From NCBI RefSeq assembly GCF_900156785.1, contig NZ_FTOP01000005.1, positions 1 to 64,000 of the forward strand: a stretch of DNA of 64,000 nt, in the 5' to 3' direction. Below the pieces are notes generated by a model. The model was not told where the DNA came from and did not search any database. It was given only the letters and a program-made list of their open reading frames with translations. The stretch is from Belliella pelovolcani. Its GTDB lineage: Bacteria > Bacteroidota > Bacteroidia > Cytophagales > Cyclobacteriaceae. The position numbers were made by a program, and so were the translations under genes. Positions 1-64,000 of the stretch are shown piece after piece; the first letter of the stretch is position 1; each line of letters opens with the position of its first letter.

Positions 1-117
1 AACTATACCACTAAAACCCACAGAGCAACAACAGGAACTTATCTCTATTATCATGAAAATTTAGAGTGGGTGTCCCATCGCACAAAACAGGAAAAAAACT
101 TATCGATTAGAAATTAA
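1..117 (+). CDS. 3' end of an unidentified protein (partial)
   Basis: Frame 1 is open from the first base to a TAA at 115-117 and gives 38 residues with ordinary composition, rich in Tyr, Thr and His. It is followed by a 76-bp gap before the next start. It is probably the C-terminus of a gene that begins outside the window. I do not recognise the family, and a chance open frame of this length cannot be excluded. Confidence 0.35.
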   Translation, partial: NYTTKTHRATTGTYLYYHENLEWVSHRTKQEKNLSIRN

Positions 118-193
118 TCAAAGGGTCATCTTAAATAGTTTGATTTTAACCATCAGTTACTTAATTTTCTAAAAATTTTACATCCAATCCATA

Positions 194-631
194 ATGTTAA
201 CCCTGACCGGACAAGAAATTGAAAAAATTGCAGGCTTACTGCAAAAGGGCATGATTTGTTTTTATCAATTGAATAACAAAAAAATACATCACTTGCCCGA
301 TGATGAGGATTACTTCAACTATGACCTCACGCCAGAAGAGGAAGATATCTTAGATGAAATAGAAGATAATCCCGACAACTATGCTGAGTTTACCAAGCCA
401 GAGCCTAACCAAGAGCATCAAATGATGGAGACGTTTATTGATCGCGTGGTCAAAGAAAAAGCTTTTCAAGACGAATTAGTCAATGCTTTGAGTAAACCAA
501 AAGCTGCGACAGCTTTCAAGTTTCTGATTGACGATTCAAAGTACAAAGACAGATGGGCTGAATATAAGCTTGACAAATACAAAGATTGGATTCTTGAGCA
601 AGTAGATGCTTATAATTTTGCAGATGAATAA
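194..631 (+). CDS. UPF0158 family protein
   Basis: A 145-residue acidic soluble protein with no signal peptide or membrane segment. The N-terminal half has a run of acidic residues (DDEDYFNYDLTPEEEDILDEI). The C-terminal half ends in a Trp/Tyr-rich helix with RWAEYK and YKDWILEQ, as expected for the UPF0158 family. The role of that family is not established. The gene appears monocistronic: it starts at ATG 194 and is closed by a strong hairpin directly after its stop. The family call comes from the overall pattern only. Confidence 0.7.
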   Translation: MLTLTGQEIEKIAGLLQKGMICFYQLNNKKIHHLPDDEDYFNYDLTPEEEDILDEIEDNPDNYAEFTKPEPNQEHQMMETFIDRVVKEKAFQDELVNALSKPKAATAFKFLIDDSKYKDRWAEYKLDKYKDWILEQVDAYNFADE

Positions 632-670
632 AAAACAAAGGGCTGTGATGTTCACAGCCCTTTGTTTTTT
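631..670. terminator. bidirectional terminator between UPF0158 gene and lipA
   Basis: A near-perfect inverted repeat (arms CAAAGGGCTGTGA / TCACAGCCCTTTG, 3-nt loop) is flanked by A5 on the left and T6 on the right. It can therefore end the upstream plus-strand gene and lipA, which converges from the minus strand. Confidence 0.85.
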
Positions 671-703
671 ATGTCCTTAGCTCTCTTTAAAGAACGTGGT
701 TTT

Positions 704-1582
704 TTAGACGTTTACATGTCTCTCGGCATGATAAGAAGATCTTACCAATGGGCCAGACTCCACATACTTCAAGCCTCTTTTTAATCCTTCTTCTCTATAC
801 ATAGCGAAAGTATCTGGGTGAATAAATTCAGCTACTTCAATATGCATTTTGGTAGGTTGAAGGTATTGACCAAGCGTAAGAATATCACAGCCATGTGCTG
901 CTAAATCATCCATCGCTTTGAATACTTCGTCTTGTTTTTCGCCAAGTCCAAGCATGATACCTGTTTTGGTTCTTTTACCATATTCTTTGGTCAATTTAAT
1001 CTGCTCTAAGGACCTAGCATACTTCGCTTGTGGTCTCACTCTTCTATAAAGACTCTCTACAGTTTCCATGTTGTGAGATACCACTTCTTGTCCACCGCTG
1101 ATCATCCTATACAATGCATCCCAGTTGGACTTCACATCGGGGATCAAAGTTTCAATGGTTGTCTCAGGAGAAAGATTTTTTGTCTCTACGACTGTTTGAT
1201 ACCAAATTTCAGCACCTTTATCTTTCAGTTCATCTCTATTGACAGAAGTGATAACGGCATGCTTGACTCCCATCAATTTGATTGCTTCTGCTACCCTTCT
1301 TGGCTCGTCTGTGTCATATTCTGGTGGTCTTCCTGTAGCTACTGCACAGAAGGAACAAGAGCGGGTACAGACGTTCCCTAAGATCATGAATGTGGCTGTG
1401 CCAGCACCCCAGCATTCACCCATATTGGGGCAATTCCCACTTTCACAAATTGTGTGTAATTTATGTTGATCTACGAGCTTTCTGACTTTGGCATATTCTT
1501 TTCCTACAGGCAGTTTCACCCTGAGCCAGTCAGGTTTTTTTCTTTTAGTTGCCTCTTCGGAAATTACTGGTAATTCGATCAT
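704..1582 (-). CDS. lipA: lipoyl synthase
   Basis: A radical SAM enzyme that inserts two sulfurs into protein-bound octanoyl groups to make the lipoyl cofactor of 2-oxoacid dehydrogenases and the glycine cleavage system. At 292 residues it has the usual length. Both iron-sulfur signatures are complete: the auxiliary cluster C46-x4-C51-x5-C57 and the radical SAM cluster C72-x3-C76-x2-C79. The family C-terminal segment with RSSYHAE follows. It starts at ATG 1582 with a short poorly conserved N-terminus. It stands alone on the minus strand, and no lipB lies beside it. Confidence 0.97.
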
Positions 1583-1643
1583 CGCTTTTTCTTATTGATG
1601 GAGCAAAATTAAGGGTTAATGAAATAGAAACCCAATAGATTCC

Positions 1644-2375
1644 TTACTTCCTGTAGCCGTAGTACAAGGTGAAATAAGCAGATTGGAAAATCTGTCTATT
1701 CTCTGTTGTTGGCATCAGTTCAATTTCTTTGTTAAAACCCTCTAATTGGTAACCGAGTTCCAATCCAATGGCGCTAGATTTGAATGTACCAAACTCAAAG
1801 AAGAGCGCGGCTTTTGCATTTGCTCCAATGGCAAGCTCTGATTGACTTAGCCCTTCAAAAATTCTTCCTGGACCTAGTATGTTGAATCGGCTTTGATGAA
1901 CTTCAGGATTGTATTGTTCTCTGACTGTTTCAAGCCTATTCACAGCATATTCCACATAATAAGGAGCAATCAATCCTATCGAAGGTCCTACTGCTGCTAA
2001 GGCAGATATCTGAACTCCTTGTTGTGGTGCCTTTTTGAAAAATACAATCTCTCTTCCGTAATAAGGACGTATGGAATAGAGGTAGTTGGATTTCCCAAAA
2101 ATATAAGAGTTACCTAAAACGGTATTATATCGTACTTCTTTTGGGTTTTTGACATTGGCTAAGTCTAAACCAAAAAACTGGTATTTGTCTTCTTCAATTT
2201 GAAAACCAGCTTTGATAGAAAGCCCTCCAATCAATCCGCCATTCGTATTTTTATTGATGCCAAAAAATAACTCTCTTTCGTAGTCATAATTGCCAGCACC
2301 CTCTCTCTGGGCTTGACTGACCAGACTGATCAATGCCAAGATGCCTGTAAATAGATATTTTAATCCCTTTGTCAT
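1644..2375 (-). CDS. secreted protein, probable outer-membrane beta-barrel
   Basis: 243 residues beginning with a Sec signal peptide (hydrophobic core about residues 8-20, cleavage after SQAQ). The mature part has alternating aromatic/aliphatic strands (GLSIKAGFQI, SAIGLELGYQL) and ends in an aromatic-rich strand (AYFTLYYGYRK), typical of Bacteroidota outer-membrane barrels. No catalytic motif is visible and I cannot name the family. It lies 61 bp upstream of lipA on the same strand and could share its transcript. Confidence 0.65.
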   Translation of the reverse strand: MTKGLKYLFTGILALISLVSQAQREGAGNYDYERELFFGINKNTNGGLIGGLSIKAGFQIEEDKYQFFGLDLANVKNPKEVRYNTVLGNSYIFGKSNYLYSIRPYYGREIVFFKKAPQQGVQISALAAVGPSIGLIAPYYVEYAVNRLETVREQYNPEVHQSRFNILGPGRIFEGLSQSELAIGANAKAALFFEFGTFKSSAIGLELGYQLEGFNKEIELMPTTENRQIFQSAYFTLYYGYRK

Positions 2376-2442
2376 AGTTAGTCAGGAATTTAACGCTAAT
2401 TTTGGTTTCAAGTTATTTAACCGATAATAAAAGTAAGAGTTT

Positions 2443-2847
2443 ATGCCAACTATAAAAAGTTCATACTTAGGAAATCTCAGAACTGAGATGGAACACCTTC
2501 AGTCAATGACTAGAGTACTCACAGATGCCCCTGTAGATAACAATGGTAAAGGAGAGGCATTTTCCCCTACAGACCTTGTGGCTGCAGCTTTGGGGAGTTG
2601 CATGGTGACGATCATGGGAATCGTGGCAGAAAGAGAATCGGTTTCTTTGGATTCATTATCCTGGGAAATTACCAAAGTGATGAGTGCTAATCCTAGAAAA
2701 ATCGAAGAGATTATTGTTGATTTTTCTTGGGAAAAGCCCCTGCAAGATGAGAAAATCATTCAAAAATTGAAGAATGCTGCTAAAACATGTCCTGTTGCCT
2801 TAAGCTTGGATCCTGCTATTAAGCAGACGGTTAATTTTAATTTCTGA
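2443..2847 (+). CDS. OsmC family protein (peroxide-reductase-like)
   Basis: A 134-residue OsmC/Ohr-fold protein. Members reduce organic hydroperoxides with a pair of cysteines. The first conserved cysteine is in the helix motif AALGSCMVTIMG, and the second in KTCPVALSL near residue 117. The short N-terminal strands and the overall length fit the YhfA/OsmC group better than Ohr. It starts at ATG 2443, divergent from the minus-strand barrel gene. The physiological substrate cannot be read from sequence. Confidence 0.88.
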   Translation: MPTIKSSYLGNLRTEMEHLQSMTRVLTDAPVDNNGKGEAFSPTDLVAAALGSCMVTIMGIVAERESVSLDSLSWEITKVMSANPRKIEEIIVDFSWEKPLQDEKIIQKLKNAAKTCPVALSLDPAIKQTVNFNF

Positions 2848-2937
2848 TTTTCTTTCCAGTAATTTTTTTTTCTCTTGTAGCACTTTGGCTGATTCTTGCG
2901 TCTCGTATTTGAAGCAGGAAATTATTAATTCTATTCC

Positions 2938-3486
2938 TTGGAACAGCACCTGATAGAAAAAGCAAAAAATGGCGATAGAAAGGCTATAGAAATGCTTTAC
3001 AAGCAATTCTATGGCTATGCTATGAGTATTGCGCTCAGGTATTCTAATTCAAGAGATGAATCCTGCGAGATCGTCAATGATAGCTTCATGAAAATGTTTG
3101 ACAAACTCCACCAATATAATAAAGAAAATTCCTTCAAAGGGTGGTTTAGAAGAATCCTCGTCAATACTTCTATTGATTATTATAGGAAACAAGTCAAGCA
3201 CTTTGCCATCATGGATATAGATCAACTAGAAGTTGAAAGCCTCAATCCAGAAGTGATAGATCACCTTTCAAAAGAAGATATCCTGACTCTACTTAGAGAA
3301 CTGCCCGACATGCTCAGAATAGTATTCAATATGTACGAAATAGAAGGTTTCGCGCACAATGAAATCGGGGAACAACTAGGAATTCCTGCTAGCTCTTCAA
3401 GAGGCTACTTGGCTAGGGCAAAACAATGCTTAAGAGAAAAAATCTACGCTGTAAACCAAATCAACAATGAAGGAGCAGTTCGATAA
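2938..3486 (+). CDS. RNA polymerase sigma-70 family (ECF) sigma factor
   Basis: A 182-residue ECF-type sigma factor. Region 2 (about 4-75) has the core-binding stretch AIEMLYKQFYGYAMSIALRY and a GWFRRILVNTSIDYYRK segment. Region 4 (about 120-170) has the helix-turn-helix GFAHNEIGEQLGIPASSSRGYLARAK. The start must be TTG 2938, because a stop codon lies in frame at 2926-2928 and region 2 begins at once. It overlaps the next gene by 20 bp, so translation is probably coupled. The partner gene is a membrane protein likely to control it. Confidence 0.92.
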   Translation: MEQHLIEKAKNGDRKAIEMLYKQFYGYAMSIALRYSNSRDESCEIVNDSFMKMFDKLHQYNKENSFKGWFRRILVNTSIDYYRKQVKHFAIMDIDQLEVESLNPEVIDHLSKEDILTLLRELPDMLRIVFNMYEIEGFAHNEIGEQLGIPASSSRGYLARAKQCLREKIYAVNQINNEGAVR

Positions 3487-4852
3487 AAAACTTTCAAATA
3501 AAATAAAAAGTGCTTTTGAAGACCATCAAGAGCCCTTTGACCCACAAGCTTGGGAAAGCTTCTCTGCTGCTTATTTCAAGACAGGACTACCGGGAGGTAG
3601 GTCCATTTGGAAATGGTGGCTTTCAGGTATAGCTGCTTCTATTGCTTTAGCTTTTATGGTTTTTGCTTTGCTACCTACTGGAGATTTATCAGAAGATAAT
3701 TTTCACGTAAATGAAAATAAATCACTCAACCAAGAGGAATTAACTGACACAATTGATTCAAAAAATGATAATTCACCACGAAGTTTTGAGAAAAGGGAGA
3801 TAGGATCTACTAATAATTCACAGTCGACGAAAAACCAGACTATAGGTGATCCTAGCAAAAATATTGATCCTAACTCCGCTATTTTGGCAGATGTATCAAA
3901 TAAGGTCGTAAATCCTTCTGGGTTGCTCGTACAAAAAAATGAATCGTTGGCTTCTAACCTTAAAATCGATAGGACTCCTGATTTTAAGTTCGTAAGTCCG
4001 GATGATTCATTGAAACAAAATTCTTTGATTGGTTTAGAATTAAAAGCTTCTAAATCTGAAAAGCTAGACCTGATGACTTCCAAATTGATGGCGGAAGAAA
4101 GTCAGTTAGCTGAGAAAACCATTCAGCAATGGTTAGAAGAAGCTTCTAATGTTGATGACAGAGTTGTTGATAAGGCAAGTCAGTCTAACTTTAGGTTAGG
4201 ACTACTGTTGGCACCTCAGTCGATATCAAATGCGACACAAAATCTTAACCTTGGTGCAGGATTGATGTCAGAACTCTCCTTTAGTAAAAGACTGAAGCTT
4301 GATATGGGGGTTTCTTATGCTCGTCACAGCATGAATCCGGCTGTGAACTCTCAGGTAATGGCTGCAAATAGTGATTTTGTTCAAGCAGCTGATAGTAGAT
4401 TGGCAAATTTTAGTAATAATTTTGTAAACGCTAGTTACGAGCTAAGTTTTGGACAACTGGAACTTCCTGTCAATCTGAAGTATAAAATTGTAGATAAGGA
4501 AAAAGCAGATGTATATCTAATAACAGGAATTTCTAATATGGTGTATTTGAATCAAAGAAATACAGGGACCTTTACGGCGGCTAATTTCAATACTCTTGGA
4601 TTGATGACTGGAGACCAGACTGTTCAACGATTTACTGAGACAGCAACACCCAGTGATGTATCTGATGGAGCGGGATCAAATGTGGGACAATTACTAAATT
4701 TATCTTTTGGCTATGAGCATAATTTAAAGAATGGCACGTTTTTGTCTTTAGAGCCTTTCTATAAAATGTCCTTGGGAGGGCAGACTTTCGTCAACCAACA
4801 ATTTGGAATCGGCGGTCTTAACCTTAGAATGAATTTCCAATTTAAAAAGTAA
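3467..4852 (+). CDS. anti-sigma-like membrane protein with C-terminal outer-membrane-barrel-like domain
   Basis: 461 residues. Residues 1-45 are short, charged and cytoplasmic-looking (the usual position of an anti-sigma segment). One membrane span lies at about 46-68 (WKWWLSGIAASIALAFMVFALLP). Residues 70-230 are a long Ser/Asn/Lys-rich linker. The last ~225 residues look like an outer-membrane barrel of the PorT/OMP_b-brl type, ending LRMNFQFKK. It starts inside the sigma gene (20-bp overlap). The single-span-plus-barrel layout suggests it links envelope state to the ECF factor, but the anti-sigma role is inferred from context. Confidence 0.7.
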   Translation: MKEQFDKKLSNKIKSAFEDHQEPFDPQAWESFSAAYFKTGLPGGRSIWKWWLSGIAASIALAFMVFALLPTGDLSEDNFHVNENKSLNQEELTDTIDSKNDNSPRSFEKREIGSTNNSQSTKNQTIGDPSKNIDPNSAILADVSNKVVNPSGLLVQKNESLASNLKIDRTPDFKFVSPDDSLKQNSLIGLELKASKSEKLDLMTSKLMAEESQLAEKTIQQWLEEASNVDDRVVDKASQSNFRLGLLLAPQSISNATQNLNLGAGLMSELSFSKRLKLDMGVSYARHSMNPAVNSQVMAANSDFVQAADSRLANFSNNFVNASYELSFGQLELPVNLKYKIVDKEKADVYLITGISNMVYLNQRNTGTFTAANFNTLGLMTGDQTVQRFTETATPSDVSDGAGSNVGQLLNLSFGYEHNLKNGTFLSLEPFYKMSLGGQTFVNQQFGIGGLNLRMNFQFKK

Positions 4853-4861
4853 GTATACTGT

Positions 4862-5812
4862 ATGAAATTATTAAAACTGTCAGCAATGACGTTTCTGCTG
4901 GCGACAATGGTAGCCTGTTTGCCTGATAACGACTCTGATTATGAGAAGATTGTCGAGAGAGATAATAGACTCCTTAAGGATTATTTAGATAGAAATGGGA
5001 TTAATGCCATTGAGAATCCATTAGGATTTTTTTATCAAAAAGTAGAAACCAATGATGTAGGAAATCAGATTGTGAATAATGACGTGGTTGGGATTTATTA
5101 TGAAATCAAAACTACCGATGGGCAATTGATCGACTCTTACCTTGATGAGAATAAAAAACCAAGATTATACAAGCACAATGATGGTGGTCTTGTTCCAAGG
5201 GTAATCAACTTCGCCTCAGGAATTGCAAAGGAGGGAGAGACATTAATGATTTACTCACCTTCTTATTTGGCATATCAGCAATACAGTTTTGAACAACTGA
5301 TCAATGAAAATTCAAATCTTGTCATCAAGGTGAAATATGCCCAAGTATTTGATAATGATGAGATTAAAATCATGGAGCGAGAAATCATTGAAGACTACTT
5401 AGCAGATAGTGATCTAAAAGACTTTGAAGTCACTGAGAATGGGATCTTTATCAAGATCATTGGTGAAGGAGAGGGTGAAAAAGCAGCAGCAACAGGTGAT
5501 GTTGTAGCCTTTGAATTTGAATTAAAACAACTCGGTGAGGATATTGCGATTTCTAAAACGAATAACAATTCACCGATTACTGCAAAAGTAGGAGAGCAAG
5601 GCAACTTAGATTTTCTTAACCAAGTATTAAAAGACCGAAAAGCAGAGCAAGAAATAGAAGTCTATGTGCCTTCCCATTTAGCATTTGGAGGATCCACACA
5701 GGTTTTTCCTTTTGCTATCAGAAGAGATTTGTTTCTCAGGGGAGCATTGGGGACTGGAGCCCGACCTTATGAACCGATTTATTTCAAAGCAAAAATTAAA
5801 GAAGTAAGATAA
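4862..5812 (+). CDS. FKBP-type peptidyl-prolyl isomerase-like lipoprotein
   Basis: 316 residues with a lipoprotein signal (lipobox ATMVAC, Cys 19). Two degenerate FKBP-like units follow. The first, about 60-165, has NNDVVGIYYEIKTTDGQLIDS. The second, about 185-316, has GDVVAFEFEL, VPSHLAFGG and PIYFKAKIKEV. VPSHLAFGG matches the FKBP pattern (P-x-x-L-A-Y/F-G). It lies 9 bp after the anti-sigma-like gene, so a sigma/anti-sigma/FKBP operon is likely, serving periplasmic protein folding. Several active-site aromatics seem replaced, so isomerase activity is not certain. Confidence 0.75.
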   Translation: MKLLKLSAMTFLLATMVACLPDNDSDYEKIVERDNRLLKDYLDRNGINAIENPLGFFYQKVETNDVGNQIVNNDVVGIYYEIKTTDGQLIDSYLDENKKPRLYKHNDGGLVPRVINFASGIAKEGETLMIYSPSYLAYQQYSFEQLINENSNLVIKVKYAQVFDNDEIKIMEREIIEDYLADSDLKDFEVTENGIFIKIIGEGEGEKAAATGDVVAFEFELKQLGEDIAISKTNNNSPITAKVGEQGNLDFLNQVLKDRKAEQEIEVYVPSHLAFGGSTQVFPFAIRRDLFLRGALGTGARPYEPIYFKAKIKEVR

Positions 5813-5820
5813 ATTTTATG

Positions 5821-5846
5821 TCCCCTCTATTCGAGGGGATTTTTTT
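5821..5846 (+). terminator. Rho-independent terminator after the FKBP gene
   Basis: Stem TCCCCTC / GAGGGGA with a 5-nt loop followed by seven T residues, 9 bp after the stop codon. It closes the operon that starts with the sigma factor. Confidence 0.88.
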
Positions 5847-5909
5847 ATTATGGGCTTACTTTTTGTTTTGTGGCCTACATTTTTGAATTTTGTTGTTCTA
5901 TAAACCCAA

Positions 5910-6824
5910 ATGAATATGAGCTTTCTTTTTAATAGTTTCTCAGGATGGAAGCAATACTGCCTGGACCATAATATTAGCCTGTATGAGGCTGTCATAGAAT
6001 ATGAGATTGCCCAAAGAGGAAAAGAGGAGCAAGCTATATGGGATGGTCTTCTAGCGGCTTATCAGGTCATGAGGGATGCTGTAGAGACAGGTCTTAGGGA
6101 AGAGATGACATCTAGATCTGGCATGATCAACAATGGTGCAAAAAAGGTATACAAGCATCCTGTAGCAGTACTCTCTCCAGAATTCCAAAAGTTGATATCA
6201 AGAGCCTTAGCAGCTAAAGAAGTTAATTCTTGTATGGGTAGAGTGGTCGCAGCACCGACTGCGGGTGCTTCTGGGATTTTACCAGGTACATTATATACTT
6301 TACAAGAAATTCACAGGCTTTCTGATAGGTCTATTTTGGAGGGATTGCTAATTGGAGCAGGAATTGCCTTAATCATAGAAGAAAAAGCGTCTCTAGCTGG
6401 AGCTGTAGGAGGCTGTCAAGCAGAAACTGGTTCTGCGGCAGCCATGGCTGCAGGGGCTATGGTTCACTGTTTAGGCGGGACAGTTGATCAGATCTTCAAT
6501 GCAGTAGCCATTACAATTCAGTGTATGCTAGGTCTAGTATGTGACCCTGTAGCAGGCTTAGTAGAAGTACCCTGCGTAGTTAGAAATGCGAGTGCCGCAG
6601 CTATAGCCAATAGTTCTGCCCAGATAGCACTAGCAGATGTAAGTGCAGTGATTCCAGTAGATGAATGTGTAGATGCCATGGGGGAAATTGGTGCAAGTAT
6701 GGAAAGTAAATACAAAGAAACTGCTATGGGAGGTCTAGCAGCTACATTGACAGGACAGGATATCTCGAAGCGGGTTTTGATTCAGGACATCGAAATGCTT
6801 CCAGACGAAGATCTACCTGAGTAA
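5910..6824 (+). CDS. sdaAA: L-serine ammonia-lyase, iron-sulfur-dependent, alpha subunit
   Basis: Deaminates L-serine to pyruvate and ammonia with a [4Fe-4S] cluster. At 304 residues it corresponds to the alpha (catalytic) subunit of the two-subunit enzyme. The family motifs are present: SCMGRVVAAPTAGASGILPG, GGCQAETGSAAAMAAGA and LGLVCDPVAGLVEVPC, which supply the conserved cysteines. No beta subunit lies beside it, so that gene should be elsewhere. The start could be ATG 5910 or ATG 5916. Its last 12 bp overlap the end of the convergent membrane-protein gene. Confidence 0.93.
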   Translation: MNMSFLFNSFSGWKQYCLDHNISLYEAVIEYEIAQRGKEEQAIWDGLLAAYQVMRDAVETGLREEMTSRSGMINNGAKKVYKHPVAVLSPEFQKLISRALAAKEVNSCMGRVVAAPTAGASGILPGTLYTLQEIHRLSDRSILEGLLIGAGIALIIEEKASLAGAVGGCQAETGSAAAMAAGAMVHCLGGTVDQIFNAVAITIQCMLGLVCDPVAGLVEVPCVVRNASAAAIANSSAQIALADVSAVIPVDECVDAMGEIGASMESKYKETAMGGLAATLTGQDISKRVLIQDIEMLPDEDLPE

Positions 6825-7271
6825 ATCCCCTATCATTGGAATGGCGAGAATTTGCTGAATACTTGCTCCAAGAATAATAGCCCAAAATAGACCACTAATA
6901 AACATATAAGTAAATACCTTTTTCTTCTCTACTCGGAATGCGGTCATTACGATGGTACCACCTACAGGTGTGAGAAACATTGGTGTGATGGCTGCTATAC
7001 CTATAGGGCCAAATTTCTGCCATACTTTTACGATTCTTCTAGAGCTTTTGGAGAATCGTTTTTTCTTATTCTGGATATTTATCGTCCAGTTTTTTTTGAT
7101 CCACTCACCCAGATAAGTTAATGAAAACACAGTGGTCATCAAGCCTCCAACTGTGACTATAATGATTTCCCATAGACTATAGCCTGCTGCAGAGCCCAAT
7201 ATTGGGCCGGCGACAAATTTGAACAAGCAAGAAATGTAGATCACCAAAAATTTGATCAAATATTCTATCAT
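6813..7271 (-). CDS. small multi-pass membrane protein
   Basis: 152 residues with about four hydrophobic segments and a central basic loop (KKNWTINIQNKKKRFSKSSRR). The stretch KFGPIGIAAITPMFLTPVGGTIVMTAFRV recalls the loop-helix pattern of DedA/VTT or small multidrug-export (COG2426-like) proteins. The match is too loose to name a family. It overlaps the antiporter gene start-to-stop by 4 bp and is the last gene of the upp-antiporter operon, so it may serve membrane transport or homeostasis. Confidence 0.6.
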   Translation of the reverse strand: MIEYLIKFLVIYISCLFKFVAGPILGSAAGYSLWEIIIVTVGGLMTTVFSLTYLGEWIKKNWTINIQNKKKRFSKSSRRIVKVWQKFGPIGIAAITPMFLTPVGGTIVMTAFRVEKKKVFTYMFISGLFWAIILGASIQQILAIPMIGDLLR

Positions 7272-8191
7272 AAAATTGTATAGATATAAATTAAATAAGC
7301 AAACAACAAGACACCACCCTCGATCCTTGAAATGTTTAGCTTACTTTTGAGAATAGGGAAGAGTAAAAGTGTCAGCCCTATCATCCAAATAAAATCACTT
7401 TTCAAGAATTGATCGGACACAGGAATAGGTTGAACTATTGCCGTGATGCCAATAATACCCAATACATTCATGATGTTACTACCAAGTATGTTACCGATAG
7501 CGATATCAGTTTTTTTATTGAATGCCGCAATGACAGACGTTGTGAGTTCTGGTAAGCTCGTGCCAATAGCAATGACTGTGATACCAATCACCCTTTCGCT
7601 GACACCAAACTTTCGTGAGATCTCTACCGCAGAATCTACAAATAAATCCGACCCATAGTAAAGGCCTAACACCCCGACTAAAATCAATAGAATAGCCTTA
7701 AGACTACTATAATTAACATTGATGTCTCCTTGTGATTCTTCAGAATTGGTTCCTTTTAATTTTTTATAAATGTAAAGGTTTACAGCAATCAAAAGAATTG
7801 TCAAAAGGATGCCTTCTAATCGAGAAACTTCCTGATTAAGAGCAATTAAATAGAATAATACAGCGGAGATCAGGGCGAAAAAATAATCAAGTTTGAGGAC
7901 TGATAGATGTAAAGCAATGGGATAAAGAATAGCACTAATTCCCAAGACCAAGGAAATGTTAGCAATATTGGACCCCACTACATTTCCTATTGCAATGTCA
8001 CTTGTGCCTTTAAGAGCGGCATTGACACTCACTAAGAGCTCTGGAGCAGAAGTCCCAAAGGCTACTATCGTCAAACCAATCAAGCCAGCACTCAATCCTA
8101 GCTTGATAGCAATCGCAGAAGCCCCATCTACCAAGAACTTACCTCCAAGCAGAAGAATGACTAGCCCTAAAATTAAAATTATATAAACCAT
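7268..8191 (-). CDS. calcium/sodium antiporter (CaCA superfamily, YrbG-like)
   Basis: A 307-residue inner-membrane protein with about ten spans built as two inverted repeats. Each repeat carries the ion-binding alpha motif: GTSAPELLVS ... DIAIGNVVGSNIAN in the first half, and GTSLPELTTS ... DIAIGNILGSNIMN in the second. This is the hallmark of K+-independent Ca2+/Na+ exchangers of the YrbG family. It starts 2 bp after the upp stop and overlaps the following small membrane protein by 4 bp, so the three genes form one operon. Ion specificity is inferred from the family. Confidence 0.93.
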   Translation of the reverse strand: MVYIILILGLVILLLGGKFLVDGASAIAIKLGLSAGLIGLTIVAFGTSAPELLVSVNAALKGTSDIAIGNVVGSNIANISLVLGISAILYPIALHLSVLKLDYFFALISAVLFYLIALNQEVSRLEGILLTILLIAVNLYIYKKLKGTNSEESQGDINVNYSSLKAILLILVGVLGLYYGSDLFVDSAVEISRKFGVSERVIGITVIAIGTSLPELTTSVIAAFNKKTDIAIGNILGSNIMNVLGIIGITAIVQPIPVSDQFLKSDFIWMIGLTLLLFPILKSKLNISRIEGGVLLFAYLIYIYTIL

Positions 8192-8193
8192 AA

Positions 8194-8844
8194 TTACAGT
8201 TTCTCACCGAATGCTAAATCACCAGCATCTCCCAAACCTGGAACAATATAAGAGTTGGAGTTCAGTTTTTCATCTAGAGCACATGTCCACAATTTATAAG
8301 GAAGCTTGATGTTTTGCTCTAAATAGGCAACACCTTCGGGTGCTGCTATGACTGAAGCAATATGAATCATCTTTGGCAGGCCATTTTTCTGAAGGTTTTC
8401 TATACTTTTTAGAAAAGATTTCCCAGTAGCTAACATGGGGTCAATCAATATAACTTCTTTCCCATCAATGTTTGGAGCAGCTTGATAAAGCAAGCTGATT
8501 TCTATTTCAGCCCCACCTTTTACTTCTTCAGTTCTGTAAGCTCCTATAAATCCAGAATCAGCGTGGTCATATATGTTCAGAAAGCCTTGATAAAAGGGCA
8601 TCGCTGCTCTTAAAACACTGATCAGAATAGGTTGATCAGAAATTAAATTTATACTGGTGTCTTTCAGAGGAGTCGTGATTGATGTTTGCTTGAAGCTTAG
8701 TGATTTGGATATCTCGTAAGCTAATAACTCTCCCAGTCGCTCTATATTTTTTCTAAAACGAAGCCTATCATGCTGCACTTCGACATTCCTTATCTCTGCC
8801 AAATATGTATTGGCTATACTGTTTTGCTGATTGAGTATAAACAT
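8194..8844 (-). CDS. upp: uracil phosphoribosyltransferase
   Basis: Salvages uracil to UMP with PRPP. 216 residues, the normal size. It shows the PRPP-binding loop (VILIDPMLATGKS), the preceding substrate region (ISVLRAAMPFYQGFL) and the uracil-binding C-terminal part (GLGDAGDLAFGEKL). It is the first gene of a minus-strand operon with the antiporter and small membrane protein, and is separated from the upstream porin gene by a terminator. Confidence 0.96.
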   Translation of the reverse strand: MFILNQQNSIANTYLAEIRNVEVQHDRLRFRKNIERLGELLAYEISKSLSFKQTSITTPLKDTSINLISDQPILISVLRAAMPFYQGFLNIYDHADSGFIGAYRTEEVKGGAEIEISLLYQAAPNIDGKEVILIDPMLATGKSFLKSIENLQKNGLPKMIHIASVIAAPEGVAYLEQNIKLPYKLWTCALDEKLNSNSYIVPGLGDAGDLAFGEKL

Positions 8845-8864
8845 AGCTGTGGAATTTGGGCATA

Positions 8865-8889
8865 AAAAAACCCGACCATAAAGATCGGG
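8865..8889 (-). terminator. terminator of the OmpA-like porin gene
   Basis: On the minus strand an inverted repeat (arms CCCGATC / GGTCGGG, one G-T pair) is followed by a run of T residues. It lies between the porin stop and the upp start. Confidence 0.85.
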
Positions 8890-8912
8890 TTTTATATTGA
8901 AATATTAGAATC

Positions 8913-10211
8913 TTATTTTACTTCGAAGCTAGTTCTTCTTGCAAGTTGACGTGCATCAGCAGATCTCTTATCTACACTTGTATCTTCGCCATAGCCTTTG
9001 TAAGAAAGTCTAGAGCCATCAATACCTGCAGCGATCAAGAGATCATAAACAGATTTTGCTCTTCTTTCAGACAACTTCATGTTGTAATCTTCTGGACCTA
9101 ATTCATCTGCATAACCTTTGATCTCTAGGCTAACACCTGGATTTCTTTTCAAGAAGTTAGCAACATAGTTTACAGAAGAAGATGAGTAACCAAGTGGCTT
9201 AGCGCTATCGAAAGCGAAGTATACGTTTACATATCCTTCATTGATTGCTTTCTTGAAGTAGTCAACTTCTTTCACTTCTTCGATAGGACAACCATCATTA
9301 GATGCAGGTCCTGGAGCGAATGGACACTTATCCAAGTGATCAGGAATACCATCACCGTCAGAATCTAAAGTTCTACCGTGTGAATCAACTCTTGCACCAG
9401 CTGGAGTATTAGGCTCTTTGTCTAGGTAATCTGGAACTCCATCACCATCTGAGTCTTTCAACATGTCTTTGATCTCGCCAATCTGAGAAGCAAGCTCTTC
9501 TTTAGTAGCATACTTGTCAGCTGCGATGTACCAGTCAGCGTGAGTACCTTTGCTTCCTAAATAGAAGCTAAGACCTAATGTACCAGTCCACCACTGAGCG
9601 CCCATTCCATAAAAACCATTGTTGGTAGATGGATTGACCATTGTTGCTCTTGTGATATTTGAAGCACCGTCAAATGCTGTAGTTTGTCTACCATTTAAGA
9701 TAGTAGTGATGTCAGCATTTAAGGCAACTCTTTCAGACAATTTCACCTGACCAGTAAAACCAGCGATGAAATTATAAACGTTGTCATTGAAACCTGCATT
9801 TGCATTCTCTTGAGGGTTAACTTGTCCTAGACCAGCACCAAAGTGACCCAATAAGTTAACTCTTCTTGTGAATGATTCCCAACCCATGATTCTACCAAGG
9901 TTAGCAACCCCTTGAAGGTTTGCTCTCCAGTAATTGGTAGAGAATGAAGGGCTAGAAGTGTTAGCGGCTTCGCTGAATGAACCGAAACCATAATCTAGTT
10001 TCGCACCGAATTTCTCGTTGAACATGTATCTAACCCCAAGGTCAGCATGTCCAATGTTTAACGTTGGAGACAAGAAACCTTGAGTCAAAGGAGCCATAGG
10101 CTTGTTAAATCCACCGTTTACTTCGAGAGACCACCTGTTGTAGTCAGTCTGGGCGTTTACTCCTAAGGTAAGCGCACCTGCCATTAATGTAGATAGTAGT
10201 AATTTTTTCAT
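8913..10211 (-). CDS. OmpA/OprF-like outer-membrane porin with thrombospondin type 3 repeats
   Basis: An abundant-type surface protein anchoring the outer membrane to peptidoglycan. It has a signal peptide (MKKLLLSTLMAGALTLGVNAQ), an N-terminal eight-strand-like barrel (about 22-230), two calcium-binding DSDGDGVPD / DSDGDGIPD repeats (about 255-300), and a C-terminal OmpA domain (about 320-432) with YFAFDSA, LEIKGYADELG and LSERRAKSVYDLL. I placed the start at ATG 10211. The frame stays open to 10262, but the extra 17 residues would bury the signal peptide. It is followed by its own terminator. Confidence 0.93.
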   Translation of the reverse strand: MKKLLLSTLMAGALTLGVNAQTDYNRWSLEVNGGFNKPMAPLTQGFLSPTLNIGHADLGVRYMFNEKFGAKLDYGFGSFSEAANTSSPSFSTNYWRANLQGVANLGRIMGWESFTRRVNLLGHFGAGLGQVNPQENANAGFNDNVYNFIAGFTGQVKLSERVALNADITTILNGRQTTAFDGASNITRATMVNPSTNNGFYGMGAQWWTGTLGLSFYLGSKGTHADWYIAADKYATKEELASQIGEIKDMLKDSDGDGVPDYLDKEPNTPAGARVDSHGRTLDSDGDGIPDHLDKCPFAPGPASNDGCPIEEVKEVDYFKKAINEGYVNVYFAFDSAKPLGYSSSSVNYVANFLKRNPGVSLEIKGYADELGPEDYNMKLSERRAKSVYDLLIAAGIDGSRLSYKGYGEDTSVDKRSADARQLARRTSFEVK

Positions 10212-10259
10212 GATAAAAAGTTTTTTTCCAAAATTTTGAGTGTTTAATTGATTTGATTG

Positions 10260-10293
10260 CAAATTTATAAACTTTTACTTTTACACAAATGTA
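10260..10293 (-). promoter_or_regulatory. two candidate -7 elements for the porin gene
   Basis: On the minus strand TACATTTG (10286-10293) and TAAATTTG (10260-10267) both match the Bacteroidota -7 consensus TAnnTTTG, 75 and 49 bp before the chosen start. No convincing TTG -33 element was fixed for either, so the true start site is unresolved. Confidence 0.5.
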
Positions 10294-10375
10294 TATTTAA
10301 TTTTTAATTCTTTAAACTTTATTCCAATTCTTTTAGAATTTTCACCCTAAATTCGCCGATAAATCTTCATAAACA

Positions 10376-11293
10376 ATGCCAAAAATGAAATTTTTAAAAG
10401 ATTTATTTGACATCAGAAGTGTATCTGGTGACGAATTCAAGGTGTCTCAATTCCTTCTCAACACCATCCTACAACGTAAGGCTACATGGAAGGTTGCGCC
10501 TATTATTTATTCTGGTGAAGAATTTCATGATTGTATCCTTTTAAAGTTTGGGACGCCTAGAACGGCTGTTTTTGCTCATATGGACACCATAGGATTCATG
10601 TCTCGTTATGAAAATCAGCTAATTACAGTGGGGGGACCCGAATTAATAGATGGGGCTACTTTGGTGGGTGAGGATAGTATGGGGCCGATTACTTGTAAAT
10701 TAAAAATTTATAATGGCGATCTATTTCATGATTTTCCTCGTGCTATCGAAAGAGGTACTTATTTGTCATTTGAGCAAAATCTAAAAATAGATGATGACTT
10801 TATTCAAGGAGCTTATTTAGACAACCGATTAGGGGTGTATAATGCCATAGAACTCTGTGAAGAATTGGAGCATGGCTGGGTTGTTTTTTCGACCTATGAA
10901 GAACATGGTGGAGGAAGTATGCCCTTTCTATTGGATTTTATCATGAAAAATAGTCCAATCAAACAAGCTTTGATTTCTGATATTACTTGGGTCACAGAAG
11001 GTGTAGGTCATGGAGGAGGTGTCGCGATCTCCATTCGAGATAAGTATATACCTAGAAGAAAGTTTCTGGATAAATTGATCACTTTAGCCGCGTCGAGTGG
11101 TATTGCATATCAGCTGGAAGTGGAAGATGCGGGAGGAAGCGATGGTAGAGAAATACAATTTTCCAATCATGCTATAGATTGGTGCTTTGTCGGTGCGCCA
11201 GAAGACAATGTACACTCACCAAATGAACTGGTTGCTATCCATGATTTAAAATGTATGTTAGCCATGTACAAATTTTTAATGGCTCATCTATAA
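10376..11293 (+). CDS. M42/M28-type zinc aminopeptidase
   Basis: A 305-residue cytosolic peptidase of the M42/M20 superfamily. Metal ligands are in place: HMD in AVFAHMDTIGF (about residue 68), D in YLDNRLGVY (about 147), the catalytic Glu pair in TYEEHGGG (about 175), D in LISDITWV, and the last His in DNVHSPNE (about 283). It is a little shorter than typical M42 enzymes (~350). The start is ATG 10376, or ATG 10385, which removes three residues. It has no signal peptide. Substrate preference is unknown. Confidence 0.85.
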   Translation: MPKMKFLKDLFDIRSVSGDEFKVSQFLLNTILQRKATWKVAPIIYSGEEFHDCILLKFGTPRTAVFAHMDTIGFMSRYENQLITVGGPELIDGATLVGEDSMGPITCKLKIYNGDLFHDFPRAIERGTYLSFEQNLKIDDDFIQGAYLDNRLGVYNAIELCEELEHGWVVFSTYEEHGGGSMPFLLDFIMKNSPIKQALISDITWVTEGVGHGGGVAISIRDKYIPRRKFLDKLITLAASSGIAYQLEVEDAGGSDGREIQFSNHAIDWCFVGAPEDNVHSPNELVAIHDLKCMLAMYKFLMAHL

Positions 11294-11343
11294 TGTATTA
11301 GCAATATTGTACATGATTCGGAATCATTTTTTTCTATATTTGT

Positions 11344-11373
11344 AATGCCCTTCTAAACGAGGGGCATTTTTAT
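11344..11373 (+). terminator. terminator after the M42-type peptidase
   Basis: Stem AATGCCC / GGGCATT with a T-rich tail, 50 bp after the stop and just before hpt. A -7-like TATATTTG lies immediately upstream (11335-11342), so the same stretch may also carry the hpt promoter. Confidence 0.7.
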
Positions 11374-11382
11374 TTAGTTATA

Positions 11383-11910
11383 ATGAAGAAAATTAAAGAT
11401 AAGGAATTCGTTCCATTTATTACTGCTGAAGCAATAGATACAAGACTCCAAGAAATGGGGACCAAGATTTCTGTTGATTTCAAAGAGGATAATCCAGTCA
11501 TCTTAGGGGTATTGAATGGAGCTTTTATGTTTTTATCTGATTTAGCTAAATACATCAGTATTCCAGCTGAAATATCCTTCATCAAAGTATCCTCTTATCA
11601 AGGCACGAGCTCTACTGGTAATGTCAAGGAATTAATAGGCCTTGATGCTGAGTTAAAAGGAAGGAAAGTAATAGTAATAGAAGATATCATCGATACAGGA
11701 TTGAGCATGACTCACCTGCTCAAAAAACTGGAAATAAATCAACCAAGTCAAATATCAATAGTAACTTTGCTATTCAAACCCGAGGCACTTAAACACGAGC
11801 TAGAAATTGATTATGTAGGGTTTGAGATTCCTAATAAGTTTGTAGTGGGATACGGTCTAGATTATGATGGTTTTGGTAGGAATCTGCCAGAGATTTATCA
11901 ATTGAAATAA
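11383..11910 (+). CDS. hpt: hypoxanthine phosphoribosyltransferase
   Basis: Purine salvage enzyme converting hypoxanthine (and usually guanine) to IMP (GMP) using PRPP. 175 residues. It shows the PRPP motif VIVIEDIIDTGLSM (about 104-117), the flexible-loop Ser-Tyr pair (SSYQGTSSTG) and the base-binding KFVVGYGLDYDGFGRNLPEIY near the C-terminus. It lies just upstream of adk, so nucleotide genes are grouped here, though a 65-bp gap separates the two. Confidence 0.96.
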   Translation: MKKIKDKEFVPFITAEAIDTRLQEMGTKISVDFKEDNPVILGVLNGAFMFLSDLAKYISIPAEISFIKVSSYQGTSSTGNVKELIGLDAELKGRKVIVIEDIIDTGLSMTHLLKKLEINQPSQISIVTLLFKPEALKHELEIDYVGFEIPNKFVVGYGLDYDGFGRNLPEIYQLK

Positions 11911-11975
11911 ATTATATTGTCAAAACATAAAAGACAGTAGCTAACTATATTTATATAATTCCAAAAGTATTCGTT

Positions 11976-12551
11976 ATGCTTAACATCGTATTGTTCGGCC
12001 CTCCAGGTGCTGGTAAAGGAACCCAAAGTGAGAAGCTGATTGAAAAATATAACTTGACTCACCTATCTACAGGTGATTTATTTAGGAAACACCTCGGAGA
12101 AGGTACGGAGTTAGGAAAGCTTGCTCAAAAGTACATGAATGAAGGGCGACTAGTACCTGATGAAGTGGTGATTGGAATGGTCGAAGAAAAAATCAAAAGT
12201 ACTCCTGATAGCAAAGGTTTTATTTTTGATGGTTTCCCGAGAACTGTAGCCCAAGCGGAAGCTTTAGATGTGATGCTAGAGGCTTTGGGGATGAAGATCT
12301 CTGGGATGATCGCATTGGATGTTCCAGAAGAAGTGCTGAAAGAGAGAATTCGAGAAAGAGGAAAAACATCTGGAAGGGTAGATGATCAAGACGAGACAAA
12401 AATCGCTACTAGGATCAAAGTTTATTTGGATGAAACGTTACCAGTTGCTGGGTTTTATGAAAATCAAGGTAAATTGACCAAGATATATGGTGTAGGAACC
12501 ATTGACGAGATCTTTGGTAACATCACCAGCGTAATAGATCAGTATAAGTAA
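11976..12551 (+). CDS. adk: adenylate kinase
   Basis: Interconverts ATP + AMP and 2 ADP. 191 residues, the short form without a zinc-finger LID. It has the P-loop GPPGAGKGTQ (residues 8-17), the NMP-binding HLSTGDLFR, the FIFDGFPRT segment and the short LID with RGKTSGRVDDQ. It starts at ATG 11976 and is followed by a clear terminator. Confidence 0.97.
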   Translation: MLNIVLFGPPGAGKGTQSEKLIEKYNLTHLSTGDLFRKHLGEGTELGKLAQKYMNEGRLVPDEVVIGMVEEKIKSTPDSKGFIFDGFPRTVAQAEALDVMLEALGMKISGMIALDVPEEVLKERIRERGKTSGRVDDQDETKIATRIKVYLDETLPVAGFYENQGKLTKIYGVGTIDEIFGNITSVIDQYK

Positions 12552-12586
12552 TCAAATTATTGCTAACTTTGCAATCTAAATATTTT

Positions 12587-12615
12587 GGCTAAGCTTTCAG
12601 GCTTAGCCTTTTTTA
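12587..12615 (+). terminator. terminator after adk
   Basis: Stem GGCTAAGC / GCTTAGCC with a 6-nt loop followed by six T residues, 35 bp after the adk stop. Confidence 0.88.
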
Positions 12616-12633
12616 TTATCAATCAAGAAAAAA

Positions 12634-13626
12634 GTGGCAGATTCCAATTTTATAGATTATGTGAAGTTTTGTTCCCGTTCTGGAGCAGGAGGGGCAGGTT
12701 CTGTTCATTTCAGAAGGGAAAAACATGTACCCAAAGGGGGGCCTGACGGAGGGGATGGTGGACGCGGTGGTCATATTATATTGAGAGGTAGTTCTCAATT
12801 GTGGACATTGCTCCATTTGAAATATAAGAAACACGTCATCGCTGAGGCAGGTAAAAACGGTGAAGGCGGGAGAAGAAAGGGGAGAGATGGCCAAGATATA
12901 ATCCTTGAAGTACCACTTGGGACAGTAGCCAAAGACGCTGAAACGAGAGAAGTAAGATTTGAAATTACCGAAGATGGACAGGAAGTTATCCTAACCCCAG
13001 GTGGTAGAGGTGGCTTAGGTAATGATCATTTCAAGTCAGCGACTAATCAAGCGCCACATTTTGCTCAGCCTGGTGAAGAGGGGATAGAGGAGTGGATTAT
13101 TTTGGAGTTAAAGTTATTAGCAGATATCGGATTAGTAGGTTTCCCAAATGCAGGTAAATCAACCTTGCTATCAAGTATCTCAGCTGCTAAGCCTGAAATT
13201 GGTGATTATCCTTTTACCACCTTGGTTCCTAATTTGGGAGTAATTCCATACAGAGATGACAAATCTTTTGTCATGGCAGATATTCCAGGGATTATAGAAG
13301 GTGCGGCAGAAGGTAGAGGTCTTGGGATTCGTTTTCTTCGACACATAGAGAGAAACTCCATACTGCTTTTCATGATTCCAGCGGATGCAGATAGCATTCA
13401 GAGGCAATATGACATCTTACTTGGAGAGCTCGAAAAATACAATCCGGAATTGCTTGATAAAAAAAGACTTTTGGCGATTACCAAGGCTGACATGCTAGAC
13501 GAGGAGTTGATGGAGCAAATGAAAACAGATGTACCAAAGGATATCCCGTATTTATTTATTTCTTCCGTAAGCCAATATAACCTAGATAAGCTAAAAGACA
13601 TGCTTTGGCAAGCAATCAACCATTAA
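12634..13626 (+). CDS. obgE: Obg family GTPase
   Basis: An essential ribosome-associated GTPase linked to 50S assembly and stress control. 330 residues: an N-terminal glycine-rich Obg fold (about 1-157, with the VRRE-like and GGDGG repeats), then a G domain with G1 GFPNAGKST (about 168), G3 DIPGIIEGA and G4 ITKAD. There is no extended C-terminal domain. The start is GTG 12634, because the Obg fold begins immediately (NFIDYVKF) and no in-frame ATG fits. Confidence 0.97.
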
Positions 13627-13630
13627 GCTG

Positions 13631-13671
13631 TGTCAGAATGTCAGTTTTGTCCTTATGGCAAGCATATTGAT
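13631..13671 (+). promoter_or_regulatory. candidate grpE-dnaJ promoter with repeated TGTCA elements
   Basis: Two TGTCA pentamers (13631, 13639) and a TTTTGTC are followed by ATGGCA (13655-13660) and, at -24/-12-like spacing, TTGAT (13667-13671). This loosely resembles a sigma-54-type promoter (TGGCAC-N5-TTGCW) with an upstream binding site. The -12 element is imperfect, so the assignment is tentative. Confidence 0.35.
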
Positions 13672-13731
13672 TCCTAGCGTTAGCGAATCATTTGATGACG
13701 ATGAACCAGGTAATAAAAAGAAAAGTTAAAT

Positions 13732-14292
13732 ATGGATAAGGAAAATATCACCTCTGAGGCTGAAGATTTAAAAAACTTGGAAGAAAATCAGCAAGAAGAA
13801 GTAGTAGAAGATAAAGTAGAGGATCAAGCTGATGAATTGTCAGTTGAAGAAAAATTGTCAGCAGAGGTTCAGGAATTGAAAGATAAATACCTGAGGCTTT
13901 ATTCTGAATTTGATAATTTTAGAAGGAGGACTGCCAAAGAAAAATTGGAATTAATCAAAACAGCTTCAGAAGAAATGATATCTGCGATTCTACCTGTGGT
14001 TGACGATTTTGAGCGGGCTTTCAAAGCAAACGAATCAGAAGAAGATGCAGCAAAGGTCAGAGAAGGCAATCAATTGGTCTTTAATAAATTCCAAAAGGTA
14101 CTTGAAGGTAAAGGTCTGAAGGTAATGGAAGGTTTGATCGGCGAACCATTTGATGCAGATACACAGGAAGCAATCACTCAGATTCCTGCTCCATCTGAAG
14201 AGATGAAAGGAAAAGTGATAGATGTAGTAGAAAAAGGATACACACTTGGCGATAAAGTGATCAGATATGCCAAGGTGGTCATTGGAGCATAA
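13732..14292 (+). CDS. grpE: nucleotide exchange factor GrpE
   Basis: Releases ADP from DnaK in the Hsp70 cycle. 186 residues: an acidic disordered N-terminus (about 1-45), a long coiled-coil helix with ELKDKYLRLYSEFDNFRRRT, and the C-terminal beta domain (DTQEAI ... GYTLGDKVIRYAKVVIG). It is 6 bp upstream of dnaJ, forming a co-chaperone operon. dnaK is not in the window. Confidence 0.96.
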   Translation: MDKENITSEAEDLKNLEENQQEEVVEDKVEDQADELSVEEKLSAEVQELKDKYLRLYSEFDNFRRRTAKEKLELIKTASEEMISAILPVVDDFERAFKANESEEDAAKVREGNQLVFNKFQKVLEGKGLKVMEGLIGEPFDADTQEAITQIPAPSEEMKGKVIDVVEKGYTLGDKVIRYAKVVIGA

Positions 14293-14298
14293 GATACC

Positions 14299-15408
14299 AT
14301 GGCAAAAAGAGATTATTATGAAATCCTTGGCATAGCCAAAAACGCTACCCAAGACGAAATCAAAAAAGCTTACAGAAAACTCGCGATACAATATCACCCA
14401 GATAAGAATCCCGACAATCCAGAAGCAGAAGAAAAATTCAAGGAAGCAGCGGAAGCTTATGAAGTCCTGAGCAATCAGGAAAAAAGGCAACGCTATGATC
14501 AGTTTGGTCACCAAGGCTTAGGTGGTAATGGAGGCTTTGGCGGTGGAGGGATGAATATGGATGACATTTTCTCCCAATTCGGTGATATCTTCGGTGGAGG
14601 AGGAGGCTTTGATTCTTTCTTTGGTGGAGGAAGTCGCGGAAGAAGAACCAAAAAAGGAACCAACCTGAGAGTCAAACTGAAACTCAATCTCAAAGAGGTT
14701 GCCAATGGCGTAGAGAAAAAAATCAAAGTAAAACGCCATGTTTTAGCAGATGGGGTGACTTTTACAACTTGTTCCACTTGTCAGGGCACTGGTCAGATCA
14801 AAAAAGTGGTCAACACCATGCTTGGTCAGATGGTCTCGGCGAGTACTTGTCATGTTTGTGGAGGAAATGGTCAGATTGTAGACAAAAAACCAGCTGAAGC
14901 AGACGCTAGAGGCCTGATCCTGAAAGAAGAAGTAATTGCTATTAATATACCTGGAGGGGTTGCTGATGGCATGCAATTGAGTATGTCTGGTAAAGGGAAC
15001 GAAACAGCTGGAGGAATTCCTGGTGATCTGTTGATCGTTATTGAAGAAATTGAAGATGATATCTTGCAAAGGGATGGCAACAATGTGGTCTATGACCTGT
15101 ATGTAAACTTTGTAGATGCTGCACTAGGAGCTCAGGTAGAGGTACCAACCATAGATGGTAAAGTGAAGATCAAACTTGATCCTGGAACTCAAAGTGGTAA
15201 AATGCTTCGCCTCAAAGGCAAAGGCATCAAGGATATCAATGGATATGGAAAGGGTGATCAATTGATTCATGTCAATGTATGGACACCTAAACAACTGAGC
15301 AAAGAAGAAAAACAAATATTAGAGGGTTTGAGAAATTCTGAAAATTTCAAACCAGATCCAGGAAACTCGGAAAAGAGTTTCTTTGACAAGATGAAGGAAT
15401 TCTTTTAA
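14299..15408 (+). CDS. dnaJ: molecular chaperone DnaJ with a two-repeat zinc region
   Basis: Hsp40 co-chaperone that delivers clients to DnaK and stimulates its ATPase. 369 residues: J domain (1-70, with HPD at about 33-35), Gly/Phe-rich linker (about 72-115), a cysteine-rich region and the C-terminal substrate-binding domains. The cysteine region carries only two CxxCxGxG-type repeats (CSTCQGTG and CHVCGGNG) in place of the usual four, so only one zinc site can form. This short version is familiar from Bacteroidota DnaJ. It is co-transcribed with grpE. Confidence 0.95.
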
Positions 15409-15431
15409 GTAAGAATGATGAATTTTGAAGG

Positions 15432-15503
15432 TTGGAGACAGCGTCTCCAATATGTTTTTTGGATCAAAAATTTAAAAGCTGGAAAATTTTCCAGCTTTTT
15501 TTT
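15432..15503 (+). terminator. tandem terminators after dnaJ
   Basis: Two hairpins lie in series. The first (15432-15450) has arms TTGGAGAC / GTCTCCAA and is followed by TATGT6. The second (about 15474-15503) has arms AAAGCTGGAAA / TTTCCAGCTTT and a T tract. Together they should efficiently stop the chaperone transcript. Confidence 0.82.
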
Positions 15504-15546
15504 GTCTTAAACAAACCTTTTGCTTTCGAAAGCGTAATTTACCCGT

Positions 15547-16434
15547 ATGTTGAGAGTATTGTGTTTATTGCTTTGCCTATCTTTCTGGAGCGAATCACCC
15601 TTAATAGCCCAGATAAGCAAAGAATTTACAGTCGAAGAGCGCCATGGGTACAACCTTGTACATGTTGATTTCAATGTGTATAAAGGCATCACTGATGTCA
15701 AAAGAAAACATGGAGATAGACCCATATATATTCAATCCCATCTTTCCAAAGTAAATATTTTGCCATCTTTCTCTCACGAGATAAAAGATGGAGTGCTGAG
15801 GGCACAATTGCATCACAGAAATGTAGAGTCAGAAACACTAGGGAAAAGCCTATCCTACAAGCTCTTTTCCAGTGATAATGAGGATTTTGATCATAAGTGG
15901 GATTTAGGACTCAGCTCTAACCATCTTTACGACCTAAACTTGTATTTCGGAATCGGTAAGGCCAATTTAGATTTTTCCAATATACCGGTATCCAACTGCA
16001 CCATCAGGTCAGCAAGTGCTGATATCAAGCTTGATTATTCAAAGAGAATTGCTAATTCTGTCACCATGGACACCATGGTAGTTGCCATCAATATGGGAAA
16101 CTTGGATGCTTATAATATTAATTATGCCAATGCAGAGAACATGTTTTTTGAAATCAACTATGGCACACTCAACTTGTCTTTTTCTGAAGGGGTGATTCAC
16201 GATTTGAAAGTATCAGCTGTCATCGGTGCTGGCAAAGTCAACCTCACCCTTCCAGATCAAAATCAGCCTTATAGACTCAAAATTAAGTCTACACCTATGT
16301 GTAGAACAAGCCTTCCTGCTTATCTCAAAGACATAGGAGATAAAACATACGTGAGTAAAGCCTACAAAGCAGACGCCCCAGATTTGGTAGATATGGTGAT
16401 TGATATTTCAGTGGGGTCATTAGTTGTTAAGTGA
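15547..16434 (+). CDS. secreted hypothetical protein, DUF4097-like beta-helical repeats
   Basis: 295 residues with a signal peptide (hydrophobic core 2-13, cleavage near PLIAQ). The second half contains repeated short beta-strands with alternating small and hydrophobic residues (GIGKANLDFSN, TIRSASADIKLDY, AINMGNLDAYNI, VIGAGKVNLTLP). This is the pattern of DUF4097/adhesin-like right-handed repeat proteins at the cell surface. The family call is tentative and no catalytic site is visible. It stands alone downstream of the dnaJ terminators. Confidence 0.55.
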   Translation: MLRVLCLLLCLSFWSESPLIAQISKEFTVEERHGYNLVHVDFNVYKGITDVKRKHGDRPIYIQSHLSKVNILPSFSHEIKDGVLRAQLHHRNVESETLGKSLSYKLFSSDNEDFDHKWDLGLSSNHLYDLNLYFGIGKANLDFSNIPVSNCTIRSASADIKLDYSKRIANSVTMDTMVVAINMGNLDAYNINYANAENMFFEINYGTLNLSFSEGVIHDLKVSAVIGAGKVNLTLPDQNQPYRLKIKSTPMCRTSLPAYLKDIGDKTYVSKAYKADAPDLVDMVIDISVGSLVVK

Positions 16435-16487
16435 TATAATTTTTTACTTTTTCATTTTAAAACCCCTCAGTACCTTAAGCAGCGACT

Positions 16488-16919
16488 GTGATGATAAGAA
16501 GAATAATAGTTAATTTATTACTGGCATATACATTCGTCCCTTGTTCTTTTGTACTAAACAAGTGGATTAGAATTGATGGAGAGTTTGGTGAAATAATGGA
16601 TGTTTTTGAACCGTTCTATTTTCAATTTGCCTCTTTTTATTTAATCTTGGTTTTACTTCCTTTTAATATCGTTATAAAATCAAAAAATAAATATTTGAAG
16701 TTTGTGATTTGGAAAAAAATTCTGATTTTAATCATACTCCAACTTTCTATTATCTGTTTTACTGGATTGTTTTCAAACATATGGGCTCATCCAATATGGA
16801 AAAATCTTTGGTTTATCGTTTTCTTCATTCCACCAAGTATCATCTTTGCAACAGCGATTCATTTTCTGGTTGATCTGCCAGACATTAGGAAGCTGGACAA
16901 TATGGTGGAAAAAAATTGA
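16488..16919 (+). CDS. small hypothetical membrane protein
   Basis: 143 residues with four predicted membrane spans (about 5-22, 42-62, 75-97, 105-130) and a basic cytoplasmic loop with KSKNKYLK. I do not recognise a family. It begins 54 bp after the DUF4097-like gene and ends 8 bp before a strong bidirectional hairpin, so it may share the transcript of that gene. Confidence 0.6.
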   Translation: MMIRRIIVNLLLAYTFVPCSFVLNKWIRIDGEFGEIMDVFEPFYFQFASFYLILVLLPFNIVIKSKNKYLKFVIWKKILILIILQLSIICFTGLFSNIWAHPIWKNLWFIVFFIPPSIIFATAIHFLVDLPDIRKLDNMVEKN

Positions 16920-16927
16920 TTCTAAAG

Positions 16928-16960
16928 AATAAGGCGACTTCGTAGAGAGGTCGCCTTATT
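16928..16960. terminator. bidirectional terminator between membrane-protein gene and dps
   Basis: Arms AATAAGGCGAC / GTCGCCTTATT flank a short loop. The right side continues TTTTA and the left side is A-rich, so it can serve both converging genes. Confidence 0.82.
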
Positions 16961-16982
16961 TTATGGTATACTAACAGTTGGA

Positions 16983-17453
16983 TTATTTCAAATAAGCGGA
17001 GAGCATCCACACTACTTTTTCTTTGCCAGTAATGTATTCACTCATCATGGATACGGTACCCTCGTCATTTTGTTCGGCAGCGATTTCCAATACCTCTCTT
17101 TCTAAGCTTAATAGTGTATTGAGGTTGTCTCTGACGATTTCCACCATTTCCTTGGCTTCATGTATTTCCTTGGCCTCTTTGATTGCTGCATGGCTGATGT
17201 ATTCTTCAAAAGAGGAAAGCGGCCTAATACCCAGTGTCAGAATCCTCTCTGCGACCTCATCTATCCCGAGATTGGCTGCATTGTACAATTCCTCAAACTT
17301 GGCATGAAGCTCAAAGAAATTGGGTCCAGTTACATTCCAATGGAAGTTTCTGAGATTTTGATAGTAGATTTCATAATTAGCCAGAAGTTCGTTGAGTTTT
17401 TTGGCTAATACTTTACTGTCTTTTATTTCTAATCCTATATCGTTTGTGTTCAT
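16983..17453 (-). CDS. dps: Dps-family ferritin-like DNA-protection protein
   Basis: A dodecameric mini-ferritin that oxidises and stores iron with peroxide and shields DNA. 156 residues. The inter-subunit ferroxidase ligands are visible: H38 in NFHWNVTG, H50 and E54 in FFELHAKFEELY, and the following D65-E66 pair. No Lys-rich N-terminal tail is present, so direct DNA binding may be weak. It is transcribed away from the histidine-kinase gene, with a 145-bp shared upstream region. Confidence 0.93.
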   Translation of the reverse strand: MNTNDIGLEIKDSKVLAKKLNELLANYEIYYQNLRNFHWNVTGPNFFELHAKFEELYNAANLGIDEVAERILTLGIRPLSSFEEYISHAAIKEAKEIHEAKEMVEIVRDNLNTLLSLEREVLEIAAEQNDEGTVSMMSEYITGKEKVVWMLSAYLK

Positions 17454-17598
17454 TTTATTATATTTTTGGTTTTAACATTTCCTATAACTCAAATTTGACG
17501 CCAATAGACCCCAAAAGAAAATTTTGTCCGATTGATAATATCTATGGTCAAATTGAGTTCTCTATAGTGTTACGCCCAACCTTCAGAATTGTTACAAA

Positions 17599-18831
17599 AT
17601 GAAGTATACCCTTCAGGAAATTGCCACACTAGATTTCTATCAGAATAAGAACAGGATCAAATGGCTGATCTTTATCTGTTCCGTTGTGATTAGCTTTGGA
17701 TCAATTTATTACACCAATAACTTGGTGGAGGAGCTTAAAGACCGTGAAAAAAGGCAAATTGAATTACTCGCTCGTGCATTGGAGTATGCAGCGATCTATA
17801 CTGACAACTTGACATTCATCAATCAGGAAATCATTCAGCAAAACAATTCTATTCCATTGATCATCATGGATGAATTTGGGAATCCTGGAGAGTTCAAGAA
17901 TATTAATTTTGGTAAGAAAACTGCTCAAGCAGAGCAAGAAGAAGTATTAAGAAATGAACTGGTGAAAATGCGGGATCAATATGAGCCCATACAAATGGAA
18001 AACGGGTCCTTTATTTTTTACAGAAATTCCGAATTGCTTACCTCACTTCGCTTTTATCCTTATGTGCAATTGGCTGTGATTTTGGTTTTTGGAATCCTAG
18101 CCTATGCTGTTTTTAACCAATCCAAGATCGCTGAACAAAATCAAGTCTGGGCTGGTCTGACCAAAGAGACCGCACATCAGCTTGGTACCCCCATAGCCTC
18201 CCTGATGGCTTGGATAGATTATCTGAAGAACTCCCCAGTCTGGGACGAAAACAAAGAAGTCATCCAAGAGATGGATAAGGATGTGGTCAAACTCAGGATG
18301 GTGACAGAACGATTCAGTTCGATTGGTAGCAAGCCTGTGATTCAAACTGAAAATGTCTTTGGTGTGGTCGATGAAGCTATTGCTTACCTTCGCCCAAGGA
18401 TAAGCAGCAAAGTAGAGATCAAAGTAAATGGCTATTCGAGAGATATTGAAGCCATGATCAATAAGCCTCTATTTGAATGGGTAATTGAAAATATCTGTAA
18501 AAATGCTGTAGACGCCATGCGTGGGCAGGGTCAAATCTCCATCGAAATCATCAAAGAGAGTGAGCAATTTGTGATTGTAGATATCACCGATACAGGCAAG
18601 GGAATGGAAAAAAGCATGTATAAGAAGGTCTTTAATCCTGGATTCTCTACTCGTAAAAGAGGCTGGGGGCTTGGGCTAACATTAGCCAAAAGGATCATAG
18701 AAGGCTATCACCAAGGGAAGGTATTTGTCAAAAATTCTGAAATAGGCAAAGGAACCACATTTCGAATCGTACTCAATGGCGTTCCGGAACAAATGACCGA
18801 AGTCAAAAAAGATGATTTTTTCAAGTTCTAA
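17599..18831 (+). CDS. orphan sensor histidine kinase
   Basis: A 410-residue membrane kinase. Spans lie at about 20-38 and 155-173 with a ~115-residue periplasmic sensor between them. The phospho-acceptor helix holds H193 in KETAHQLGTPIASLMAW, a variant HisKA with Gln after His. The HATPase_c domain follows with N box ENICKNAVDAM, G1 DTGKGM and G2 GWGLGLTLAKRI. No response regulator is adjacent, so its partner is elsewhere. The signal is unknown. Confidence 0.92.
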   Translation: MKYTLQEIATLDFYQNKNRIKWLIFICSVVISFGSIYYTNNLVEELKDREKRQIELLARALEYAAIYTDNLTFINQEIIQQNNSIPLIIMDEFGNPGEFKNINFGKKTAQAEQEEVLRNELVKMRDQYEPIQMENGSFIFYRNSELLTSLRFYPYVQLAVILVFGILAYAVFNQSKIAEQNQVWAGLTKETAHQLGTPIASLMAWIDYLKNSPVWDENKEVIQEMDKDVVKLRMVTERFSSIGSKPVIQTENVFGVVDEAIAYLRPRISSKVEIKVNGYSRDIEAMINKPLFEWVIENICKNAVDAMRGQGQISIEIIKESEQFVIVDITDTGKGMEKSMYKKVFNPGFSTRKRGWGLGLTLAKRIIEGYHQGKVFVKNSEIGKGTTFRIVLNGVPEQMTEVKKDDFFKF

Positions 18832-18881
18832 TAGATGAGCTATAGTTGCTTTGCTAGGCACTTTAGAAAAGACTAAAAAAC

Positions 18882-18902
18882 AAAAAAGGCTTCGAAGAAG
18901 CC
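18882..18902 (-). terminator. terminator of the DUF5686 gene
   Basis: On the minus strand the arms GGCTTC / GAAGCC with a 3-nt loop are followed by TTTTTTG and further T residues. It lies about 100 bp past the DUF5686 stop. Confidence 0.7.
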
Positions 18903-19000
18903 CAGATTAAAGATAAGACAGCCATAGGCCATCAAATCTTTCCAATTATTAAACCTTACTGCTACTAAGGTACTATTCTATACTGATTTATCAAAATCAA

Positions 19001-21643
19001 TCAGTTAATGTTGATAAAACTAGCAACCCCAAAACGTACTCCGCCTCTTTTGAAGCTGTCATTCTCAAAACCCGCGCCCATCTCCAAGCGGAATATCCTA
19101 AACAAATTATCCAAAGAATACCCTAATTCCCAGTAATGTGGGGAATTGGCTGTCTTCAGGTAGTTAAAGAAGATGTTTTCTCTCAATCCAGTGAATCTCA
19201 ACATGGGCAACTGGGTCAGTAAGAATTTTCTGAATTGATAATGAACAATTCCACTGAAATATTCACTTTGCGTGCTGTATTGGTAGTAGTCCAAGAATCG
19301 GTAATTAGAAGTCACACCCATGTTGGCGAATATTGTTCTATTGCCTCCAAAATGCATGAAGTCTTGGAAATAGACCTGATTGCTGTTCAAAAAGCTTCCT
19401 GCTTTTACATTAAAATCTAGCTTGCCACTGACGCCAAAATTAAAAAAATGCTCCAAGCCTAATTCAACTAAATCAAAATCCGCTTGATTACCTGCATAGC
19501 CATGCCTAATGCCCTTGGTATAGCCCAAGTTGATTACTGGAGCTGTTTCGTAGATGGGGAATTTTCGGCCATTGCGAATCCTATATTTCAGTCCAGGCCT
19601 CCATCTGATCGTGTTGTTCCATATCATTGCTCTATGATTTTCAAAAGCGGGATCATCAGCTTCAAGATTATCTGGAATATTGGAGGTATAGGTTCTTTCT
19701 GGCCTATTGTAAAAACTGAAGTCGCTGTTGTTTTCCAAAGTCCTCCTATCAGCATAAGTTAGATTGGATCGGTATGTGAAAGCATCACTCACGCGATGCG
19801 CAAAATACAAAGTGGCAAAATCTTGCTCGTATAGCTTCATGTAATTTTGTCTGAAAAATAAGGAATATAAGGCATTCACTTGTTCGTTGATCGGATTGTC
19901 TCCATTGTATTGAAATATGTAGGATCCGCCGCGAAGCCCTAAAGTATAGCCAGGTCTTCCTTTGTTGACAGACCTACGGATATCCATGACACTATATAGT
20001 TGATTGCTAGAGAAACCATATCTTAATTCAGGCTCGAAATTCCATGATCGATTATGATATGTAACTGAGTCAGCCATTTTTTCGGATTTTTGAATTCTGT
20101 AAAATCCTCCAAGTCCAATTTTATAACCTTCCACAGTATTGAAGGAAAATTTGGTAAAATTCGTTTTGAAACCTGCAGACCTTCCTTTACCAAAGAAATA
20201 TCTCCCTCCAGTGAGAATTTCTCCTGGTTTGAATTTCCTTTTTGCCCCTTGAGCGATGCTATCATTGTCACTTTTTTTAGCAGCTTCTACGACTGCCAGG
20301 CTATCATCTCTTTGGTATCCTTTGAGTTCCGCCTCGGTGAGCTTGACTGGTCTGATACTGTCCCAATAAGACAAATCTCTTTTCTTTGCCAAGGAGTCAA
20401 TTTTATAATTCCGCTCAGAGATTACTTCTACATTTTCTCTATCCATAGCGGCTTCCTTTTCGTAAGCATTGACGAGTTTGCGGAAGTCTTTCCTACTGAG
20501 CTCCTCCGATTGAGCCATTTGATCTAAGGCAGAGAGGTTTTTGTCTAGGCTGATCTTACTTTTGGGTACTTCTTCTATTTTTTCGTCAATGATTTTCGTC
20601 TCCACGATCAAGTCAGGGTTCAGCTTTACCTTGTGATCTCTGGCAGAAGCGAGGTATTTGTATTCTCCAGCAAACCCAAAGAATTTTCCTCCAAACACAT
20701 AAGTGTGCGTAGTGGGCATCCAGACATGCGTAGCTACTTCTGTGTACAATTGTCGCACTGCAATATCAAAACCCAACAAGGAAGTCTTTAAGTCCAAGCT
20801 ATGTATAGCCCAGTGATCCTCTATGATGAATATAAAACCCTCAAAAACACGCTCACCTCTTGATCTTGGTGTGACACGGATTTTATTGATTGTATAGCCA
20901 TTCTCGATAAAAGACCCTTCAAACCTGAATCGGTAATAAGCAAAAGCGGATGGAGCCAAAGGAGAGATAGCTTCATTGATTTTTTCTTCGTAGAAACTGC
21001 TCACGATATACGGGGCTGGAGAGGTCTGATTATTGTCTCCGTTGGTTCGGATACTGATGACGCGTTCTTCTACAGTATTGGGTTGCTTGAAGGTGATTTC
21101 GGAGACCGACTCAGTGGTATAGGCTTCATTCAGCTTAAGTCCTTCTTTTTCTAATTCTTTCTTCACAAAGAATGGAGCATTAGTCAATTGCCCAGTACCC
21201 TTGAGGTAGACCATCATGGAGTACTCCTCGACTTGTAGGCGGTGGTATTTTGCTTTGGAGATTGCCTTGCGCATTACTGTCAATGCTGGGTCTTCAGCTT
21301 TGCTATTGATCGTCACTTCTTGCAATGCGTATGTTTGTTGCTCTAGTACAAAGTCTAAAGTGACCCAGGTGTCTTTGATCTCCACTGTTTTGACCTGTGA
21401 AGCATATCCCATATATTGAACGACTACATCATAGACACCTGAATTCAATTTGTATTCATATTCCCCTTGTTGATTGGTAGGGATGCCGTCTCCGATATTC
21501 CTGATGTAAACGGAGGCATACGCGAGCGCATCTCCAGCATCACCTTTGACAGTTCCTCTGATGCCTTGAGCCATCAGCTTCAGTTGCGTAAGACTGACGA
21601 GTAGAGTTATAAAAAAGATCGTTTTTGGTAAAAACTGTTGCAT
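19001..21643 (-). CDS. DUF5686 outer-membrane protein with N-terminal carboxypeptidase-regulatory-like domain
   Basis: 880 residues with a signal peptide (to about residue 25, LKLMAQ), then a carboxypeptidase-regulatory-like/CarboxypepD_reg beta-sandwich (about 26-112, GIRGTVKGDAGDALAYASVYIRN). A large DUF5686 region and a C-terminal outer-membrane beta-barrel with many aromatic strands follow, ending in GGVRFGVASFININ. Such proteins are widespread in Bacteroidota and resemble TonB-dependent receptors without a clear plug. Function is unknown. It is transcribed divergently from the susC-like gene across a 750-bp gap. Confidence 0.85.
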   Translation of the reverse strand: MQQFLPKTIFFITLLVSLTQLKLMAQGIRGTVKGDAGDALAYASVYIRNIGDGIPTNQQGEYEYKLNSGVYDVVVQYMGYASQVKTVEIKDTWVTLDFVLEQQTYALQEVTINSKAEDPALTVMRKAISKAKYHRLQVEEYSMMVYLKGTGQLTNAPFFVKKELEKEGLKLNEAYTTESVSEITFKQPNTVEERVISIRTNGDNNQTSPAPYIVSSFYEEKINEAISPLAPSAFAYYRFRFEGSFIENGYTINKIRVTPRSRGERVFEGFIFIIEDHWAIHSLDLKTSLLGFDIAVRQLYTEVATHVWMPTTHTYVFGGKFFGFAGEYKYLASARDHKVKLNPDLIVETKIIDEKIEEVPKSKISLDKNLSALDQMAQSEELSRKDFRKLVNAYEKEAAMDRENVEVISERNYKIDSLAKKRDLSYWDSIRPVKLTEAELKGYQRDDSLAVVEAAKKSDNDSIAQGAKRKFKPGEILTGGRYFFGKGRSAGFKTNFTKFSFNTVEGYKIGLGGFYRIQKSEKMADSVTYHNRSWNFEPELRYGFSSNQLYSVMDIRRSVNKGRPGYTLGLRGGSYIFQYNGDNPINEQVNALYSLFFRQNYMKLYEQDFATLYFAHRVSDAFTYRSNLTYADRRTLENNSDFSFYNRPERTYTSNIPDNLEADDPAFENHRAMIWNNTIRWRPGLKYRIRNGRKFPIYETAPVINLGYTKGIRHGYAGNQADFDLVELGLEHFFNFGVSGKLDFNVKAGSFLNSNQVYFQDFMHFGGNRTIFANMGVTSNYRFLDYYQYSTQSEYFSGIVHYQFRKFLLTQLPMLRFTGLRENIFFNYLKTANSPHYWELGYSLDNLFRIFRLEMGAGFENDSFKRGGVRFGVASFININ

Positions 21644-22393
21644 ACAAATGTATTAGACGAATTACTTGATTCAGTTAGTTAAACATAAAGCAATTCAACG
21701 GGAAAATGATGTAAGTGTATGTTTTTTAACAAGATTTAGTGGGGTCTTAGATTAAGACAGACAATTTGGAGTTTTCTTACAATTTCACACCCTTTACAAT
21801 TGCAGTTATTTACCCTGATGTTGAGACCATCATCTAGCCCTTTCTTAGGTAATTAACTCACCCTCTCTTTTGACAAGTAATTCAGATTCTTTTCAGGGTG
21901 AATTTAAAGGGTGTTATGATTTTGTCATATAGGCCATCCCCGTAATTCGATTTAGCAAATTAAGTATGTGCATCTTTCTTTACAAATGCTCAAAGTTCAT
22001 CAGCATGTAAATACTGATTTTTCCATCTAAAATTTCATAAAGAGCCATTCAATCAGATCATAAGTTTTGCTTATGGCCAATTGAACTTTATTTTTATTCT
22101 AATTGGCTAAGAAAATCCAAGTTTCTGATTCATGAATAGTCTATTTTTCACTTTTTTAATAAAACCCAAAAATTTTAACTATTCGAAAAGTTCAATCGTT
22201 TTCGGTTGCTGATATGATAATATAATGACAAAATTTTAACAGATTTAGAAAAATACCTTTGTTCTGTTAACACAGCATTCCTCAAATGCCTTATAGTGAC
22301 TTTGTTAAAAATTGCAAAATTCAATTTTATCAATCAACTTGGTTTAGAAATTAACTATTAAACCAAACCGTTTTTTTCAAAACAACAAACCCT
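21644..22393. other. 750-bp gene-free region upstream of susC
   Basis: AT-rich with no convincing coding frame on either strand. It separates the divergent DUF5686 and susC-like genes and must hold both promoters. The clearest element is a TAnnTTTG match at 22254-22261. A short inverted repeat (TTGGCCAT-like, around 22070-22110) is weak. I see no riboswitch or tRNA. Confidence 0.6.
22254..22261 (+). promoter_or_regulatory. candidate -7 element for the susCD transcript
   Basis: TACCTTTG matches the Bacteroidota -7 consensus TAnnTTTG. It lies 132 bp before the susC start, implying a leader of roughly 125 nt. No clear TTG -33 box was found at the usual spacing. Confidence 0.45.
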
Positions 22394-25372
22394 ATGAGAA
22401 ATTATTTACAACAAGTAAAGGCGTTGTTGATGGTTACAATGTTGCTTTTTGCAACTGTGTTATCAGCCAATGCGCAAAGCAGGGAGGTGTCTGGAACAGT
22501 TCTGGACAAGACCATGGGCGAGCCCCTTCCTGGAGTAACAGTACTCGTCAAAGGTACAACCCGAGGCGTGACTACTGATTTAGATGGTAAATACACCATA
22601 AATCTTCAGCCTGGTGACCAGGTTCTAGTATTTTCTTTTGTAGGCTTTGCCGCTCAAGAAATCACTGTAGGCAACCAAAGTACTATTAACATTGAACTTG
22701 ATGAGGACATTCAGTCTCTTCAAGAAGCAGTGGTGATTGGATATGGTACGCAGGACAAAAAGGAAATTACTTCCGCTGTGGCAAGTGTCGGAGTCGAAGG
22801 ATTTAACAAAGGTAACTTCACCAATCCACAAAGTCTATTAACTGGTAAAGTTGCTGGTTTGAACATTTCAAGCCCAGGAGGCTCTCCAAATGCACAGCCA
22901 ACAGTTAGATTAAGAGGTATTTCTTCTTTTGGTGCGAATTCATCTCCTTTGATTGTATTGGATGGTGTGATTGGTGCTTCTATCGACGCAGTCGATCCCA
23001 ATGACGTGGAGACAATTGATGTATTGAAAGATGCATCTGCTGCGGCGATATATGGAACAAGAGGAGCTGCTGGTGTGATTTTGATTACGACTAAGCAAGG
23101 ATCTTCTAAAAAAGGTTTTTCAAATGTGACGATCAATACTTTTGGTTCTGCAGAACAAGCTACAGGATTGATTCCAGTACTTTCTCCGGATGAATTTAGA
23201 GCTAGAAGACCTGCTACAGCTGATTTCGGAAATGATACCAATTGGAGAGATGAAATCTTAAGAACAGCGCTTAATGGAACCACAAACGTTTCATTATCTG
23301 GTGGTTTTGAAAACACAACCTACCTTGCTTCAGTTAACTATAGAAATAACCAAGGTGTAGTGAAGAATTCAGGAAGAGAGACGTTGAACACTAGATTGAA
23401 CTTGGGACATGGTGCCTTAAATAACCGTTTGAGAATGAATTTGAATTTGTCATTCACAGATACTGAGGCAAATGATGTTCCTGGTGAGGCTTTGCTTTAC
23501 GCAACCATCCTCAATCCTACCATGCCTATTTTTGACAATTCACCTAATGGTCTATTGAATGGTGGTTACTTCCAACCTTCAGGTTTTGACAACAATAACC
23601 CTGTTGCATTGATCAATTTGAGAGAAAACCAAACTAAAGTTAGAAATGCCCTATACTCATATAGAGCAGAGTATGATATCACAGATGATTTGATTGTTTC
23701 TGCACAGTTTTCTCAGGATATCTTGAATACCCTCAATGGGCAGTCAAGATCAAGATTTGATGGTGCACCAGGTGGAGGTAGAGCCAACAATGGTACTGCA
23801 CAACAGAACACTTATGATAGAGTAAATACCATCCTTTCTGGTAACTTGAGATATGAAAAGGAAGTGGCTGATGGATTGAATATGTCGATCTTAGCAGGTG
23901 CTGAAACCCAGCTTTTCAATGAAAGAGGCTTTGGTGCACAATCAAGACAATTTCTTTTTGACCAGTCTTGGAATAACTTAGGAGCAGGCGGTATTAGATT
24001 CGGAGAAAACACAAATCTTTATTCATTTGCTAATACTTCAACGTTGAACTCTGTTTTTGGTAGAGCCAACTTCAATTACCAAAACACCTATTTCTTCTCT
24101 GCAACAGTGAGAGCAGAAACGTATTCTGGATTTGGTAGAGAAAACCAAACAGGTTACTTCCCTGCATTTTCTGCAGGTGCTGATTTGACCCAAATTTTCG
24201 ACATGGGAGTATTCAGTCAGTTTAAGTTAAGAAGCTCATTCGGTGTAGTAGGTCAGTTACCTCCTTCTCCAACTTTGGCTTTGGGTGTATACGGCAACGG
24301 AAATAGAATTCAATTGGATCCTACGGATATCAACACGGCTTGGGTAGCGCCTAGACAAGTTTCTAACCCTAACCCTCAATTGCAGTGGGAAACCACTACT
24401 GAATTTACAGTAGGTTTAGATTATGCCTTATTCAATGGCAAAATTTCAGGTAGCATGGATTATTACCAGAGAAATATTTCTGATTTGCTATTCGAAGTAG
24501 GTGTTGGTGTAGGTAATGCCAACCCTTTTGATCCAGGTAACTTTTACACAGCTCCAACCATATGGGCAAATATTGCAAGTTTGAACTCCGCAGGTTTTGA
24601 GTTTTTGATGACTGCTGATAGAGTGAATCTTGGTAGAGGTATCACTTGGACACCTACTGCAATCTTCACGATTTACAAAAGGGCAACAATTGGAGATATT
24701 GGTACTGGTGGTCTTCAACTTCCTGAAATCAGAAGAGGGGTGCCAGGTTCTCCAGGTGTAAATAATGCACAAGTAATCAGAAATATTGAAGGTGAGCGAG
24801 TAGGAGATATTTATGGTCCTAGACTAGAGGGTATCCTTGAAGATGGTCGAACCATCTTGTCTACTGAAAGCCCTGATGAGTTCGAAAGATTAGGGAATGC
24901 CCTACCAACTGGTGACTTTGGATTCACCAACCAATTCAATTATGGTAATTGGGATTTGAATTTCATCTTGAGAGGTTCTTGGGGACATCAAATGCTCAAC
25001 TCCTTCAGATTATTCTATGAAGGCGATGGTAACGCAACTTGGAACTCTGTAATCACAAGAAATACCCCAACCAACCCAGTAATATCTAATGCGCCAAGTC
25101 AAATATCTGACTTCTATATTGAGAGAGGTGACTTTATAAGATTGGACAACCTTCAGCTAGGTTATACCCTACCAACAAAATCCCCAGCCATATCTAATTT
25201 GAGGTTCTATGCGGGTGTGCAAAATCTGTTCACAATCTCCAGCTTTACTGGTGTAGATCCAGAAGTAAGATGGACTGACGGCGGTGATCAGTTGGCACCA
25301 GGTATCGAAAGAAGAGATACTTATTTTATCCCTAGAATCTGGACTACTGGATTAACAATAACCTTTAAATAA
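22394..25372 (+). CDS. SusC/RagA family TonB-dependent outer-membrane transporter
   Basis: 992 residues, close to the usual ~1000. It has a signal peptide ending ANAQ (about 1-28), a CarboxypepD_reg-like domain (about 30-115, VSGTVLDKTMGEPLPGVTVLVKGT), the SusC-signature plug (VVIGYGTQDKKEITSAV ... GVILITTKQG, about 113-235) and a 22-strand barrel ending in an aromatic strand (WTTGLTITFK). It imports a ligand captured by the SusD partner, powered by TonB. The substrate cannot be read from sequence. It is the first gene of a SusC-SusD pair with an 18-bp gap. Confidence 0.95.
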   Translation: MRNYLQQVKALLMVTMLLFATVLSANAQSREVSGTVLDKTMGEPLPGVTVLVKGTTRGVTTDLDGKYTINLQPGDQVLVFSFVGFAAQEITVGNQSTINIELDEDIQSLQEAVVIGYGTQDKKEITSAVASVGVEGFNKGNFTNPQSLLTGKVAGLNISSPGGSPNAQPTVRLRGISSFGANSSPLIVLDGVIGASIDAVDPNDVETIDVLKDASAAAIYGTRGAAGVILITTKQGSSKKGFSNVTINTFGSAEQATGLIPVLSPDEFRARRPATADFGNDTNWRDEILRTALNGTTNVSLSGGFENTTYLASVNYRNNQGVVKNSGRETLNTRLNLGHGALNNRLRMNLNLSFTDTEANDVPGEALLYATILNPTMPIFDNSPNGLLNGGYFQPSGFDNNNPVALINLRENQTKVRNALYSYRAEYDITDDLIVSAQFSQDILNTLNGQSRSRFDGAPGGGRANNGTAQQNTYDRVNTILSGNLRYEKEVADGLNMSILAGAETQLFNERGFGAQSRQFLFDQSWNNLGAGGIRFGENTNLYSFANTSTLNSVFGRANFNYQNTYFFSATVRAETYSGFGRENQTGYFPAFSAGADLTQIFDMGVFSQFKLRSSFGVVGQLPPSPTLALGVYGNGNRIQLDPTDINTAWVAPRQVSNPNPQLQWETTTEFTVGLDYALFNGKISGSMDYYQRNISDLLFEVGVGVGNANPFDPGNFYTAPTIWANIASLNSAGFEFLMTADRVNLGRGITWTPTAIFTIYKRATIGDIGTGGLQLPEIRRGVPGSPGVNNAQVIRNIEGERVGDIYGPRLEGILEDGRTILSTESPDEFERLGNALPTGDFGFTNQFNYGNWDLNFILRGSWGHQMLNSFRLFYEGDGNATWNSVITRNTPTNPVISNAPSQISDFYIERGDFIRLDNLQLGYTLPTKSPAISNLRFYAGVQNLFTISSFTGVDPEVRWTDGGDQLAPGIERRDTYFIPRIWTTGLTITFK

Positions 25373-25390
25373 CATAAACTAAGTATAAAT

Positions 25391-26887
25391 ATGTTACGAT
25401 CAATCAAAACAATATGTGTGGGAGGACTCGTGGCGCTGACAATGGTGTCATGTGAGTTGGAGCAGGAGGTATTGACAGGGGTGACCCGTGATCAATTAAG
25501 AGATAACCCACCTGCTGAGTTAGCAGAAGTACTCAAGCAATCTGCTTACAGTAGGTTGATGGGGGACGGTAGCTTTGGCGGACACGGTGGATTCTATAGC
25601 TATCAAGAAATTACATCAGATGAGATCGCTATTCCTGTAAAGGGCGGTGACTGGAATGATGGTGGTCTTTGGGTGAGAGCTCACAGACATACTTGGAACG
25701 TCGATGATGGAGAATTAAATGGTGTTTGGAGTATTCCTTACAGAGTAATTGCTGAGACAAACTTGTTGATTCAACAATATCCAGATGTTGAGGCGCTTGT
25801 GGGGGAAATGAAAGTGTTGAGAGCTTTGGGTTACTTATGGTTATTAGACAACTTTGGAAGTGTTCCATTGATTATCGAAACAACTACGGATCCAGCTCCT
25901 CCTTCCAACACACCTCAAGAAGTTTTCAATTTCATTGAAACCAGTATTTTAGAAAATGTAGACTTGTTGACAACAACAAATACTAGAATAAATTTAAACT
26001 ACTGGACTGCTCATATGATTTTGGCTAAGCTTTACTTGAATGCTGAAGTTTATATAGGCGAGCCAAAGTGGGTTGAAGCAGAGCAAGCGATTGATGTGAT
26101 TATCAACGAAGGTCCATACAGTTTAGCACCAAACTTCTTTGCGAACTTCGCTACATCCAATGCGAATTCAGTAGAGAATATGTTTACGCTACCCTATGAT
26201 GCAAATAATGCAGGTGGATTTAATTTAGCTCAAATGACGCTTCATTACGAGTCTCAAAAAACATTTGATCTAGTGGATCAGCCTTGGAATGGGTATGCCG
26301 CACTAGAAGAGTTCTATAACAGCTATGATGATGATGACTTTAGAAAAAATGGATTTTTAGTAGGTCCTCAGTTTGAGTTGGATGGTGTTACTCCTTTGAG
26401 AGATGATGCAGGGTTTGATGGTGATCCTGATGGCGTTGAAGTTGTCTTCACACCTGAAATCAATGAGCTGGAGCCAAATGCGTTCAGACAAGCGGGGGCA
26501 AGAGTTGGGAAATTTGAATTTGCAATAGGTGCGCAACCAGATTTGAATAACGATTTTCCTATCTTTAGATATGCAGATGTCTTGTTGATGAAGGCAGAAG
26601 TAAGATTGAGAAGAGGCGACCCTGCTGGTGGTTTGCCATTCGTGAATCAAGTAAGAGAAAGAGCAGGTGTTCCACCTTTCACACAGTTGACAGTGGACAA
26701 TCTCCTTGCTGAAAGAGGTAGAGAGATGTTTGCCGAAGGTTGGAGAAGATCAGATTTGATTAGATTCAATAGATTTGGAGCTCCATGGTGGGAGAAGCCA
26801 GCTTCTAATGAAAACAGAAGAAGGTTCCCAATTCCTTTGAATCAAATCCAGGCTAACCCTAACTTGACTCAAAACCCAGGTTATTAA
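25391..26887 (+). CDS. SusD/RagB family nutrient-binding lipoprotein
   Basis: 498 residues with a lipoprotein signal (lipobox ALTMVSC), then the SusD helical fold: TPR-like helices with VIAETNLLIQQYPDVEALVGEMKVLRALGYLWLLDNFGSVPL, and the C-terminal half with RYADVLLMKAEVRLRRGD and LLAERGREMFAEGWRRSDLIRF, all family signatures. It is the surface lid of the SusC transporter. A strong terminator follows, which could separate it from the large FG-GAP genes or allow partial read-through. Confidence 0.95.
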   Translation: MLRSIKTICVGGLVALTMVSCELEQEVLTGVTRDQLRDNPPAELAEVLKQSAYSRLMGDGSFGGHGGFYSYQEITSDEIAIPVKGGDWNDGGLWVRAHRHTWNVDDGELNGVWSIPYRVIAETNLLIQQYPDVEALVGEMKVLRALGYLWLLDNFGSVPLIIETTTDPAPPSNTPQEVFNFIETSILENVDLLTTTNTRINLNYWTAHMILAKLYLNAEVYIGEPKWVEAEQAIDVIINEGPYSLAPNFFANFATSNANSVENMFTLPYDANNAGGFNLAQMTLHYESQKTFDLVDQPWNGYAALEEFYNSYDDDDFRKNGFLVGPQFELDGVTPLRDDAGFDGDPDGVEVVFTPEINELEPNAFRQAGARVGKFEFAIGAQPDLNNDFPIFRYADVLLMKAEVRLRRGDPAGGLPFVNQVRERAGVPPFTQLTVDNLLAERGREMFAEGWRRSDLIRFNRFGAPWWEKPASNENRRRFPIPLNQIQANPNLTQNPGY

Positions 26888-26914
26888 ACCTATTTGATTA
26901 TATTTCAATAATAA

Positions 26915-26943
26915 AAGAAGTGTGCATCTGCACACTTCTTTTT
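26915..26943 (+). terminator. terminator after susD
   Basis: Near-perfect inverted repeat (AAGAAGTGTGCA / TGCACACTTCTT, 2-nt loop) running into T5, 28 bp after the SusD stop and 44 bp before the first FG-GAP lipoprotein. Confidence 0.88.
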
Positions 26944-26986
26944 GATTTCATACCTAGCAATTCTAAGCTCAATATTTACTCCATCT

Positions 26987-29900
26987 ATGTCTATTTCTAG
27001 ACTATATCTTTTGATTCTGTTTTTATCTGCTTTTGCTTGTCAATCTGAGGTAGAAAAGAGGACTACTTTATTTGAACTTTTGGATAAGTCTTATACTGGA
27101 GTGGATTTCAGAAATGATCTGAACTATAACGAGCAATTCAACCCTTATACTTTTAGAAATTTCTATAATGGTGCTGGTGTCGCCTTGGGTGATATCAACA
27201 ATGATGGTCTTGTTGATATCTTTCTAGCTGGCAATCAGACTGGTAATAAACTTTATCTTAATAAAGGCAATTTTCAGTTTGAAGATATCACCGAAATAGC
27301 CGGCCTCGCGGTTCCTGGTATTTGGTCTACTGGGGTAAGTATGGCGGATATCAATGGAGATGGTTTGTTGGATATTTATATCTGTAAGTCTGGCCCCCTT
27401 GGTGGTGAACAAAGGCATAATGAACTTTTCATCAATAATGGAGACCTTACCTTCACAGAAATGGCTAAGGAGTATGGCATAGCCGATGAAGGTCTCTCTC
27501 AACATGCTGTGTTTTTTGATTATGATAGAGATGGTGACCTGGATATGTACCTACTCAATAATTCTGCTCGTTCTGTTGGAATCAATGATTTGCGAGATGG
27601 GCAAAGAGATGTGAGAGATCCACTGGGCGGAAATAAGCTTTACCGAAACGACAATGGGAAATTTGTTGATGTCAGTGAAGAAGCTGGTATTTATGGCAGT
27701 GCAATTGGTTATGGGTTAGGTGTAACAGTTGCTGATGTCAATCAAGATGGTTGGCCTGACTTGTATGTATCGAATGATTTTTTTGAAAAGGACTACCTCT
27801 ACATCAATAATGGAGACGGGACTTTCAATGAATCTTTAGAGGAAATGATGACCGAAATCAGTATGGGCTCTATGGGCGCGGATATCGCTGATTTAGACAA
27901 TAATGGATGGCCAGATATTTTCGTCACAGAAATGCTCCCTGCTGACATAGAACGGGTAAAAACAAAAACACCGTTTGAAGAATGGGATAAATATCAAGCT
28001 AATGTGAAGGCAGGCTATTATCATCAGTTTACAAGAAATACCCTACAAAGAAACCTAGGATATCAACCTGGTTCCGATCAAGTTCACTTTATCGAAGTTG
28101 CGAGGCAAGCTGGTGTTCATGCCACTGACTGGAGTTGGGGGGCTTTGATTTTTGATATAGACAATGATGGTCTCAGGGATATTTTTGTAGCCAACGGTAT
28201 CGTCAAAGACTTGACTGATTTTGATTATGTAGATTATTATGTCAATAATCAAAATCTTATTGCACAGTATCGGAAGGATTCTGTATTGTTGACTAAAATG
28301 ATCGATGAGTTTCCATCTGTTCCATTACAGAATTATTTATTCAAAAATAAAGGGAATTTCTATTTTGAAAATATTGCATCTGATGCTGGTATGTCACAGT
28401 TATCCTTTTCTACTGGAGCGGCTTATGCAGATTTAGACAATGATGGAGATTTAGATTTGGTGGTAAACAACCTAAATGGTGAGGTTTTCATTTTTAAAAA
28501 TAATGCAAGCGAGCTATATCCAGAAAATCGTTATTTGCAGCTTGATTTGGGAAGCAACTTTGGTACAAAAGTGATTCTGCATGCTGCTAATCAGAAATTT
28601 TACGCAGAGCATAACCCTGTAAAAGGTTACATGTCCTCGATTGACCACCGCATGCATTTTGGCCTAGGAAATATCAAGCAGCTGGACTCTTTAGAGATTT
28701 TCTGGCCAAATGGGACCTATTCGACTCAAAGGAATGTAGAAACAAATCAATTGCTAGATTTTCAAAAGCTGGTATCAGACAAAACTTGGCCCCTAAAAAA
28801 AAGAGCTAATCAAAATCCGCTTTATAACTTGAGTGAAAATCAAATCCCATGGAGTCATCAGGAAAGTAATTTTATAGATTTTGACAGAGACAGGTTGCGG
28901 TTTCATATGATAAGCAATGAAGGTCCGAAAATCGCAGTAGGAGACCTGAATGGGAATGGGCTCGACGACCTCTGCCTACCTGGTGCCAAAGGGCAAGCAT
29001 CCGAGATTTGGCTACAGCAGGAGAATGGGGTATTTGTAAAGTCACAGTTATTGGAAGATGGAACTTCAGAGGATATTCAAGCATTGTTTTTTGATGCAGA
29101 TGGTGACGGGGATTTAGATCTTTATCTTGCCTCAGGAAGCATAGAGTTTGGAGCAGGGAGCCCCAATTACCAAGATCGTTTATTTATCAATGATGGACGA
29201 GGCAGATTTGAGCCAAAGGATGATGCACTTCCTCAGATTTATGAAAGCACAGCTTTTGTGAAAAGCTTTGATTTCAACCAAGATGGAAGCATTGATTTAC
29301 TAGTCGGTGGCAGGGCAATTCCATTTGCACATGGATTGCCACTTGATCTAAGAATCCTTGAAAATGACGGAAAAGGGAATTTCAAAACTGTAGACTCCCC
29401 AGTAGCAGAAGAGTTCAAGAAACTGGGAATGATGAGGGATGCTGTCATTGCAGACATTGATGCAGATGGTCAAGAAGAAATCATCGTGGTCGGAGACTGG
29501 ATGGAGATAAAAATTTTCAAACTTATTGATAATAAATATCAAGATATAGCTCCAGAAATAGGATTACAAAACAGCGCAGGCATATGGAACACCATACAGC
29601 TGCTTGATATCAATGGTGACGGACACATGGATATCCTTGCTGGAAATATGGGCTTGAATACCAGGCTAAAAGCCAGCCCAAAGCAGACATTGAAGTTTTA
29701 TATCAACGACTTTGACCAAAATGGCAGCATAGAGCAGATTTTGACCCAATATGAAGGTGATGAAGCCTATCCACTGGTTTTAAAAGGAACATTGCTGAAG
29801 CAATTACCAGGTTTAAGAAAGCAAATTTTAAATTACGATGCTTATAAGGATAAGCGAATGGAGGATTTGTTTCCAATGGAATTGTTGAGTAGAAGTCATT

Positions 29901-30265
29901 TGCTCAGCGTGGAATCCTTAGCTTCTTCCTTGTTTATCAACAATGGAGCAGGTAAGTTTACAGCCCAGCCATTGCCTCCAATTCTGCAATCTGCCCCGAT
30001 TCACGCAATCAAAGCCATCGAAGGAGCCAATCAAATCTGGCTGGGGGGAAATCAATCCAAAATCAAGCCCGAGCTGGGAATCAATATGGGCAGCTATGCT
30101 TGGGTAGTTGATTTCTCAGAAGGTGTAAATGTACTCTCAGCTGAAGAATCGGGTGTGATGGTGCGAGGTGAGATTAGAGATTTACAGTTGATTAGAACAA
30201 GAAAGGGCCAGAAAATAGCAGTAGTAAGAAATAATGACAGTATCCTTCTTTATGACAAGAATTAA
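26987..30265 (+). CDS. large FG-GAP/VCBS-repeat lipoprotein with ASPIC/UnbV domain (copy 1)
   Basis: About 1092 residues of the CRTAC1-like family. The start is placed at ATG 26987 (MSISRLYLLILFLSAFAC), which gives a clean lipobox. The frame stays open upstream to a TTG at 26942 but that would bury the signal. Repeats of the type GVALGDINNDGLVDIFLAGN with Ca2+-binding DxNxDG loops form a beta-propeller (about 60-520). An ASPIC/UnbV-like unit follows (HFGLGNIKQLDSLEIFWPNG), and a second run of VCBS repeats fills the C-terminal half. It is probably a surface-exposed Ca2+-dependent binding protein. It is the first of three tandem paralogues. Confidence 0.88.
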   Translation: MSISRLYLLILFLSAFACQSEVEKRTTLFELLDKSYTGVDFRNDLNYNEQFNPYTFRNFYNGAGVALGDINNDGLVDIFLAGNQTGNKLYLNKGNFQFEDITEIAGLAVPGIWSTGVSMADINGDGLLDIYICKSGPLGGEQRHNELFINNGDLTFTEMAKEYGIADEGLSQHAVFFDYDRDGDLDMYLLNNSARSVGINDLRDGQRDVRDPLGGNKLYRNDNGKFVDVSEEAGIYGSAIGYGLGVTVADVNQDGWPDLYVSNDFFEKDYLYINNGDGTFNESLEEMMTEISMGSMGADIADLDNNGWPDIFVTEMLPADIERVKTKTPFEEWDKYQANVKAGYYHQFTRNTLQRNLGYQPGSDQVHFIEVARQAGVHATDWSWGALIFDIDNDGLRDIFVANGIVKDLTDFDYVDYYVNNQNLIAQYRKDSVLLTKMIDEFPSVPLQNYLFKNKGNFYFENIASDAGMSQLSFSTGAAYADLDNDGDLDLVVNNLNGEVFIFKNNASELYPENRYLQLDLGSNFGTKVILHAANQKFYAEHNPVKGYMSSIDHRMHFGLGNIKQLDSLEIFWPNGTYSTQRNVETNQLLDFQKLVSDKTWPLKKRANQNPLYNLSENQIPWSHQESNFIDFDRDRLRFHMISNEGPKIAVGDLNGNGLDDLCLPGAKGQASEIWLQQENGVFVKSQLLEDGTSEDIQALFFDADGDGDLDLYLASGSIEFGAGSPNYQDRLFINDGRGRFEPKDDALPQIYESTAFVKSFDFNQDGSIDLLVGGRAIPFAHGLPLDLRILENDGKGNFKTVDSPVAEEFKKLGMMRDAVIADIDADGQEEIIVVGDWMEIKIFKLIDNKYQDIAPEIGLQNSAGIWNTIQLLDINGDGHMDILAGNMGLNTRLKASPKQTLKFYINDFDQNGSIEQILTQYEGDEAYPLVLKGTLLKQLPGLRKQILNYDAYKDKRMEDLFPMELLSRSHLLSVESLASSLFINNGAGKFTAQPLPPILQSAPIHAIKAIEGANQIWLGGNQSKIKPELGINMGSYAWVVDFSEGVNVLSAEESGVMVRGEIRDLQLIRTRKGQKIAVVRNNDSILLYDKN

Positions 30266-30266
30266 A

Positions 30267-30857
30267 ATGAATACAGTAAAAGTTGATTTCAAACAGTTTC
30301 AAATCTTAGTGATAGTAGCATTTTGCTTATTAAGTTCCTGTACTTTGGAGACTGAATATGAAAAGATCAAAAAGAGAGAACTTGCCTCAGGGAAAGTCTA
30401 CAAGGATCTTTTTCTCGGATTAGAGTTTGAAATGGCTAGAAAGCGATTTTTTGAAACTTGTTGGGAACTGAATCAGCAAGGGATTTTGATCAATGGAGCA
30501 CATGAGTTAATGGTCAGGTATCAACCTGAGCTACCTTCAGGCAATCCAGTCAATATGTTTTTCTATCCTAGATTTGAAGAGGAAAAGATCTATTACATGC
30601 CGGTTGAATTTCAATACCAAAACTGGTTTCCAACAAATCAAGAAACAACTGCAGAGAAGCTCGTTGCTGATGTGGTTGAACTTTTTGAAGGCTGGTACGG
30701 TCAAGGTTTCTTTAAGGTAGAAGATAAATCTGGAGCTTTTGCTATGGTGAAAATCGACGGAAATAGATTAATCAGAGTCTACATCAAAAGTCTGAGTGCT
30801 GTACGAGTAGACATACTTGATATGAGAATTAAGGACATTAAGGATGTAAGTAAATGA
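30267..30857 (+). CDS. small hypothetical lipoprotein between two FG-GAP genes
   Basis: 196 residues from ATG 30267 (the frame is open to 30234, but the internal Met gives the proper signal). It has a lipobox with Cys at about residue 25 (CLLSSC). The mature part is mixed alpha/beta with no recognised motif (ELASGKVYKDLFLGLEFEMARKRFFETCW). It starts one base after the stop of copy 1 and overlaps the start of copy 2 by 4 bp, so it is translationally linked to both. It may be a partner of the large lipoproteins. Confidence 0.75.
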   Translation: MNTVKVDFKQFQILVIVAFCLLSSCTLETEYEKIKKRELASGKVYKDLFLGLEFEMARKRFFETCWELNQQGILINGAHELMVRYQPELPSGNPVNMFFYPRFEEEKIYYMPVEFQYQNWFPTNQETTAEKLVADVVELFEGWYGQGFFKVEDKSGAFAMVKIDGNRLIRVYIKSLSAVRVDILDMRIKDIKDVSK

Positions 30858-33800
30858 ATAAAGGGAATATATATCGCGTATTGGTTTTATTGCTTTTGAC
30901 AGTTGGCTGTTCAAAAGTAGAAGAGCAAAAAGACACCCTTTTTGAAGCAATCCCTTCATCATATTCTGGTGTAGACTTTAGCAATGACCTAGAATTTGAC
31001 GAGGCATTCAACATCTTCACCTATCGAAATTTTTACAATGGAGGAGGTGTAGCTTTGGGTGATGTCAATGGAGATGGGCTTTTAGACATCTACCTTACAT
31101 CTAATCAAGGGGAGAATAAACTATACCTCAACGAAGGTGACTTCAAGTTCAAAGATGTAACAACAACAGCGGGTGTAGCAGGGAAGAGAGCATGGAGTAC
31201 AGGTGTTGCCATGGCAGATGTCAACGGAGATGGACTTTTGGATATTTACGTCTGCAATTCTGGTGACCTTGCAGGAGATAATAAGCAAAACGAGCTTTTT
31301 ATCAATAATGGAGATGGAACCTTTACAGAAATGGCCGAATCCTATGGACTTGCTGACCAAGGTTATTCGACTCATGCTGTGTTTTTTGATTTTGATAACG
31401 ACGGAGACTTAGATCTTTACTTGCTCAACAATAGCTATACAGCTATCGGTAGTTTCAATAAGATGCAGAATGAAAGACCTAGAAGGGATCCTGTGGGCGG
31501 AGACAAGCTTTTTAGAAATGATGGTGATCGATTTGTGGATGTTTCCGAAGAAGCAGGGATTTATGGTAGTTTGATCGGATTTGGCTTGGGCATTACCATT
31601 GGGGATGTCAACCAAGACGGCTGGATGGATATTTTTATCTCCAATGACTTTTTTGAAAAAGATTACCTCTACATCAATAATCAAGATGGTACATTCACAG
31701 AAAGCTTGGAGACTTACATGCGTTCGATCTCTGCAGCTTCTATGGGTGCCGATATCGCAGATGTGAATAACAATGGTTTCTTGGACATATTCGTAACAGA
31801 TATGCTTCCAGAACCACTTGAGCGACTCAAGCAAGTGACGACTTTCGAAAATTGGGACAAGTTTCAGTTCAATAGGCAGCATGGCTACTACAATCAATTC
31901 AACCGCAACATGTTCCATGTCAATAATGGTGACGGTACTTTCTCAGAAGTGGGCAGAATGGGAAATATGGAAGCGACTGATTGGAGTTGGGCAGCCTTAT
32001 TTTTTGACATGGACAATGATGGGCTCAAGGATGTATTTGTGGCAAATGGCATCTACCAAGATATCACGGATCTGGATTACCTTAATTTTATAGACAATGA
32101 AGAGACCAAAAGAAAGATCATCACCCAGCAAGGTGTGAACTACAAAGCCTTGGTTGACCCAATCCCTGTGACTCCTGTATCCAATTATGCATTCAAAAAT
32201 CAAGGAGACTTGGTTTTTACCAATGTGATTCATGAATGGGGTATGGGAGACCCGATTCATTCCAACGGTTCAGCTTATGGAGATCTGAACAATGATGGAG
32301 CTTTGGATTTAGTCATTAATAATGTGAATCAGAAAGCATTGATTTATAAAAATCGCAGTCGGGAATTTTATCCAAATAATCACTACCTGCAAATACAGAT
32401 CAAAGGAAAAAATGCCAATACCCAAGCCATAGGGACGCAGGTAAGGTTGCTGTCCGAAGATCAGATCTTCTACCAAGAGTTGATGCCCAATAGAGGTTTT
32501 CAATCTTCGGTAGATCCCAAGCTCACTTTTGGGCTTGGCTCAGTTGCAATAATTGATGAAATACAAGTAAGGTGGCCTGATGGCCAAGTCACAGTATTGA
32601 AAGATATTTCTGCAAATCAACTCTTAGAGATCGATTGGGAAGAGGCTGAGGAATTAGCAGACTTTGATTTTTTCCAAACTACTTCTAATCGACAATTTGA
32701 AAAGGTTGATTCAAAGCAAATTCTTGATTTTACTCATGTAGAAAATCCTTTTGTGGACTTTGACAGGGATAGACTTACATATCATAAATTATCTACAGAA
32801 GGTCCTGCTTTCGCATTCGGAGATGTCAATGGTGATGGCCTGGAGGATGTATTTATTGGAGGAGCAAAGGGACAAGCAGGTCAATTGTTTTTGCAACAAG
32901 CCAATGGAAGTTTCAAAGCTTTGAATAACCAACTTTTCGAAACAGATAAAAATGCGGAAGATACCGATGCCTTGTTTTTTGATGCTAATGGGAATGGTTT
33001 TTTAGATTTATATGTCGCTTCTGGAAGTAGTGAGGCATCGTTCAGTTCATTAGATTTGACCGATAGGCTTTACCTCAATGACGGTAAGGGTAGCTTTAGC
33101 AAAGCTACTGGGAATGGCTTAGAAAACTTCCGATACAGTACATCTGTAGTGCAAACCATCGATGTCAATGGGGATGGCGCTTTGGATTTGTTCTTAGGGG
33201 CAAGATTGGTTCCTTTTGTTTATGGGGTCAATGCAAGTTCTCTGATTCTGATCAATGATGGAAAAGGAAACTTCTCGGATCAAACAGCGCAATTTGCACC
33301 TGCCTTGAAGGATTTTGGTTTGGTCACTGATGCCGTGGTGGTAGATTATGATCAAGATGGCTTACAGGATTTAATCGTAGTAGGCGAATGGATGGAACCC
33401 AATGTTTTCAAAAACACAGGACACCAATTAGAACGCATTGAAATACCCGAATTAGCAGGGTTCAAAGGATGGTATAGGACCATTGAAGTTGGAGATTTCA
33501 ACAATGATGGTTTACCAGATTTTGTTCTAGGTAACCATGGGCTTAATTCTAGATTCAAGCCAAGTCTGGATTCACCGATCAAGATGTTTGTGAATGATTT
33601 CGATCAAAATGGCACCGTTGAGCAAATCTTTACCAAGAAGGTAGGAGAGCAACACGCACCATACATTCTCAAGCATGAACTAGAGAAGCAAATACCAAGT
33701 ATCAAAAAGAAATACCTCAAATACAGCAACTACAACAAAGAAATGCTAGAGGATATTTTTGAGGCTCCTGTATTGGCGAATGCTGTTGTTCAAGAGTTTA

Positions 33801-34168
33801 ATTATGCGGCTTCTGCTATTATGCTCAATCAGGGCTCTGGAAAATTTACTATACAGCAATTGCCTAGAATGGCACAGCGATCATGGATCTTTGCTGCGGA
33901 AGTGGTAGATATAGATGGGGATGGCCATCAGGACCTTATTCTAGGAGGCAATCTCAAAGGCGCCAAACCTGAAGTAGGGCAATATGATGCCAGCTATGGT
34001 GAAGTACTCTTGGGTAATGGAGATGGTACATTCAGGTACTGGGAAAATCGGCAACATGGTCTCCAACTCCATGGGGATATCAGAGGAATCAAGGTACTGG
34101 AAAGCCACGGTCAACGTAGACTGATGATAGTGAAGAATAATGACGCAGTAGAATGGTGGAAATTTTAA
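30854..34168 (+). CDS. large FG-GAP/VCBS-repeat lipoprotein with ASPIC/UnbV domain (copy 2)
   Basis: 1104 residues with lipobox LLTVGC. It has the same layout as copy 1: N-terminal propeller repeats (GVALGDVNGDGLLDIYLTSNQGENKLY), a DWSWAALFFDMDNDG segment shared by all three copies, an ASPIC/UnbV unit (LTFGLGSVAIIDEIQVRWPDGQ), then a second repeat series (GDVNGDGLEDVFIGGAKGQAGQLFLQ). It overlaps the preceding small lipoprotein by 4 bp and the next paralogue by 16 bp. It is probably exported to the outer leaflet and binds a ligand together with the SusCD pair. Confidence 0.88.
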   Translation: MNKGNIYRVLVLLLLTVGCSKVEEQKDTLFEAIPSSYSGVDFSNDLEFDEAFNIFTYRNFYNGGGVALGDVNGDGLLDIYLTSNQGENKLYLNEGDFKFKDVTTTAGVAGKRAWSTGVAMADVNGDGLLDIYVCNSGDLAGDNKQNELFINNGDGTFTEMAESYGLADQGYSTHAVFFDFDNDGDLDLYLLNNSYTAIGSFNKMQNERPRRDPVGGDKLFRNDGDRFVDVSEEAGIYGSLIGFGLGITIGDVNQDGWMDIFISNDFFEKDYLYINNQDGTFTESLETYMRSISAASMGADIADVNNNGFLDIFVTDMLPEPLERLKQVTTFENWDKFQFNRQHGYYNQFNRNMFHVNNGDGTFSEVGRMGNMEATDWSWAALFFDMDNDGLKDVFVANGIYQDITDLDYLNFIDNEETKRKIITQQGVNYKALVDPIPVTPVSNYAFKNQGDLVFTNVIHEWGMGDPIHSNGSAYGDLNNDGALDLVINNVNQKALIYKNRSREFYPNNHYLQIQIKGKNANTQAIGTQVRLLSEDQIFYQELMPNRGFQSSVDPKLTFGLGSVAIIDEIQVRWPDGQVTVLKDISANQLLEIDWEEAEELADFDFFQTTSNRQFEKVDSKQILDFTHVENPFVDFDRDRLTYHKLSTEGPAFAFGDVNGDGLEDVFIGGAKGQAGQLFLQQANGSFKALNNQLFETDKNAEDTDALFFDANGNGFLDLYVASGSSEASFSSLDLTDRLYLNDGKGSFSKATGNGLENFRYSTSVVQTIDVNGDGALDLFLGARLVPFVYGVNASSLILINDGKGNFSDQTAQFAPALKDFGLVTDAVVVDYDQDGLQDLIVVGEWMEPNVFKNTGHQLERIEIPELAGFKGWYRTIEVGDFNNDGLPDFVLGNHGLNSRFKPSLDSPIKMFVNDFDQNGTVEQIFTKKVGEQHAPYILKHELEKQIPSIKKKYLKYSNYNKEMLEDIFEAPVLANAVVQEFNYAASAIMLNQGSGKFTIQQLPRMAQRSWIFAAEVVDIDGDGHQDLILGGNLKGAKPEVGQYDASYGEVLLGNGDGTFRYWENRQHGLQLHGDIRGIKVLESHGQRRLMIVKNNDAVEWWKF

Positions 34169-37100
34169 AAAATTCAATTACTGCTTTGCGTGCTTATTTA
34201 TTACAAGCATACTTGTTATTGTTACTTTTTTCATGTGGAGAACAGGAAGAAGAAAAGCTTTTCACCCTGCTTCCTGCCTCAGAGACTGGAATTGATTTTA
34301 GCAATGACCTGACCTCCACTGTGGACATGAACATCCTGGAATACCTCTACTTTTACAATGGGGGTGGCGTAGCGCTTGGGGATATCAATAACGATGGGCT
34401 GATAGACATTTACTTTGCTTCTAACCAAGGGGAAAATAAACTGTATCTGAATAAAGGAGATTTTCAATTTGAAGACATCACTGCTCAGGCTGGGGTAGAT
34501 GGGGGTGGTGGCTGGTCTACTGGGGTTACCATGGCAGATGTCAATGGGGATGGATTACTTGATATTTATGTATGCCAAGTTGGAGATTACAAAGGTATCA
34601 ATGGGAAAAATAAGCTTTATATCAACAATGGCGATTTGACCTTTTCGGAGCAAGCTGAATCATATGGCATAGCTTTCGAAGGGTTTTCAACCCATGCCTT
34701 ATTTTTTGATTATGACCAAGATGGCGATTTGGATTTGTATTTACTCAACCATTCTATCAAAAAACCAGAGGTCTTTTCACATGCTGATACCAAATTTGAG
34801 GATCAGGATGAAAAAGGAGGGGATAAGCTGTACCAGAGTCAACTTGCTCAAGGTGCTACAAAAATGATAGAAGTGACCGAAGAAGCAGGGATTCTCTCTA
34901 GTAGCTTAGGTTTTGGATTGGGTGTGGGAATAGGAGATGTCAATGGAGATGGCTGGTTGGATATATATGTGTCCAATGATTTTACAGAAGATGATTACCT
35001 CTACCTCAATCAGGGTGATGGGACATTTAAGGAGTCACTACAGACCATGATCAGCCATACCAGCAGATATAGTATGGGCAATGACATCAATGACCTCAAC
35101 AATGATGGATTTCCTGAGATTTTCACGACAGACATGCTTCCAGAAGATCCTGTAATCTGGATGAAGTCAATAGGAGAGGATAAGCAAGAAGTGTATGATA
35201 TCAAAAAGAGGTTTGGCTATGGAGATCAATATGTCCGCAATCACTTGCAGCTCAATATGCAAGGGGAGCGATTCTCAGACATTGCTTTATTGACTGAGAC
35301 TTTTGCCACAGATTGGAGCTGGTCTCCCTTGATTTTTGATATGGATAATGATGGGCAGAAGGATATTCATGTCACTAACGGGATTGTCAAGCGGCCAAAT
35401 GACCTTGATTTTGTGCAATACAGTCAGTCCCCAAATGCGGCTCTCTCTGAGAAGGAACTGTATGAAAAGTTGGTTTCCATGCTTCCCACCATGAAGCTGT
35501 CGAATTATGCTTTTCACCAACTAGACTATTTGACCTTTGAAAATAAAGCCAAAGCTTGGGGGCTAGATCAACTGTCCTATGGGTCAGGGTCGGCTTATGG
35601 AGATTTGAATAATGATGGCGCTGTGGATCTGGTCATCAATAACATAGATCAAGTAGCCTCCATTTATAGAAACAATGCTCAACAAATAATGAAGCATCAT
35701 TTTTTTCAGGTGGATCTAGAAGGAGATGCGCAGAATCATTTTGGAATAGGTGCACATGTGCAGATTCAGACTGCTTCGGGGATGCAGCATCAACTCCTGA
35801 GTACTTCAAGAGGGTTTCAATCAGGGCCTGCACCTACCATACATTTTGGTCTAGGTAATGAAAATAAGATTGAAGAAGTACAAGTAAGGTGGTCTTCTGA
35901 CTTTATAGAATCATTTGGCCCATTTGATAGCAATCAAAAGGTCAAACTCAAAAAAGGAGGTGGAAAGCGTGTTTTAAAAGAAGCTAAAGAGCAACTGAAA
36001 TCTTTTGAGCAAGTAGAAGTAGGGTTGGACTGGAGTCATGCTGAGAATCTGGAATTTGACGACATGCGCAGAGAGTACCTGATCCCAAGAAAATACAGTA
36101 CCGAAGGACCAGCTTTGGCAGTGGGTGATGTCAATGGAGATGGGCTTGAAGATATTTATCTCGGGGGAGCCAAGGGGCAGGCTGGTGCATTATACCTACA
36201 ACTCAAGGATGGGACTTTTCAGAAAAAAGAACAAGCCTTGTTCGAACAGATGAAGCCAGGAGAGGATGTGGTTGCTGAATTTGTCGACCTCAACGGCAAC
36301 GGGCATCTTGATCTTTATGTGGGAAGTGGAGGTTACGAAAATCCCCAAGGGCATGTTTTTAACTTTGATCGCGTCTATTTCAACGATGGTAATGGAAACT
36401 TTAGCTTCTCACCTAACGCTCTACCTCCACTTGGAGAAAATACCTCCTCAATAGCAATTCATGACATCAACGGAGATGGTGCGCCTGACATATTTATAGG
36501 GTCTGCTGCTGTGACTGGTAATTATGGAGCAGAACCTTATAGTTACCTGCTGATCAATGATGGCCGAGGTTTTTTTACAGATCAGACCAAAAAGTATTTT
36601 GGAGAAGCTCCAGCATTTGGAATGCTCCAAGCGGCAATTTGGCAAGATACAGACGCAGATGGGCAAAAAGAACTGGTACTTACAGGTGAATGGGGAGAGG
36701 TTCAAATATGGAAGCAAGAAAAGGATCAGTACTTTAGCAAAATACCAAATCGCTCCCCAAGAGGAATGTATCTTTCTGCATTACCGATCACTTGGAATGG
36801 ACAGTCGGCTGTATTGCTTGGGAACATGGGGACTAATCAAAAATGGAAAGCCAGTGAAAAAAAACCGCTTTGGTTATACCATGCAGATTTTGATGGAAAC
36901 GGTCAGGAGGATCCCCTGATTTTCCACTATATGGGCGAAAAGTTACTACCATTCGCTACTCGAGATGACCTCATCAAGCAGATTCCAGCGATCAAAAAGC
37001 TCCATGGAAACTATCTGGAATATGCTCAGATCAATAATCCATCTGGGATTTTGAATTCCAAGCAAATCGAAGAAGCTAGAAAGCTTTCAGTGGAAAATTT

Positions 37101-37437
37101 GGAATCAGGGATCTATATATACGGGGATGATAATTTTATCCCATTGCGTATTGAAGGACAATTTGCTCCAATTCAAGCTGCGTATGTCTGGGAGAATCAT
37201 GGGACTACACATTTGCTGACAGTGGGTGGTTTTTATGGCTATAGAAATGACTTAGGGCGTGCTGATGCCATGCCTATGGCCCTCTTCGTATTAGAAGAAG
37301 GAGCATTTAAGTTCAAAAGCTTACCTTTGGGACAGATAGGTGGGGAGTATAGACAACTCAAACCTATCATGATCAAAAATCAGCTTCACCTCATCGCTTT
37401 GCGAAATAATGATAGTCCTATAGTGCTGAAGTTGTAG
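34153..37437 (+). CDS. large FG-GAP/VCBS-repeat lipoprotein with ASPIC/UnbV domain (copy 3)
   Basis: 1094 residues starting at ATG 34153, inside the end of copy 2. The signal is MVEILKNSITALRAY followed by Leu-rich LLLLLFSC. Repeats such as GVALGDINNDGLIDIYFASNQGENKLY and GLEDIYLGGAKGQAGALYLQ carry DxNxDG loops. The UnbV unit is HFGLGNENKIEEVQVRWSSD. It is the most divergent of the three in its C-terminal third. Translational coupling with copy 2 implies a fixed ratio. Function is inferred only from neighbours. Confidence 0.88.
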   Translation: MVEILKNSITALRAYLLQAYLLLLLFSCGEQEEEKLFTLLPASETGIDFSNDLTSTVDMNILEYLYFYNGGGVALGDINNDGLIDIYFASNQGENKLYLNKGDFQFEDITAQAGVDGGGGWSTGVTMADVNGDGLLDIYVCQVGDYKGINGKNKLYINNGDLTFSEQAESYGIAFEGFSTHALFFDYDQDGDLDLYLLNHSIKKPEVFSHADTKFEDQDEKGGDKLYQSQLAQGATKMIEVTEEAGILSSSLGFGLGVGIGDVNGDGWLDIYVSNDFTEDDYLYLNQGDGTFKESLQTMISHTSRYSMGNDINDLNNDGFPEIFTTDMLPEDPVIWMKSIGEDKQEVYDIKKRFGYGDQYVRNHLQLNMQGERFSDIALLTETFATDWSWSPLIFDMDNDGQKDIHVTNGIVKRPNDLDFVQYSQSPNAALSEKELYEKLVSMLPTMKLSNYAFHQLDYLTFENKAKAWGLDQLSYGSGSAYGDLNNDGAVDLVINNIDQVASIYRNNAQQIMKHHFFQVDLEGDAQNHFGIGAHVQIQTASGMQHQLLSTSRGFQSGPAPTIHFGLGNENKIEEVQVRWSSDFIESFGPFDSNQKVKLKKGGGKRVLKEAKEQLKSFEQVEVGLDWSHAENLEFDDMRREYLIPRKYSTEGPALAVGDVNGDGLEDIYLGGAKGQAGALYLQLKDGTFQKKEQALFEQMKPGEDVVAEFVDLNGNGHLDLYVGSGGYENPQGHVFNFDRVYFNDGNGNFSFSPNALPPLGENTSSIAIHDINGDGAPDIFIGSAAVTGNYGAEPYSYLLINDGRGFFTDQTKKYFGEAPAFGMLQAAIWQDTDADGQKELVLTGEWGEVQIWKQEKDQYFSKIPNRSPRGMYLSALPITWNGQSAVLLGNMGTNQKWKASEKKPLWLYHADFDGNGQEDPLIFHYMGEKLLPFATRDDLIKQIPAIKKLHGNYLEYAQINNPSGILNSKQIEEARKLSVENLESGIYIYGDDNFIPLRIEGQFAPIQAAYVWENHGTTHLLTVGGFYGYRNDLGRADAMPMALFVLEEGAFKFKSLPLGQIGGEYRQLKPIMIKNQLHLIALRNNDSPIVLKL

Positions 37438-37492
37438 TTTTTGTCTCTCTGTCAGCTATTTATTAAATTTGAAATTGAAAATCACAATATCC

Positions 37493-38833
37493 ATGAAATT
37501 ATATAATCACCTTTTGTCAGCTTTGATCTTTGCATCACTTCTTTTGTCTTGCCAAGAAAAGGATTATTCCCAAGTGATCACAAATGGGGATTATCAGTTT
37601 GCTGCCCAAAAAAAGCTGACGGAGATTATCATACATGATATTTTTTCTCCCCCAGTGGCGAGTAGGATCTATGCTTATCCCTCGATAGCAGCCTACGAGG
37701 TAGCGGTATTGTCAGGAGGAGATTATCAATCGCTGATGGGACAGTTGAATGGTTTTGAAAAGAAGGACTTTCAAGCGTCTGAGGATGTCTACTTCCCTTT
37801 GGCGGCTTTGGCTGCCTATTATAAAGTGGGTACTTTGCTAATTTTTTCAGAAGAAATGATGCAGGAACACCGAGACGAAGCTTTCAAAGCCATTAAAGCA
37901 CAGGGTGTTCCGAGTCGCGTGATGGAGGCCTCGATTGCGTTTGGAGAAGAGGTGGCAGATCACGTGATTGCATATTCCAAGCAAGACAATTATCATCAGA
38001 GTAGGTCATTTGAAAAATATACGATCAGCTCCGATCCTAACGCATGGCAACCAACACCACCCATGTATATGGAGGGCATTGAGCCGCATTGGAATAAGAT
38101 CAGGCCATTTGTGCTGAAGTCTGCAGATCAGTTCAAGTCTGTGCCACCTACGGCATTCAGTACAGAGGTAGACTCTGATTTTTATAGAGAAGCAGAGGAA
38201 GTCTTCAAAATCACCAAGAATCTCACCAAGGAGCAAAGTGACATCGCTTACTTCTGGGATTGCAACCCATATAAAGTGAATGTCAAAGGCCATGTGATGT
38301 TTGCAGAAAAGAAAATCACCCCAGGAGGACACTGGATGGGGATAGCAGCTATTTCTTCCAAGACTGCTCAGCAAGATTGGAAAGCAGCGGCAGAAACTTT
38401 ATCGATGACCAGTATAGCCCTATTTGATGGATTTATCGCTTGCTGGGATGAGAAGTACCGCTCTGTGTTGATCAGACCTGAGACTTATATCAATAAGTAT
38501 ATCGACGAAGATTGGTTGCCCTTATTGCAGACCCCGCCTTTCCCGGAATACACTTCAGGGCATAGTGTGATCAGCAATGCAGCTGCTGAGATCCTTACCA
38601 AGCTTTTTGGTGATAATTTTCATTTTGTGGATTCCACCGAGGTCGCTTATGGGCTTCCAGTGAGGGAATTCAAGTCCTTCAGATTGGCCGCAGATGAAGC
38701 TGCGATCAGCAGGCTTTATGGAGGCATTCACTACATGCCAGCGATCGTCCACGGCTCCACCAAAGGCAAAAAGCTTGCAGACCATTTCCTCCAGACAGTT
38801 CAATCGAAAAGTGAAAACTTGGCTTCAAATTAA
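37493..38833 (+). CDS. vanadium-dependent haloperoxidase / PAP2-superfamily lipoprotein
   Basis: 446 residues from ATG 37493 (lipobox SLLLSC; the frame is open to TTG 37469 but the extra 8 residues precede a good signal). All vanadate/phosphate-pocket residues of the VCPO family are present with the right spacing: K321 and R328 (K-x6-R-P), S355-G356-H357, then R407 and H413. Members either use vanadate to halogenate with peroxide or act as acid phosphatases, and sequence alone does not decide. It follows the third FG-GAP lipoprotein by 55 bp. It would act in the periplasm or at the surface on material handled by the locus. Confidence 0.82.
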   Translation: MKLYNHLLSALIFASLLLSCQEKDYSQVITNGDYQFAAQKKLTEIIIHDIFSPPVASRIYAYPSIAAYEVAVLSGGDYQSLMGQLNGFEKKDFQASEDVYFPLAALAAYYKVGTLLIFSEEMMQEHRDEAFKAIKAQGVPSRVMEASIAFGEEVADHVIAYSKQDNYHQSRSFEKYTISSDPNAWQPTPPMYMEGIEPHWNKIRPFVLKSADQFKSVPPTAFSTEVDSDFYREAEEVFKITKNLTKEQSDIAYFWDCNPYKVNVKGHVMFAEKKITPGGHWMGIAAISSKTAQQDWKAAAETLSMTSIALFDGFIACWDEKYRSVLIRPETYINKYIDEDWLPLLQTPPFPEYTSGHSVISNAAAEILTKLFGDNFHFVDSTEVAYGLPVREFKSFRLAADEAAISRLYGGIHYMPAIVHGSTKGKKLADHFLQTVQSKSENLASN

Positions 38834-38969
38834 AAGCCAAGAGTTTGAGGTTAGAGTTTTTTCAGTTGGTTGAAATAATGACATAAACGTTGGCTTATTT
38901 TACAGCTAGTATTGTTGCTGAGCGAATGTTTGTAGTGGGTATATTGAAGTTGGCTCTCATTTAAAACAG

Positions 38970-39000
38970 TACGTGTTTCAAAATTAAAATAAAACACGTA
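38970..39000. repeat. inverted repeat upstream of the toxin-antitoxin pair
   Basis: Perfect 9-bp arms TACGTGTTT / AAACACGTA with a 13-nt spacer, followed by TTTTTA and ending 23 bp before the antitoxin start. It could be the antitoxin operator or a terminator for upstream transcription. Confidence 0.6.
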
Positions 39001-39023
39001 TTTTTATCAAAAAGATAATTGAT

Positions 39024-39278
39024 ATGAATACAAAATTAACTTTGACAATAGAAAAAGAGGTCATTGAAATTGCAAAAGAGTATGCAAAAGAAAAAGGACA
39101 AAGTCTTTCAGAATTGGTAGAAAACTACTTCAAGTTTGTTACTGTCAAAAGAATGAAAATCAAGGAAAAGCAACTTTCCCCTAAGGTTAGAAAACTAAGA
39201 GGAATTATTAAAGCCGATGATAATTTTGACTACAAACAAATCTTAACCGAAGAACTTTCAAAAAAATATGGAGTATAA
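39024..39278 (+). CDS. antitoxin, DUF6364 ribbon-helix-helix-like
   Basis: 84 residues, basic. The N-terminal MNTKLTLTIEKEVIEIAKEYAKEKGQ is the DUF6364 pattern (a beta strand then a helix), followed by SLSELVENYFK. Such proteins repress their own promoter and neutralise a PIN toxin. It overlaps the toxin by 11 bp. The inverted repeat just upstream is a plausible operator. Confidence 0.82.
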   Translation: MNTKLTLTIEKEVIEIAKEYAKEKGQSLSELVENYFKFVTVKRMKIKEKQLSPKVRKLRGIIKADDNFDYKQILTEELSKKYGV

Positions 39279-39699
39279 ACTTTTTTTGGATTCGGATGTA
39301 GTTATTGACTTTTTTACTGACCGCGAACCACACGTAAATCCTGCAAGTGAACTTTTTGAACTGAATGAACAAGGAAATGTAAGATTGTATCTATCTGCTG
39401 TAAGTATCAATAACATTTATTACATAGTCAGGAGATTTTTAGGAAATAAAAAAACACTCGATGTTATTGAGACATTGACTGAAATGACAGAAATTGTTGG
39501 GACAACAAAAAAAGAAATCATTCAAGCGTTAAAGAATAATTTTACAGACTATGAAGATTCTATTCAATATTCTTCCGCCCTAACAATTAAGGATTTAGAT
39601 GTAATTATAACACGAAATATAAAAGATTATAGGAATTCTTCAATTGCAGTTATGACACCTTCGAGTTTCCTGAAAATGATAGAAAAAAACGAGAGCTAA
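39268..39699 (+). CDS. PIN-domain toxin (VapC-like ribonuclease)
   Basis: 143 residues with a PIN-like fold: acidic residues in LFLDSDVVIDFFTDR (D8, D10, D14 region), a central helix with LSAVSINNIYYIV, and DYEDSIQYSSAL and VIITRNIKDY toward the C-terminus, the usual PIN acidic set. VapC-type enzymes cleave tRNA or rRNA. The start at ATG 39268 lies within the antitoxin gene. A TA pair next to rsmG but flanked by non-coding, repeat-bearing DNA suggests acquisition. Confidence 0.85.
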   Translation: MEYKLFLDSDVVIDFFTDREPHVNPASELFELNEQGNVRLYLSAVSINNIYYIVRRFLGNKKTLDVIETLTEMTEIVGTTKKEIIQALKNNFTDYEDSIQYSSALTIKDLDVIITRNIKDYRNSSIAVMTPSSFLKMIEKNES

Positions 39700-39812
39700 C
39701 ATTTAGGCCCCGAGCAAAAAGCCCTCAAAAAAATCCCTGATTGATAAATTGTAATAATACTTAATGGTAAATCTAATTTAGTGGTCAGACCATAACTCTA
39801 TAACTAAGTGTT

Positions 39813-39848
39813 TTGTAAAGATCAGTATTTTAAGCCAAATCTTTACAA
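39813..39848. repeat. inverted repeat between the TA pair and rsmG
   Basis: Perfect 10-bp arms TTGTAAAGAT / ATCTTTACAA separated by 16 nt. There is no T tract on the right, so an operator or recombination remnant is more likely than a terminator. Confidence 0.5.
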
Positions 39849-39898
39849 TCGAAAGACATTCATTTCCCCTCCAAGCAGGTATATTCTAATATTCACCC

Positions 39899-39906
39899 TA
39901 TTTTTG
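39899..39906 (+). promoter_or_regulatory. candidate -7 element for rsmG
   Basis: TATTTTTG matches TAnnTTTG and lies 31 bp upstream of the rsmG start, implying a short leader. Confidence 0.5.
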
Positions 39907-39929
39907 TGAGAAATTAGATTTGAACATAC

Positions 39930-40562
39930 ATGGACCTGATACTTCAACACTTTCCCAACCTGACTGAAAAGCAAATAGAGCAGTTTGCAAAACTTCAAAC
40001 GCTCTATGCCGAATGGAATGACAAAATCAATGTGATCAGCAGGAAGGATATGGATCATTTTTACGAGCGCCATGTCTTGCACTCTTTGGGTATAGCTAAG
40101 GTGATGCAGTTTCAGCCAGGTACCAAAGTATTGGATATCGGTACAGGTGGAGGTTTCCCAGGGATTCCATTGGCTATATTATTCCCTGATACACATTTTC
40201 ACTTGGTAGATTCTATTGGCAAAAAAATCACTGTGGTAAAAGATGTTGCCAAGCAACTCAAGCTTTCGAATGTAGAAGCGCAGCAAGCTAGAGCAGAATC
40301 GCTGGTCAGGAAGTATGATTTTGTGGTGAGTAGAGCAGTGACCCGATTCACCAACTTTTTTCCTTGGGTCAAAGGGAAGTTCAAAAAAGAAGACTTCAAT
40401 GAATTTCCCAACGGCATCTTGCTACTCAAAGGTGGTGATGTAGACGAGGAGATGGAAGAAAGAAATGTAGGTTATGTGACTTATCACCTCGACGATTACT
40501 TCCAAGGAGAGTTTTTTGAAACCAAAAAAGTGGTTTATGTCCCTTGGGAAGGGAAAAGGTAA
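39930..40562 (+). CDS. rsmG: 16S rRNA (guanine-527-N7)-methyltransferase
   Basis: SAM-dependent enzyme that makes m7G527 in 16S rRNA. 210 residues. It shows the SAM loop VLDIGTGGGFPGIPLAI (about 66-82), the family N-terminal NVISRKDMDHFYERHVLHSL, and FVVSRAVTRF (motif IV). It starts at ATG 39930 and stands alone, closed by the terminator before dnaE. Confidence 0.95.
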   Translation: MDLILQHFPNLTEKQIEQFAKLQTLYAEWNDKINVISRKDMDHFYERHVLHSLGIAKVMQFQPGTKVLDIGTGGGFPGIPLAILFPDTHFHLVDSIGKKITVVKDVAKQLKLSNVEAQQARAESLVRKYDFVVSRAVTRFTNFFPWVKGKFKKEDFNEFPNGILLLKGGDVDEEMEERNVGYVTYHLDDYFQGEFFETKKVVYVPWEGKR

Positions 40563-40635
40563 AAACTAGGTGTGTTTCATTGCTACTATCGTGATAGATG
40601 AATGATATTTTGATTTCAAAGTGTATTCATCAAAT

Positions 40636-40669
40636 AAAAAAGGCTCCTGAAATCTCAGAAGCCTTTTTT
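40636..40669 (+). terminator. terminator between rsmG and dnaE
   Basis: Arms AAAAAGGCTCCTGA / TCAGAAGCCTTTTT (one mismatch) with a 4-nt loop and terminal T run. Confidence 0.82.
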
Positions 40670-40787
40670 AATTTTTATTTCAATTATTTCGAATTTAAGC
40701 TGAAGAAATCATGACAATTTCTGCCAATACTATACCCACTTGCGGGGATGTTTGTTAATTTAGAATCCCCAAATCGATAGCGTAGAT

Positions 40788-43700
40788 ATGTATATAATTT
40801 TTGATACCGAGACCACTGGATTACCAAGGAGTTATGATGCGCCCATGGCGGCAGATGACAATTGGCCAAGATTAGTTCAACTCGCTTGGCAGCTTCATGA
40901 TGCTAAAGGAAAGCTGATTTCCAATAATAATTTCATAGTAAAGCCAGAAGGGTTTACTATTCCTTACAATGCTGAGAAGGTTCACGGTATATCTACAGAT
41001 AGGGCATTGAAAGAAGGGCATGACCTGGCCGAGGTTTTGGCGATCTTTGATCAAGATGTAGCCAAAGCAAAGTATTTGGTTGGTCATAATATCGGTTTTG
41101 ATATCAATGTGGTTGGGTCGGAATTTTTGAGAAAAGCTGTCCCTATGCAGCTTCCTGAAAAAAAGGAGCTGGATACCAAAGATATCTCCACCGAATTCTG
41201 TGCCTTGCCTGGAGGAAGGGGTGGTAAATTCAAATGGCCTACGCTGACAGAATTGCATCAGAAGCTTTTTGGAGTTGGCTTTGAAGATGCGCATGATGCG
41301 GCCTACGATGTGGATGCGACCGCAAAGTGTTTCTTTGGCTTGATTACCGCTGGTGTACAACCAACGGAAGGAAGTGTTGCTGTGCAAGATGTCATCTACG
41401 AAGCACCAAAGTTGGAAGAGGCCAATTTTGCGGTAGCAACTCAGGATGACAATAAAGAGGCAGCCAAGGATGTGCTCAGAGCGGCTGGGAAGGCGGATAT
41501 TTCAGATTTGAAGGATGTGCCTTTTTCGCATTTGCACGTGCATACACAGTACTCAATCCTCCAAGCTACTTCGGAAATCCCTGCGATGATCGCCCGCGCC
41601 AAAGAGTACAATATGCCAGCTATTGCCATGACAGATCATGGAAATATGATGGCAGCTTTCCATTTTGTCAGGGAGGCATTGGCCAAAGAGATCAAGCCTA
41701 TCGTAGGGTGTGAATTTTATTTGGCTAGGGATAGAAAGAACAAAAGCCAAAAAGACGATGGCTTTCAGACAGTATTATTAGCCAAAAACAAAGCAGGTTA
41801 TCACAACTTGGCCAAGCTAGCATCTTATGCTAATATTGAGGGTTTCTACTATGTGCCAAGAATCGACAAAGAGCTACTAGTCCAATATAAGTCTGATATC
41901 ATTGCTACCACAGGTGGACTTTGGGGAGAGATTCCATTTTTGATCCTGAATGTAGGGGAAACACAAGCCGAGGAGGCTTTTGTCTGGTGGAAGGAGCAAT
42001 TTGGTGAGGACTTCTACGTAGAACTCAATCGTCACGGAGTGCCTGAAGAAGAAAAAGTCAACGAAGTATTACTTCAGTTTGCTCACAAGTACGGAGTCAA
42101 GTATTTCGCTGCCAACAATACATATTACAATTCTAAGAATGACGCAAAGGCCCATGATATTTTACTTTGCGTGAAGGATGGAGAGCTGGTAGAGAAACCC
42201 AAGAAATATATTGGCAAGCGTGGGAGAGAATTTCGCTATGGATTCCCCAATGATGAGTTTTATATCAAGAGTCCAGAGGAGATGAAAAAGCTCTTTGCTG
42301 ATCTTCCCGAAGCAATAGCTTGTACCAATGAGATTGTAGAGAAAATCGAAAGCTATAAGCTCGCAAGGGAGGTATTGCTGCCGAAATTTGATATTCCAGC
42401 TGAATTTATAGATCCACAAGATGAACTGGACGGAGGAAAGCGTGGAGAGAATGCCTATTTGAAGCATTTGACTTATGAAGGGGCCAAAAAGCGTTATCCT
42501 GTCATTACTGATGAAATTAAAGAGCGGTTGGACTTTGAGCTGAAGACCATAGAGATGACTGGCTATCCGGGTTACTTCTTGATTGTCCAGGACTTTATCG
42601 CCGCTGCACGAAATCTAGGAGTTTCGGTGGGGCCAGGTAGGGGTTCGGCGGCTGGTTCAGCGGTAGCCTATTGCACAGGAATCACCAATGTAGACCCTAT
42701 CGCCTATGATTTGCTATTTGAGAGGTTCCTCAATCCAGATAGGGTTTCACTTCCCGATATTGATATTGACTTTGACGATGAAGGTAGGCAGCTGGTGATT
42801 GATTACGTGATCAATAAATACGGCTCCAATCAGGTAGCGCAGATCATCACTTATGGTACCATGGCGGCTAAGTCAGCGATCAGGGATACTGCTAGAGTTT
42901 TGAACTTGCCACTATCCGATGCAGATCGATTGGCCAAGTTAGTGCCTGACATCAAGCTCAAAGCGCTTTTTGACCTTTCCAAAGATAGGGCGAAGCTTTC
43001 AGACAAGCTCAAGGGGAATAGTGAAGATATTGGCAAAGCCGATGAATTGATTCGTATTTCCAAAGGTAATGACGAGAGCTCCAAGACGATCAATCAAGCC
43101 AAGGTATTGGAGGGCTCTGTGAGAAATACTGGTATTCACGCATGTGGTGTGATCATCACACCGGATGATATTACCAACTTTGTACCTGTGGCATTGGCCA
43201 AGGACTCGGATATGGTATGTACCCAGTTTGACAACTCTGTGGTGGAGAGTGCTGGATTGCTCAAAATGGACTTTTTGGGACTGAAGACACTTACCCTGAT
43301 CAAGGATGCAGTTAAGATTGTCAAGGAGCGTCATGGGATCACTTTGGATCCGGATACTTTTCCCATAGATGATGTCAAGACTTACGAGCTTTTCCAGCGG
43401 GGAGAAACTGTCGGAATATTCCAATATGAATCCCCCGGTATGCAGAAATACATGCGAGAGCTGAAGCCATCAGTTTTTGCGGATTTGATTGCCATGAACG
43501 CCCTCTACAGACCTGGGCCATTGGAGTATATTCCTTCATTTATCAAAAGGAAGCATGGGGTAGAACCGATCACCTATGATCTGGATGACATGCAGGAATA
43601 CTTGGAGGAGACCTACGGGATCACAGTTTATCAGGAACAAGTGATGCTTTTGTCCCAGAAGCTGGCAGGATTTACCAAAGGTGAGGCCGATGTATTGAGG

Positions 43701-45077
43701 AAGGCCATGGGTAAGAAGCAGCGGGATGTGTTGGATAAGATGAAGCCCAAGTTTGTCGAGCAGGCTTCTTCCAAAGGGCATGATGCTAAAAAGCTTGAGA
43801 AGATATGGAAGGATTGGGAAGCATTTGCCTCCTATGCCTTCAATAAGTCCCACTCTACCTGCTATGCTTGGATTGCCTATCAGACAGCCTACCTCAAGGC
43901 ACATTACCCAGCAGAGTATATGGCATCCGTGTTGAGTAATAATATGAATGATATCACCCAGGTGACATTCTTCATGGAAGAATGTAAGCGAATGGGTATC
44001 CCAGTTTTGGGGCCTGATGTCAATGAATCCAAGAATAGTTTCACTGTAAACCAAGAAGGTCAAATCCGATTTGGGATGGCTGCCATCAAGGGAGTAGGGA
44101 GTGCAGCAGTAGATGCCATCGTAGAAGAGCGAGAGAAGAGTGGTAAGTTTCCCAACATCTTTGAGTTTTGTAAAAGAGTCAGTGCAAAGGCACTCAATAA
44201 GAAAACGCTAGAATCTTTGGCCATGGCAGGGGGCTTTGACTGCTTCCCGCAGCATCATAGACGCCAATACTTAGAAGCAGCCGATGGGGATCATAATCTA
44301 TTGGAAAAGGCAGTGAAATATGCCCAAAAAGTACAGCAGGAAGCTGATAGTTCACAAGTAAGTCTCTTTGGTGGAAGTGGAGGAATGGAAGTGCCGCTCC
44401 CTACTATAGCACCCCTCGAACCTTTCAGTCAGTTGCAGGCTCTGAATATTGAGAAGGAAGTTGTAGGGCTTTATATATCAGGACATCCATTGGATCAGTT
44501 TAGGGTTGAGATGGAGTCATTTACCAATACACCCATGACTGATTTCAACAACATAGATGTGCTCAAGACCAAGGGCGATATCAAAGCGGCAGGAATGGTG
44601 ACCTCTTTTGCACATAGAACGACAAAGACTGGAAAACCCTTTGGAACGCTGACCATAGAAGATTACCATGGTGGACATACTTTCTTCATCTTTGGCGAAG
44701 ACTATATCAAATTCAAGGAGTACTTCATGACAGGCTGGTTCCTTTACCTAACGGGCTCAGTGCATCCCAACAAGTGGAAGGAAGGAGAATTTGAATTCAA
44801 GATCAACAACATGTCCCTGCTCAGTGAAGTGAGGGGAAAAATGGTAAAAGGCTTGAGGGTCAACATTGACCTAGATGACCTTACATTGGACTTGATGGAG
44901 AAGTTGGAGAAAATTACAGAGCGGTACAAAGGTGATGCAAAGCTCTATATCAACATCATCGATAGAAAGGAAAATATCACCCTCGACCTGATGTCCAAAA
45001 AGTATCAAGTAGACCCATCCAATGAAATGATTCAGGAGCTAGGGCAATTGCCTGAGGTGGTGTATCAGATAGTTTAA
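40788..45077 (+). CDS. dnaE: DNA polymerase III alpha subunit with fused N-terminal proofreading exonuclease
   Basis: The replicative polymerase, 1429 residues. Residues 1-190 are a DnaQ-like DEDDh exonuclease (D7 and E9 in FDTETTG, VGHNIGFDI, and HDAAYDVDATA). A PHP domain begins at about 244 (FSHLHVHTQYS). The polymerase palm carries the catalytic acidic cluster D657, D659, D661 (PDIDIDFDDEGR), followed by fingers and thumb with GRGSAAGSAVAYCTG. An OB fold lies near the C-terminus (IKAAGMVTSFAHRTTK). The fusion of exonuclease to the DnaE-type core is unlike the separate E. coli DnaQ. No frame break is seen. Confidence 0.96.
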   Translation: MYIIFDTETTGLPRSYDAPMAADDNWPRLVQLAWQLHDAKGKLISNNNFIVKPEGFTIPYNAEKVHGISTDRALKEGHDLAEVLAIFDQDVAKAKYLVGHNIGFDINVVGSEFLRKAVPMQLPEKKELDTKDISTEFCALPGGRGGKFKWPTLTELHQKLFGVGFEDAHDAAYDVDATAKCFFGLITAGVQPTEGSVAVQDVIYEAPKLEEANFAVATQDDNKEAAKDVLRAAGKADISDLKDVPFSHLHVHTQYSILQATSEIPAMIARAKEYNMPAIAMTDHGNMMAAFHFVREALAKEIKPIVGCEFYLARDRKNKSQKDDGFQTVLLAKNKAGYHNLAKLASYANIEGFYYVPRIDKELLVQYKSDIIATTGGLWGEIPFLILNVGETQAEEAFVWWKEQFGEDFYVELNRHGVPEEEKVNEVLLQFAHKYGVKYFAANNTYYNSKNDAKAHDILLCVKDGELVEKPKKYIGKRGREFRYGFPNDEFYIKSPEEMKKLFADLPEAIACTNEIVEKIESYKLAREVLLPKFDIPAEFIDPQDELDGGKRGENAYLKHLTYEGAKKRYPVITDEIKERLDFELKTIEMTGYPGYFLIVQDFIAAARNLGVSVGPGRGSAAGSAVAYCTGITNVDPIAYDLLFERFLNPDRVSLPDIDIDFDDEGRQLVIDYVINKYGSNQVAQIITYGTMAAKSAIRDTARVLNLPLSDADRLAKLVPDIKLKALFDLSKDRAKLSDKLKGNSEDIGKADELIRISKGNDESSKTINQAKVLEGSVRNTGIHACGVIITPDDITNFVPVALAKDSDMVCTQFDNSVVESAGLLKMDFLGLKTLTLIKDAVKIVKERHGITLDPDTFPIDDVKTYELFQRGETVGIFQYESPGMQKYMRELKPSVFADLIAMNALYRPGPLEYIPSFIKRKHGVEPITYDLDDMQEYLEETYGITVYQEQVMLLSQKLAGFTKGEADVLRKAMGKKQRDVLDKMKPKFVEQASSKGHDAKKLEKIWKDWEAFASYAFNKSHSTCYAWIAYQTAYLKAHYPAEYMASVLSNNMNDITQVTFFMEECKRMGIPVLGPDVNESKNSFTVNQEGQIRFGMAAIKGVGSAAVDAIVEEREKSGKFPNIFEFCKRVSAKALNKKTLESLAMAGGFDCFPQHHRRQYLEAADGDHNLLEKAVKYAQKVQQEADSSQVSLFGGSGGMEVPLPTIAPLEPFSQLQALNIEKEVVGLYISGHPLDQFRVEMESFTNTPMTDFNNIDVLKTKGDIKAAGMVTSFAHRTTKTGKPFGTLTIEDYHGGHTFFIFGEDYIKFKEYFMTGWFLYLTGSVHPNKWKEGEFEFKINNMSLLSEVRGKMVKGLRVNIDLDDLTLDLMEKLEKITERYKGDAKLYINIIDRKENITLDLMSKKYQVDPSNEMIQELGQLPEVVYQIV

Positions 45078-45486
45078 GCGTTAATGTTTAGTTGATAACT
45101 GTTTAATCGATTAGGGAGAGCTAGCGTTTTGATATTGTAGTTTTATGAAGGGATACAAAGCACTCCAAGAAGCACAAAGACCACAAAATAATCATGGTGC
45201 TCTTAGAGCCCTAAAAGGAAAAAAAGTGTTTAACTGGCTTATTGATTAGGAAGTAGGTCTTTTTAGAGTATAGTTCTATGAAGCGTCGCTAAGACTTCAA
45301 AGAAGCACGAAGATCACAAAATAATCCACTAGTGCTCTTTGTGCCTCCTTAGTGTTCCTAGCGTTCCCAACCAAATGAACTCTAAACTTCAATAACCCCT
45401 AATTCTTCCCTTGAATGAACTTATTAGAGTAGAAATGAATTTAGTAGTATATTCGGCATTCGAAAAACATAAAACAGATATATAAA
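45078..45486. repeat. 409-bp gene-free region with an imperfect ~60-bp direct repeat
   Basis: Two related stretches at about 45145-45203 and 45276-45339 share AGAAGCAC(A/G)AAGA(C/T)CACAAAATAATC and flanking GTTxTATGAAG ... GTGCTCTT. A similar word set (TTAGTGTTCCTAGCGTTCC) follows. No coding frame was supported. A promoter for trxA should lie near 45450-45480. Confidence 0.6.
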
Positions 45487-45807
45487 ATGGCAAAAGCAAT
45501 TGAAATTACTGATTCTAACTTTGAAGAAATCATGAAATCTGAGCAGCCAATCCTAGTGGATTTTTGGGCTGAGTGGTGTGGACCTTGTAAAATGATCGGC
45601 CCGGTAGTGGAAGAGCTAGCAGGTGACTACGAAGGTAAGGCTGTAGTTGGTAAAGTAGATGTGGACTCCAACCCTGCGGTAGCAGCTCAATTTGGAATCA
45701 GAAGCATCCCAACCCTTTTGTTTTTCAAAGGTGGTCAGATTGTAGACAAGCAAGTAGGAGCAGTTCCAAAAGCTGTCCTGGCTCAAAAACTTGACGCGCA
45801 ACTGTAA
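45487..45807 (+). CDS. trxA: thioredoxin
   Basis: A 106-residue cytosolic dithiol protein. It has the active site WCGPCK (about residues 31-36), the conserved D in LVDFWAEW and the cis-Pro in [13 protein letters not shown]. It has no signal peptide, so it is the general intracellular thioredoxin. It stands alone with a strong terminator. Confidence 0.97.
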
Positions 45808-45822
45808 CTCTAATTTACAAAA

Positions 45823-45865
45823 GCATAAAAAAACCGTTAGCTGGACGCTAGCGGTTTTTTTATGC
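45823..45865. terminator. bidirectional terminator after trxA
   Basis: A long perfect stem (GCATAAAAAAACCGTTAGC / GCTAGCGGTTTTTTTATGC, 5-nt loop) with internal A and T tracts. It can stop transcription from either side. Confidence 0.88.
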
Positions 45866-45997
45866 GATTTGCTTTCTTAGAATCGGGCAATATTCTTGGT
45901 ATCAATAATTAATCTATATGATTTTCCACTTTCTTACCAGTGGAACATCAAGGTGGTATAAACCTCTGATTTCAAGCCAATATCAATGAGTAACTTG

Positions 45998-46011
45998 TCC
46001 GCCTTGGCGGA
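45998..46011. repeat. short palindrome TCCGCCTTGGCGGA
   Basis: Six-base arms TCCGCC / GGCGGA around TT, in a gene-free stretch between trxA and the DUF502 gene. Similar GC-rich palindromes are dispersed in many Bacteroidota genomes. Only one copy was noticed here. Confidence 0.5.
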
Positions 46012-46086
46012 TCCAATATCTATTAGTATCGGATTCATCTAGACTCTTATTTAATTTGGTTAGGAGAATAATTGCGGATATGCATA

Positions 46087-46650
46087 TTAATCTACTTTGC
46101 TCAAGTTAGACACTCCGCCTGATACTATAAATTTCATCACGTCGGAGCTGCTTACATTTTTGAGTATGCGGACATTTTGCTTAGGTACCAGGTAGAGGTT
46201 GCCAGAGAAATTATAGCTATGTGGGAAATAAATGGCCACAAGCTCGGTTTCCTCCAATACACTGAGGTCGTCTTGCGTAATGAAGCCCATTCTGGACATT
46301 CCTTCGGAGAGTTTGACGATTACAGGTGTATTGAATTTTTTCTTATCTCCCACAAAAGCCGACATCAAATCCTTGATGCTCGTGTAGAGGATATTGACGA
46401 GGGGGATCTTGAATACCCAGCGCTCAAATAGGTCAAACAGTGGCTTGGTGATGAATAAGCTAGCCAGATAGCCTACAAAAGTGATGAAGCCCAACATGAT
46501 CAAAATCCCGAAACCAGGTACAGGGATTGGGATGATTCCATCCAAGAAATTCAAAATCAAAATGATCACATAGATGGTCAGCGCGATAGGAACCACAAAG
46601 AGTAAACCTCTTAGAAAAAAAGTAATAACCCGCTTGTATGTAAATCTCAT
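46087..46650 (-). CDS. DUF502 family membrane protein
   Basis: 187 residues with two membrane spans (about 10-33 and 45-67) and a soluble C-terminal domain. It shows DUF502 landmarks: RGLLFVVPIALTIYVI, a short LDGIIPIPVPG loop, and LVNILYTSIKDLMSAF then VAIYFPHSYNFSGNLYLVP. Function is unknown. It is encoded on the minus strand, and the (CTTT)n leader of the accessory island begins 42 bp beyond its start. Confidence 0.9.
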   Translation of the reverse strand: MRFTYKRVITFFLRGLLFVVPIALTIYVIILILNFLDGIIPIPVPGFGILIMLGFITFVGYLASLFITKPLFDLFERWVFKIPLVNILYTSIKDLMSAFVGDKKKFNTPVIVKLSEGMSRMGFITQDDLSVLEETELVAIYFPHSYNFSGNLYLVPKQNVRILKNVSSSDVMKFIVSGGVSNLSKVD

Positions 46651-46691
46651 GGTTTATAAGTTTTTGTTTTCACCCCAAATCTAGCTAAAGA

Positions 46692-46798
46692 ATTTTTAAA
46701 ATATTTTAAACTAAAAATTTGCTTCTTTCTTTCTTTCTTTCTTGTTTCCAGCTTTATTAGTGGTCAAACTTTTAGAGTCATTAAAATCATATTTTAAC
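46692..46798 (+). repeat. leader repeat copy 1 with (CTTT)4
   Basis: AT-rich leader starting with the 16-bp palindrome TTTAAAATATTTTAAA, then CTAAAAATTTG, a tetranucleotide run of four CTTT units (about 46725-46740), CAGCTTTATTAGTGGTCAAAC and a 3' ATTTTAAC. It ends 17 bp before the first small-peptide gene. The same leader occurs before two other operons, at 48612 and 51251. Confidence 0.85.
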
Positions 46799-46814
46799 CA
46801 AAACAAAAATTGTT

Positions 46815-47024
46815 ATGAGAAAAAACATTTTAAGTATTTGTTTGTCAGTACTGTTTTTAGTGCCATTCGTGGTTAAGGCAGGGACTTGTAATGTGACTCC
46901 TACAGCAGGGAAATTGTATGAGGCTGGTTTTTGTATTGATACAGTGAATATGTGTTTAAAGCTGCCAGATGGTATTTTGTTTGGAGACTGTTTTATTGAA
47001 GTAGTGCCACAGGTAGGTGATTAA
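46815..47024 (+). CDS. small secreted four-cysteine peptide
   Basis: A 69-residue precursor with a signal peptide (core ILSICLSVLFLVPFVV, cleavage near KAG), leaving about 46 residues with four cysteines (in TCNVT, GFCID, MCLKL, DCFIE). No family is recognised. It sits behind leader copy 1 and is followed by a 28-bp perfect hairpin and a DUF4221-like lipoprotein. A second four-cysteine peptide occurs in the same position of the next module. Disulfides and export are inferred. Confidence 0.75.
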   Translation: MRKNILSICLSVLFLVPFVVKAGTCNVTPTAGKLYEAGFCIDTVNMCLKLPDGILFGDCFIEVVPQVGD

Positions 47025-47033
47025 TTGTGAATT

Positions 47034-47061
47034 AACCCAGAGTTTAATTAAACTCTGGGTT
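47034..47061 (+). promoter_or_regulatory. perfect hairpin between the peptide and lipoprotein genes (module 1)
   Basis: AACCCAGAGTTT is followed without interruption by its own AAACTCTGGGTT arm around AATT. It begins 10 bp after the peptide stop, is followed by TTGATAAATTTG, and ends 15 bp before the lipoprotein start. It could be an attenuator or mRNA-stabilising element that lowers lipoprotein expression relative to the peptide. Confidence 0.75.
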
Positions 47062-47076
47062 TTGATAAATTTGTAT

Positions 47077-48228
47077 ATGAAGAATGCATTAAACTTAATT
47101 TTTGTCATGGTGATATTTTTTTCATGCAAACAAAGCCAAAATTCGGAATCTGGAGTAGTTAATGCCATTTCACTAGTTCCTGTCAAGGAAGTTTCAATAG
47201 ACTTAGGGAGTACTTTTCCTAAACTTCATGGTAACCCAATATTTCTAAATGATGGAGATCGTCCTTACTTTTTTATTCAAAGTATGAAAGGTATTGGGAA
47301 ATTTGATCTTAGAAAAGGCGGGGAAGCTATGGAAATATTGGAGTTAGGTAATATCAATGGTTATGTGACACCTTACGAGTCTGGAAATACATTGATCACA
47401 CCTTTAGAGAAGAATAAGTATTTATCGTATCATAATAATCGAGCGGAACTCTATTTAATAGAGAATAACGAGATCAAATTCAACACTAAAATTTCTAAAT
47501 ATGACGCTGATGCATTTTTCTTGTCAGCAGGGTATTACAGGCAGATGGATTTTAACGAAGGAGTGTTCTATGGATTATATCAACCTTCATACATTTACGG
47601 GGGGCCACCATGGAAGTATGAAAGCTTGACTCAATTAGTGATGTCCTTGGATGTAAATCAGGAAAAAGTAGAAAAGCTATTTCAGTTACCCGAAGCTTAC
47701 CTGATGAAAAATGTTAATGTTTTAGATATGTTAATTAGTTTTGTAAAGCGCCCTGATACTGGTGAATATCTAATTAATTTCCCAATTACTGATGAAATTT
47801 ACATCACGAAAGATTTTAGAGAAGTTGAGCATTTGATCCTTTCACCAAAAAAAGACTTTGTCGACATGTCAAATAGAAAAGGCGAGAGACCAAATGAATG
47901 GAAGAAGGAGTATTACACAGGTAATGCTTTTCAAACCGTCTATTACGATCAATATAGGAAACTGATCATCAGACATTACAGAAAAGCCTTGAGCGAAAAT
48001 GAGTTTGAAAGGATTAGCCAAGATTCCTTTAAAATGCTTGATGATAAGCATGAGAATAGGCTTTTGTTTTCAGACATGAATGGTAATGTACTAGCCGACG
48101 TTGATGTGTCAGCATTTAATTATTGGTACATTCATTTTGCCGAGGAAGGTATGTATATACTCAATGATACCGATATGATAGGAGAGGACAATATGACTTT
48201 TACACTTTTTGAGATTAACCTCAATTAA
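47077..48228 (+). CDS. DUF4221-like six-bladed beta-propeller lipoprotein (module 1)
   Basis: 383 residues from ATG 47077 (MKNALNLIFVMVIFFSC; the open frame upstream to 47017 overlaps the peptide stop and hairpin). Lipobox Cys is at about 17. Beta-strand-rich body with PYFFIQSMKGIGKFDL, YFLSAGYYR-like segments and the DUF4221 landmark FQTVYYDQYRKLIIRHYRKAL. The propeller and the family assignment are by pattern and are moderately sure. A weakly similar second lipoprotein follows in module 2. It has no catalytic motif. Confidence 0.7.
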   Translation: MKNALNLIFVMVIFFSCKQSQNSESGVVNAISLVPVKEVSIDLGSTFPKLHGNPIFLNDGDRPYFFIQSMKGIGKFDLRKGGEAMEILELGNINGYVTPYESGNTLITPLEKNKYLSYHNNRAELYLIENNEIKFNTKISKYDADAFFLSAGYYRQMDFNEGVFYGLYQPSYIYGGPPWKYESLTQLVMSLDVNQEKVEKLFQLPEAYLMKNVNVLDMLISFVKRPDTGEYLINFPITDEIYITKDFREVEHLILSPKKDFVDMSNRKGERPNEWKKEYYTGNAFQTVYYDQYRKLIIRHYRKALSENEFERISQDSFKMLDDKHENRLLFSDMNGNVLADVDVSAFNYWYIHFAEEGMYILNDTDMIGEDNMTFTLFEINLN

Positions 48229-48734
48229 TAAAATCAGACCATTTCTCTGCGTTTCATTGCGCCCTCTGCGGTTTGATATTATTTTCACCGCAGAGAAACA
48301 CAAAGTGCCGCAAAGAAAACATCACCTATCCAAACCTCTCTTAGTCCCATCGGGACGGCCTACATATTAACGGTAGGTTTCAAACTACCGTCCCAGATGA
48401 TGACTAAGACGACCAAGAAGTCCCATCGGGACGAACGGTCTAAATGAAGTAGAGCAACCAATGCACTCAAGCCTATCCCCAATCAAACTGAAATACCTCA
48501 AAGACTTTTAACTTTTTTCAAACTAAAAATATCAAGTACAAACAAATGAAATATCACTTTAAATAGTTTAAATATGTAGATAACTGTCATTTTGTTGTTT
48601 TTATGAGCTTAAATTTTTTAAAATATTTTAAACTAAAAATTTGCTTCTTTCTTTCTTTCTTTCTTGTAAACAGCTTTATTAGTGGACGCATTTTTAAAGT
48701 CATTTAAATCATACTTTAACTTTAAAAAACTAAA
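48229..48734. other. 506-bp gene-free region: palindromic repeats and leader copy 2
   Basis: From left: CTCTGCGGT / ACCGCAGAG inverted repeat (48264-48295) with the dispersed word AGAGAAACACAAAGTGCCGC at 48293. Then two GTCCCATCGGGAC palindromes (48344, 48420) flanking the hairpin CGGTAG / CTACCG (48371-48390). Then the block 48341-48720 that is repeated at 50983-51365. No coding frame is supported. Confidence 0.75.
48612..48720 (+). repeat. leader repeat copy 2 with (CTTT)4
   Basis: Same leader as at 46692 and 51251: palindrome TTTAAAATATTTTAAA, CTAAAAATTTG, four CTTT units (about 48647-48662), CAGCTTTATTAGTGG, then a diverged tail (ACGCATTTTTAAAG) and TTTAAC. It is followed 14 bp later by the second peptide gene. 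Confidence 0.85.
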
Positions 48735-48974
48735 ATGAAAAAAATTATTATCGGATTTGGACTGATATTAGGCGCAATAATTTTTGTTGATTCGCCAAGT
48801 CTTGTTTATGCTAATGATCAGGATGATTCTCTTGAAGAAGGGGGTGGTAATAGTGGATGTAAAACAGGACAAGTGAATGATGCTACTTGTAGATCAGGGT
48901 ATCCAGCCTGTGGATTTATCATGAGCTCTGAACAAGTAAAGGATTGTAATTATTCAAGATCAATTGGTGCATAA
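48735..48974 (+). CDS. small secreted cysteine-containing peptide (module 2)
   Basis: A 79-residue precursor with a signal peptide (core IIIGFGLILGAIIFV, cleavage near VYAND). The mature part has an acidic, Gly-rich start (QDDSLEEGGGNSGC) and four cysteines (GCKTG, TCRSG, ACGFI, DCNYS). Its sequence is unlike the first peptide, but size, cysteine number and context are the same. It ends 8 bp before a hairpin. Confidence 0.75.
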   Translation: MKKIIIGFGLILGAIIFVDSPSLVYANDQDDSLEEGGGNSGCKTGQVNDATCRSGYPACGFIMSSEQVKDCNYSRSIGA

Positions 48975-48981
48975 AATCAAG

Positions 48982-49007
48982 ACCCTTGATGATACTTCAT
49001 CAAGGGT
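48982..49007 (+). promoter_or_regulatory. hairpin between the peptide and lipoprotein genes (module 2)
   Basis: Ten-bp perfect arms ACCCTTGATG / CATCAAGGGT with a 6-nt loop, ending 13 bp before the lipoprotein start. There is no long T tract, so it is more likely an attenuator or stability element than a full terminator. Confidence 0.7.
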
Positions 49008-49020
49008 TAAATTCGGAAAA

Positions 49021-50118
49021 ATGATAAAGTATATAAAATTAATCGGACTTGGCTTCTTGTTTTTTTCTGGTTGCACTTACAAGGAACAAGGAAATTCTTT
49101 AGGCGAATTATTAGAAGTCAATAATATTATTAAATTTGAATTAGACTCTCTAACACCTAATTCATTTCAAGTAATAGAAATTTTAGAACGTAATGAGATT
49201 ACTTATTTTACTTTTTTAAACAATATTAATAATACTATTTACTATTACAATTTTGAAAATCAAGAATTAGTTAAAACCTTAAAGTATGAAATTGGCGGAG
49301 ATGGGTTAAGAAATGGTATAATGTCGTACAACCACCATTCAAATGATTCAATATTGCTTTTTGGCACTGGTTTGTATTCATATTTAACTAATGAAAAAGG
49401 CAAAGTCTTAAAAGACTTTAAACTTATAGATTTAAAATATCAGCAAAGTCCATATGCTTCCATGCAAAGTCCTGTTATTTTAACGGATGGTTACATTTAT
49501 TATAATTCTTTGGTTTGGGGTTGGTACTCTTCAGAATATCAGCCTTTTATGAAGTATGATTTAAGTTCCAGTCAAGTAAATCTATTTGGAGGTTTACCAT
49601 TGACTTATCAGGAAAATGGGGATTGGGGATCTCAAAATTATGATTATGCATATCAAGTATTTGATAAAAAAAATAGAAAAATAATCTATTCATTTCCAGC
49701 AGCAAATACATTGTTTGAATATGGAATAAATAAAAATGAGTTTACTGAAATAAAAGATAGTTATACTTTTGATGAAATCTCTCCACCTTTTAAAGATGAT
49801 AATTATGTATATGATTCTGAGGAATGGCATTTCTCGATGAATAATACTGAAATTTATGGAAGCTTGTTGATTGATTATGATCAATCAAAAGTTTATAGGT
49901 GGTATAAACTTCCAGTAGCTTCTTCAGAGAAAAACCCTAAAAGGGAAACATTATTGCTGGTTTATGATTATCCAAATTTGAAATTTTTAAACTCTTTTCG
50001 ACTTCCAGATTTTAATTATATTACTGAAAACTCATTTATTCAAAAAAATCAAATTTATGTCAGGATTCAAAACAGTATTGAAGATGAAATTGAATTTCAA
50101 AGTTTTAAAATATTCTAA
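49021..50118 (+). CDS. DUF4221-like six-bladed beta-propeller lipoprotein (module 2)
   Basis: 365 residues from ATG 49021 (MIKYIKLIGLGFLFFSGC, lipobox FFSGC; the frame is open to 48964 but that start lies in the peptide gene). Beta-rich with many Tyr/Phe residues and a segment YGSLLIDYDQSKVYRWYKLP resembling the DUF4221 landmark of the first lipoprotein. Overall similarity between the two is low. It ends inside the following thioredoxin-like gene. Very AT-rich, unlike the neighbouring housekeeping genes. Confidence 0.65.
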   Translation: MIKYIKLIGLGFLFFSGCTYKEQGNSLGELLEVNNIIKFELDSLTPNSFQVIEILERNEITYFTFLNNINNTIYYYNFENQELVKTLKYEIGGDGLRNGIMSYNHHSNDSILLFGTGLYSYLTNEKGKVLKDFKLIDLKYQQSPYASMQSPVILTDGYIYYNSLVWGWYSSEYQPFMKYDLSSSQVNLFGGLPLTYQENGDWGSQNYDYAYQVFDKKNRKIIYSFPAANTLFEYGINKNEFTEIKDSYTFDEISPPFKDDNYVYDSEEWHFSMNNTEIYGSLLIDYDQSKVYRWYKLPVASSEKNPKRETLLLVYDYPNLKFLNSFRLPDFNYITENSFIQKNQIYVRIQNSIEDEIEFQSFKIF

Positions 50119-50548
50119 TTTAATTGTTTTCGTTCTGTTTTATATTATGAGCTCTTGTTATACTAATTCTATTAAAACGGAAGAATTTTTAAAGGTGAAA
50201 AATGCAGATAGTGTCCTTGTATTTATTGATTTAGAATCTTGTAGCTCATGTACTGAAAAAATTTCTGAATTATTCAGAGATTACTTTGAATCGGAAAAGT
50301 TTGATTTTGTGTTTATCGAAAATCAAAATCTTAAAGAATTTAAAATCATCTCTGGAGTCAATTTTAAACAACAATTTAATATTCATAAAATCACCAACGA
50401 AAATTATTTAAAATTGAATGGTGGTTATGGCTCCTATTTAGCAATGAACAGTGGTGGCTATATATTAAATCCAAAAAAAGTAACGCCCTCAAATTTTGAT
50501 GGTTTAGTAGAGATTTATTCTTCGTTTCTCTTAGATATGGCTAACTAA
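50084..50548 (+). CDS. thioredoxin-fold-like lipoprotein
   Basis: About 154 residues from ATG 50084, chosen because the upstream Met (50057) lies before a cleaner signal (LIVFVLFYIMSSC). Its start overlaps the lipoprotein gene by 35 bp. A CSSC dithiol (SVLVFIDLESCSSCTEKI) sits at the thioredoxin position, and a TxG/NYLKLNGGYGSYL segment follows. It could keep the disulfides of the secreted cysteine peptide, but that is inference. Confidence 0.65.
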   Translation: MKLNFKVLKYSNLIVFVLFYIMSSCYTNSIKTEEFLKVKNADSVLVFIDLESCSSCTEKISELFRDYFESEKFDFVFIENQNLKEFKIISGVNFKQQFNIHKITNENYLKLNGGYGSYLAMNSGGYILNPKKVTPSNFDGLVEIYSSFLLDMAN

Positions 50549-50650
50549 AAAAACTTGCTCAATTTAATCTAGCCTGCTTTTCCTCATTCTGTCTTTCTTT
50601 ATGTTCTTTACAGTCTAACCGTTTTCATCATCTAACAACCCGAGTCGCCT

Positions 50651-50758
50651 AAGCGTAGATTGCATCTACGCTTATCTATCCATGGAATTTGCAATTCCAC
50701 ATTAAAATAATAATACCCACGCTGGCAAGATATTTGAGGTGTAGTTTGTAACTACACC
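50651..50758. repeat. composite palindromic (REP-like) unit A
   Basis: Three hairpins in fixed order: AGCGTAGAT / ATCTACGCT (50651-50673), TGGAATT / AATTCCA (50683-50699), and GGTGTAGTT / AACTACACC (50738-50758). The same trio surrounds the transposase gene at 54732. Confidence 0.8.
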
Positions 50759-50781
50759 TAGTTGGTTTGTTGTGTGTTTTA

Positions 50782-50882
50782 TCACCCTTCCTTTAAAAGT
50801 CCACTCACCAAACTTTCATGCTCTTCAATCCATCGGTCATATAATCCTCCAGTCCCAGGGCCATTGAAGCCTGTGTGGATAT
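50782..50882 (-). pseudogene. 3' fragment of a TlpA-like gene copied from 55451-55556
   Basis: On the minus strand this codes the last ~33 residues of the thioredoxin-like lipoprotein gene at 55451-56686 (IHTGFNGPGTGGLYDRWIEEH ... then SLVSGLLKEG and a TGA at 50782). The similarity stops abruptly at about 50882. The surrounding palindromic units are the same ones that border the intact gene. It is a decayed duplication by-product with no start codon. Confidence 0.85.
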
Positions 50883-50982
50883 AACTGATTTTGTCATTGC
50901 ATTCCATCTTATTCTTGGTGTTTTTCTTTTTATTAACCGGAGAAGAACAAGTGACCCAAAAAAATGTGTTCCCAAAATCCCT

Positions 50983-51365
50983 CTAAGTCCCATCGGGACG
51001 ACCGACATCCTAACGGTAGGTTTCAACCTACCGACAAAAATCGCTACCACCAACCAAAAGTCCTATCGGGACGAACGGTCTAAATGAAGTAGAGCAACCA
51101 ATGCACTCAAGCCTATCCCCAATCAAACTGAAATACCTCAAAGACTTTCAATTTTTTTCAAACTAAACATATCAAGTACAAACAAATGAAATATCACTTT
51201 AAATAGTATAAATATGTATATAACTGTCATTTTGTTGATTTTATAAGTTTAAATTATTTAAAATATTTTAAACTAAAAATTTGTTTCTTTCTTTCTTTCT
51301 TTCTTTCTTGTTAACAGCTTTATTAGTGGTCAAACTTTTAGAGTCATTAAAAATCATATTTTAAC
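50983..51365 (+). repeat. duplicated ~380-bp block, second copy, ending with leader repeat copy 3 and (CTTT)5
   Basis: Matches 48341-48720 at almost every base for long stretches (for example GAACGGTCTAAATGAAGTAG and the next ~180 bp). The last ~115 bp (51251-51365) are the leader seen at 46692 and 48612, here with five CTTT units (about 51286-51305) and the GGTCAAACTTTTAGAGTC tail of copy 1. It is followed 15 bp later by the 522-residue lipoprotein gene. Confidence 0.85.
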
Positions 51366-51380
51366 ATAATTCAAAAAAAG

Positions 51381-52949
51381 ATGAGAAAATTATTACCAAT
51401 CGCAATTTTTATTGCTGGAATGTTTTTTGGCTGTTCTGCATTTGAAGAAGAATTGTTCAAAGAAAATGACCTTAATAATCATTCGATTGAACAAAAAAAT
51501 AGACTAAAATTCAATTCTTATGATTCATTTACAAATGCAATTTCTGAAATTGGGCAAAACTCTAATGCTAATTCAAAAAGTATTATTGAAAAGTATGCTG
51601 AAAAACCCGAATATTTTAATTCATTAAAAAGTTTAATTGATTCAGAAAGTTTTGAACGTATCAAATTCAGAACGAATTCAGAAAATAATGAAAATCTTAA
51701 TCCTGAACTTTACTCTGAGATGGTTCCTGATTTAGTATTTGCTGAGTTATTAAATGAAAATTTAGAAATTGAAGTTGAAAATGTTATTTTTAAAATAACC
51801 CCTTTTGGGACTTTTTTTTCTCGTACAGAGAATTACGGGAATCTTATTAAAATTGTTGATGACTTTAAAATTTCAAAGCTTGAAGATCTCCGAAATACAA
51901 AAAATACCAATGCAAGAATGGATTTCCAAGAACCTTCACTTTATGAAGATGCTTATCTTTTAGAAGATGATGTTTATCTTTTTGATACGTATTATGATTA
52001 TGATTTTGATGACGAAATTATATTTAATGTGCCTAATGTATCAATAAGTAGTGAGTTTTATCAATTAAACAACTTTTGTGGGGTTTGTGCACCAGTTGTA
52101 AGTTGGGCCCTTCCAGATTCAGAATATAACAAGTTTCAAGAATATAGTTTTGGGAGAAAAACTGATGTTGGGAAATTAATGGAAGGGATTGTTGGAAATA
52201 ACAAAGGATTTACTTTGAATTTTTCAGATAACTATAGGTTAAAAGCTAAATTATATGCTTTTAATTATTGGCTATATCAAAGTGTTGGTGTAAAAGGGAA
52301 AATGCAAAAAAGAGGCTGGACAGGGTTTTGGGCGAAACATAAAGATTCTCGAGCGGATAAACTTGTAGTTGGTTGGGATGTTATGTTATTTAATATTAAT
52401 CATCCAATATCGCTAGATCTTAGATATACTCAGTTACCCTCAAAAAAAATAGCTAAGGAGATTCTTAAATTTTCTAATTTTGATATGGCAGTAGCGTCTT
52501 TATCGGATGCTAGGTTAGTCTTAGGCAATGTTCAGCTGATAGATTATAATGATTTAGAAAAAGCTTTGAATGGTACGGTTAAATTGTCCCTAGCAAAACT
52601 TACAGAAAAGGTTTGGAAAGAGGCTGAAAAGTCTTTTGCAACTGCTTCTTATGAAATAACTCAAGAAAGAATAAAAACCTACAGAAAAATCTTTCCAAAC
52701 AAGACAAAAATGATGTTAAGTAGATTTGAAGCAGTATTGAATAACTCTAATGAAATAAATCTGAACATTGATAGACAGTTTAGAGTAAGTTATAACAACC
52801 AATCAGGAGATGGCTTCTATGAAAATTTAATTATTCCTACTCTAGGACAAAAAAAGATGTACGATATTGAAGGAGCATCAGTTTATGCAGCAGCTCAATT
52901 TAGAAATCAAATAAAAGGTATTAGAATAACCAAGGAAATAAATGATTAG
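51381..52949 (+). CDS. large hypothetical lipoprotein (module 3)
   Basis: 522 residues with lipobox AGMFFGC. The first ~200 residues are acidic and helical. A motif NNFCGVCAPVVSWAL (about 235-249) contains the only close cysteine pair (CxxC), followed by an aromatic-rich region (YAFNYWLYQSVG, GWTGFWAKHK). The C-terminal part is Lys-rich with RIKTYRKIFPNKTKM. The family is not recognised, and a papain-like active site is possible only by loose pattern. It is the first gene after the third (CTTT)n leader and overlaps the next by 8 bp. Confidence 0.6.
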   Translation: MRKLLPIAIFIAGMFFGCSAFEEELFKENDLNNHSIEQKNRLKFNSYDSFTNAISEIGQNSNANSKSIIEKYAEKPEYFNSLKSLIDSESFERIKFRTNSENNENLNPELYSEMVPDLVFAELLNENLEIEVENVIFKITPFGTFFSRTENYGNLIKIVDDFKISKLEDLRNTKNTNARMDFQEPSLYEDAYLLEDDVYLFDTYYDYDFDDEIIFNVPNVSISSEFYQLNNFCGVCAPVVSWALPDSEYNKFQEYSFGRKTDVGKLMEGIVGNNKGFTLNFSDNYRLKAKLYAFNYWLYQSVGVKGKMQKRGWTGFWAKHKDSRADKLVVGWDVMLFNINHPISLDLRYTQLPSKKIAKEILKFSNFDMAVASLSDARLVLGNVQLIDYNDLEKALNGTVKLSLAKLTEKVWKEAEKSFATASYEITQERIKTYRKIFPNKTKMMLSRFEAVLNNSNEINLNIDRQFRVSYNNQSGDGFYENLIIPTLGQKKMYDIEGASVYAAAQFRNQIKGIRITKEIND

Positions 52950-53481
52950 ATCTATTGTTTTTATTTGTTTTTTATTTTGTTTCATTGGTAACACCTTTGG
53001 ACAAACAGAAAATGTTATTAGAATAAACTTCTTAAATCCAAGCCTTACAATAGAAAGGGTTCTAAGTCCAAAAACAACTTTTGAGGCTGGTGTTGGTTTT
53101 GGGTATAATGGTTCGTATCCTGATTTGGCATTTGCCTCAGAAAGTGGGATTCAATATATATTTGCAGGGTTTGTGGATCTTCAGAGCAGATATTATTATA
53201 ACCTGGAAAAACGACAAAATAAGGGCAAAAATATAGGGTCAAATTCCGGAAATTTCTTTGCCTTGAGAATGCTTTATACAGGCCCAGATGTTGCAAGTAA
53301 TTTTATTCGATTTGATAATAATTCATTTGCTGTAGGACCTACTTGGGGGATTCAAAGAGCTTATGGGAAGTTTAATTTAGCTTATAGTATGGGTCCAATA
53401 TATTATTTTAACACTAGTGGAAGTCACAATTGGTTTCCTCTGATATTGGAAATAAATTTTGGGTATAATCTTGGACGATAA
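52942..53481 (+). CDS. outer-membrane beta-barrel protein
   Basis: 179 residues with a signal peptide (FICFLFCFIGNTFGQ) and barrel-like strands (FEAGVGFGYNG, FAGFVDLQSRYYY, FNLAYSMGPIYYF), ending in an aromatic C-terminal strand (LEINFGYNLG). No family is recognised beyond a small OMP barrel. It overlaps the 522-residue lipoprotein by 8 bp, so the pair is coupled, and it is followed by a hairpin and a further lipoprotein. Confidence 0.7.
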   Translation: MIRSIVFICFLFCFIGNTFGQTENVIRINFLNPSLTIERVLSPKTTFEAGVGFGYNGSYPDLAFASESGIQYIFAGFVDLQSRYYYNLEKRQNKGKNIGSNSGNFFALRMLYTGPDVASNFIRFDNNSFAVGPTWGIQRAYGKFNLAYSMGPIYYFNTSGSHNWFPLILEINFGYNLGR

Positions 53482-53488
53482 ATTCTTA

Positions 53489-53520
53489 AATAGGGAGGCA
53501 AAAAACCTCCCTATTTTATT
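53489..53520 (+). terminator. hairpin after the barrel gene, just before the next lipoprotein
   Basis: Arms AATAGGGAGG / CCTCCCTATT with a 7-nt loop and a TTATT tail, ending 9 bp before the next ATG. Its place is the same as the hairpins of modules 1 and 2, so attenuation is as likely as full termination. Confidence 0.72.
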
Positions 53521-53529
53521 TGAAAATCT

Positions 53530-54207
53530 ATGAAGAATATTACTAGAGTATTAATCGTTTTAACAATTTTTATTTGCTCCTGTCAAGCTACCAAAACTTC
53601 AGTGATTCAGTATTGTAAAATTTGTTTGGATGTAGAAGACGGGATTATAGTGGATGATTTGAATAGTCCTTTGCTTTCTGAAAGGAGGAATAATGATCTT
53701 AGAGTTCTTATCATCGCTATGCTTCAATCTGAAGGTATGATCAATGTTTATGATAAATACGAGCTGGATTATGAATTTTTAACCAATAATATCAGAGGAA
53801 TCGAAAGTACAGAAGATAGAGAGCAACTCAATAGAAAACTGAATATCAAATATATTCTTAAGCCCACTGTTTTGAATTTGAGAGAGGCAGAAGGATATGA
53901 TGTGATTTATCCAAGTGAGTCAATTTACCCTATTCCTAGATCGCCTCAACTAAACAGATCACTGCTAGAATTTGAGTTGATAGAGACGGCTACCGAAGAA
54001 GTGGTTTATAAAGTAGCTTTTAATAACAGTGACAAGGAATATAGCAAAAACAACGAGGATGATATTGAATTTTTCAACTTTGGGTCATCTTTTAGGACAT
54101 TGTGGAGCGGTGCTAAAAAAGGAAGTAAATTTACAGTTGCTGATTGTACTTGCCCAAAAGGAAAGTACTTAAAGCGAAGAAAATTTTGGGAGAAAATTGG
54201 GTTTTGA
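53530..54207 (+). CDS. hypothetical lipoprotein
   Basis: 225 residues with lipobox ICSC (Cys 18). The mature part is mixed, with a cluster of cysteines near the start (YCKIC) and another near the end (ADCTCPKG), and a basic C-terminus (LKRRKFWEKIGF). No family is recognised. It starts right after the hairpin of the barrel gene, and is the last gene before the transposase region. Confidence 0.65.
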   Translation: MKNITRVLIVLTIFICSCQATKTSVIQYCKICLDVEDGIIVDDLNSPLLSERRNNDLRVLIIAMLQSEGMINVYDKYELDYEFLTNNIRGIESTEDREQLNRKLNIKYILKPTVLNLREAEGYDVIYPSESIYPIPRSPQLNRSLLEFELIETATEEVVYKVAFNNSDKEYSKNNEDDIEFFNFGSSFRTLWSGAKKGSKFTVADCTCPKGKYLKRRKFWEKIGF

Positions 54208-54731
54208 TATAAACAATCAGAATAGATTGGTTTTCTCTTTAGCGTCTTAAAGGGTCCACTTTAGTTTTCCTTTTAGCTATAGAGAAACACAAAGTGCCGC
54301 GCCCTCTGCGGTTTGACCATTATTTTGACTGTGTCGCCTAGGCGTAGATTGCATCTATGCTTTCATATCCATGGAATTTGCAATTCCACTTTCAAATAAA
54401 AGAACCCAAGCAGTCAAAATATTTAGAGTGTAGTTGCAAACTACACCTAGTCGGTTAGTTTTGTTTTTAAGGTTTTCTCAAAAAATGGGATGATCCCTAA
54501 GCGTAGATTGCATCTACGCTTTCATATCCATGGAATTTGTAATTCCACTTTCAAATAAAATGACTCACGAAGTCAAGATATTTAGGGTGTAGTTGCAAAC
54601 AACACCCAGTCGGTTAGTAGTTGATTTTAAGGATTTTTCAAAGGATATGAGTGTGCCCTAAGCGTAGATTGCATCTACGCTTTCATTTCCATTGAACTTG
54701 CAATTCCAATCCAAGAGGATTATATTTAATA
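54208..54731. repeat. 524-bp region of composite palindromic units B, C and D
   Basis: It contains the AGAGAAACACAAAGTGCCGC word (54281-54300) and then three units. Unit B has hairpins at 54340-54362, 54372-54388 and 54428-54446. Unit C has them at 54499-54521, 54531-54547 and 54587-54605. Unit D has only the first two hairpins (54660-54682, and a degraded one at 54692-54708). No coding frame. Confidence 0.8.
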
Positions 54732-55277
54732 ATGGGTGATGCTTTTCAAATTAGAGATCAGGAAATGCCTTATTTTTTGACATTCCAAGTCGTAGGATGG
54801 GCAGATGTTTTTACCAGAAAGAGGTATCGAGATTTTATTTTAGAAAATTTTGCGTATTGTAGAAAATCAAAAGGGTTGTATCTATTTGGTTATGTAATTA
54901 TGAGCAATCATATTCATTTGTTGGTACAACAAAAAGATGGTAGGTTGTCAGATTGGGTTAGGGATTTCAAAAAGTTCACAAGTAAGAAATTGATAAAAAT
55001 GATTTCAGAGAACCCTGATGAAAGGAGAAAAGAGTGGCTTCAAATGATTTTTGAATATCACGGTAAGTTTAATAAGAGGAATAATGATATTCAGTTCTGG
55101 ACTCACGAAAACCATGCTGTTGAAATGTATAATGTCGGCATGATTGAAAGTAGAATGAAGTACATTCATGAAAACCCTGTTAGAGCTGCTATTGTTGAAA
55201 AACCCGAGGATTATTTGTACTCCAGCGCAAGGGATTATTCTGGATTAAAGGGATTGATCGATTTAGATTATTGGTGA
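54732..55277 (+). CDS. REP-associated tyrosine transposase (RAYT, IS200/IS605-like Y1)
   Basis: 181 residues of the Y1/HUH superfamily. The metal-binding HUH motif is H60-I-H62 in YVIMSNHIHLLVQ. The conserved C-terminal ESRMKYIHENPVRAAIV and PEDYLYSSARDY fit the TnpA-REP group. Such single-domain enzymes nick REP hairpins and are usually surrounded by them, as here (units D and E flank it). No ISL/ISR ends typical of autonomous IS200 elements were seen. Its residues look intact. Confidence 0.9.
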   Translation: MGDAFQIRDQEMPYFLTFQVVGWADVFTRKRYRDFILENFAYCRKSKGLYLFGYVIMSNHIHLLVQQKDGRLSDWVRDFKKFTSKKLIKMISENPDERRKEWLQMIFEYHGKFNKRNNDIQFWTHENHAVEMYNVGMIESRMKYIHENPVRAAIVEKPEDYLYSSARDYSGLKGLIDLDYW

Positions 55278-55291
55278 TTTAGAATACCCCT

Positions 55292-55398
55292 AAGCGTAGA
55301 TTGCATCTACGCTTTCATATCTATGGAATTTGTAATTCCACTTTCAAATAAAATGACTCACGAAGTCAAGCTATTTAGGGTGTAGTTGCAAACAATAC
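55292..55398. repeat. composite palindromic unit E downstream of the transposase
   Basis: Hairpins at 55292-55314, 55324-55340 and 55380-55398. The ~110-bp unit is nearly the same as unit C, including the spacer with ATGACTCACGAAGTCAAG. Units C/D upstream and E downstream frame the transposase gene. Confidence 0.82.
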
Positions 55399-55450
55399 CC
55401 AGTAGTTTATTGGTTACAAACAACACCCAGTCGGTATGTTTTGTGTTTTA

Positions 55451-56686
55451 TCAGCCTTCCCCCAAAAGCCCATTCACCAAACTTTCATGTTCTTCAATCC
55501 ATCGATCATATAATCCTCCTGTCCCAGGGCCATTGAAGCCGGTGTGGATATGTCGGACTTTACCTTGGCGATCGATATAGATAAGGGTTGGGAAAGCGAC
55601 TACGCTATTGAGAGCAGGGAGTGCTTCAGATGCCTTTTCCTTATTGCTCACACCAGCGATGAGGAAGGTATAGTTGGCTCCCAGTCGCTCAGCAGCGTTC
55701 TTTACCCGCTTGCTTGCATAATCAAACTCAGGCTTGCTCTCAAAGGCCAAGCCGATGATTTCTATTCCTCGATCCTTGTTTTGCTCGTACCAAGGAGCAA
55801 GGTATTTGGTTTCATCCATGCAGTTTGGACACCAGGTGCCAAATAGCTGCACCAAGACCACTTTGTCTTTGAATTGCTCGTCTTGCATGCTCACCATTTT
55901 CCCATCGGTATCTGGAAAGGAAAATTCCAAAGTTTCATATCCCTCTTTCAAATAGGTCAAGCTTCCAGCATCTGGCAGCTCAAATTCCTCATCTCGGACA
56001 GCAATAAATGTCTCTTGATATCTAGGGCCGCTTCTAAATCTACCCTGCATTGAACCATCTTCTAGCACATCTCCCTGAAAAAAGAATGCATGACTGCCAT
56101 CAAAAGCACTCAGGTAAAAGGTATCCCCACTGACATTGCCTTCCAGAAATCTGTAATCACCCAAAGCGGTAAGAAAAGTGCCCGTAATGCGATCTCCTGC
56201 TTGATCCAATACAGCAATGGCCTCATAAGTTTTGCCTGAGTTGTCCTGAAAGACCGTCTTCCACCTTCCAGAGAAATCAGTACTTGGCGGTTCGCTGGTA
56301 TTGAATCTTTTGCGTTCTGATGACTTGCTTGCAGAGAATGGCATAATATAGTCACTGGCATAATTCCTAATATAGCTTCCTTTCAGTTCACCAGTTGCGG
56401 TGATTACCGCCTTGATATCCGAATCAAAAATGCCCAGTGGTATCCAGACAGAATCCGAGCTCACTCGTATACCTTCTATTTCTAAGCGTTCCTCAGCGTT
56501 GATCAATACTGCTCGCCACTTTTCCCCACTTTGGATCAGCTCCAATCCAAATGGCAGTACATCTGGAGCCATGTCCAGCTCAGCATGCCAAATGCCAGAC
56601 AGGTCTGTGGTTGAATCGTTTTTTGAGGTATTGCATGCCGCTGTGATGATTATAGTGGCAAGGATCAGCAATCGTATATTTTTCAT
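55451..56686 (-). CDS. TlpA-like thioredoxin-family lipoprotein
   Basis: 411 residues with lipobox ITAAC (Cys 18). Residues 25-240 are a beta-rich domain with no clear family (FPDT, DLSGIWHAEL). Residues 260-400 are a TlpA-type thioredoxin domain with the dithiol WCPNC in LFGTWCPNCMDET and the cis-Pro segment AFPTLIYIDRQG. It would reduce periplasmic disulfides, perhaps for cytochrome maturation or secreted proteins. Its 3' end was copied to 50782. It is separated from mraZ by a 383-bp regulatory region. Confidence 0.85.
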   Translation of the reverse strand: MKNIRLLILATIIITAACNTSKNDSTTDLSGIWHAELDMAPDVLPFGLELIQSGEKWRAVLINAEERLEIEGIRVSSDSVWIPLGIFDSDIKAVITATGELKGSYIRNYASDYIMPFSASKSSERKRFNTSEPPSTDFSGRWKTVFQDNSGKTYEAIAVLDQAGDRITGTFLTALGDYRFLEGNVSGDTFYLSAFDGSHAFFFQGDVLEDGSMQGRFRSGPRYQETFIAVRDEEFELPDAGSLTYLKEGYETLEFSFPDTDGKMVSMQDEQFKDKVVLVQLFGTWCPNCMDETKYLAPWYEQNKDRGIEIIGLAFESKPEFDYASKRVKNAAERLGANYTFLIAGVSNKEKASEALPALNSVVAFPTLIYIDRQGKVRHIHTGFNGPGTGGLYDRWIEEHESLVNGLLGEG

Positions 56687-57069
56687 AAGGGTGATTTTCG
56701 CGGCACTAAATTAAGTCATTAATTATTTTATCCTACTAAGCCTATGGGAAAATTTAACATCTCATGCTTTGGGAAATTCCCCCACTTTTTTCCCAAATCA
56801 AATCATACTTTGCCTTAGTTTCATTTACCTTTGAAAAAAATCCCTTTTAAATGCATTTTTAACCTTTTTTAAGTGGATCAATTCACCGTCCTTGTTATTG
56901 TCAATACCTTGATCATCAAGCAAAAAAGTGATGAAATTTTCTCAAAAAAATTGTGATAATTCAAACTTTTAGATACTTTTAAGAAAAAGTGGTGAAAAGT
57001 GGGGAGAAGTGGTGGGATGTGTAAAACCTTTTATTACTTTTGTATTTATAGAAAACTCAAGTGTAGCAC
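56687..57069. promoter_or_regulatory. 383-bp regulatory region upstream of mraZ
   Basis: AT-rich with no coding frame. It holds the promoter of the minus-strand TlpA-like gene and the mraZ operator/promoter (separate entry). Confidence 0.7.
56990..57042 (+). promoter_or_regulatory. MraZ operator (three 10-bp boxes) and overlapping promoter
   Basis: Three tandem 10-bp repeats TGGTGAAAAG, TGGGGAGAAG, TGGTGGGATG (56990-57019) match the known spaced TGGG-type MraZ boxes. A TACTTTTG (57035-57042) fits the TAnnTTTG -7 element about 28 bp before the start codon. The boxes would cover the -33 region, so MraZ should repress its own division cluster. Confidence 0.8.
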
Positions 57070-57510
57070 ATGGGAATGTTTAACAGTCGATACGAATGCA
57101 AGGTGGACGCCAAGGGTCGTCTGGCATTGCCTGCCAAAATCAAGGCGGCGATTCCAGAGTCCAATGGTAGCGAGCTGTATTTGCGTTTCGGTGATGACGG
57201 CTGTCTAGCATTGTATCCAGAGCAGGAGTTTAAGAAGCTCTTCAATCAGATCAATGGGCTTTCTGATAGAGATCCGATCCATAGAAGGATCAAGAGAAGT
57301 TTTTTTGACAGCTTGGTCAATGTGGAGCTAGACAATGCGGGAAGATTTTTGATTCCCAAAAATTTCATGGCCTTTGCAGGGATCGATAAGGAAGCTTATG
57401 TGATTGGAGTTGGTTCCTACGTGGAAATATGGAGCCCAGAAAAATATGAAAAGAATATAGTATCAGATCAGACCGAGTTGTCCGAACTGATGGATAAATA
57501 CCTCTCTTAA
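57070..57510 (+). CDS. mraZ: transcriptional regulator MraZ
   Basis: 146 residues made of two SpoVT/AbrB-like MraZ repeats. The DxxGR signatures are DAKGRLALP (about 14-22) and DNAGRFLIP (about 91-99). It binds the boxes upstream to control the division and wall cluster. Starts at ATG 57070 and is followed by rsmH after 3 bp. Confidence 0.96.
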   Translation: MGMFNSRYECKVDAKGRLALPAKIKAAIPESNGSELYLRFGDDGCLALYPEQEFKKLFNQINGLSDRDPIHRRIKRSFFDSLVNVELDNAGRFLIPKNFMAFAGIDKEAYVIGVGSYVEIWSPEKYEKNIVSDQTELSELMDKYLS

Positions 57511-57513
57511 GGC

Positions 57514-58419
57514 ATGACAGATCAAGTTTACCATATCCCCGTGATGCTACATGAGTGCATTGACGGATTGGCGATCAATCCGAATGGCATCTATGTAGAC
57601 CTTACTTTCGGAGGAGGTGGTCATTCCAAGGAGATTCTCAAGCATCTGGACAAAGGTCATCTTTATGGCTTCGATCAAGATGCTGATGCGGAAGCAAATA
57701 TTCCACAAAGCGATAAGTTCACTTTTGTGGCGGCAAATTTTAGAGATCTGAAGCGATACCTCAGACTTTATGGGGTCACACAGGTGGATGGAATCTTGGC
57801 AGATTTAGGGATTTCTTCCCACCAGATAGATGAGCCGGGAAGAGGGTTTTCGACCCGATTTGATGGAGACTTGGATATGCGAATGAGTGATGCGATGAGC
57901 CTGACGGCAAAGGATGTGCTCAATACTTATGAGGAAGCTAGACTTCACAAGATCTTTGGAATATATGGAGAGATCAAAAACGCCAAGACCTTAGCGCAAG
58001 CAGTGGTGGCACAGCGTGCTTTGACACCTTTCTCCACGATCGAGGGATTCAAGTCGTTGCTCAAGAAGTTTGCACCAAGGGGCAAGGAGTTCAAGTATTT
58101 CGCGCAAGTCTTTCAGGCATTGCGGATAGAGGTCAACGATGAGATGAAGGCACTAGAAGAGATGCTGCTACAGACAGTGGAAGTATTGAAGCCTGAAGGT
58201 CGCTTGGTGATCATGAGCTACCACTCTTTAGAAGATCGCTTGGTGAAGAATTTTATAGCCAAGGGAAAGTTTCAAGGTGAGGTAGAGAAGGATTTCTATG
58301 GTAATTTGATCAGACCGCTAGAGCCAGTGACTCGCAAGGCAGTGACTGCATCTGCGGAAGAGCTAGTGGCCAATAACAGGTCTCGAAGTGCCAAGTTGAG
58401 AATAGCCAAAAAACTATAA
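57514..58419 (+). CDS. rsmH: 16S rRNA (cytosine-1402-N4)-methyltransferase
   Basis: Makes m4C1402 in 16S rRNA. 301 residues. It shows the SAM motif VDLTFGGGGHS (about 24-34), the family ADLGISSHQIDEPGRGFS and a C-terminal NNRSRSAKLRIAKK. It lies in the classic mraZ-rsmH-ftsL order. Confidence 0.96.
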   Translation: MTDQVYHIPVMLHECIDGLAINPNGIYVDLTFGGGGHSKEILKHLDKGHLYGFDQDADAEANIPQSDKFTFVAANFRDLKRYLRLYGVTQVDGILADLGISSHQIDEPGRGFSTRFDGDLDMRMSDAMSLTAKDVLNTYEEARLHKIFGIYGEIKNAKTLAQAVVAQRALTPFSTIEGFKSLLKKFAPRGKEFKYFAQVFQALRIEVNDEMKALEEMLLQTVEVLKPEGRLVIMSYHSLEDRLVKNFIAKGKFQGEVEKDFYGNLIRPLEPVTRKAVTASAEELVANNRSRSAKLRIAKKL

Positions 58420-58422
58420 ATC

Positions 58423-58803
58423 ATGAGTCAGAATACATTCAAAAAGAAAATCAAGCAGGGTGCTGCTCCCAAAGGGAAGAGAAAGAATCTCTTTACCCTG
58501 ATGGAGGAGAAGCTCGATGTGCGTGGGATTCTAGGTGAAGGTATTCCAGTGAAGTTTGGACCGCCCTTTTTCTTCGCAGCATTTCTTGCGATGATTTATA
58601 TCTGGTCCAATCACCGTGCGGACAATATGATCCGCAAGATCGAGCGCATGCAGCAAGAGGTGGAAGACCTCAGGGCAGATGTGACCACGCTAGAAGCGGA
58701 GTACATGCTCAGCAGTAAGCAATCTGAAGTAGCAAAAAAGATTCAGCCACTTGGCATATATGAAATAGACGAGCCTCCTATAAAAATCAAATACAAAAAG
58801 TGA
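58423..58803 (+). CDS. FtsL-like cell division protein
   Basis: 126 residues with a basic cytoplasmic N-terminus, one membrane span (about 46-62, FGPPFFFAAFLAMIYIWS) and a coiled coil (about 70-105, MIRKIERMQQEVEDLRADVTTLEAEY). Size, topology and position between rsmH and ftsI indicate the FtsL role in the FtsQLB complex. Sequence similarity of FtsL is low in general, so the call rests on context. It overlaps ftsI by 4 bp. Confidence 0.85.
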   Translation: MSQNTFKKKIKQGAAPKGKRKNLFTLMEEKLDVRGILGEGIPVKFGPPFFFAAFLAMIYIWSNHRADNMIRKIERMQQEVEDLRADVTTLEAEYMLSSKQSEVAKKIQPLGIYEIDEPPIKIKYKK

Positions 58804-60911
58804 ATATCAAACAATCCATAGTACTGAGAGTAAGAGTTGCCTTCATTGTGGTGACCTTATTTGCTGGGCTGATCTTTTATAGGGTCGCCCATTTGCAGTT
58901 TGTGGAGGGGGAGAAGTGGCAAGCCAAATCCGAAAGCCTAAATTTTCAATACAGACAAGTCAGCGCTACTCGGGGTAATATCTATGCGGCAGATGGAAGC
59001 TTGTTATCCACCAGTTTGCCTTTTTATAGGGTAGTTATAGATCCATTAGTTGCCAAGCAAGAGGTGTTTGATAAGGGGATTGATTCCTTATCCTATTTAC
59101 TTTCCTCTTTTTACAGAGACAAATCAGCAGATGCTTACAAGCGTAGCATCAAGGATGCGAGAGTCAGTGGCAAGCGCTATTTGATTTTGAATAGAAAACA
59201 GATTGGCTATCAAGAGATGCAAGCCATGAGCAACTGGCCGATCTTCAGAAATGGCCGCTTGGGAGGTGGGGTAATTTTCGAAAAAGTAGAAAAACGCTAC
59301 CGTCCTTTCAATAATCTCGCTTCTCGTACCGTCGGTTTCCTCAATGAAGACAAGTATGGTGTAGGTGTAGAGTATAGCTTCAATGAATACCTAGAGGGGA
59401 AAAACGGCAAGGCACTTTTCCAAAGAATCGCTGGGGGCAGCTGGAAGCCTGTCTTCGATGCAGAGGATGTGAAGCCAGATGATGGATTTGATGTCTATAC
59501 GACTTTGGATGTCAATATTCAGGATGTGGCTGAGTCTGCACTTTTGCGTCAGCTGATGAGCAAAGATGCAGAATATGGCTCTGTGATCGTCATGGAAGTG
59601 GCTACTGGCAAGATCAAAGCCATAGCCAATCTCCAGAAAAACAAGTCAGGGTATGGCTATTCCGAGAATTACAATTTCGCAGTTGGAGACCAAGGGCTGA
59701 CAGAGCCAGGGTCTACGTTCAAGTTACTCTCAATGCTAGCGCTACTAGAAGAAGGTAAGATCAACCTCAATGAAAAGATTGAGACAGGTGATGGCACATT
59801 CAGGTTCTTTGATCGTACCATGCGTGATGCGAAGCAGGGAGGTTACGGAGAGATCACCATCAAAGAGGCCTTCGAAAAATCCTCCAATGTCGCAGTTTCC
59901 AGACTGGTCAATGAGCATTTTGGACATCAGCCGAAGAAATTCATGAGCTACATTGAAAAGGCAGGACTTAATCAACCTATTGGATTTCAGCTGAAAGGTG
60001 AAGGTGCGCCATATTTCAAAAATCCTGATGAAAGGAACTGGTATGGTACTACGCTACCATGGATGTCTATCGGTTACGAGACAAAACTGACCCCACTACA
60101 TACACTGATGCTTTACAATGCTGTGGCCAATGGAGGGAAAATGGTCAAGCCAATGATCGTAGAGGGCATAGCCAAAGCAAATAAAATTGAAAAAAGATTC
60201 GATACCGAAGTTCTGAGAAAAAGTATTGCTTCAGCTAAGACCATCAGGCAGTTGCAGGAGCTATTGGAAGGCGTAGTGGAAAATGGTACCGCCAAAAATG
60301 TACACAACAAAGATTATAAGATCGCTGGAAAGACTGGAACTGCACAGAAGTTGATAGATGGTCGCTATACGCAGCGCTACTACACCTCTTTTGCAGGCTA
60401 TTTCCCAGCTGACAATCCAAAGTATTCTGCCATCGTGGTGATCGATAGTCCGAAGGGCTTCAATGCTTATGGAGGTGATATCTCAGCACCTGTATTCAAG
60501 GAGATTGCAGACAAGATCTATTCTCAAGACTTGGAGATCAATGTCAAATCTCAACCTAAGTTTCAATTTGCAAACTTGAAGACAGATGAATTTCCTTACA
60601 TCCAAGCTGGAAAAGTCGACGAGCTACAGATGCTTTGTAACAAATTTGGGATTTCAAATCACTACAATGACGGTGGAGAGGCATGGGTCAAGTCTACCGT
60701 GGTCAATAAGGCCATTCAATGGAAAGCCAATAAAGTCGAGGCTCCGACAATGCCGGATGTGAGTGGCTTATCCTTAAGGGATGCATTGTATGTATTGGAA
60801 AATAAAGGATTGAGAGTAGTCTATCAAGGTAAAGGCAGGGTCAAAAATCAGTCTATCAACCCTGGAGCTACGATCAGTCAGAATAGCGTAATCAGTTTAG
60901 TATTAGGATAA
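58800..60911 (+). CDS. ftsI: division-specific penicillin-binding protein (transpeptidase) with PASTA domain
   Basis: 703 residues starting with GTG 58800, overlapping the ftsL stop. It has one N-terminal membrane span (about 8-28), a PBP dimer domain, then the transpeptidase: S305-T-F-K308 (SxxK), S361-S-N363 (SxN) and K511-T-G (KTG) are all intact. A PASTA domain is at the C-terminus (MPDVSGLSLRDALYVLENKG), which is common in Bacteroidota FtsI. It crosslinks septal peptidoglycan. Confidence 0.96.
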   Translation: MNIKQSIVLRVRVAFIVVTLFAGLIFYRVAHLQFVEGEKWQAKSESLNFQYRQVSATRGNIYAADGSLLSTSLPFYRVVIDPLVAKQEVFDKGIDSLSYLLSSFYRDKSADAYKRSIKDARVSGKRYLILNRKQIGYQEMQAMSNWPIFRNGRLGGGVIFEKVEKRYRPFNNLASRTVGFLNEDKYGVGVEYSFNEYLEGKNGKALFQRIAGGSWKPVFDAEDVKPDDGFDVYTTLDVNIQDVAESALLRQLMSKDAEYGSVIVMEVATGKIKAIANLQKNKSGYGYSENYNFAVGDQGLTEPGSTFKLLSMLALLEEGKINLNEKIETGDGTFRFFDRTMRDAKQGGYGEITIKEAFEKSSNVAVSRLVNEHFGHQPKKFMSYIEKAGLNQPIGFQLKGEGAPYFKNPDERNWYGTTLPWMSIGYETKLTPLHTLMLYNAVANGGKMVKPMIVEGIAKANKIEKRFDTEVLRKSIASAKTIRQLQELLEGVVENGTAKNVHNKDYKIAGKTGTAQKLIDGRYTQRYYTSFAGYFPADNPKYSAIVVIDSPKGFNAYGGDISAPVFKEIADKIYSQDLEINVKSQPKFQFANLKTDEFPYIQAGKVDELQMLCNKFGISNHYNDGGEAWVKSTVVNKAIQWKANKVEAPTMPDVSGLSLRDALYVLENKGLRVVYQGKGRVKNQSINPGATISQNSVISLVLG

Positions 60912-62375
60912 ATGAAGGATTTAAAAGACATATTATACAAAGTCTCTTTGACAGGAACCATAGGTGATATGGATCAAAATGTCAATAAGCTTGCTTTCGA
61001 CAGCCGCAAGGTAGACGAAAAAGATGTCTTTGTAGCCATCGCCGGTACACAGGTAGATGGGCATGCCTTTATCCCGACAGCCATTGAAAAAGGTGCGAGT
61101 GTAATTGTCTGCGAACAGCTTCCTGAGGACATTCAGGAAGGGATCACTTATGTGACCGTAGCTCATTCCACCAAAGCACTGGGCATCATGGCTGCCAATT
61201 ATTATGAAAATCCATCTGAAAAGTTGAAGATCGTGGCGGTGACGGGTACCAATGGTAAAACCACAACCGCCACTCTTCTCTATCAGCTGTATATAGAAAT
61301 GGGCTATCAGGTAGGCTTGATTTCCACGGTCGAAAACAGAATTTCGGATCAAGTTGTACCAGCCACACACACGACGCCTGATGCTTTGAGCCTTCAGGAG
61401 TTACTCAAGAAAATGGTTGCAGCAGGTTGTACCCATTGCTTCATGGAAGCTAGCTCTCATGCCATCGTGCAGGAGCGATTGGCAGGGTTGAAGTTGATGG
61501 GGGCTGTGTTTACCAATATTTCCCATGACCATCTGGATTACCATGGGACTTTCGATGAGTACATCAAAGCCAAAAAGTTACTATTTGACAGGCTGCCGAA
61601 GGATGCATTTGCTTTGACCAATGCGGATGATAAACGTGGAATGGTAATGTTGCAGAATACACAAGCCACGAAGCAGTCTTTTGGTCTAAGATTCCCAGCA
61701 GACTTCAAAGCCAAAATCTTGACCAATTCCATAGAAGGATTGGAGCTTGAAATCCAAGGCAAGCAAGTATGGTTCCGCATGATTGGGGAGTTCAACGCTT
61801 ACAATATATTAGCGGTATTTGGAGTGGCAGTTTTGTTGGGAGAAGAGGAGGAAGAAGTCCTGATGCAACTGTCCAAAGTGCCAGGAGCACAAGGAAGGTT
61901 TGATAAGATCACCATTGCGGGAGTGACTGCGATTGTAGATTATGCGCATACACCTGATGCTTTGGAAAATGTCCTCAAGACGATTCAAGGCGTGCGAACA
62001 GGTGGGGAGCAGGTCATCACAGTGGTAGGCTGTGGAGGCAATAGAGATAAGACCAAGCGCCCAGTTATGGCTAAAATCGCCACAAACCTCAGTGATAAAG
62101 TCATCTTGACTTCAGATAATCCACGTGATGAAGAGCCTATGGCAATCCTTAGAGAGATGGAAGCTGGCGTCAATCCGGTAGACTTCAAGAAGACCATCAT
62201 CATCGAAGATCGCAGAGAAGCCATCAAGACTGCTTGTGTCATGTCCAACCCTGGTGACATCATTTTAGTCGCTGGCAAGGGGCATGAGACTTATCAGGAA
62301 ATCAAAGGAGTAAAACATCCTTTTGATGACCGAGCTATAGTGAAAGATTTACTCAACCTTTTGAATAAAAGCTAA
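60912..62375 (+). CDS. murE: UDP-N-acetylmuramoyl-tripeptide synthetase
   Basis: 487 residues. It adds the third residue to UDP-MurNAc-L-Ala-D-Glu. It has the ATP loop GTNGKTTTATLL (about 112-123), the central HDHLDYHGTF region, and the C-terminal DNPRDEEP (about 404), the DNPR-type motif used for meso-diaminopimelate. It directly abuts ftsI (0 bp). Confidence 0.96.
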   Translation: MKDLKDILYKVSLTGTIGDMDQNVNKLAFDSRKVDEKDVFVAIAGTQVDGHAFIPTAIEKGASVIVCEQLPEDIQEGITYVTVAHSTKALGIMAANYYENPSEKLKIVAVTGTNGKTTTATLLYQLYIEMGYQVGLISTVENRISDQVVPATHTTPDALSLQELLKKMVAAGCTHCFMEASSHAIVQERLAGLKLMGAVFTNISHDHLDYHGTFDEYIKAKKLLFDRLPKDAFALTNADDKRGMVMLQNTQATKQSFGLRFPADFKAKILTNSIEGLELEIQGKQVWFRMIGEFNAYNILAVFGVAVLLGEEEEEVLMQLSKVPGAQGRFDKITIAGVTAIVDYAHTPDALENVLKTIQGVRTGGEQVITVVGCGGNRDKTKRPVMAKIATNLSDKVILTSDNPRDEEPMAILREMEAGVNPVDFKKTIIIEDRREAIKTACVMSNPGDIILVAGKGHETYQEIKGVKHPFDDRAIVKDLLNLLNKS

Positions 62376-62378
62376 AAG

Positions 62379-63590
62379 ATGTTATACCCGATTTTTGAAT
62401 ATTTCGACAAAGTATTGGATATCCCTGGCACCGGGGTGTTTCGCTATATCTCCTTCAGGGCAGGGATGGCGGCACTCTTGTCATTGATCATCACGATTAC
62501 TTTTGGAAAAAACATCATCGATTGGATTCGCAATAAGCAGATTGGCGAGACGGTAAGAGACCTCGGTCTAGAAGGTCAGCAAGAGAAAAAAGGTACCCCA
62601 ACCATGGGCGGATTGATGATCATGGCCGGTATCATCATTCCTACTTTGCTTTTTGCCAATGTCAATAATGTTTACATCATTCTTTTGCTGATTACTACCG
62701 TTTGGTTGGGCGGAATAGGCTTTTTGGATGATTATATCAAAGTATTTAGGAAAAATAAGGATGGACTTGCAGGTAGGTTCAAGATTGTGGGTCAGGTTGT
62801 CATTGGGATAGTAGTAGGTGCTACACTGTACTTTCACGATGGCGTAGTGGTAAGAGAGTTTACCAATCCAGTATCTATCGAGGAAGGTGTTGTAGAGACA
62901 CCTGCCTTCAAAGACGTGAAGACAATGAAGACCACCATCCCATTTATGAAAAACAATGAGCTCAATTATGAGCGCATATTTGGATTCTTGGGTGAGGCTG
63001 CTACACCTATTTTCTACATCCTGATCGTGATTTTCATTGTGACTGCGGTATCCAACGGAGCCAATATCACAGATGGAATAGATGGATTGGCCGCAGGGAC
63101 TTCGGCCATCATAGGGCTCACCATTGCAATCTTTGCCTACATATCTGGCAACGCCATTTTCTCCCAATACCTGAATGTCTTTTTCATTCCTAATTCTGGT
63201 GAGTTGGTGATTTTCTGTGCGGCTTTTGTCGGAGCTTGTGTAGGTTTCCTTTGGTACAACGCTTACCCAGCGCAGGTGTTTATGGGAGATACAGGAAGCT
63301 TGATGCTGGGTGGTGTGATTGCAGTATTGTCTTTGACGCTGAGAAAGGAACTGTTGATTCCTGTTTTGTGTGGGATTTTCGTGATTGAGAATGCTTCTGT
63401 GATTATCCAGGTGTCCTATTTCAAATACACCAAAAAGAAATATGGTGAAGGTAGAAGGGTCTTTTTGATGTCCCCATTACACCACCATTATCAAAAGAAA
63501 AATATTCATGAAGCTAAGATTGTGACCAGATTTTGGATCATCGGGATCCTATTGGCGATCATCACCTTAGCAACTTTGAAATTGAGATAA
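62379..63590 (+). CDS. mraY: phospho-N-acetylmuramoyl-pentapeptide transferase
   Basis: 403 residues and ten membrane spans. It makes lipid I from UDP-MurNAc-pentapeptide and undecaprenyl phosphate. It shows [26 protein letters not shown] (with the catalytic DD) and [15 protein letters not shown], plus the C-terminal [14 protein letters not shown] motif. The loop with a ~45-residue insert (VVREFTNPV ... NYERIFGF) is longer than in E. coli, as in other Bacteroidota. Confidence 0.96.
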
Positions 63591-63591
63591 A

Positions 63592-64000
63592 ATGAGCAAA
63601 AAGATAGTCATACTAGGCGCAGGCGAAAGCGGATTGGGAGCAGCATTGCTCGCCAAGCAGCAGGGCTATGCCGTGTGGGTATCTGATATGGGCAATATCT
63701 CTGAGTCTCGCAAAGTACAGCTCCATGCTGCTAATATTCCATTTGAAGAAGGGAAGCATACTGAAGCAGAAATCCTCAGTGCGGATGAAATTATCAAAAG
63801 TCCGGGGATTCCCAATAAAGCTCCAATCGTCAAACTAGCCTTAGAAAAAGGAATTCCGGTGATTGATGAGTTGGAGTTTGCTGCTAGGTATTCCAAGGGA
63901 AAAGTGATTGCCATCACAGGCACTAATGGTAAGACGACGACTACGCTATTGACCTATCATCTTCTTCAGAAAGCTGGATATGATGTTGGCCTAGCGGGGA
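63592..64000 (+). CDS. murD: UDP-N-acetylmuramoylalanine-D-glutamate ligase (partial, cut by window end)
   Basis: The first 136 residues are visible. Rossmann-like start SKKIVILGAGESGLGAALLAKQQGY, the KSPGIPN segment and the ATP loop GTNGKTTTTLLTYHLL are all MurD features. It starts at ATG 63592, 1 bp after mraY. The C-terminal two thirds lie beyond the window. Confidence 0.95.
   Translation, partial: MSKKIVILGAGESGLGAALLAKQQGYAVWVSDMGNISESRKVQLHAANIPFEEGKHTEAEILSADEIIKSPGIPNKAPIVKLALEKGIPVIDELEFAARYSKGKVIAITGTNGKTTTTLLTYHLLQKAGYDVGLAG

Follow-up and report, generated by a model that had tools for sequence, protein, structure and literature searches.

Why should one non-coding leader of about 110 bp, each copy with a run of CTTT units, recur before three secreted-protein genes of Belliella pelovolcani, and could the length of that run govern the genes behind it? 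The three copies lie in a 64-kb stretch of contig NZ_FTOP01000005.1 (hereafter the window), and an earlier note on this DNA read the run as a slippage-prone switch and a neighboring palindrome as the possible site of a shared regulator. The explanation that we favor, with moderate confidence in it as a whole, is a lineage-specific cis-regulatory cassette with a slippage-tuned tract, a hairpin and a recombination seam.

The leader, its copies and the genes behind them

All three leaders reported in the window are present. Their distances to the ATGs at 46815, 48735 and 51381 are 16, 14 and 15 bp (14-17 bp had been claimed), and a recount of strict CTTT units again gave 4, 4 and 5 for copies 1, 2 and 3. 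The sequences TTTAAAATATTTTAAA and CTAAAAATTTG occur in every copy. The copies are also mosaic, as had been suspected: the upstream regions of copies 2 and 3 are closely similar, and the tail TTAGTGGTCAAACTTTTAGAGTCATTAAAA is found in copies 1 and 3 and absent from copy 2. The features are as follows.

46692..46798, + strand: leader copy 1 (RNA model match, E 8.2e-12; copies of this genome contributed to the model)
46709..46722, + strand: core AACTAAAAATTTGC, copy 1
46725..46740, + strand: (CTTT)4 tract, copy 1
46751..46778, + strand: hairpin GCUUUA-uu-AGU...ACU-uu-UAGAGU, copy 1
46815..47024, + strand: gene for a 69-aa peptide (by eye, a signal sequence and Cys; no Pfam/NCBIfam match)
47077..48228, + strand: 383-aa lipoprotein (lipobox FFSCKQ by eye; no Pfam match)
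48338..48720, + strand: duplicated upstream region (88.7% identical to 50981-51365)
48612..48720, + strand: leader copy 2 (sequence and RNA model match)
48631..48644, + strand: core, copy 2
48647..48662, + strand: (CTTT)4 tract, copy 2
48673..48700, + strand: hairpin, copy 2
48735..48974, + strand: gene for a 79-aa peptide (by eye, a signal sequence and Cys; no Pfam/NCBIfam match)
49021..50118, + strand: 365-aa lipoprotein, probable DUF4221-type beta-propeller (BLASTP and predicted fold)
50057..50548, + strand: small SCSSC protein, thioredoxin-like by eye (start codon uncertain; no significant family)
51251..51365, + strand: leader copy 3 (sequence and RNA model match)
51271..51284, + strand: core AACTAAAAATTTGT, copy 3
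51287..51306, + strand: (CTTT)5 tract, copy 3
51317..51344, + strand: hairpin, copy 3
51381..52949, + strand: 522-aa lipoprotein-like gene behind copy 3 (no Pfam match)

The 365-aa protein has no direct Pfam match and resembles by BLASTP a DUF4221 protein that is a member of PF13970 (E 2e-9); its structural model is of low confidence (pLDDT 56.7), with the DUF4221 structure 3s9j as best PDB match (E 5.5e-12). The 383-aa lipoprotein is weakly similar to a DUF4221 protein in a single comparison (E 0.006).

Chance does not account for the repetition. A 26-mer spanning the junction of core and tract matches three times at up to three mismatches, a number reached by none of 100 dinucleotide shuffles, and the three leader tracts are the only perfect tetranucleotide arrays of at least four units in the whole window, far longer than expected by chance, as in loci that vary phase through simple sequence repeats. 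Throughout the 4.1-Mb genome, exact CTTT arrays of at least four units are confined to leaders of this kind (4/4), and one of the ten exact three-unit arrays lies in such a leader. The remaining three-unit sites were rejected as hidden leaders, the YTTGY core being absent in nine of the ten; among these nine is L118, left out of the copies, where AACTAAAATCTACTAT precedes the tract and a 74-aa ORF follows.

The three copies of the earlier note are real but undercount the leader, of which this genome has seven: three on C27, three on C30 (26483, 29436 and 103928) and a divergent copy with CTTA units at C30:356882. In Belliella and a few relatives, a single group of aquatic bacteria, we found 47 copies (a main set of 43 plus 2 and 2 from later searches), with up to eight loci per genome (G001). 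Genes for Cys-containing signal-peptide peptides of 62-107 aa follow 32 of the 43 main copies and larger lipoprotein-like genes follow six, bearing out the idea that the leader is common to a set of secreted-protein genes. The orientation is the same in 38 of the 43, where an ORF for a peptide or lipoprotein-like product has its ATG 75-157 bases downstream of the core start. A virus origin of the leader was rejected, as the core-plus-tract pattern had no match in viral contigs. In the literature on Belliella, Bacteroidetes and Cyclobacteriaceae repeats, leaders and NVEAL/DUF4221 proteins, the leader is not described among the matches listed, which is weak evidence of absence since subscription journals lay outside the search.

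Tract length among orthologues

If the tract is prone to slippage, its length should differ between relatives by whole units, and this is what we observe, with the length changing quickly on an evolutionary scale. Unit number differs in eight of 12 orthologue pairs, or seven of ten gene families, compared between species with one genome per species; two of these eight pairs are orthologous at a protein identity of only 51-53%. In the other four pairs it is the same. The clearest case is L058/L067, which encode identical 107-aa proteins behind 3 and 4 units; between tract end and ATG nothing differs, and a comparison of 240 ORF bases shows a single substitution. The pair L004/L041 has 2 and 7 units, each ending 75 nt before the ATG, and L006/L129 have (CTTA)6CTTT and (CTTT)2. 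Between orthologues the tract-to-ATG length varies by just 0-3 nt, and in the 22 paired copies 40-75 nt separate the end of the tract from the ATG.

By a loose tetramer count, copies have 1 to 9 units with a mode of 4 (15/43), variant units CTTA, CTAT and ATTT are present, and intact genes follow both extremes. The position of the tract, outside the coding sequence and upstream of the ATG, excludes frame switching. Phase variation by the tract, as first proposed, is plausible, if unproven; given a non-coding tract with intact genes behind anything from 1 to 9 units, graded tuning seems likelier than on/off switching.

Core, hairpin and promoter

The order of elements is an AT-rich core (AAWWTTTTnAACTAAAAAYTTGY), the tetranucleotide tract, usually a hairpin with covarying pairs, and the ATG. 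A profile of the 43 copies (about 31 effective) is best conserved at AACTAAAAAYTTGY and reveals no further strong motif within 60 bases upstream of the core. Core and tract are coupled: in eight Belliella genomes, 28 of 30 exact cores are followed by at least two tetramers of the form [CA]TT[TA], the 29th by a degenerate tract, and one is unrelated. The AT-palindrome is confined to one leader subfamily, so the proposal that it is the operator of a shared regulator fails as a general one; all that is broadly conserved before the core is AAWWTTTT.

For the hairpin, 36 of the 43 copies could be aligned (L006, L057, L067, L070, L073, L109 and the second L106 copy were dropped). Covarying base pairs, as looked for in a structured cis-regulatory RNA, are present: 81.5% of cells pair against 74.4% after shuffling, 18 cells are doubly changed against 5.0, double changes fall in eight of ten pairs, and none of 500 shuffles scored as high on any of five measures. 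When the pairing was slid by -2, nearly as many cells (17) were doubly changed, with only 51.6% paired. Neither a favorable consensus fold nor a known family was found, RNAalifold returning no consensus structure for 22 hairpins and Rfam giving, in 46500-51500, a sole match at E<=1 that is far below its gathering score. Folding energy was rejected as proof, because the mean z-score after the tract (-1.02, n=43) is little beyond that of other window genes at equal distance from the ATG (-0.70, sd 1.54, n=45, coding overlaps included). We regard the hairpin as partly demonstrated. It is not essential, since at least L006, L129, L070 and L109 are without it.

The promoter type expected in this phylum is that of sigma-ABfr, TAnnTTTG / TTTG (PMC7366714). 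Its -7 box, TAnnTTTG, is enriched upstream of other window genes (10/25, 2.8 expected) but rarer than chance in the leaders (3/43 at scattered positions, 8.5 expected). As a class the leaders lack this usual Bacteroidota box, and no TAnnTTTG recurs at a constant position behind the tract. We base this comparison on the -7 box alone because the -33/-7 combination precedes just one of the 25 other genes (0.33 expected). Nor did we find a nadA-type arrangement with a -33/-7 core promoter downstream of the tract, where an alternative sigma factor could still act. The core itself was rejected as a sigma-ABfr -7 box: the eight bases before its final Y read AAAAYTTG, no conserved TTG is found where a -33 box would lie, and the leaders hold fewer TAnnTTTG boxes than expected by chance. 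Its YTTG was likewise rejected as a -33 element with the tract as spacer, the spacing being too long in most copies. For promoter position we infer that the conserved core may be an alternative promoter or an activator site, not of the housekeeping type. An RbpB-type RNA-binding reading of the pyrimidine tract is a lead only; the main text of PMC11697453 contains neither 'UUUC' nor 'pyrimidine'.

Recombination and competing explanations

Leader copy 3 stands at the edge of a block shared with another species.

51233..54468, + strand: 3.2-kb block, 98.9% identical to G003, another species (sequence comparison)
54732-55277: Y1 transposase gene

Nearby identity is 72-88%. The block begins just upstream of the leader and ends in a repeat beside the transposase gene; the repeats there differ in sequence from the leader. 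The edges of shared blocks vary among the cases compared, and in G005 leader tails are homogenised within the genome. Judged from such comparisons, leaders are probably also recombination seams, a role they could play because they are repeated and conserved.

Under the explanation that we favor, replication slippage would alter the tract in whole 4-bp steps, keeping the length from tract end to start codon, and at a rate that we can only infer. The tract would set the distance of the core to the start codon and, in most copies, to the hairpin in the 5' UTR. The most likely consequence would be graded, rheostat-like tuning of secreted Cys-containing peptides, each locus independently, extending at some loci to DUF4221-type lipoproteins, while homologous recombination at the leader would exchange gene cassettes between loci and species.

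Known systems offer partial parallels. The nadA TAAA tract of Neisseria meningitidis, with a mapped promoter, NadR operators, IHF and measured transcript levels (PMC2791445), likewise consists of non-coding tetranucleotide units, precedes a gene for a surface protein and, with unit number, moves its flanking elements apart or together in 4-bp steps; nadA is one gene, whereas here many loci share one leader, known from sequence, with a core before the tract and usually a hairpin after it. In Moraxella catarrhalis the AGAT tract of uspA2 is also heteropolymeric and lies 132 bp upstream of its surface-protein gene, and in one strain transcript levels at different unit numbers are up to 3.37-fold apart; it concerns a single gene, and no shared multi-locus leader or hairpin is described in the passages cited (PMC7302503). 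The sabA T-tract of Helicobacter pylori resembles the present one in lying near UP-like A/T boxes and in its graded output, and T- or A-tracts in comparable positions at other genes are reported by its authors, but it is a mononucleotide tract beside a sigma70 promoter's -35 box (PMC4081817).

Classical on/off phase variation, in which the tract sets the spacing inside a promoter or from an activator site to the promoter and only some unit numbers allow expression, has the precedent of nadA (PMC2791445), and would suit both the 4-bp steps between two conserved elements and a core that resembles an UP element (consensus as quoted in PMC4081817) followed by TTG. We nevertheless think it unlikely. 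With YTTG as -33, the hairpin arm offers TATTAGTG as the only candidate -7. At 4 units the two would be separated by about 33 bp, and a spacing of about 21 bp is reached by none but the shortest copies (manual count), so most copies would be off; besides the lack of a fixed TAnnTTTG, copies without the hairpin still have core and tract. Possible, though we doubt it, is that the exact unit number has no regulatory effect, the tract serving as a passive spacer prone to mutation or as a binding stretch for protein or RNA, and that the leader's conservation reflects recent common descent and recombination. The broad range of unit numbers and the homogenised tails of G005 fit such a history, but the tract is retained with 29 of 30 cores, and this retention together with the variant units argues against plain neutral decay. 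We consider it very improbable that the leader moves or recombines site-specifically, as a transposon end or an attC-like hairpin would. The hairpin, the mosaic copies, the cassette edges at the leader and the nearby Y1 transposase gene would be explained, yet the repeats by that gene are unlike the leader, most copies keep one orientation and place before an ORF, and block edges vary as in homologous recombination.

The favored cis-regulatory cassette differs from its precedents in setting: nadA, uspA2 and sabA have locus-specific tracts in host-associated pathogens, whereas here one leader serves many loci in an environmental Bacteroidota genus. Since the secreted peptides marked by the leader form a coherent set, both they and their regulator become searchable, and near-identical orthologues with different unit numbers are natural variants for asking whether a 5' tetranucleotide tract tunes expression. 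More tentatively, the leader could be a plug-in module of about 110 bp that joins a non-housekeeping promoter, a hypermutable dial with hairpin, and homology that captures foreign secreted-peptide cassettes; if so, each newly acquired cassette would receive its own independently drifting dial.

Anatomy and distribution of the leader

A leader of ~110 bp occurs three times in the window, at the positions and with the numbers of CTTT units that the earlier note had reported. A whole-genome search for further copies, as that note had asked, brought the number in the window's own assembly (G000) to seven, the others lying on another contig, C30.

46692-46798, window: leader copy 1, 4 units
48612-48720, window: leader copy 2, 4 units
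51251-51365, window: leader copy 3, 5 units
26483, C30: leader
29436, C30: leader
103928, C30: leader
356882, C30: leader with CTTA units

In keeping with the earlier description, all three window copies end 14-16 bp 5' of an ATG. A 26-base probe spanning the core/tract junction matched exactly these three leaders in the window, with no match expected by chance, and the window holds no further perfect tetranucleotide array of at least 4 units.

We collected 43 copies across genomes after removing 7 spurious or duplicate regex hits from 50; L129 and L141, then L195 and L209, were added to this set. The weighted profile of the 43 copies reads AAWWTTTTnAACTAAAAAYTTGYTTCTTTCTTT, with only weak A/T preferences farther upstream. 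The palindrome, previously described as part of every copy, is, in this profile, the shape that the AAWWTTTT part takes in one subfamily and not a general feature. When the 14-base core was searched without the tract in 8 Belliella genomes, 31 exact matches were obtained in 7 genomes, compared with 14 for the reversed core. Of the 30 exact cores recovered as loci, 28 have two or more [CA]TT[TA] tetramers behind them and another has a degenerate tract; the last is unrelated. Core and tract thus occur together. In 28 of 32 copies the hairpin, placed by script, starts 30, 34, 38, 42, 46, 50, 54 or 62 bases after the core start (exceptions L006, L022, L057 and L070), a spacing that changes in steps of four.

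A 141-bp leader piece had matches at E<=0.001 in 10 of 39 genomes (the window's own and 38 relatives), the long ones being in Belliella and one in genus g2. When 84,980 species, represented by one genome apiece, were scanned with the core and tract pattern, 15 stretches emerged, 13 in Belliella and 2 in Algoriphagus; this collection may lack records that lie very close to the window's. A covariance model made from 26 leader copies, several of its matches arising by construction, matched 8/196 family genomes in 4/84 genera (E<=0.001) in a sample without G003 and G005 under strict filters; it missed G041, which has one copy by pattern. G004 yielded no exact core. A (CTTT)3 run after AACTAAAATCTACTAT, 5' of a 74-aa ORF (L118, G000:C28:44512), is possibly a very diverged leader.

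Leader copies per genome (G000, the window's own assembly; other G-numbers, relatives)
G000 7; G001 8; G002 5; G003 6; G005 6; G006 1
G007 5; G008 1; G116 4; G041 1; G090 1
Two Algoriphagus species, 1 each

Promoter, hairpin and downstream genes

The Bacteroidota -7 box is given as TAnnTTTG in an excerpt of PMC7366714. This motif lies 5' of 10/25 other genes in the window (2.8 expected from shuffled sequence) and is found in 3/43 leaders (8.5 expected) at scattered positions. Because it is so scarce in the leaders, these probably depend on a different sigma factor or on an activator. Judged by the UP consensus quoted in PMC4081817, the core looks like an UP element with TTG behind it. We rejected the core as a -33 box, since most copies lack a suitably spaced -7 box.

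In most copies ACUUUA-uu-AGUR-nnnn-YACU-uu-UAAAGU can form a hairpin 3' of the tract. With 36 copies aligned blind to structure, 81.5% of hairpin cells pair (74.4% when shuffled), 8/10 pairs have changes on both sides, and doubly changed cells number 18 against a shuffled mean of 5.0; none of 500 shuffles attained any of five values. Sliding the partners cuts pairing to 26-53%, but the -2 slide retains 17 doubly changed cells, which counts against the hairpin. RNAalifold predicted no consensus structure for a 22-sequence set, leaders fold only slightly better than regions upstream of other genes (mean z -1.02 vs -0.70), and the block is absent from L006, L129, L070 and L109. We regard the hairpin as real but accessory.

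With signal sequences, lipoboxes and cysteines assigned by eye, 38/43 copies precede an ORF that looks secreted, has 40 codons or more and starts with ATG at 75-157 bases from the core start. Products are 62-107 aa in 32 of the 38; the other six (L001, L032, L051, L066, L073 and L109) have larger, lipoprotein-like products, that of L109 being a DUF4221 protein (E 5e-24). No secreted-looking ORF of at least 40 codons follows L043, L092 or the second L106 copy, and at L044 the only ORF is at 197. By eye, the peptide genes behind L044 and L043 appear frameshifted near the start. L057 (G003:C1:1771419), a leader remnant with ATTT units, adjoins an ISL3 transposase gene that follows it, at the counterpart of the window's thioredoxin/DUF502 interval.

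Lipoprotein genes come after the window peptide genes at 46815 and 48735. The one at 49021 encodes a probable remote DUF4221 relative (BLASTP E 2e-9), whose low-confidence model (pLDDT 56.7) has a DUF4221 structure, 3s9j, as its best solved match; a DUF4221 gene likewise lies 3' of the peptide gene behind C30 copy L004. The gene behind copy 3 encodes a lipoprotein-like protein of 522 aa that has no Pfam match. Substitutions number 2/74 in the leader tail and 44/201 in the peptide gene between L005 and L042, and 8/74 and 43/223 between L003 and L034. The tails are far better conserved than the peptide genes, as if the mature peptides diversify.

Tract slippage and probable recombination at the leaders

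We paired orthologues behind leaders at protein identity of at least 50% and compared their leaders. Unit number differed in 8/12 pairs and 7/10 gene families, and the stretch between the end of the tract and the ATG differed in length by 0-3 nt.

Tract units per gene family (the L022/L141 pair, one of the 5/5, is 6/5 under a looser counting rule)
Differing: 3/4/6, 4/2, 2/7, 9/2, 7/2, 4/4/2, 4/6
Equal: 5/5, 5/5, 3/3

L058/L067, a pair from two Belliella species, shows this most plainly: the 107-aa proteins are identical, the tracts are one whole unit apart, and nothing changes between tract end and ATG. Variant units also spread: L006 and L129 have (CTTA)6CTTT in one species vs (CTTT)2 in the other, and the L060 tract contains CTAT units. 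Whole-unit change and the spread of variant units are the expected products of replication slippage, and on the evolutionary scale, between species, they bear out the slippage-prone tract proposed earlier.

The suggestion that the copies are mosaic is likewise supported, by shared parts in differing combinations and by evidence of recombination. Copies 2 and 3 have the upstream 0.38 kb in common (88.7% identity), copies 1 and 3 the tail; the tail of copy 3 is nearest L032 of G003 and its upstream part nearest copy 2. Window 51233-54468, a 3.2-kb block, is 98.9% identical to G003, against 72-88% for the other genes around this locus that the two genomes share; by this comparison it is a probable recent cassette transfer. 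A 4.3-kb block on C30 (97.2% to G003) has its end ~0.1 kb 5' of a leader core, and a 1.8-kb block common to G003 and G005 (94.1%) starts inside the L047 tract. For the pair in this last block, L047/L055, the ORF has 5 substitutions in 225 bases and the leader tail 11/74. Two further leaders of the genome that carries L055 match its tail at 97-98% identity, which places the junction within the leader. These alignments suggest that leaders are seams of homologous recombination.

Upstream of leaders 2 and 3, at window 48344, 48420, 50987 and 51060, short inverted repeats stand in pairs, reading GTCCCATCGGGAC or, in one variant, GTCCTATCGGGAC, with a GGTAGGTTTCAA...CTACCG repeat between them; these look like REP-type elements. 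A Y1-type transposase gene (IS200-like, possibly RAYT) occupies window 54732-55277, flanked by several repeats of 50-210 bp (50644-50882, 54337-54708, 55288-55403) that recur in other Belliella genomes.

Of four defining features of a phase-variable locus, the leader shows the two that rest on sequence comparison; with variation within a strain and an effect on expression as the other two, it is a candidate for that class and not an established member. Most likely, the leader is a lineage-specific regulatory element whose slip-prone tract would tune output gradually, working like the tetranucleotide tracts of nadA and uspA2 as these appear in parts of PMC2791445 and PMC7302503, respectively.
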